Source: a virus
DNA length: 24,168 nt
IMG/VR virus record: IMGVR_UViG_3300033142_000863
Coordinates: 1 to 24,168 of that record
Reading direction: 5' to 3' (one strand)
Part shown: positions 1 through 24,168 of the stretch, in pieces
Layout: the number at the start of each line of letters is the position of its first letter
Numbering within the stretch: position 1 is the first letter of the stretch
Position numbers and translations under genes: made by a program
Notes under the pieces: generated by a model
What the model saw: only the letters and a program-made list of their open reading frames with translations
Databases searched by the model: none
What the model was told of the DNA's origin: nothing

Positions 1-2
1 TA

Positions 3-764
3 TTAATAAGTTGTAGTTGGTTGTGTCGGTTGTGCTGGATTGAAATCCTCTAATACTTCCTCCACTTTAGCTTTTAAGATGAGGAAAGTAGAGTCATTAT
101 TGATGTGGTAGTCTATATAGTTGTCGATGTTTGGTTGTTCAGAAGGATGATTCTGTGGAGTTGATCGGAGAGTGGGGATTAATGAAGAGGGTCTTGTAAC
201 ATGTATGATGATACCATTATGCGTGTTAGAATTTAAGACCCATTCAGCCTCGTTTTTAAAGCGGACGGAAGGTATTATAAAGTATTTTGGACAGCGTATC
301 TTGTTAGCTTCTAAATTGTAGATCGTTTTAGCTCTTTGAATCCAGATATCTTCTTTAAAATTATCTCGAAATAGGTTCGTTCCTATTATCTGTAGCATTT
401 GTCTAGGAGAGTATCCCCATTCAGGAAGAACGATCTCTCTATTTGGATTGTTCGGTGAAAAGTGATACGGGTCGAGCCCAGTGGCGGCGACAGCAGTATC
501 TTTTACTGGGTCTGAGAAAGCATAGGTGATGGTAGGACGGTCTGTTGTAAGTTCTGATATAAGATTGGCAATAGTATCTTTACCTGATCCTGCTAGTCCT
601 GCAATTCCTATTACTATTGGTTGATATAACATTCGTTTTTTCCTTGATTCGGGATGCCTAAGAAAAGTTACTCCGTCAAGATGTTCTGGAGTTCCTTTGC
701 TTCGTTTTGGAAGGATTGATTGGAAATGTGTTTTTGGGTAATTGTCCTTAACGTATCTGGCCAT
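3..764 (-). CDS. Deoxynucleoside monophosphate kinase (phage dNMP kinase)
   Basis: Phosphorylates dNMPs to dNDPs with ATP in the cytoplasm, feeding phage DNA synthesis. A P-loop GLAGSGKDT lies near residues 55-64. The block SPRQMLQIIGTNLFRD with following IWI (about 119-142), the segment PSVRFKNEAEW (about 165-175) and HVTRPS (188-193) match the T4 gp1-type dNMP kinase pattern. The frame gives 253 residues, but the ATG at 764 has no Shine-Dalgarno sequence. An internal ATG at 632 (residue 45) is preceded by AAGGA eight bases upstream and starts just before the kinase core, so the true protein is probably 209 residues. The first 44 residues are basic and unrecognised. It is the last gene of the leftward operon seen here, 13 bp after its neighbour. 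The family call is firm; the start is not. Confidence 0.85.
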   Translation of the reverse strand: MARYVKDNYPKTHFQSILPKRSKGTPEHLDGVTFLRHPESRKKRMLYQPIVIGIAGLAGSGKDTIANLISELTTDRPTITYAFSDPVKDTAVAATGLDPYHFSPNNPNREIVLPEWGYSPRQMLQIIGTNLFRDNFKEDIWIQRAKTIYNLEANKIRCPKYFIIPSVRFKNEAEWVLNSNTHNGIIIHVTRPSSLIPTLRSTPQNHPSEQPNIDNYIDYHINNDSTFLILKAKVEEVLEDFNPAQPTQPTTTY

Positions 765-777
765 AAGAGTGGGTTAT

Positions 778-1074
778 TTATCGTGGTTGGTGTTGAGGTC
801 TTTTAGCTTGAAAGCCTCCAGATTCAAACCAAAGGTCCCAATGGTATTGAGACAACCAATTACCTGGAAGGACATTATATTCTTTTTTGACTTTTTGTAT
901 TTGAAGAAGGGCTCCTTCTATTACGTCTTCAAATGACATCGATCTACAAACAAGGTTGTTAGAGTTTAATGTACTTACAGTAAAAATATATCTCATATCA
1001 TACTCAGGTCTAGAAATTTGGCATTGATTATTGAGTATTAGTATTAAGTTGGTTTTGTTTGACAGAATGGTCAT
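778..1074 (-). CDS. Small hypothetical protein between primase-helicase and dNMP kinase
   Basis: I do not recognise this 98-residue protein. Its ATG overlaps the stop of the upstream primase-helicase as ATGA (1071-1074), an arrangement typical of translational coupling, and it ends 13 bp before the kinase frame. This supports it as a real member of the replication operon. The C-terminal third contains an aromatic stretch (NWLSQYHWDLWFESGG). No membrane segment, signal peptide or nucleotide-binding motif is visible. It may be a small accessory replication or nucleotide-metabolism protein, judged only by position. Confidence 0.6.
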   Translation of the reverse strand: MTILSNKTNLILILNNQCQISRPEYDMRYIFTVSTLNSNNLVCRSMSFEDVIEGALLQIQKVKKEYNVLPGNWLSQYHWDLWFESGGFQAKRPQHQPR

Positions 1075-3623
1075 ACTAATACCACTCTATCTAATAAGTC
1101 TAAAGTTTCTTGTCTTGATTTACAAGTATATTGGTCTGATCGTTCTCCGTAATGAAGTCCACTTGAAAACATGTTCTTTCCTGTTATTAGTACTCCTGAT
1201 TTAGATAATACCATTTCTATTATTCCTCCTCTTCTTATTTCTTGTTTTAAATATTTTCTGAACATAGTATAAGTTTTTAAGTTATAATTGTTAGTATAGT
1301 GCCCTTTATAGTAGGCCTTATAATTTAAGTACGCGTATCTTGTTAATATAGTATGATCCTTTTCCGGCCAGGCATACTTTTGTTGGGCTATGAAGTACTC
1401 CTGTTGTGTTTCGGTCATGTCGTCTAGAGCATCATCAGCGGGTATTACTCTCGAATCGTGGTCAGCATCTAATCTTTTATTGTTGTTATTATAAGTTAGT
1501 AAAAACATGTATATGGAATCATCGTATTCCAAAGTGGCTTTCACTTGGCCCCTTAACTCTTTCGTTATTAAGGCTACATCAGGATCTTGTGTAATGTGTA
1601 ACGGATTAGAAAGTATCGTATATAAGTATTTCCAGCCTATACCATTGTGCGAGTCGAGAATATCTAAGATACTGCAAAAGAATTTTCTATCTTGAATTCT
1701 ACGAGAAGAGACTTCTGCTACAAAATATCTTCTTTCAAATTTCTCCTCTACCGCTTGATCTGTCGCGGTTATGAAACTCTTTAAGACTCCTCTATCCTTA
1801 TGGGCGCGGGCATTTACCATCTCCTCCCAAGATATGATCTGAGCGGTTCTAATTTCTGAGTTAAAATTCGCTTTCGTTTTATCAATATCTGCATAGTGCA
1901 TCATATATTTCTTTCCTATGAGATTAGATAATAACTTCTCTGTAAGAAAGGTCTTACCAGTACCTCTATCTCCAAAGAATGCCATAACGACAGTAGGTTT
2001 CCAATCTGGATTCGATAAACGTTTTGCTATCCAAGATAAGATGTATTCTGTTTTTAGTTTATCATTATTCGCTAATATCTTGTGTATGTATTCTGTAACA
2101 ATTAGTGAGTACACTTGTTCATAATGCATGGTCTGGGCTTGAGTGAAGCTCTCTATTTCCTCTTTAAGGAAAGCCGAATATGTATGACCATTCCACTCAT
2201 TAAACATACCATTGTGTATCTTCGGTGTAGCTGGATTAAATTCCATCCCAGTACATCGGGTAAACGATCCTTTAAGTTTCGCTATTTCTATAAGATTCAT
2301 TAGCTTAGTCTTACCAACTCCAGTAGCATGCCTCTTATCATTAGGCGCATACGGCTCTTGTACGTGATAATAGTACTCTTTTAGATCTTGAAGCCTTAGA
2401 AAATTCGTTAATATCTGTCGGTTAGTGTAAGGCGACAAGTGGGGCTTTAATATAGAAAACGCATAGCGCGGTCCTTTAGAAGTCATTATTTCAAAGACCA
2501 CTTCTGAGAGTTCCGATGTGGTACGAGCGATATAGTCTCTAGGTTCTATAGCCGTTAACGAAGATGTAAGTTCGGCAGAAGTTATTGTTGGTTGATTAGT
2601 TTCTTTATTCTTAGCTGCTAATTCGTGTTTAGCCTGATGAGGATCTATCATAATAGAATCTGACCCAGTAGTTACGTTAGCGTAGTTATATGCGGAACGT
2701 ACAGTAGATTCTATTTCGTTTATATTCTTTTCCGGTGGATTGCACTTCTTTTCGTTATACTCAAGAATAAGAGTAGTAGCAAACGACTGTGATACTCCCA
2801 TTTTACGAATATCTAGCGCGAGTTGAAAAAAGGAATGGTTTCTTTCTCCATCTTCTTGAGAGTTACGAGCGAATAACACCTCTCGTGCTCTATCTTTATT
2901 AGCAGGAGAATCTATTATAACCCCGGGAGCTACTTTAGATTGGGACGTAGCGTTGGGCTTTGAAGCTTGAGACGCGAGGGTTTTGAGGAAATCTGTAGGG
3001 AGTTTTTCTATTTTTTGGTATGGAGAAATTGGAACATATATACCATCAATTTCCTTGTTATGGTCTATTACTTTTGAATAAGGTGAGACAAGATAATTAC
3101 CATAAGATCTTGTATCTATATGATTATAAGAAGATTCATCGTCAGGCTTTAAGTGTTTTGGCACCGTCTGCATTATGTTCTTCATTAAATCAGAATTTAC
3201 ACAGTAGTAATAATGTATTCCTCCTCTAGGAGTAGTTACGGCGTATGTATCAGGAAGATTGTATTTTTTCTTCATGACGTCAAATTGCGGTATACCATTC
3301 TTGGGTGGCGTAGTGGTGAAATCAACATCTACGTCCAAAATGAATAATGATAATTCTTCATCAGGATGTCCGAATGAGGACAGTGATATTCCTATATTAG
3401 AGTTTTCATAAAATCTATAATGGCTCTTAGGATGATCGTCTCGGTATCTATGTAAATTTTCTTTAGGTGTAGAAGGTATTTGGAAATCGTTAGGAGGTTT
3501 TGCTTTCTTTAGGCTGGGTAAAGGGAATGGTCTTAATCCGATTGTTCTAAGATATTCTAATTTTTCGGAGATTGAGGAGCTATAGGATAGGGTATCTTGC
3601 ACTTCTAGGTTAGCATTTTTCAT
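1071..3623 (-). CDS. Bifunctional primase-polymerase / helicase (NrS-1-like)
   Basis: Likely primes and unwinds DNA for phage replication. Numbered from the ATG at 3623 (850 residues), the N-terminal third looks like an archaeo-eukaryotic primase-polymerase: acidic DVDVD at 97-101, TPRGGIH at 131-137 and IDTRSYG at 169-175 match the three catalytic motifs in order. A helical linker resembling the primase C-terminal domain follows (about 255-315). The ATPase half has the segment GMEFNPATP then FNEW, typical before D5/NrS-1-like helicases, a Walker A GDRGTGKT at 551-558 and a Walker B-like IISWEEM at 596-602. The frame extends upstream to 3734, but only the 3623 ATG has a good ribosome site (AAGGA, five bases before), and the extra 37 residues look unlike coding sequence. 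First gene of the leftward operon, transcribed from a promoter near 3861-3889. Confidence 0.85.
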   Translation of the reverse strand: MKNANLEVQDTLSYSSSISEKLEYLRTIGLRPFPLPSLKKAKPPNDFQIPSTPKENLHRYRDDHPKSHYRFYENSNIGISLSSFGHPDEELSLFILDVDVDFTTTPPKNGIPQFDVMKKKYNLPDTYAVTTPRGGIHYYYCVNSDLMKNIMQTVPKHLKPDDESSYNHIDTRSYGNYLVSPYSKVIDHNKEIDGIYVPISPYQKIEKLPTDFLKTLASQASKPNATSQSKVAPGVIIDSPANKDRAREVLFARNSQEDGERNHSFFQLALDIRKMGVSQSFATTLILEYNEKKCNPPEKNINEIESTVRSAYNYANVTTGSDSIMIDPHQAKHELAAKNKETNQPTITSAELTSSLTAIEPRDYIARTTSELSEVVFEIMTSKGPRYAFSILKPHLSPYTNRQILTNFLRLQDLKEYYYHVQEPYAPNDKRHATGVGKTKLMNLIEIAKLKGSFTRCTGMEFNPATPKIHNGMFNEWNGHTYSAFLKEEIESFTQAQTMHYEQVYSLIVTEYIHKILANNDKLKTEYILSWIAKRLSNPDWKPTVVMAFFGDRGTGKTFLTEKLLSNLIGKKYMMHYADIDKTKANFNSEIRTAQIISWEEMVNARAHKDRGVLKSFITATDQAVEEKFERRYFVAEVSSRRIQDRKFFCSILDILDSHNGIGWKYLYTILSNPLHITQDPDVALITKELRGQVKATLEYDDSIYMFLLTYNNNNKRLDADHDSRVIPADDALDDMTETQQEYFIAQQKYAWPEKDHTILTRYAYLNYKAYYKGHYTNNYNLKTYTMFRKYLKQEIRRGGIIEMVLSKSGVLITGKNMFSSGLHYGERSDQYTCKSRQETLDLLDRVVLV

Positions 3624-3683
3624 TAATATCCTTGTGTTAATATAGATATAGATGTTTGTACAATACGATATGGCATGGCATTG

Positions 3684-3779
3684 TAGGAAGTTAATATACA
3701 GGAGTTTTGTAACATAAAATAAAACGCTAGACACCCGCCTAGCGTTTTAAACTCTCTATATTAACTACGAGGCTTCCTA
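3684..3779. repeat. Long imperfect palindrome in the primase leader
   Basis: Nested arms pair in order: TAGGAAG (3684-3690) with CTTCCTA (3773-3779), TTAATATA (3691-3698) with TATATTAA (3757-3764), GAGTTT (3702-3707) with AAACTC (3749-3754), and a central 11-bp stem (3720-3730 with 3739-3749). An 8-base bulge sits on the right arm and an 11-base bulge on the left. It falls inside the predicted 5' leader of the replication transcript, so it could fold in RNA, or act as a DNA cruciform at the origin. Confidence 0.6.
3720..3749 (-). terminator. Terminator-like hairpin in the primase 5' leader (possible attenuator)
   Basis: Perfect 11-bp stem (AAAACGCTAG arms plus one A-T pair) with an 8-base loop. 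Read leftward it is followed by ATTTTATG, giving a U-rich tail after the stem, as in an intrinsic terminator. It lies between the predicted leftward promoter (3861-3889) and the primase start at 3623, so it would stop or regulate transcription before the gene. The alternative is a purely DNA-level origin element. Confidence 0.5.
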
Positions 3780-3860
3780 TATGTATATATGGGTGTTTAT
3801 GTTATATAGTATAGGATAACTACCGAGTTGCGCAACACAGTAATTTATTAAAGCTATTAT

Positions 3861-3889
3861 ATTATATAATAAAATTAATTTGTTGTAAA
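3861..3889 (-). promoter_or_regulatory. Leftward sigma70-type promoter for the replication operon
   Basis: On the minus strand TTTACA (3884-3889) and TATAAT (3861-3866) are separated by exactly 17 bp. The -35 hexamer and spacing equal those at 6496-6524 and 7182-7210. The predicted start near 3854 gives a leader of about 230 nt before the primase ATG. Confidence 0.7.
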
Positions 3890-3931
3890 CTACCATAGAA
3901 TTACTAGTGGAAAGGTTGCATTAAGGTGACA

Positions 3932-4056
3932 GGCATTACCATTATGCGGGTTGTTTTGATCGTTTTTAAAAACTGAGAATACTGTAACAGGCTTTTAGGC
4001 ATTACCATTGTTTTTGATTGTTTTTAAGACTGAGAATACTGTAACAGGCTTTTAGG
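3932..4056. repeat. Tandem duplication of a ~60-bp unit
   Basis: Two near-copies (3932-3999 and 3998-4056) begin with GGCATTACCATT and end with CTGTAACAGGCTTTTAGG. The first carries about eight extra bases (3944-3951). They lie directly before the 10-bp iterons and are probably part of the same origin-like array. Confidence 0.75.
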
Positions 4057-4060
4057 TTGT

Positions 4061-4110
4061 AATTTGAGGGAATTTGAGGGAATTTGAGGGAATTTGAGGG
4101 AATTTGAGGG
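4061..4110. repeat. Five exact 10-bp iterons (AATTTGAGGG)
   Basis: Five head-to-tail perfect copies of AATTTGAGGG occupy 4061-4110. A 10-bp period puts every copy on nearly the same DNA face, as expected for cooperative binding by an initiator protein. An AT-rich stretch follows. Confidence 0.85.
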
Positions 4111-4289
4111 ATTTTTTGGGTGAGTTTATTACCTGATTTCTATGTGATTTTTATGTGATTTTTTATATTGTTGGGCCTGTTTTTACGTGTCGCGGTTTAC
4201 CATTTGCCGATTCATGGTCCCAGTGAATCGCTCCCCAAAGGTGTAAAAAAATCGCATGATAAAAATTTTATTACACCTTCGATTTTTTT

Positions 4290-4464
4290 CAAGTTATTGA
4301 TTTATATAAAAAATTTTAAAAACTTGTCATAAGGTGAAAATAAAAACCGGGCCGCCAGTTTTTATTTTAAATATAACACTGCCAAATATTTTTATTAAAA
4401 CTTTGCTTTTTCACATGATTTTTTTACACAGTACTCCCCTTTTAATATATAAATCAATAACTTG
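4290..4464. repeat. Perfect 19-bp inverted repeat flanking a hairpin
   Basis: CAAGTTATTGATTTATATA (4290-4308) recurs as its exact reverse complement at 4446-4464. Between the arms lies a 14-bp hairpin with one mismatch (4337-4350 with 4355-4368, loop GCCG). A further inverted pair, GTGTAAAAAAATCGCATG (4241-4258) and CATGATTTTTTTACAC (4415-4430), overlaps the region. Probable protein-binding or origin structure. Confidence 0.7.
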
Positions 4465-4538
4465 AGATAAACTTTTAATATTTAATATTAATTATTTATG
4501 GTGTAATAAAAAAAAAATATGTGATTTAAAAATTTTTT

Positions 4539-4593
4539 ACGGGATATTTTGTGTATAACTATAGCTCTAGAAATGTGTAAAACTATTTCCCGT
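4539..4593. repeat. Inverted ACGGGA arms enclosing a 13-bp direct repeat
   Basis: ACGGGA (4539-4544) and TCCCGT (4588-4593) enclose two copies of TGTGTA(T/A)AACTAT (4550-4562 and 4574-4586), 24 bp apart, about two helix turns. The site sits about 33 bp upstream of the -35 region of the promoter at 4626-4652, so it could be an operator for it. Inference only. Confidence 0.45.
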
Positions 4594-4625
4594 AATTTGG
4601 TGTCTCCAGAATTTAAAAATTTATG

Positions 4626-4652
4626 TACTTCGACTAAAAATTATTATATAAT
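4626..4652 (+). promoter_or_regulatory. Promoter of the shared TACTTC-N15-TATAAT type
   Basis: TACTTC (4626-4631), 15 bp, then TATAAT (4647-4652). The same arrangement precedes the large terminase (10970-10996) and the coat gene (15470-15496). It would drive the gene at 4689 with a leader of about 30 nt. Confidence 0.6.
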
Positions 4653-4688
4653 ATACCTAATTTTATGCAATATGGTAGGTAAAAATCA

Positions 4689-5165
4689 ATGAACCCTTAC
4701 GAAAACGTCGATGAAGAAATTGTTACTGAAGAATACATTCTAGATCACATTTCTGTTTATACAGATGGGTTTTATAGAGGAAGTTGGCCTGATGTTGCTG
4801 CCGGCTTTGGATATACTTTATCTAACCCTGAGATATATGAAATTGGTATTGCCGCCGAATATGGCACCAAACAAATGGTATTCGTGAACTGCATTGGTAG
4901 AGTTTTAAATAAATGGGAACAAGCGTGCTTTGATCACTATTTTAATATAGGATTTCAGAAAGGTCAAATGAAAGTAGCAGAACAGCTTTATGAATTAGCT
5001 CAGATGGGAGAATTCAAAGCGATTGATAAGTTTCTTGAAGTCCGTGGTGCTTTTGGTCAAGAACAAGCGGATACTGGACCTAAAGTTCATATCACTCTTG
5101 CTACTGACGATGTACCATTAGAGGGAGAAGTTCTTGATAATGTGCTCGCTTTCCCTAAAAAATAA
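4689..5165 (+). CDS. Putative terminase small subunit
   Basis: 158 residues, acidic overall. The C-terminal segment QLYELAQMGEFKAIDKFLEV (about 104-123) resembles the helical oligomerisation region of many phage small terminases, which recognise the packaging site and hand DNA to the large subunit. The polar tail after residue 125 also fits that family. The N-terminal half is not a helix-turn-helix I can identify with certainty. It shares its promoter type with the large terminase and coat genes, so it probably belongs to the same regulon. No other small terminase is visible next to the large subunit at 11007. If correct, the two terminase genes are separated by the accessory region. It could instead be an unrelated early protein. 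The gene is followed by a double hairpin terminator. Confidence 0.4.
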   Translation: MNPYENVDEEIVTEEYILDHISVYTDGFYRGSWPDVAAGFGYTLSNPEIYEIGIAAEYGTKQMVFVNCIGRVLNKWEQACFDHYFNIGFQKGQMKVAEQLYELAQMGEFKAIDKFLEVRGAFGQEQADTGPKVHITLATDDVPLEGEVLDNVLAFPKK

Positions 5166-5209
5166 TATATTAAAATATAGCTATAATTTTATATTAAATA
5201 TATTAAAAC

Positions 5210-5299
5210 TACCGGCCCTAGGATGCCCCTAAGCTATTTCTAGAGCCCGGTAATTTAATTTTAATATAGACTACTTAATTTAAAATTAACGGGCCCTAG
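5210..5299 (+). terminator. Double hairpin terminator after the gene at 4689
   Basis: TACCGGCCCTAG (5210-5221) can pair with CTAGAGCCCGGTA (5240-5252). The latter arm, extended to 5264, can alternatively pair with 5275-5299, which ends in ACGGGCCCTAG. Both forms are followed by AT-rich sequence. The same arm sequence occurs in the terminator at 15054-15113. Confidence 0.6.
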
Positions 5300-5314
5300 A
5301 TTTAAAATTTTATA

Positions 5315-5384
5315 TTGTACTGGTGACATTTTTATAGGGAAGAAACGACTTGTACTGGTGACATTTTTACTTGTACTGGTGACA
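5315..5384. repeat. Dispersed repeat TTGTACTGGTGACA, copies 1-3
   Basis: Copies at 5315-5328, 5350-5363 and 5371-5384, all followed by TTTTTA; copies 1 and 3 extend to TTTTTATAGG. The rest of the non-coding interval 5166-5597 holds the terminator, short GC-richer sequence with a small hairpin near 5395-5420, and the promoter at 5509-5537. Confidence 0.85.
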
Positions 5385-5508
5385 TTTTTATAGGAGAGGG
5401 CATAGAAGAACTTCTCTCCCCACAGCTTTGAGGGCCTCTTCCTCGAACTCGTACGGAGATAGTTGTTCTCATTCAACTCCGCACTCTCATTTCTGTTTTA
5501 TCTAATAG

Positions 5509-5537
5509 TATCTTTGCGGATATAGTTGTGTTATAAT
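5509..5537 (+). promoter_or_regulatory. Promoter for the 5598 cassette
   Basis: TATAAT (5532-5537) is preceded at 17 bp by TATCTT (5509-5514). The 18-bp stretch TATCTAATAGTATCTTTG (5499-5516) is identical to 7847-7864, which is placed the same way relative to another TATAAT. The repeated arrangement supports a real promoter despite a poor -35. Confidence 0.65.
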
Positions 5538-5538
5538 A

Positions 5539-5579
5539 TATTTAATAAATAAATTATTTTTCAGTTTATTTATTAAATA
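5539..5579 (+). promoter_or_regulatory. AT-only hairpin at the 5' end of the 5598 transcript
   Basis: Perfect 15-bp stem (5539-5553 with 5565-5579) with an 11-base loop. It would form at or within a few bases of the transcript start and ends just before the AAGGTG ribosome site. Similar hairpins occupy the same place at 6531-6560 and 7217-7242. Confidence 0.6.
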
Positions 5580-5597
5580 ATTGAAAAGGTGAATAGA

Positions 5598-5891
5598 ATG
5601 GATGATAAAAAAGTTAATATTTTTAGAGTTACTGCTGACATAGTGATAGACCGAAAGACTGATGAATGGGGGACGGTTAAAGAAGGAAATAGAGAAAAGC
5701 CTCTAAAGGCCGGGTCAATTTTGATTTATGAACAGTCGACACTGTCAAATCGGACAGAAAAGCCTTTAGTGGATAGAACAGTCCATATGTACTATTTCGT
5801 ATGTGACAATGAAGTTCAGAGAGCTGAATTCTTTAGCGAAGATATTGTCCTATTATTAAAAAATAACTTAATAGAAATAATAGAATGTTAG
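5598..5891 (+). CDS. Hypothetical cassette protein (97 residues)
   Basis: Unrecognised soluble protein. The ATG at 5598 is preceded by AAAAGGTGAATAGA, the ribosome-site layout used throughout this region; an upstream in-frame GTG at 5589 is part of that site and not the start. The sequence begins MDDKKVNIFRV and contains charged stretches around KTDEWGTVKEGNREKP, with no visible membrane segment or enzyme motif. It is first in a three-gene rightward cassette (5598, 5910, 6257) with its own promoter and leader hairpin. Confidence 0.7.
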   Translation: MDDKKVNIFRVTADIVIDRKTDEWGTVKEGNREKPLKAGSILIYEQSTLSNRTEKPLVDRTVHMYYFVCDNEVQRAEFFSEDIVLLLKNNLIEIIEC

Positions 5892-5909
5892 AAATAATTG
5901 GTGAATATG

Positions 5910-6245
5910 ATGAAAATTGACAAACTGTTTAAAAAATTACCAAAAGCCACTGTTGATGGAGTAACTGATGAAAGTTTGTATGATGGAGAAGTCGGAGGTT
6001 GGACTTATGCAGCTAAGGAATTTGGAGTTGAATTAGATGAATTACTTGAATGTAGTTCTGAAGATGACGGAAACCCGTGGAATGACTGGTCTGATCAGAA
6101 CGTTAGAATTGAAAATATTCTATTTAACGAAACATATACTATGTGTAGAGTGCTATCATTGAATGGAATGATGATAGTTGAGTACTTAAATAAAGGATGT
6201 GTTGTATATTACACTACTCAAGAAGAAATCAATAATGCAAATTAA
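5910..6245 (+). CDS. Hypothetical acidic cassette protein (111 residues)
   Basis: Unrecognised acidic protein. Tandem ATGs at 5907 and 5910 follow TTGGTG; 5910 gives the six-base spacing seen in neighbouring genes. It contains ELDELLECSSEDDGNPWNDW (residues about 45-64), rich in acid and tryptophan, and a hydrophobic strand LSLNGMMIVEYL near 85-97. No catalytic motif is seen. It follows the 5598 gene by 18 bp. Small acidic early phage proteins often act as inhibitors or DNA mimics, but nothing here shows that. Confidence 0.65.
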   Translation: MKIDKLFKKLPKATVDGVTDESLYDGEVGGWTYAAKEFGVELDELLECSSEDDGNPWNDWSDQNVRIENILFNETYTMCRVLSLNGMMIVEYLNKGCVVYYTTQEEINNAN

Positions 6246-6256
6246 GGGATAATAGA

Positions 6257-6430
6257 ATGTTAGAAGAGAAGAAAATCGAGTTTTGCGGAGGATACGACTT
6301 GAAGACGGAGATAAAAAATGACCGTCTTTTTGTCCTATGTATGGTTCCCCCATACTACATATTAGAAGGTGAGGAAGAGGATATAACTGATATGAACTGG
6401 GAAGAGTTCATAGATTGGTTTGGACTATAG
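6257..6430 (+). CDS. Hypothetical small acidic protein (57 residues)
   Basis: Short frame starting MLEEKKIEFCGGYDL and ending NWEEFIDWFGL. Its start context (GGGATAATAGAATG) repeats the GAATAGAATG pattern of the 5598 gene, and it begins 11 bp after the 5910 gene's stop. It is acidic, with a run of acidic residues (EGEEEDITD) in the C-terminal half and no membrane segment. Third gene of the cassette, followed by a GC-rich hairpin at 6444-6470. Unrecognised. Confidence 0.55.
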   Translation: MLEEKKIEFCGGYDLKTEIKNDRLFVLCMVPPYYILEGEEEDITDMNWEEFIDWFGL

Positions 6431-6443
6431 GCTGAGGAGGTCG

Positions 6444-6470
6444 CAGCGGGAACCCATATTTGGCCCGCTG
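6444..6470 (+). terminator. GC-rich hairpin after the 6257 gene
   Basis: CAGCGGG (6444-6450) pairs with CCCGCTG (6464-6470) across a 13-base loop. The tail TGATTAAATAAA is AT-rich but lacks a clear T run, so termination would be moderate. It separates this cassette from the next promoter. Confidence 0.45.
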
Positions 6471-6495
6471 TGATTAAATAAATGAATTAAAGTGG

Positions 6496-6524
6496 TTTAC
6501 ATTATGTAATTTTAGTGATATAAT
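6496..6524 (+). promoter_or_regulatory. Sigma70-type promoter for the 6590 gene
   Basis: TTTACA (6496-6501), 17 bp, TATAAT (6519-6524). AGTGGTTTACA before, and GTGATATAATATAC around the -10, are shared with the promoter at 7182-7210. Confidence 0.8.
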
Positions 6525-6530
6525 ATACAC

Positions 6531-6560
6531 ATAATTTAAATAAAAAATCATTTAAATTAT
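6531..6560 (+). promoter_or_regulatory. AT-only hairpin at the 5' end of the 6590 transcript
   Basis: Perfect 11-bp stem, ATAATTTAAAT (6531-6541) with 6550-6560, and an 8-base loop. It begins at about the predicted transcription start. Confidence 0.6.
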
Positions 6561-6589
6561 TTTTCTTAATTAAATAAAAGGTGTATAAA

Positions 6590-6985
6590 ATGAAAACAAT
6601 GACAAAAAGTGAAGTAAAAATCGATAATAAAGCGGCTAATCTGGTTAAAAAGATTGCTGAAAAACCGGCTGAAACGGCAGTTGTTGGACAGGCTTTTACC
6701 CCAACGGACAAACCTAAGGAGATAAAAGCTCCCGGAGTGTCAGTGGTTTGTAATATTAATGGTATAAACGTCGGTAATGAATGTCATATTAAATGTGCCT
6801 CTAACCCAAAACGTCCCGGTTCAAAGGCTCATATGCGTTATGAAGCTTATGCAAAAGCGACCACGGTTAAAGAGTATTTGGAAATGGGAGGCTTAAAAGC
6901 CGATCTTCGTTACGATCACGATAAAGGTTTCCTTGAGCTGTTAGAAGTTATACAAGATGGTAAAATTGTAGAGCTCAAAAAGTAA
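6590..6985 (+). CDS. GSKA/RYE-domain paralogue 1 (131 residues)
   Basis: Member of a three-copy family in this window (others at 8957-9199 and 9926-10171). The shared ~77-residue domain is at about 54-130: NINGINVGNECHIK, then NPKRPGSKAHMRYE, an amphipathic stretch ending EYLEMGGLKADLRYD, then KGFLELLE. Only this copy carries an N-terminal extension of about 53 residues, lysine-rich and probably flexible. The ATG at 6590 follows AAAGGTG by six bases; an in-frame GTG at 6581 belongs to the ribosome site. The domain is compact and basic in its middle, which could suit nucleic-acid binding, but I do not know its function. Single-gene unit with its own promoter, 5' hairpin and terminator. Confidence 0.75.
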   Translation: MKTMTKSEVKIDNKAANLVKKIAEKPAETAVVGQAFTPTDKPKEIKAPGVSVVCNINGINVGNECHIKCASNPKRPGSKAHMRYEAYAKATTVKEYLEMGGLKADLRYDHDKGFLELLEVIQDGKIVELKK

Positions 6986-7002
6986 GATCATTCACCGGTC
7001 AG

Positions 7003-7034
7003 AAGGGTTGCATTAGAAATAATGTAGCCCTTTT
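7003..7034 (+). terminator. Intrinsic terminator after the 6590 gene
   Basis: A 13-bp stem with two G-U pairs (7003-7015 with 7020-7032), loop GAAA, then TT. Good match to a rho-independent terminator with a stable tetraloop and short T tract. Confidence 0.75.
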
Positions 7035-7049
7035 GGCTGTGCGGAGGAT

Positions 7050-7091
7050 TTGTACTGGTGACAAATATACAGGAAGCTTGTACTGGTGACA
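7050..7091. repeat. Dispersed repeat TTGTACTGGTGACA, copies 4-5
   Basis: Exact copies at 7050-7063 and 7078-7091, each continued by AATATACAGGA. They lie between a terminator and the next promoter. Confidence 0.85.
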
Positions 7092-7181
7092 AATATACAG
7101 GAGAAGATACAGATAAGAGTTGATGTGGTTGCGGCGGGCGTGGTGGGAACCCGTACCAGTTCCGTTGTTGTAAAATAGTGG

Positions 7182-7210
7182 TTTACAAACGGGAATAAAG
7201 GTGATATAAT
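7182..7210 (+). promoter_or_regulatory. Sigma70-type promoter for the 7262 cassette
   Basis: TTTACA (7182-7187), 17 bp, TATAAT (7205-7210), with GTGATATAATATACC as in the promoters at 6519 and 7880. Confidence 0.8.
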
Positions 7211-7216
7211 ATACCT

Positions 7217-7242
7217 ATAAATTAAAAATTATTTTAATTTAT
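7217..7242 (+). promoter_or_regulatory. AT-only hairpin at the 5' end of the 7262 transcript
   Basis: Perfect 11-bp stem (7217-7227 with 7232-7242) and the 4-base loop ATTA, starting at the predicted transcript end and placed just upstream of GAAAGGTG. Confidence 0.6.
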
Positions 7243-7261
7243 TAATTGAAAGGTGAATAGA

Positions 7262-7363
7262 ATGGATATTATAACGGATTTAGTAGCAGTGTATGGCTGG
7301 TCATTGGCTTATTTAGCTATCCCAGTGATAGCATCGGTAATAATGGACTGGAGAAAAGCATGA
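7262..7363 (+). CDS. Small single-span membrane protein (33 residues)
   Basis: Very short frame with an excellent start: GAAAGGTGAATAGAATG, identical in layout to the 5598 gene. A single hydrophobic helix spans about residues 7-28 (WSLAYLAIPVIASVIM), followed by the basic tail DWRKA, which predicts a cytoplasmic C terminus. Its stop overlaps the next gene's start as ATGA, so the two are likely co-translated and may work as a pair. Small phage membrane proteins include holins and superinfection-exclusion factors. No specific family is recognised. Confidence 0.6.
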   Translation: MDIITDLVAVYGWSLAYLAIPVIASVIMDWRKA

Positions 7364-7497
7364 ATAGTTTCAATACTTGGATGATAGTATCCGTGGTTAT
7401 GGCTTTAGTATTAAGTTTCGTCATAATCAAACCTATAGCGACGGAAGTTTCAGCTCAGATACATAGTTTGAGTGAAAGAATAGGATCAATTAAGTAA
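7360..7497 (+). CDS. Small single-span membrane protein (45 residues)
   Basis: Starts within the stop of the 33-residue gene (ATGA overlap). A strong hydrophobic segment covers about residues 7-23 (WMIVSVVMALVLSFVII), followed by KP and a 20-residue polar, amphipathic C-terminal helix (EVSAQIHSLSERIGSIK) that could interact with a partner. No cysteine lipobox or cleavage site. Unrecognised; the tight coupling suggests a two-component membrane unit. Confidence 0.6.
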   Translation: MNSFNTWMIVSVVMALVLSFVIIKPIATEVSAQIHSLSERIGSIK

Positions 7498-7514
7498 AAT
7501 CAAAGGTGAATACA

Positions 7515-7706
7515 ATGAAAAATATGTCAAATCAAACAATTCGTAATAATCCTATAACCCAAATGGTTCATGGAGTCCATAAAACCAAAGGTGAACAACA
7601 GGGCGTTATTTACACCCCTAAGCCCCATCTCGTTAATTTCGTTCCACACTTTTTTAGCCCCGATACGGGTTATTGGATACAAGTGGCTCAAACTCCCAAT
7701 CGTTAA
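7515..7706 (+). CDS. Hypothetical protein (63 residues)
   Basis: ATG at 7515 follows AAAGGTG with the usual six-base gap; the in-frame GTG at 7506 belongs to the ribosome site. It is polar at the start (MKNMSNQTIRNNPITQ) and ends with an aromatic, proline-rich part (HLVNFVPHFFSPDTGYW). No membrane helix or known motif. Third gene of the 7262 cassette, 17 bp after the second membrane gene. The interval 7707-7929 that follows is purine-rich and without a gene, apart from the next promoter. Confidence 0.55.
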   Translation: MKNMSNQTIRNNPITQMVHGVHKTKGEQQGVIYTPKPHLVNFVPHFFSPDTGYWIQVAQTPNR

Positions 7707-7856
7707 TACATAATTCCGTGGCCTGCATCTCAAACCCATATCGCAGGGTACGAGAGCCCTCGCCTAGGCTAGGGAAACTAAGGAAACCCAGGAAAATAGG
7801 CCAAGATGAGGGAAAGTAGGGAGAACAGGTTCTTCCAACTTTATTATATCTAATAG

Positions 7857-7885
7857 TATCTTTGTTGAAATAAGTGTGATATAAT
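7857..7885 (+). promoter_or_regulatory. Promoter for the 7930 cassette
   Basis: TATCTT (7857-7862), 17 bp, TATAAT (7880-7885), with the same 18-bp box (7847-7864) as the promoter at 5509. The initial transcribed sequence ATACCTATAAATTAAAAA equals that of the 7205 promoter. Unlike the others it is not followed by a hairpin. Confidence 0.7.
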
Positions 7886-7929
7886 ATACCTATAAATTAA
7901 AAAATAAATCATAAACAAAAGGTGAAGAT

Positions 7930-8151
7930 ATGAAATTAAGTGAATTAGTTACCGCTGTAAAAGATCACGCCAAAGAAAATTACTATAATGGTTGGGATAC
8001 TATTGTTGAGGCTTATACAGATCAAGAGATAAGATCGCAAATTCAGGAATTCGGTACAACTTCAAAAGAAGATACTTTAGCAGAATTTGATGAACTGTTA
8101 AAAATAAAAGCTATACACGAAACAGAAATTGGTTCTCAAGAGGATTACTAA
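7930..8151 (+). CDS. Hypothetical acidic helical protein (73 residues)
   Basis: ATG preceded by AAAAGGTGAAGAT. Acidic and probably all-helical (MKLSELVTAVKDHAKENYY, then LAEFDELLKIKAIHETEI). No recognised domain. Its stop shares a base with the start of the next gene (TAATG at 8149-8153), indicating translational coupling. First of a two-gene cassette. Confidence 0.65.
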   Translation: MKLSELVTAVKDHAKENYYNGWDTIVEAYTDQEIRSQIQEFGTTSKEDTLAEFDELLKIKAIHETEIGSQEDY

Positions 8152-8375
8152 TGAAGATAGAAAAACAGGTTAAAATTCACATCTTAGAAGGTCTTACAAT
8201 GGCTGCATACTGTAATCAGTCATATCAAGAGAAAGATCCTCTTCTTAAAGCTATAAATGAAGTAGAAGAATTAACTGAATCTGAAATAGATTCCTGGTTT
8301 GACAGTGTTTTAGAAGGTTATCCATTGGTGATAGATGCTAACGGTAAAATATGTCTTATGGATTTGAATCCATAA
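8151..8375 (+). CDS. Hypothetical acidic protein (74 residues)
   Basis: Coupled to the preceding gene by TAATG. The predicted protein has an acidic helical centre (NEVEELTESEIDSWFDSVLEG) and a C-terminal beta-like part (YPLVIDANGKICLMDL). It has no membrane segment and no known family. The next 24 bases lead into repeat copies 6-8 with no clear terminator. Confidence 0.6.
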   Translation: MKIEKQVKIHILEGLTMAAYCNQSYQEKDPLLKAINEVEELTESEIDSWFDSVLEGYPLVIDANGKICLMDLNP

Positions 8376-8398
8376 GCCGCTAATTCTCTATCCAAAAT

Positions 8399-8563
8399 TT
8401 GTACTGGTGACCATTACGCCTCCACACCCACGTTGACGAGTACCTCTACACCAATGGTAGAGGGTGATTGACTGGGAGTTGATGGTAGTGGCGTTCGCCG
8501 GGCACAAAAAATTTGTACTGGTGACAATTACTCCTCCCTCCGCGCCAACTTGTACCGGTGACA
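8399..8563. repeat. Dispersed repeat TTGTACTGGTGACA, copies 6-8
   Basis: Copies at 8399-8412 (last base C), 8513-8526 (exact) and 8550-8563 (one change, TACC). All are followed by T/A-rich bases and then CTCC or CCTCC. The sequence around them is clearly more GC-rich than its neighbours, including GCGGCCGC near 8581. Confidence 0.8.
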
Positions 8564-8772
8564 TTTCTACCTCCACAGCCGCGGCCGCCGCCCCGAACCC
8601 GTATCGTTCACGCTCGCCTTCGGCTTCACGTGACTAAAAGAATTATTCACTTCGTTCATTCTGAGAGAGACAGAAAGGCGGGAGGCTTAAGGCGTTCATC
8701 ATTTCATTCTTCAAATAATATATTATTCACTTCGTTCATACTGTCTTATTTCATTTCATTCAATATAAGACC

Positions 8773-8822
8773 TATTCACTTCGTTCATTCTTTAAAATTC
8801 ATTCCTCGTACCTCGTCATCAA
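8773..8822. repeat. 50-bp direct repeat, copy 1 (second copy at 9636-9685)
   Basis: The two 50-bp copies differ at two positions. A second shared block (CTTTAT through AATCAAAA) follows at 8835 and 9708. Each lies downstream of one of the two leftward paralogous genes. The interval 8580-8956 otherwise holds several TTCACTTCGTTCAT motifs and no gene. Confidence 0.85.
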
Positions 8823-8879
8823 TGTGGGAGAGCTCTTTATCTAATAAAATCAAAAACCGTTAATATCATAACGTCATTC

Positions 8880-8965
8880 GTCAAATTCTCGACACCGTCA
8901 GTTACCTGACACCTGTTAAATAACCAACGTCCCTGTCAGTTATTCGACTCCGTCAATTATCCGAC
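8880..8965. repeat. 31-bp imperfect direct repeat at the 3' end of paralogue 2
   Basis: Copies at 8880-8910 and 8935-8965, both GTCA...TCGAC.CCGTCA.TTA..GAC. The second overlaps the last codons of the leftward gene at 8957. The first contains the small inverted repeat GTCAG-TTAC-CTGAC, a possible weak terminator. Confidence 0.6.
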
Positions 8966-9199
8966 TTTAACGATATTTCCCTTTTCAAATTTTTCCAAAA
9001 TTTTCAAAAATCCCTTCGTACTATCATAACGCAAATCCGCCAATAATCCGCCAGCCGTCAAATATTCGCCAATCGTTTTTGCGTCTGCATATTCTTCGTA
9101 ACGCATCCACGCTTTACTACCTACACGCTTTGGATTTCCTTTTAATTCGATTTTACAGTTTTCCGAAACATTCGTACCATTAACATTCATAATTTTCAT
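8957..9199 (-). CDS. GSKA/RYE-domain paralogue 2 (80 residues)
   Basis: Leftward homologue of the 6590 protein without its N-terminal extension. It reads MKIMNVNGTNVSENCKIE, NPKRVGSKAWMRYEEYADAK, EYLTAGGLLADLRYD and KGFLKILE. The ATG at 9199 has AAGGTG six bases before it. The frame stays open to 9256, but that part overlaps the -10 box, so 9199 is the start. Arginines are CGT codons, as in paralogue 1. Function unknown; the conserved core suggests a folded small domain. It has a consensus promoter at 9255-9282 and a repeat-rich 3' flank also found downstream of paralogue 3. Confidence 0.75.
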   Translation of the reverse strand: MKIMNVNGTNVSENCKIELKGNPKRVGSKAWMRYEEYADAKTIGEYLTAGGLLADLRYDSTKGFLKILEKFEKGNIVKVG

Positions 9200-9254
9200 A
9201 ATATTCACCTTAAATTTAAAATTTATCCCTTCGATTTCCGATCCCTTAAATAAC

Positions 9255-9282
9255 ATTATACACTTATTATACCCTATGTCAA
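9255..9282 (-). promoter_or_regulatory. Consensus sigma70 promoter for paralogue 2
   Basis: Minus strand TTGACA (9277-9282) and TATAAT (9255-9260) are both perfect consensus hexamers, 16 bp apart. The start near 9248 gives a leader of about 50 nt. Strongest-looking promoter in the window. Confidence 0.85.
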
Positions 9283-9393
9283 CAGTTTATTCCATTTAAA
9301 TCATTTAAATTTAAAAATTTTTCATAACGACTTCGTCCGCTTCGCGTTCCTCAACTATTAAAAACTTATTCACTTCGTTCATACAAAACAACT

Positions 9394-9580
9394 TTCACTT
9401 CGTTCAATAATAAAAACAAACAATTTTTCACTTCGTTCAATAATAAAAACAAACAATTTTTCACTTCGTTCAATAATAAAAACAAACAGTTTTTCACTTC
9501 GTTCAATAATAAAAACAAACAGTTTTTCACTTCGTTCAATAATAAAAACAAACAGTTTTTCACTTCGTTCAATAATAAAA
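9394..9580. repeat. 33-bp tandem repeat array, about six copies
   Basis: TTCACTTCG begins at 9394, 9427, 9460, 9493, 9526 and 9559, exactly 33 bp apart. The copies are joined by TTCAATAATAAAAACAAAC and differ by only a few bases. Degenerate single motifs flank the array at 9369, 9590 and 9612. As 33 is a multiple of three, two minus-strand frames stay open through it by chance. It lies upstream of paralogue 2's promoter. Confidence 0.9.
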
Positions 9581-9635
9581 AACAATATTTCATTTCATTC
9601 AATCTTTATACATTCACTTCGTTCATATGGAGACT

Positions 9636-9685
9636 TATTCACTTCGTTCATTCTTTAAAATTCGTTCCTCGTACCTCGTCACCAA
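9636..9685. repeat. 50-bp direct repeat, copy 2
   Basis: Second copy of 8773-8822 with two substitutions. It is followed at 9690-9760 by further CTTCGTTC/CTTCGCGTTC motifs similar to 9320-9360. No gene is visible from 9686 to 9925. Confidence 0.85.
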
Positions 9686-9925
9686 CGACCGTTCACTCCG
9701 TTCACGACTTTATTTAATAAAATCAAAAGCATCTAACGACTTCGTTCGCTTCGCGTTCTTCAACTATCCAATTATTTATTTCATTCATATAATTCTTAAT
9801 ATAACCCTAATATATACTTATTATCAACAACCAAAACCTTTAATAATAAATCAATTTTTATTTTTCTTTTCAAAATCATTCAATAATTAAATCCTTTTAA
9901 TTATTAAACAATTCTTAATTCTATT

Positions 9926-10171
9926 TTACTTTACTACCACCTTTTTACCTTTAACTATACACTCCATTAATACAACAAATCCTTTCTTAACATCATATCT
10001 TAAATCTTCTTTTAAACCTCCATTACCTAAATAATCACCAACACTTTTACTATCTTCATAACATTCGTATCTACTCCATGCTTTACTACCTACTCTTTTC
10101 TTATTACTACTTACAACAATCTTACATTTTTCATTAACAACTACACCATTAACATTTAATATAATACCCAT
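9926..10171 (-). CDS. GSKA/RYE-domain paralogue 3 (81 residues)
   Basis: Third copy of the domain: NVNGVVVNEKCKIVV, NKKRVGSKAWSRYECYED, VGDYLGNGGLKEDLRYD, KGFVVLME. The proline of NPKR is replaced by lysine. Two in-frame ATGs exist (10177 and 10171). 10171 is preferred because GGTTGA then lies at normal distance and the start aligns with paralogue 2. Its arginines are AGA, where the other two use CGT, and it is more AT-rich, so it has diverged or came from another source. Single-gene unit with a promoter at 10230-10259. Confidence 0.7.
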   Translation of the reverse strand: MGIILNVNGVVVNEKCKIVVSSNKKRVGSKAWSRYECYEDSKSVGDYLGNGGLKEDLRYDVKKGFVVLMECIVKGKKVVVK

Positions 10172-10229
10172 AATCATTCAACCTATTTAAATTAAAATTA
10201 TCCTTTAAATTAACTACTCCATTAACTAC

Positions 10230-10259
10230 ATTATAACACTATACACCTGTATAATACAA
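10230..10259 (-). promoter_or_regulatory. Promoter for paralogue 3
   Basis: Minus strand TTGTAT (10254-10259), 18 bp, TATAAT (10230-10235). Weaker -35 than paralogue 2, but at a similar distance from the gene. Confidence 0.6.
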
Positions 10260-10311
10260 TCTATTTATCACTTATTTATCATATAAATTTTCTATCTCCG
10301 CTTCGCGTTCG

Positions 10312-10424
10312 CCTTACCTCGGCCTCCGGCCTCAGCCTACCTCTGCTACGCATTCACCTTACCTCGGCCTCCGGCCTCAGCCTACCTCTGCTACGCATTC
10401 ACCTTACCTCGGCCTCCGGCCTCA
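10312..10424. repeat. 45-bp GC-rich tandem repeat, 2.5 copies
   Basis: Units start at 10312, 10357 and 10402 with CCTTACCTCGGCCTCCGGCC; the two full copies look identical. Each contains GGCC-TCC-GGCC, a small hairpin. The block stands out as GC-rich inside AT-rich DNA and is followed by more GCTTCGCGTTC-type sequence to about 10480. I see no gene or clear signal from 10480 to 10840. Confidence 0.85.
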
Positions 10425-10840
10425 CTCATTCGCTATCGCTCACTCCTCCGCTTCGCGTTCGGGAGGGCTCCCACCTTCTTAACCTGAATCCACTCAATAC
10501 CTACTACATACTACTTACTTCATCTATACTACAACAGCTAATGTCTTACATACATCTTACTAAGTTAGACTAAGATCTATGGCCTAATAAGACTAAACTA
10601 TTTAATATTATTTAATTTATTTCTTTCATTCGTTTATTTAATTAGTATATTAAATAGATAATAAAAAACAAAAAATTATTTTTATTTTTCATTTTATTTT
10701 CCATAAAATTAATTCTAATAAATTATATCTAGCACCATAAATTATCTCTCTACCCTATATCCTAATTCTTGGTACTAAGGGGGACTTCTCAAATTCCTAT
10801 GTAAAAACGTAAATCTGTAAATTTGTACAGACTCCCAACT

Positions 10841-10896
10841 CGCTAAAACGCTAAAACGCTAAAACGCTAAAACGCTAACTAACTACAACGCTAAAA
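10841..10896. repeat. 8-bp tandem repeat CGCTAAAA upstream of large terminase
   Basis: CGCTAAAA at 10841, 10849, 10857 and 10865, a diverged copy at 10873 and another exact copy at 10889, all on the same 8-bp register. It lies about 110 bp before the terminase gene, so it could be a packaging (pac/cos-type) recognition site or an iteron set. Function inferred from place only. Confidence 0.7.
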
Positions 10897-10969
10897 TTCA
10901 AATTCTAAACGAAGAATTTCCGAGGGAGCATTATCCAACTCCACATAACATATGGTAAAAAGTTAATTT

Positions 10970-10996
10970 TACTTCAGAAATTTTTTAATATATAAT
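10970..10996 (+). promoter_or_regulatory. Promoter of the shared TACTTC-N15-TATAAT type, large terminase
   Basis: TACTTC (10970-10975), 15 bp, TATAAT (10991-10996). The terminase ATG begins only 11 bases after the -10, so the mRNA would be leaderless or nearly so. Confidence 0.65.
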
Positions 10997-11006
10997 AACC
11001 ACACTT

Positions 11007-12284
11007 ATGTCCTTAAAGATAGATCTCACCAAACCACAATCACAGTTCTTCGTGTCTCCCCACAAGTTCACGGCCTTTGTGGGTGGGTTTGGCTCTGGTA
11101 AGTCTCACACGCTATTCACTAAAATCTTAGCTGACAAGCTCGAATATCCGAAGATTGACCTTGGTTACTTTGCTCCGTCTTACCAGCTGATTCGTGACAT
11201 CGCACATGTTAGATTACAGAACATGCTGGACGAGGCAGAGATTCCGTATAAGCTTAACAAGGCTGACAACGTACTAGATCTTTTTGATAATGGTAGGATC
11301 TTATTTCGTTCTATGGATATACCTGATCGTATCGTTGGATTTGAGATTGGTAATGCTTATATTGACGAAATTGATATTATGAAATATTCTGATGCAGAGA
11401 ATGCATGGAACAAGATAATAGCGCGGTGTCGGCAGACTTATAAGAAAGACCCACATTATAATAACTTTATAAATAGATTGTTTGTAGCAACGACTCCTGA
11501 AGGCTTTAACTTCGTCTACCATCGATGGGTAAAAGAGAAGAAGCCTGGTTATCACATGATACAAGCACCTACGTCGTCTAATCCACATTTACCAGATGAC
11601 TATATACAATCTCTGATGGACACATACCCATCTAATCTAATACGCGCCTATCTTGAGGGAGAGTTTGTCAACTTAACATCCAAACAAGTGTATCCGAACT
11701 ATGATAGGGAAAGAAACTTCACAGATAAGACAATCTCGCCGTCAGACACATTGCATATTGGAGTGGATTTTAATGTGCTCAACACTAACGCCGTTATACA
11801 CTTACTCGATAAAGAATCTAGACAAGCTTTCGCAGTTAAAGAGCTTACCAAACTTATTGATACACCTGCCTTCATTGACACAATTAAAGAGAAGTACCCC
11901 GACCACACAATCTACGTCTACCCAGATGCATCCGGTTCCGCTAAAAAGAGTGTGGACGCATCTAAATCGGACATCAAACTTATAAGAGATGCTGGGTTCT
12001 ATGTAAGAGCGAAATCTAAGAATCCGAGGATTAAGGACAGAGTTCAATCAATGAATGGTATGTTTCAAACCGGCTCAGATAATGTTAATTATAGAGTGAA
12101 TCCACATACCTGCCCAGAATACGCGGCAGCTTTAGAGCAACACACCTACGACCACAATGGTATGCCGATTAAAGATCCGAATAATTCTATAGACGATATT
12201 AACGATGCAGCGGGTTACTGTATACATTATAACTTCCCCATTAATCGAAAACAATTTAAAGAAGCATACGTAAGGAGTTTCTAA
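11007..12284 (+). CDS. Terminase large subunit
   Basis: ATP-driven motor and nuclease that packages phage DNA through the portal. In 425 residues the ATPase part has Walker A GGFGSGKS (26-33), Walker B AYIDE (117-121) and a coupling motif ATTPEG (161-166). The RNase H-like nuclease has IGVDFN (D254), YPDAS (D307) and a final acidic pair in DDINDAAGY (397, 400). All key residues are present and the length is normal. No ribosome site is visible before the ATG, consistent with a leaderless transcript from the promoter at 10970. The portal gene follows after 3 bp. An adjacent small subunit gene is missing; the best candidate is at 4689. Confidence 0.95.
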   Translation: MSLKIDLTKPQSQFFVSPHKFTAFVGGFGSGKSHTLFTKILADKLEYPKIDLGYFAPSYQLIRDIAHVRLQNMLDEAEIPYKLNKADNVLDLFDNGRILFRSMDIPDRIVGFEIGNAYIDEIDIMKYSDAENAWNKIIARCRQTYKKDPHYNNFINRLFVATTPEGFNFVYHRWVKEKKPGYHMIQAPTSSNPHLPDDYIQSLMDTYPSNLIRAYLEGEFVNLTSKQVYPNYDRERNFTDKTISPSDTLHIGVDFNVLNTNAVIHLLDKESRQAFAVKELTKLIDTPAFIDTIKEKYPDHTIYVYPDASGSAKKSVDASKSDIKLIRDAGFYVRAKSKNPRIKDRVQSMNGMFQTGSDNVNYRVNPHTCPEYAAALEQHTYDHNGMPIKDPNNSIDDINDAAGYCIHYNFPINRKQFKEAYVRSF

Positions 12285-12287
12285 TAC

Positions 12288-13913
12288 ATGGCAAATCAGA
12301 TTCAGACATTACCATTTCATATAGCCTATCTTGAGAATATTTACATGTGGCAAACTGCCCGTGACACTCTTGCAGGAGAGGCTACTATTAAGAGTCGCAA
12401 GACGAGATATCTTCCGATGCCGGCTGCTATGACAATTAATCCTGACTTCTCACCGGTTAACCATGGTGATGAGAACTTTGGACTAACGCCATCGTATCTA
12501 ACAGCCGCTCAAGAGCTGATGGTAAGGCAGTATAATCCGAACTATCACAGGAACCTTGCTTACAGAGCGTATCTTACTAGAGCTCAGTTTCCTGAGCTTC
12601 CGGCTTTTATATTACGGGGCTTAATGGGTCTTACATCTAACGATGAACCCACTGTTTCGTTACCATCATCGATGGAGTATCTTTTAACAGAAGCTACAAC
12701 AACTGGACTATCTCTTAGAGAGTATTATATGCACATTCTCTCTGAGACTCTTTCTGTCGGTAGAGCGTCTTCAGTTATAGAGATTAATCCAGAGGTATTC
12801 GCTACTTATTCATCAGAATCGCTTATTAATTGGAAGACTGAGAGATATCAGAACTCGGCTAAGAAACAGCCTACAATGGTAATTGTGACGGAACTAGTTG
12901 ATAAGAAGTCATCACACATTGGAGTTGAGTTAGAATCTGTCTATAAGATACTTGTGCTGGATGAGAATACAGGGGTCTATTATATTAAAGAGGTAGAAGA
13001 GAAGAACATATCTCTTGATAAGCCTATAACCGAGCTTATTGGAGACACTACCATTCCTGAGTACAAAGGCAAACCCTTCGATCACATTCCGATTCAAATG
13101 TTTGGACCGGTTTCTAATTCGTTTGAAGTACAAAATAGTCCGATTGCAGCTGTCGCTAGCACGGCTCTTCAAATTTACATGAAGTACGCTGATCTTAGTA
13201 ACTCAGAGTTTATGTCATGTAGCCCTACTCTCATAATCAGTGGTGTATCTGAAGATTTTGCTCCGAAAGCTGTCGGTTCAACGGTTGCTTTAATACTGCC
13301 TGATGAAATGTCTAAGGCCTATTATACGAGTACAGATACTAGTGCTTTGACTCACGTCTTACGTCATATCACTGACCTCTATGAACAGGCGATTTATGCT
13401 GGAGCCCAACTCCTTGACTCTTCCAAAAAGGCGGCAGAGTCAGCAGAAACAACACGTCTTAAGCAAGCAGCTTCTGGAGCTACTCTCTCCAGCGTAGTGC
13501 GTAACGTTGCTACTGGCGTCCAGAATCAACTTAGAGAGGTAGCCGTCTTATTAGGAGAGAATCCTAAAGAGGTTGTCTTCTCAGCGATTACTGACTTCTC
13601 TGCTCCGGCAATTACCGCTCAAGAACAACAGGCACTAGTCGCCTCTTGGACCGAAGGAGCGATTTCCCATATGACTCTAATGGAGAACTTCCGTCGTGCC
13701 GGTATCCTACAAGACGGAGAGACTCCAGAAGATGAGGTGAAGAGAATTCAGGAAGACGAGATTAAACCGACTTCCGTTCAACAAGCAGAAATGCAAGCTA
13801 AACTTCAAGCAGATGTCGCTAAAGCCACTCAATTACAGTCAGATAAGGAGAAAAAAGATGTCATCCCGCCAACCGAAAAAGAAACGACCCCTAAAACCGA
13901 TGAAACGGAATAA
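12288..13913 (+). CDS. Portal protein (DUF4055-like)
   Basis: Forms the dodecameric DNA gate at the capsid vertex and docks the terminase. The N terminus contains W21, RDTLAGE (25-31) and YLPMP (41-45), the pattern of DUF4055 phage proteins found next to terminases. A long helical stretch with KAAESAETTRLKQAASGATL and the following helices fits a portal stem and wing. The tail after about residue 490 is charged, with Q/K/E runs. Length of 541 is normal. AAGGAG lies ten bases before the ATG. The 3' end overlaps a second frame at 13858 that has its own strong ribosome site. Confidence 0.85.
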   Translation: MANQIQTLPFHIAYLENIYMWQTARDTLAGEATIKSRKTRYLPMPAAMTINPDFSPVNHGDENFGLTPSYLTAAQELMVRQYNPNYHRNLAYRAYLTRAQFPELPAFILRGLMGLTSNDEPTVSLPSSMEYLLTEATTTGLSLREYYMHILSETLSVGRASSVIEINPEVFATYSSESLINWKTERYQNSAKKQPTMVIVTELVDKKSSHIGVELESVYKILVLDENTGVYYIKEVEEKNISLDKPITELIGDTTIPEYKGKPFDHIPIQMFGPVSNSFEVQNSPIAAVASTALQIYMKYADLSNSEFMSCSPTLIISGVSEDFAPKAVGSTVALILPDEMSKAYYTSTDTSALTHVLRHITDLYEQAIYAGAQLLDSSKKAAESAETTRLKQAASGATLSSVVRNVATGVQNQLREVAVLLGENPKEVVFSAITDFSAPAITAQEQQALVASWTEGAISHMTLMENFRRAGILQDGETPEDEVKRIQEDEIKPTSVQQAEMQAKLQADVAKATQLQSDKEKKDVIPPTEKETTPKTDETE

Positions 13914-13935
13914 ATCCCGTGGAATGCGCGCTTAA
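13858..13935 (+). CDS. Possible overlapping basic peptide (25 residues)
   Basis: Frame shifted by +1 inside the last codons of the portal gene and ending 22 bases after it. The ATG at 13858 is preceded by AAGGAG seven bases upstream, one of the strongest ribosome sites in the window. The product (MSSRQPKKKRPLKPMKRNKS then RGMRA) is nearly half lysine and arginine. A basic peptide could bind DNA or RNA. The Lys/Glu-rich portal tail could also produce such a frame by chance. No homologue known to me. Confidence 0.3.
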   Translation: MSSRQPKKKRPLKPMKRNKSRGMRA

Positions 13936-14049
13936 CTATATAGATATACTGAATTTAGTCGCTAATTTAATGACTCTGGCTATTTTAATACGGATTATGG
14001 AAAAAATCGAGTAAGGACACAATAACCTACTATGAAGAGGAAATAACTT

Positions 14050-14811
14050 ATGACAATAGAACTAGAAGACCTAAAAACTGCAATGGCAGAAGATGGACCA
14101 ATAAAAGATTTTTTAGCCCAAACTACCGCAACAATGGTAACAGAAGCTGTAAAGACTCAAATTGATGAAGCTACAAATGGTTTAAAGTCAAAGAACACTG
14201 AGCTTTTAACAGAAAAGAAAAATCTTCAGGACAAATTGGCCAAAATTCCAACTGCAGAAGAGCTAAAAGAGTTTGAAACACTTAAAAAGCAGCTAGATTC
14301 ATCCGCAGATGCCAAATTGATTGCAGAAGGTAAAATGGATGAAGTGATTCTCAAACGAACTGAAAGATCACGTCTCGATTTTGAAACTAAAGAAGCGGCT
14401 TTTAACACAGAAATTACGACGTTAAAAGAGTCGAATTCTCAGTTTGAAAATAAATACACTTCTTACGTTATTGACGATTCAGTTAAGAAAGCCGCACTCG
14501 CCTCTGGCGTCTTACCGGCCGCTCTTGACGATGTCGTCCGTCGTACTGCGGGCACCTTTACTCTTGAGGCTGATGGTACGATTGTAGCTCGTGATAAGGA
14601 TGGAGCTTTGATCACAACTGATGGAGTTAAGACAATGACACCTGAGCTTTATATTGCTCAGTTAAAAGAATCGGCACCCCATTTCTGGCCAGCATCTAAA
14701 GGTGGTGGTTTAGGTGGATCTGATAAAACTGACGATGCTCTAGCCAAGACAGCGGCAACAGACATCACTTCTTATATGGCACAGCGCCGTAAACAAAAAA
14801 CTGGAGCATAA
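14050..14811 (+). CDS. Capsid scaffolding protein
   Basis: Directs coat assembly inside the procapsid and is then released or degraded. Acidic 253-residue protein with a long coiled coil (about 30-138, KNTELLTEKKNLQDKL and onward). It has a compact C-terminal part ending TPELYIAQLKESAPHFWPAS (197-216) followed by KGGGLGG, a pattern I associate with phage scaffold proteins placed before the coat gene. The C terminus is basic (MAQRRKQKTGA), as expected for coat binding in P22-type scaffolds. Start preceded by AGAGGAAAT. Position between portal and coat supports the call. No protease domain is visible. Confidence 0.8.
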   Translation: MTIELEDLKTAMAEDGPIKDFLAQTTATMVTEAVKTQIDEATNGLKSKNTELLTEKKNLQDKLAKIPTAEELKEFETLKKQLDSSADAKLIAEGKMDEVILKRTERSRLDFETKEAAFNTEITTLKESNSQFENKYTSYVIDDSVKKAALASGVLPAALDDVVRRTAGTFTLEADGTIVARDKDGALITTDGVKTMTPELYIAQLKESAPHFWPASKGGGLGGSDKTDDALAKTAATDITSYMAQRRKQKTGA

Positions 14812-14817
14812 AATAGT

Positions 14818-15042
14818 ATGATTAAATTATTTAGAAAAGGTAAATCTTGCGATTGTGAAGTTCATCAATTAAAGTTGATGGAAAAAGCTGGCTGGTCTAA
14901 AGATACACCAGATGGTAAAACGGCTCTTTCTGAAGCTGAAGTTGATAAAGCAGCAGAAGTAATGAAAGTGAAAGTTGCTAGAGCAAAACAGCAACAAGCT
15001 GCCGTCGCTCAAGGTAATAAAGTTAAATCTAAAAGCAATTAA
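14818..15042 (+). CDS. Hypothetical small basic protein after scaffold (74 residues)
   Basis: Starts 6 bp after the scaffold gene. It begins MIKLFRKGKSCDCEVHQLKL with a CxC pair at 11-13, then EKAGWSKDTPDG, and ends in a lysine/alanine/glutamine-rich helix (KVKVARAKQQQAAVAQ). Unrecognised. The position suggests a head-assembly or decoration role, but nothing in the sequence proves this. It is followed by a large hairpin at 15054-15113. Confidence 0.65.
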   Translation: MIKLFRKGKSCDCEVHQLKLMEKAGWSKDTPDGKTALSEAEVDKAAEVMKVKVARAKQQQAAVAQGNKVKSKSN

Positions 15043-15053
15043 AAATATTAATT

Positions 15054-15113
15054 CTAGGGCCCGATAATATTTTTTAATATATAATATATTAATTATATAT
15101 TTACGGGCTCTAG
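15054..15113 (+). terminator. Large hairpin after the 14818 gene
   Basis: CTAGGGCCCG (15054-15063) pairs with CGGGCTCTAG (15104-15113), and AT-rich inner arms extend the pairing. It shares its GC arm with the terminator at 5210-5299. It would limit read-through from the portal-scaffold transcript towards the coat gene. Confidence 0.6.
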
Positions 15114-15190
15114 GATTAACCCTGAGTACATCTAATATCATTGTTTTAATATATTTTTATTAAAATTTTAACTATTTATAATATATAATT

Positions 15191-15451
15191 ATGACCGATA
15201 ACATAGGCTATGTAAATGCTTCTTTTGATCCTAATGATGAAATTGAAAAAGAGTTGAGTCATAAAATTAACCTTTTAATTTTAGAAGTTTCATGTTTTAG
15301 AAATTCAAGTCGCTTGTCTATAGAGGAAATGGTTGAAGAGTTAGAAATTAAAAATGCTAATATACTCATAAATTTACATGGTCATTTACAGAATTATTAC
15401 GAAGAATTATTCAACTACCGTATTTTAAGATTGTGCCGTACAGGTAAATAA
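15191..15451 (+). CDS. Hypothetical protein between scaffold and coat genes (86 residues)
   Basis: Unrecognised helical protein (DEIEKELSHKINLLILEVSC, then RLSIEEMVEELEIKNANILI) with a basic C terminus (YRILRLCRTGK). The IEEMVEELEIKNANI segment could be a helix-turn-helix. No ribosome site precedes the ATG. A TATAAT at 15177-15182 lies eight bases before it, so it may be expressed from a leaderless message, but no good -35 is seen. It stands alone between a terminator and the coat promoter, with an AT-rich composition unlike the coat gene. Possibly a small regulator inserted into the morphogenesis block. Confidence 0.55.
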   Translation: MTDNIGYVNASFDPNDEIEKELSHKINLLILEVSCFRNSSRLSIEEMVEELEIKNANILINLHGHLQNYYEELFNYRILRLCRTGK

Positions 15452-15469
15452 ATAATTAAAATATTATTG

Positions 15470-15496
15470 TACTTCAGTTAAAAAATATTATATAAT
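15470..15496 (+). promoter_or_regulatory. Promoter of the shared TACTTC-N15-TATAAT type, coat gene
   Basis: TACTTC (15470-15475), 15 bp, TATAAT (15491-15496), with TTGTACTTCAGTTAAAAAAT closely matching the site at 4624. Predicted start near 15503, leaving a ~130-nt leader. Confidence 0.65.
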
Positions 15497-15548
15497 TATA
15501 ATTACAATCATTGAGCTGGGCTCATAGATTATTTGTACGTTACGTTCT

Positions 15549-15582
15549 TGGGGAACTTAACATTCGTTAAACCAGTTTCCCA
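15549..15582 (+). promoter_or_regulatory. Hairpin in the coat gene leader
   Basis: TGGGGAAC (15549-15556) pairs with GTTTCCCA (15575-15582), and an inner stem TTAAC/GTTAA (15557-15561 with 15566-15570) closes a 4-base loop, leaving one 4-base bulge. No T run follows, so a stability or translation role is more likely than termination. Confidence 0.5.
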
Positions 15583-15634
15583 TCTTCATTAAATTTAGTG
15601 GGAACTATCATTTTAAATTTCTTGGAGATATATT

Positions 15635-16780
15635 ATGGCCAATGCTTGGGAACACCCTTCATTAATCGCCGCCGAATCACTGATGCACTTAGAAGACTCA
15701 TTGGTTATTGGCAACTTAGTTACTCGTGACAAAACTGGAGAGTTTACTACTCCATCCATGAAGGTCGGTGATACGATCAACATGCGCACCAACCCAGATT
15801 ATGAAGCTAAAGAATTTACAAACGATGGTATCAATTCTATCGTTCGTCAATCAATTCGTAGCTCAAAACGTCCTTTCGTTATTGAAAAATTATTTGACGT
15901 TTCTGTCGAAGTAACCGCCCGCGAAAAATCACTTGATCTTGATTCTTTCTCAGAACAGGTTATCGCTCCTGCAGCTTATCGTTTGGCTGAAAAAATCGAT
16001 GTCTATCTTGGTACTAAGATTCTTAACGGTATGGGTCTACATGCTTCTGCAACTCTTTATGAATCTGCAGCAGACGTAGCGAATGCTCGTAAAGCGGCTA
16101 CTCTACAACAACTTGATCCTGGTTCACGTATTTCTTTATGTAATACCGATTTAGAAGCTACGCTGTTAGGACAAACTTGGTTCAACCAATCACAAACTCG
16201 TGGTAACCCTGGTGTATCAACCTTGCAATCTGGTTTGATGGGCTCTGTTATGGGTATGGATTTCCATACTACCATTAACTTTCCTGTCGGCACTCATACT
16301 GCTTCAGGTGGTACTACTACAACCGATAATACTGTTGCTACTGACAACTTAATTGGTAATTCTGATCTTATCGTTGATTCAATTACTGGTGGTTTTACAG
16401 CTGGCGACCGTATCGCGATTGCAGGTGTTAGACGTCCTTTAGTTGTTGATGTAACCGTTGCAGCTACAGGTACTACTATTGAGTTAGTTGATCCAATTAC
16501 TGAAATCATTCCTGATGGTGCCGCAATCACTGTTATCGGTTCTGCTCAATCGCTAACTTATCAAGGTGCTATCTTTGATTCTCGTTCTTTAGCGTTAGCG
16601 ATGCCTCCTTTAGATGCTCCATCTGATAAACCTTCAGCTGTCGTATCTAACAACGGTTATTCTATTCGTATGGTTCAAGGTTATGACATCGACAAGAAAG
16701 TAGAGATTATGTCTCTTGACTTGTTGGCCGGTGCTGTAGCATGGGACCCTCGTAGAATAACTCTATTAGCTGATTACTAA
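15635..16780 (+). CDS. Major capsid (coat) protein, P22 gp5-like
   Basis: Main shell protein with the HK97 fold. The N terminus MANAWEHPSLIAAESLMHLE then DSLVIGNLVTRD, with KVGDTINMR (43-51), follows the P22 coat family pattern. APAAYRLAEKIDVYLGTKIL (111-130) corresponds to the long spine-helix region. Residues about 221-303, containing TAGDRIAIAGV and TVIGS, look like the inserted beta-rich I-domain seen in P22 coat (GDKISFAGV there, from memory). 381 residues, slightly shorter than P22 coat. GGAG lies before the ATG. It has its own promoter and long leader, consistent with high expression. Confidence 0.9.
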   Translation: MANAWEHPSLIAAESLMHLEDSLVIGNLVTRDKTGEFTTPSMKVGDTINMRTNPDYEAKEFTNDGINSIVRQSIRSSKRPFVIEKLFDVSVEVTAREKSLDLDSFSEQVIAPAAYRLAEKIDVYLGTKILNGMGLHASATLYESAADVANARKAATLQQLDPGSRISLCNTDLEATLLGQTWFNQSQTRGNPGVSTLQSGLMGSVMGMDFHTTINFPVGTHTASGGTTTTDNTVATDNLIGNSDLIVDSITGGFTAGDRIAIAGVRRPLVVDVTVAATGTTIELVDPITEIIPDGAAITVIGSAQSLTYQGAIFDSRSLALAMPPLDAPSDKPSAVVSNNGYSIRMVQGYDIDKKVEIMSLDLLAGAVAWDPRRITLLADY

Positions 16781-16804
16781 TAGAGCGTTTCACTCTTCAT
16801 AATA

Positions 16805-16836
16805 TCCTCCCTTCGGACAAGGACGTCCTCTTTTTA
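16805..16836 (+). terminator. Weak terminator-like element after the coat gene
   Basis: GGAC/GTCC short stem containing the perfect palindrome AGGACGTCCT (16820-16829), followed by CTTTTTAT. Probably partial termination, giving more coat than connector mRNA. Confidence 0.35.
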
Positions 16837-16847
16837 TGAGATGAAAT

Positions 16848-17267
16848 ATGGCAGATATCGGTGTTCAAGTAGCATATGCAACTGTAAGTGAAGCTTCGGC
16901 TTACCTTATAGGTAAAACTGCGTGGACGGCTGCTGCGTTTCAAACGAAGACAGACGGCTTACTTGAAGCCAGATACTATATCGATTCTCAATACTCTTGC
17001 CCATCATTTGATCAATCTGACCCACCGGACGAAATAAAATTTGCTTCTTCATTGTTAGCTTATGATTTTGTGCTGGCTGGTGATATATTTTATGTTAATC
17101 AAAGTGGCATTAAGAAGAAAAGAGTTAAGGCTGGATCTGTGGAAGTGGAAACAGAATACATAGGTGCGAATAAAATCAAACCTACGACAAAAGGTCAGGT
17201 AGATGCTATTTTAGCGTCTCTTGGCTGTTCTGTCAACGCTGGAACAGTATTCTTACAACGAGCATAA
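16848..17267 (+). CDS. Head-tail connector (adaptor) protein
   Basis: 139 residues. The layout YATVSEASAYLIGKTAWTAA, DGLLEARYYIDSQYSCPSF and PPDEIKFASSLLAYDFV matches the helical gp6-like adaptor family that attaches below the portal; some database entries call this family DnaT-like. It lies directly after the coat gene and before the head closure gene, the usual place. GAGATGA before the ATG is a moderate ribosome site. The stop is 5 bp before the preferred start of the next gene. Confidence 0.75.
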   Translation: MADIGVQVAYATVSEASAYLIGKTAWTAAAFQTKTDGLLEARYYIDSQYSCPSFDQSDPPDEIKFASSLLAYDFVLAGDIFYVNQSGIKKKRVKAGSVEVETEYIGANKIKPTTKGQVDAILASLGCSVNAGTVFLQRA

Positions 17268-17271
17268 TGGT

Positions 17272-17643
17272 ATGGGCCTTTTAGCAGAATTACAAACAGA
17301 GATTAAAGACGCATTTGACAATGATCTTGAAGATGCTGTTGTATCTGTTACACTCAGACATAAGGATAAGACCGCTACGGTATACGATCCAGTTACCGGA
17401 TTGTCCACTGATTCAACTACCGATTATGAAACAAGAGGAGTATTTTATGAGTATTCGACTCTTGAAAGATTTAATACACACATTGAACCAAATGACGTGA
17501 AGTTTATTATTCTTGCTAATGAAGTTTCAATAGTTCCGGCTGTTAGAGACTCTATTATCAATGGTACTAAAGTATATAGAGTTATTGGATTTGTACAAGA
17601 TCCTGTAATAGCGACCTATGAGTTGCAACTGAGGACTACCTAA
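17272..17643 (+). CDS. Head closure / neck protein
   Basis: Small beta-rich protein (123 residues from the ATG at 17272) expected to seal the head below the adaptor. Strands such as VVSVTLRHKDKTATVYDP, ETRGVFYEYS and VKFIILANEVSIVP fit the head-closure fold, and TKVYRVIGFVQDP near the end is typical. The frame is open upstream through the end of the connector gene, but 17272 is the first ATG after that stop. The stop shares a base with the next start (TAATG). Assignment rests mainly on order and fold pattern. Confidence 0.65.
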   Translation: MGLLAELQTEIKDAFDNDLEDAVVSVTLRHKDKTATVYDPVTGLSTDSTTDYETRGVFYEYSTLERFNTHIEPNDVKFIILANEVSIVPAVRDSIINGTKVYRVIGFVQDPVIATYELQLRTT

Positions 17644-18287
17644 TGGCTGATGAAATTAATGACGCAGTCAATAAATATGTTTCTAATTTAGAGAGTCGGT
17701 TTCCTGATAAGGGAGATGTTACAGATTTCTTTACAGGAGAGGCAATACCTCAGAATAATTCAACCCAAACTTCGGGTAACTTTCAAAGTACTACTAGTGG
17801 TACGGTTTCTTCGTCTAAAGCTAATAGAACAATATCTGGCGGAGGAGGCTCAGGAGGCCAATTACCTCCGGGTGGTAGTAGAGGCCCTTTAAAAATACCT
17901 AAAGGTGGAAGAGGTATTGATGCCGCTTTTGAGATAGTATTTGAAGAGCTTGACGAAATAAAGCTTGAATTGATTGAATATATTTTTCCTCGAGTCGTTA
18001 CTAGAACTCCGGTATCTACAGGAAGAGCTAGAAAAGGTTGGGCAGTATCAGGTAAATCTGGTGGAATACCATTTGTCCCTATGGGAGAGTATCCTGCTTA
18101 TAAAGGAGCTAGACCTTTTATTAAGCCTATACCTGATGGCGTTCATAAAACTAAACAAAACATTGTAATAGGTAATAGCGTAGATTATATTAATGATCTA
18201 AACAATGGTAGTTCTAACCAAGCTTCTGCATTCTTTGTCGATGCTGTTGTTGGTGACGCTATAAATCATGTTGGTAGGTTTGATTAA
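17643..18287 (+). CDS. Tail completion protein (HK97 gp10-like)
   Basis: Joins the finished tail to the head. The conserved part is C-terminal: RTPVSTGRARKGW (121-133), then VIGNSVDYINDLNNGSSNQA (175-194), both hallmarks of the gp10-like/gpZ-type neck family. Residues about 35-92 are an unusual low-complexity linker rich in Ser, Gly, Thr and Pro (GGGGSGGQLPPGG), and the first 30 form an extra acidic head. The protein is therefore longer (214) than most family members. Start and stop overlap neighbours by one base each (TAATG), a coupled operon. Confidence 0.8.
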   Translation: MADEINDAVNKYVSNLESRFPDKGDVTDFFTGEAIPQNNSTQTSGNFQSTTSGTVSSSKANRTISGGGGSGGQLPPGGSRGPLKIPKGGRGIDAAFEIVFEELDEIKLELIEYIFPRVVTRTPVSTGRARKGWAVSGKSGGIPFVPMGEYPAYKGARPFIKPIPDGVHKTKQNIVIGNSVDYINDLNNGSSNQASAFFVDAVVGDAINHVGRFD

Positions 18288-18721
18288 TGTTATTTGCTGA
18301 TATTAGATCGAATTTTGAACAAAGGTTTAATACCAATTGGACTTCTACCACTGTTATAGCTTGGGAGAATTCTGACTTAGTTGTTCCTAGTGACTATTGG
18401 GTAAGATTTACGGTTCTACCATTTGAGACAGAGAACGCAGCATTAGGTACAAGAACTAATAAGAAAGGTCTTATTATATTACAGGTTTACGGTCCTAAAG
18501 GGAAGGGGACTGGTAAACTATACGAATTGGCAGATGACTTCAATACTTTAATGGAAAATTATAGGTTTCCAGGTCTTGATTTATTTACATATGCTGGTGC
18601 ATTAGAAGTTATTGGCGAAAGTCCTACTACTTCCTTTAACCCTGGAGGCTCTGGTCAATTCAGAGAATTAACCGCTGGATTTTTCCAGATTAACATTAAA
18701 ATTCCATTTGAAGCATTATAA
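18287..18721 (+). CDS. Tail terminator protein (gpU-like, DUF4128-type)
   Basis: 144 residues. It starts with a short helix (LFADIRSNFEQRFN), followed by VIAWENSD and YWVRFTVLPFET, the common beginning of phage tail terminators that cap the tube and stop its growth. Strands LIILQVYGPKGKGTG and a C-terminal FFQINIKIPFEAL complete the fold. Coupled to the preceding gene by TAATG. The tail tube gene follows, the standard order. Confidence 0.8.
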   Translation: MLFADIRSNFEQRFNTNWTSTTVIAWENSDLVVPSDYWVRFTVLPFETENAALGTRTNKKGLIILQVYGPKGKGTGKLYELADDFNTLMENYRFPGLDLFTYAGALEVIGESPTTSFNPGGSGQFRELTAGFFQINIKIPFEAL

Positions 18722-18730
18722 GGTGATACT

Positions 18731-19897
18731 ATGACAATAACCTCAACTAATTATACCGACATCTCATATATTGTTGAGGTGACTAATGGTGTAACCCCAG
18801 CAACTCCAGCCATGCAGATCGTTCCTACCAAAGGATCATCTTTGCAAGGTAACACAACTACAGTCGTATCTGAAGTAATTAGATCAGATAGACAAATTGA
18901 TGATTTAATTATTGTTGATCAGGATGTATCAGGAGCTGTAGATTTTGAATTATCCTATGCTCCATATAAACCGTTAATTACTTCGTTACTACAAACTACC
19001 GCAGCACCTGAAACTACAGGAGCTCAAATCGACATCGGTTTTACTGTTACTACTGAAGTAATTGATACAGGCGGTACTGATGTATCTGTCTTTAACACCG
19101 GCGACCACATTCTTATTGATGGAGCTACTAACGCAGAGAACAATGGGGTATTTCTTGTATTGAGTTCTACTGCTACTACCATTACATTGGCTGTAGGTTC
19201 TGGTCTCGTAACTGAAGCTGCCTCAGCGTCTGTAACAATTAAATCTAATCCTCTACGTAACGGCGTTGTAGCTGCTGATTCGTATACATTTATGAAGAAC
19301 ATTACAGGTATCGTCACTCCTGTTTATATGTATTATAGAGGTTGCCAAATTTCTTCAATGAATTTGAACTTCGAAACTGGTTCGATTCTTGGAGGAGCTT
19401 TAAACGTTGTTGGTTTAACAGAAGACGTAACCGAAACAGCTATTGCTGGACAAACTAAAGTAGATGCTCCTGCTTATACGTTAATGAACTCTGTATCTTC
19501 ATTAGCAATTACAAGTACTGGTTTAACTGCTGGAACATCTTTTCAGACATTAAACTTAACAATTGATAATAACATTAATGCTGCTAAAGCGATTGGTACT
19601 TTAGGTGCTGTCGATTTAGCTAGTTTCACATTGAATGTAACAGCCGACATTACAATTTATTTTGAAGATAAAGAAGCTTATGACAAGTATCTTCAATCTA
19701 CGTCGTTCTCTGTGACAGCTACTGCGACTGATGGTTCAGGTAACGTAATTGTGGTTTATATGCCATATTGCAAATTTGAAACATTAGAAACTCCCATTCC
19801 AGGCAAAGATAACTTCTTTGTATTGAGTGGATCTTTAAGAGCCCTACGTGATCCGACCGATGATTTTACTGTTCAAATCTCTCTGTTAGACGTGTAA
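18731..19897 (+). CDS. Major tail tube protein
   Basis: Subunit of the tail tube. The N terminus YIVEVTNGVTPATPAM (13-28) and SEVIRSDRQIDDLI (47-60), then VSGAVDFELSYAPY, match the phage tail tube family. Residues about 98-172 are an inserted beta domain (FNTGDHILIDGATNAENNGV) that probably sits on the outside of the tube and enlarges the protein to 388 residues. The C-terminal half has the repeating strand pattern of the family. AAGGTG precedes the ATG by five bases. Confidence 0.88.
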   Translation: MTITSTNYTDISYIVEVTNGVTPATPAMQIVPTKGSSLQGNTTTVVSEVIRSDRQIDDLIIVDQDVSGAVDFELSYAPYKPLITSLLQTTAAPETTGAQIDIGFTVTTEVIDTGGTDVSVFNTGDHILIDGATNAENNGVFLVLSSTATTITLAVGSGLVTEAASASVTIKSNPLRNGVVAADSYTFMKNITGIVTPVYMYYRGCQISSMNLNFETGSILGGALNVVGLTEDVTETAIAGQTKVDAPAYTLMNSVSSLAITSTGLTAGTSFQTLNLTIDNNINAAKAIGTLGAVDLASFTLNVTADITIYFEDKEAYDKYLQSTSFSVTATATDGSGNVIVVYMPYCKFETLETPIPGKDNFFVLSGSLRALRDPTDDFTVQISLLDV

Positions 19898-19917
19898 ATA
19901 TAAAGAGAACTTAACCA

Positions 19918-20304
19918 ATGTTACAAATTACTCCAATTGACTCTTCTAAAACAGACGATGGTGCATGGACCACTTATAGAGGAGTCAAGTTAAAAGTTGC
20001 TAGGAGTGGCAATGATGCATTTGCGAAAAAGTTTACTAGACTTGTTAAACCGATTCAAAATGATATTGATACAAAATCAGCTTCAGATGAAATCTTAGAA
20101 AAGACCCTAAGTGATGCTTTAGCTGGTACAGTATTAGTTGATTGGAAGCCATTTAAGAATGGTGGTGAAATGGTAAAGTACTCTGATGAAAATGCTGCTG
20201 ATTTATTATATAATGATAGAGACTGCAGAAAATTTGTTCAGGATTTTGCAAATGACATTGACAACTTCTTACGCACGGAGGAAGAAGTAGTAAAGGGAAA
20301 GTAG
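19918..20304 (+). CDS. Tail assembly chaperone, zero-frame product (gpG-like)
   Basis: 128 residues, between tail tube and tape measure. Coats the tape measure protein before tube polymerisation in lambda-like phages. The sequence (TTYRGVKLKVARSGNDAFAK, then CRKFVQDFANDIDNFL near the end) fits the common chaperone pattern. It ends in VVKGK followed by TAG. The last codons hold the slippery heptamer GGGAAAG (20295-20301), so a fraction of ribosomes should continue into the next frame. Confidence 0.85.
   Translation: MLQITPIDSSKTDDGAWTTYRGVKLKVARSGNDAFAKKFTRLVKPIQNDIDTKSASDEILEKTLSDALAGTVLVDWKPFKNGGEMVKYSDENAADLLYNDRDCRKFVQDFANDIDNFLRTEEEVVKGK
20295..20301 (+). promoter_or_regulatory. Programmed -1 ribosomal frameshift site
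   Basis: Reads G GGA AAG in the zero frame, directly before the TAG stop (20302-20304). This is the heptamer used in lambda G-T. I do not see a clear downstream hairpin. Confidence 0.85.
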
Positions 20305-20636
20305 CTGAGATACTGCTGTGGCAATTGGAATACGGAGCTCATTATAATTTCTTTAAAGAGCTCCAAAAACAAGGAAAAAGTACTCCCTTAGATATAAAGA
20401 TCGAAAGGGACTTAGTTACCGATTGGTTTATCAGCAGTTTTCTTATACTTTCTAATGCTAGGTCCTCGAATGGATATGGACCAAATCCACTTACCATAGC
20501 GGATATTGTAAGTTACTTCTCAATTAAGGAACCGATTTTTGAAGTAAATCTTACTTTAAGAGTAATACAACATCTAGATACTGAGTATTTAGACTTCTTA
20601 TTTAAGAAAGAAAAAGCGAAGAATAGCAATGCCTAA
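20301..20636 (+). CDS. Tail assembly chaperone, frameshift extension (gpT-like part of G-T)
   Basis: After a -1 slip, reading continues VAEILLWQLEYGAHYNFFKE and runs 111 codons to TAA, giving a fusion of about 239 residues. In lambda the T part binds tail tube subunits and recruits them to the tape measure. A separate start is possible only at a weak TTG (20325) without a ribosome site, so expression as a fusion is far more likely. The stop overlaps the tape measure start by 8 bases. Confidence 0.8.
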   Translation, partial: VAEILLWQLEYGAHYNFFKELQKQGKSTPLDIKIERDLVTDWFISSFLILSNARSSNGYGPNPLTIADIVSYFSIKEPIFEVNLTLRVIQHLDTEYLDFLFKKEKAKNSNA

Positions 20637-23600
20637 TATTCCAATTTCGATAACGATTTCAGACGGACAAGCTAGAACTAGTGTCAATAATCTGAAAAAC
20701 GAAATGAAAGCTATGAAGGCCGAATTTGATAAGCCTATTATTATCAAGTTTAAGTCTGAAGGCTTAGGTAAAATTCAGCAAGACTTTTCTAGAGTCATTT
20801 CAACAGCCAATGGTAAATCTGTAACGGTTTTATTCCAAGCGGCCGGCATCCCCGAAATAAAAAATCAGCTTATAAATCTTAAAGATACTTTAAGTAAAAA
20901 TCCTATATTTGTACCGCTCGATATTGAGTTAAAAGTTGTTAAAAGTAAACTTAATCAAGAAAACATAATTCGTAATGTTAATACCGAATTACAAGCCTTA
21001 AAAGATTCTGCGACCGTAATATTAGCTCTTAACACTACAGAGTTCGATAATAAATTAGATAACATTTTTAAGAGAGTCAAATCGCTAAATGATAGTGAAG
21101 AGTTAGATTTGTCTATAGATTTAGACGTTACAGAGTTTAACACAAAAACATCAGCAATTAGAAAAAGCTTTGTAGATACATTTACAGCTTTTGAAAAAAG
21201 CCCATTACCTATTAGATTAGACCTTACTAATTTTAGAAAATCAATACAGTTAATAAGAACTGTATTGAAGGGCCTGTCTCGTAGCACAAATATTAATGTT
21301 AAAGTATCTACCACTCTCACTAAGTTAAGATCGTCTTTAGAAGATATAAAGAAAGCAGCTAATATAAAAGTTACTTTAGATACAACTTCTGCGCGTACTA
21401 CACTTAAAGCTTTTAAAGACCAAGTAAAAACTGTAATGGTACCAATCTTATTTGATAATAAGGCTATGAGAAAACAGCTTGTTACCATTAAGAAAACGTT
21501 ATTAGATTTATCTAGGAAGTCGATTATAATTCCTATCAAATTAATGTTAAATAGATCATCTCTTAAAACTCAAATAACAGCCATGTTAAAAGAGTTAAGA
21601 TCGAAAATTACGACTTTTAAGAATAATAATCCTATTCGTCTTATGGTAAAGGTGAATAAGACTCAAGTTAATGCAGAACTTAGAAAAATAAAAGAAGCTT
21701 CTAACTCACTTAAGTCTGTTACTCTTAGAATTAGCCTTAATTCTAAGTCTGTATTGGAAGAAATTAATAAAATACAAAGAAAATTAAATGAGTTAAGAAA
21801 TAAACCTATTTTAATTAAGTTAACTATATCTTCAGCTTTAATTGGTCAGTTAGAATCTATTGTTAGGGTATTACAAAGATTAGGTAGAGAGGCTGGTAGG
21901 GTTACTTCTTCTTTTAGCAGAATGAATACTAGAGCTGTTAGTGGAGCTAACAAGGCCAATAAAGCTTACACAGGAGTGAGTGGCTCGTTACGAACTATTG
22001 GAGATGATATTCAAAGAATATTAGCTGTCGGATTTGGTGTTCACTTAGCACGTCAAGCTATTATAGCTACTAACGAATTTATATCATATAATAACGCATT
22101 AACCGCTATAGTAGAAACTACAGAAAATGCTAATAGAGTTAATGCATTTCTACAATCTACCGCTCAAAGGTTAGGTACTAGTTATAGAACGTTAACTACT
22201 GAATACACTAAATTTATAGCTGCTGGTAAAGAAGCGGCTATTACCGCTCAAGAGTTTAATACAGCGTTTACAGCCGTAGCAGAAACTGCTGTCGTTCTTA
22301 ACTTTACAGCAGAACAAACAAAAGGTATCTTTAAAGCTCTGACTCAAATTATGTCAAAAGGTAAGGTACAAGCTGAAGAGTTGCGTGGCCAATTAGGTGA
22401 GCATTTATTTGGTGCTTTCGAATTAGTAGCTCAAGGCATGAATGAAACGACTGAAAGTTTAGATGCTCTTTTAAAGAAAGGTCAAATATCTTCAGCTGAT
22501 TTGATCACTTCTTTACCTAAAGCTTTAATAGAAGCTTATGGAGAAGCATTACCTCGAGCAATGGTAACTGGCAGAGCTGAATTTCAGAGATTTGTAAATG
22601 ATTTTCAAATAGGATTAGACAATAACCGAGAAGCTATTGACGATTTCTTGTTTCAACTTGCCAATATGTCTAGGCAAATTTTAGAAGTTACTACGGCTGG
22701 ATCTACTAATTTTTCGGCCTTAGAGACTATTATATTAGGATTGGCTAAAGGACTTAAGTTATTTGGAGCTGGATTAAACGCACTTTTAACCACAGTTAAA
22801 TTTTTTGCTGAGGCCGTAATAAATACTTTTGAAAACATAGCTACTAAGATAAAAGCAATTTTTGAGTTAATTTCTTCGTTTAAACCTGATTTTTCTAATA
22901 TAAATCCATTAAACTTTCTTACTGAAGGCGTTTCAGCCATTGGTAAGGCCTTTAAAAACAGCGGAAAAGATGTTGATATTTTTAACAAAAAATTAACTTT
23001 AGCGAATAACGAATTAGAAACTAACACTATTTTAAATAGAGCTGAGCTTAGAGATTCTATAAGAGCTATAGGTATAGCATACGAGGAAGCGGGTGTAAAA
23101 ACTAAAGATTTTAGAGCGGCTCTTATACAACTTAGATCTGACCAAGAAGCCGGTGTAATATCTCTTAAAGAACAAAAAGCCGCTTTAGCAGAATTAGTAA
23201 CAGAGTTTAATAAAACTAATATATTAGATCCTGAATTATCTAGTGTGTTTACAAAAGAAATTAACAGGGTAGGAAAAGCTTTTGATAAAGAGTACTTCGA
23301 TAAAGTTAAAAGAGGTAAAGATATTACTAAGAGACTGCAAGATGAACTAGTTAAATTAAGTGAAATTGCTAGGGCTCTTAGATTTGGAGAAGATCCTGAG
23401 TCTACTGAATCATTAACTCGAGCTCAATTAATTATAGAAGACATAAATGGTAAATTAGCTCAAGAGGCTATCGAAACTGCTAAGTTAGTCGATTTAAGAA
23501 GAACTGAAGTAGAAACTATAATGGAGAGAAACAAATTAGCTGAAGACGGATTAAAACTATTTGAAGAAGAAAAACTTAATTTACAAATTCAATTAGCGGT

Positions 23601-24168
23601 TCTAAATAAACAATTCGAAGTTGCTGAAATGCTAAAACAACAAAGGCAAGCTCAGCTCGATGTAGAAAGTGGAATAACCTCGGAACAAAGAGCTCAATTA
23701 GAAGCATTACAAGAACAAGTAGATACTAAAACTAGAACACAAGATAACCAACAAGAATTCGATGAATTCACGAAAGATAGAAGAAGGAGTGAAGATGCAT
23801 TTGAACCTGATGGTACTCAAGACAATTTAGACGAATTTTCTACTGGTGTCGCTGCTGAATTTGAACAAGAAATAGGTAATGCTAACGAAGGTAAACAGTT
23901 ATTCGAAGATTCTGGTGGTACTGACGGATTTGATAGCGAAGAATACAAAACTAGAGTCGATGATGCATTTGATCACTATGAAAGTAGATTGACCCAAGCT
24001 AAAAAAGCTAATGAAAAATTTAATGGTTCTTTAACTAATGTATTGGACAAATCCGCTACAGGAGTTGGATTGTTAGGCGATGCGTTTGAAGCTCTGTCTA
24101 AAACGGCATTAGGAAGATCAAAAGAATTTGGTATAGCTTTTAAAGCTATTAAGATTGTAGAAGCAACT
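20629..24168 (+). CDS. Tape measure protein (partial, runs off the window)
   Basis: Sets tail length and is later ejected towards the host membrane. At least 1180 codons with no stop. The ATG at 20629 lies inside the end of the chaperone frame. Residues 5-410 form about 14 repeats, each a short beta strand followed by an amphipathic helix. The conserved tape measure N-terminal domain follows (about 455-645) with QIMSKGKVQAEELRGQLGEH (573-592). A hydrophobic stretch (about 696-735) could cross a membrane. A helical, coiled-coil-rich part follows (about 780-1100, for example EVETIMERNKLAEDGLKLFE). The last visible residues (GRSKEFGIAFKAIKIVEA) resemble the region before the C-terminal part of lambda-like tape measures. 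Confidence 0.93.
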   Translation, partial: MPNIPISITISDGQARTSVNNLKNEMKAMKAEFDKPIIIKFKSEGLGKIQQDFSRVISTANGKSVTVLFQAAGIPEIKNQLINLKDTLSKNPIFVPLDIELKVVKSKLNQENIIRNVNTELQALKDSATVILALNTTEFDNKLDNIFKRVKSLNDSEELDLSIDLDVTEFNTKTSAIRKSFVDTFTAFEKSPLPIRLDLTNFRKSIQLIRTVLKGLSRSTNINVKVSTTLTKLRSSLEDIKKAANIKVTLDTTSARTTLKAFKDQVKTVMVPILFDNKAMRKQLVTIKKTLLDLSRKSIIIPIKLMLNRSSLKTQITAMLKELRSKITTFKNNNPIRLMVKVNKTQVNAELRKIKEASNSLKSVTLRISLNSKSVLEEINKIQRKLNELRNKPILIKLTISSALIGQLESIVRVLQRLGREAGRVTSSFSRMNTRAVSGANKANKAYTGVSGSLRTIGDDIQRILAVGFGVHLARQAIIATNEFISYNNALTAIVETTENANRVNAFLQSTAQRLGTSYRTLTTEYTKFIAAGKEAAITAQEFNTAFTAVAETAVVLNFTAEQTKGIFKALTQIMSKGKVQAEELRGQLGEHLFGAFELVAQGMNETTESLDALLKKGQISSADLITSLPKALIEAYGEALPRAMVTGRAEFQRFVNDFQIGLDNNREAIDDFLFQLANMSRQILEVTTAGSTNFSALETIILGLAKGLKLFGAGLNALLTTVKFFAEAVINTFENIATKIKAIFELISSFKPDFSNINPLNFLTEGVSAIGKAFKNSGKDVDIFNKKLTLANNELETNTILNRAELRDSIRAIGIAYEEAGVKTKDFRAALIQLRSDQEAGVISLKEQKAALAELVTEFNKTNILDPELSSVFTKEINRVGKAFDKEYFDKVKRGKDITKRLQDELVKLSEIARALRFGEDPESTESLTRAQLIIEDINGKLAQEAIETAKLVDLRRTEVETIMERNKLAEDGLKLFEEEKLNLQIQLAVLNKQFEVAEMLKQQRQAQLDVESGITSEQRAQLEALQEQVDTKTRTQDNQQEFDEFTKDRRRSEDAFEPDGTQDNLDEFSTGVAAEFEQEIGNANEGKQLFEDSGGTDGFDSEEYKTRVDDAFDHYESRLTQAKKANEKFNGSLTNVLDKSATGVGLLGDAFEALSKTALGRSKEFGIAFKAIKIVEAT

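Follow-up and report, generated by a model that had tools for sequence, protein, structure and literature searches.

The domain family described here is real and had not been named before, and its link with the hypermodification of thymidine in the genomes of uncultured phages is strong and new: the domain is shown by the counts given below to be a standard companion of the thymidine-hypermodification island in uncultured tailed phages. Three copies are encoded in the window, which is the whole stretch of DNA that was analysed, a 24,168-base IMG/VR fragment that includes the packaging and structural gene module of a tailed phage. The domain is probably a module of the hypermodification islands and of packaged effectors, docking onto phage DNA or onto the modification machinery. 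Our preferred reading, to which we give a probability of about 0.5, is that it is a winged-helix binding module which docks enzymes onto phage DNA, the three copies of the window being free DNA-associated proteins.

Many phages escape restriction by thymidine hypermodification, whose enzymes are currently being elucidated. Within one group of uncultured phages the domain invariably comes ahead of the kinase gene, and it also forms part of probable packaged effectors. This raises the testable question whether such phages encode a module by which their own modified DNA is recognised. The kinase is the enzyme with which the chemical disguise of phage DNA begins; the role of the family should be testable from its neighbourhood of kinase and TET-associated glycosyltransferase (TAGT) genes, and this kinase gene is not in the window fragment. 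The three genes and their parts are as follows.

6590-6985, + strand: copy 1, 131 aa, a disordered head (residues 1-50) followed by the domain, both as predicted, the domain being winged-helix-like
6590-6739, + strand: head of copy 1, predicted to be disordered (pLDDT about 60) and without secondary structure
6749-6982, + strand: domain core of copy 1, from the alignment and the AF2 model
6803-6826, + strand: conserved NPKRPGSK loop of copy 1
residues 79-89, 93-98 and 103-112: helices of copy 1 in the AF2 model
8957-9199, - strand: copy 2, 80 aa, domain only, AF2 pLDDT 90
9926-10171, - strand: copy 3, 81 aa, domain only

The preliminary description had proposed three paralogues of one unrecognised small domain at these positions and on these strands, which our analysis bears out, and the extra head of about 53 residues that it assigned to one protein is present in the open reading frame of copy 1. 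With copy 2 as the query against the window, copies 1 and 3 were found at E about 1e-26. In the MAFFT alignment copies 2 and 3 have 57% and 51% identity to copy 1; 34 columns are invariant among the three copies, and the common core has 76 residues (51-58% identity). The ungapped cores share 44, 39 and 43 identical residues out of 76, against a maximum of 16 of 76 in 10,000 shuffles, so that the shared core is real and not a chance-level alignment. GC content is 28% in copy 3, below that of copies 1 and 2. Between the copies pS is near saturation (0.65-0.78) and pN is moderate (0.32-0.40); the copies are therefore old and under purifying selection. In a tree with 53 diverse relatives they fall together in one clade (support 100/96) that stands on a long branch, and the expansion therefore took place within the lineage of the window or its unsampled kin.

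The profile searches agree that the domain had gone unrecognised: copies 1-3 gave no profile match over the cut-off to any Pfam, PHROG, NCBIfam or PADLOC family and no credible match in these libraries or among PDB sequences, the PDB sequence matches to eIF2 alpha and EF-P (E 0.1-1) being short partial alignments that were rejected. Back-translated motif scans of viral contigs, which capture only part of the family, returned 30 loci and then 76 loci. The domain was thus located in 73 further IMG/VR contigs, and the profile search of the whole records confirmed 73 of 73 (E 1e-6 to 1e-31). At least two copies are present in 21 of these 73 contigs, and up to seven, so multiple copies per phage are typical of the family and not peculiar to the window. 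The domain occurs alone or fused to other domains. What the family conserves best is the NPK(K/R)xGS loop, which is almost invariant and lies where helix 1 begins. Single members searched by tblastn against 50,697 phage records gave no relative. Genome scans gave no match with query A2 and one true case, a LivF fusion, with query A5. Matches on Rhizobium plasmids (E 0.2-0.7) were attributed to chance, the conserved loop being missing from the translated open reading frames, as was an Acinetobacter phage match that had no profile match; a Leptospira plasmid match (E 0.9) was checked by its annotation and set aside.

The gene for the 5-hmdU DNA kinase (PF18723) was detected in 56 of the 73 domain contigs (27/31 and 29/42 records in the two sets), including 27 of the 30 contigs of 35 kb or more and 24 of the 36 shorter than 20 kb. 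It was found in none of 27 random viral contigs, a set picked by an arbitrary 16-base word and made up of contigs shorter than the domain contigs (Fisher p 4e-13, with records that are partly near-copies). The counts are not independent events, because the contigs are partly near-copies of one another. In 56 of 56 cases the domain copy closest to the kinase gene is upstream of it, and in 54 of 56 it is on the same strand; the median gap is 950 bp, and in 53 of 56 the copy lies within 2.5 kb. TAGT genes accompany the domain as well (28/34 long domain contigs versus 0/40 control contigs). The gene order in contig L016 is DNA polA, exonuclease, SNF2 helicase, a Pyr_excise-like protein joined to the domain, TAGT, the 5-hmdU DNA kinase helical domain (PF18723; HMUDK) and thymidylate synthase. 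Our search of the literature and the family libraries returned no small accessory domain so regularly tied to the kinase gene.

Relatives in other contigs join the domain to a Pyr_excise-like DNA glycosylase, to DUF2786 and DUF7168, or to lysine-, alanine- and proline-rich tails. Contigs L113 (526-6137), L117, L127 and L162 encode proteins of 600-969 aa in which one or two domain copies are combined with ADP-ribosyltransferase and/or NUDIX domains, and these large proteins are probably packaged phage effectors. One cellular case comes from a Gammaproteobacteria MAG (L224, 5920-7017): a LivF/UrtE-like ABC ATPase carries at its N-terminus a copy of the domain with 41% identity to copy 2, and this fusion gene is set in an operon resembling those of urea or branched-chain amino acid transporters.

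Structure prediction for copies 1 and 2, which the preliminary description had suggested, gave the same core in both models. The AF2 model of copy 2 (17 sequences) has a mean pLDDT of 90 and that of copy 1 (51 sequences) repeats its core behind a disordered head; both show the order of three strands, three helices and three strands with a core pLDDT of about 90, a three-helix bundle with a beta wing whose fold is predicted to be winged-helix-like. The best structural alignments to the PDB include the winged helices of FAM91A1, NPRL2 (GATOR1), RPC39 (2yu3) and PriA and are weak (Z 3.7-5.4 over 59-71 residues), and Foldseek against the PDB gave E over 1. We infer DNA binding from the fold, the loop and the genomic company of the domain. 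The fold and the basic NPK(K/R)xGS loop would touch either phage DNA itself or a partner located there, the domain would thereby dock enzymes onto phage DNA, and the window copies, expressed from separate promoters, would act as free DNA-associated proteins. The net charge of the core across the family (mean +1.5, range -5 to +8) is mildly basic and speaks weakly for DNA binding.

Winged helices are often protein-binding, and a serious rival, possible in our judgement, is that the domain is an adaptor that binds a protein (the kinase, the glycosyltransferase, a polymerase or the portal) and not DNA. FAM91A1 and NPRL2, which are among the best structural neighbours, are winged helices within protein complexes, the core charge is mixed, and the fusion to the LivF/UrtE-like ABC ATPase, which a DNA tether does not explain, would suit such an adaptor. 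The conserved basic loop and the DNA repair and modification settings favour DNA instead. A more specific form of DNA docking, which we regard as unlikely, makes the domain a reader of hypermodified thymine: the basic NPK(K/R)xGS loop would bind the phosphorylated or glycosylated 5-hmdU made by the adjacent kinase and glycosyltransferase; in this way the domain would mark the phage DNA as self and serve there as a tether for packaged effectors and for the proteins of modification and repair.

The following elements were detected in the regions upstream of the copies.

6496-6524, + strand: promoter-like site before copy 1, TTTACA-17-TATAAT, 11/12, with TGn
6577-6592, + strand: AAAGGTGNATANNATG leader, common to accessory genes of both strands
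9197-9212, - strand: AAAGGTGNATANNATG leader before copy 2
9255-9282, - strand: promoter-like site before copy 2, TTGACA-16-TATAAT, 12/12
10230-10238, - strand: extended -10 TGTTATAAT before copy 3

The claim that each copy has its own promoter stands for copies 1 and 2, whose predicted sites are strong, and not for copy 3, where the scan gave no -35 over the threshold upstream of the extended -10 TGTTATAAT and a promoter is doubtful. The GTGATATAATATAC promoter cores recur at window positions 6515, 7201 and 7876, and the AAAGGTGAATAGAATG leader is common to accessory genes of both strands; together they suggest duplicated expression cassettes. Around the accessory cassettes TTGTACTGGTGACA is repeated eight times with at most one mismatch (window 5315-8563, + strand only, chance expectation 0.12), and these repeats are perhaps operator or boundary elements. 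Thirteen copies of TTCACTTCGTTCA at 8646-9704 include a 33-base tandem array (9386-9581) between copies 2 and 3, possibly origin-like or regulatory. Three 45-base tandem units lie at 10292-10424, in the gap that separates copy 3 from the large terminase gene, and a tandem array of 8-base units at 10841-10896.

It is quite unlikely that the three paralogues are phage transcription regulators, repressors or activators of the promoters of the accessory-region cassettes. The winged-helix-like predicted fold, the dense intergenic repeats nearby (TTGTACTGGTGACA eight times, TTCACTTCGTTCA thirteen times) and the conserved promoter and leader cassettes are consistent with such a role; regulators, however, would not be joined to enzymes and structural proteins as the relatives are, and the predicted recognition helix has conserved acidic residues (D105 and D109 in copy 1).

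Least likely of all are early inhibitors that act in host interaction or against defence and differ in their host targets. Strong promoters before small accessory genes would fit them, as would multiple copies in 21 of 73 contigs and the place of relatives in modification islands, which act against restriction. The purifying selection on copies 1-3, their single clade and their lack of a PADLOC match would not, nor would a family whose domain is fused as a module into many proteins. There is no sign of the host targets, or of the variants directed at different ones, that the preliminary description had supposed. The copies are a single lineage-specific expansion under purifying selection. The suggestion of an anti-defence family, made in the same description, receives indirect support from the tie to the 5-hmdU DNA kinase and TAGT genes; the window fragment itself has no hypermodification kinase.

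The terminase encoded in the window shares 46% identity with its counterpart in Jersey-like Salmonella phages. Neither the 5-hmdU DNA kinase nor TAGT was found in the 24 kb fragment, and both the domain and the kinase are absent from 46 contigs with the capsid or portal gene of the window, many of which are short. The role of the family thus extends to copies 1-3 only with caution. Relatives of the primase of the window were searched for and none was found. Window 5589-5891 has a weak match (E 6e-4) to PtuB, a defence-system protein family. Window 3-764 (- strand) encodes a deoxynucleotide monophosphate kinase (PF21448, E 6e-13); kinases of this type are known from T4 and other phages whose bases are modified. 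As a sign of modified DNA it was rejected, since it is not enriched in the domain contigs (0/34).

DNA hypermodification shields phage DNA from restriction (PMC6449724), and the thymidine hypermodification clusters of M6 and ViI combine the 5-hmdU DNA kinase with thymidylate synthase-type enzymes, the same genes that adjoin the relatives of the domain (PMC6449724). Ten cultured phages, most of them kinase-bearing and including M6, PhiW-14 and SFP10 (kin of ViI, which was itself outside the set), lack the domain by profile (0/10) and lack TAGT as well, so the domain is not required for hypermodification. Polyvalent proteins, which are delivered with the DNA (PMC5512222), resemble the relatives in which ADP-ribosyltransferase and NUDIX domains are combined with one copy of the domain or with two; several effector domains per chain are found in some relatives, the window copies are single small domains, and the domain described here is absent from Pfam. 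TF1 of SPO1, which prefers 5-hmU DNA (from the reference list of PMC6449724), sets a precedent for the reading of modified thymine by a small phage protein; it is an HU-type protein, and the predicted fold of the domain differs. The winged helices of FAM91A1, NPRL2, RPC39 and PriA have three helices and flanking strands, as the domain does, with low Z and no sequence similarity, and the NPK(K/R)xGS loop is peculiar to the domain family. Among named proteins of cultured phages, this predicted fold is shared only by gp18 of the Alphaproteobacteria phage PhiJL001 (UniProt Q5DN87; 32-36% identity), the sole clear match in BFVD (Foldseek E 7e-5 to 2e-3, probability 1.00). This gp18 is uncharacterised and has 151 aa, compared with 131, 80 and 81 aa in the window, and PhiJL001 (Mesyanzhinovviridae) is placed in the family of the T-hypermodified phage M6.
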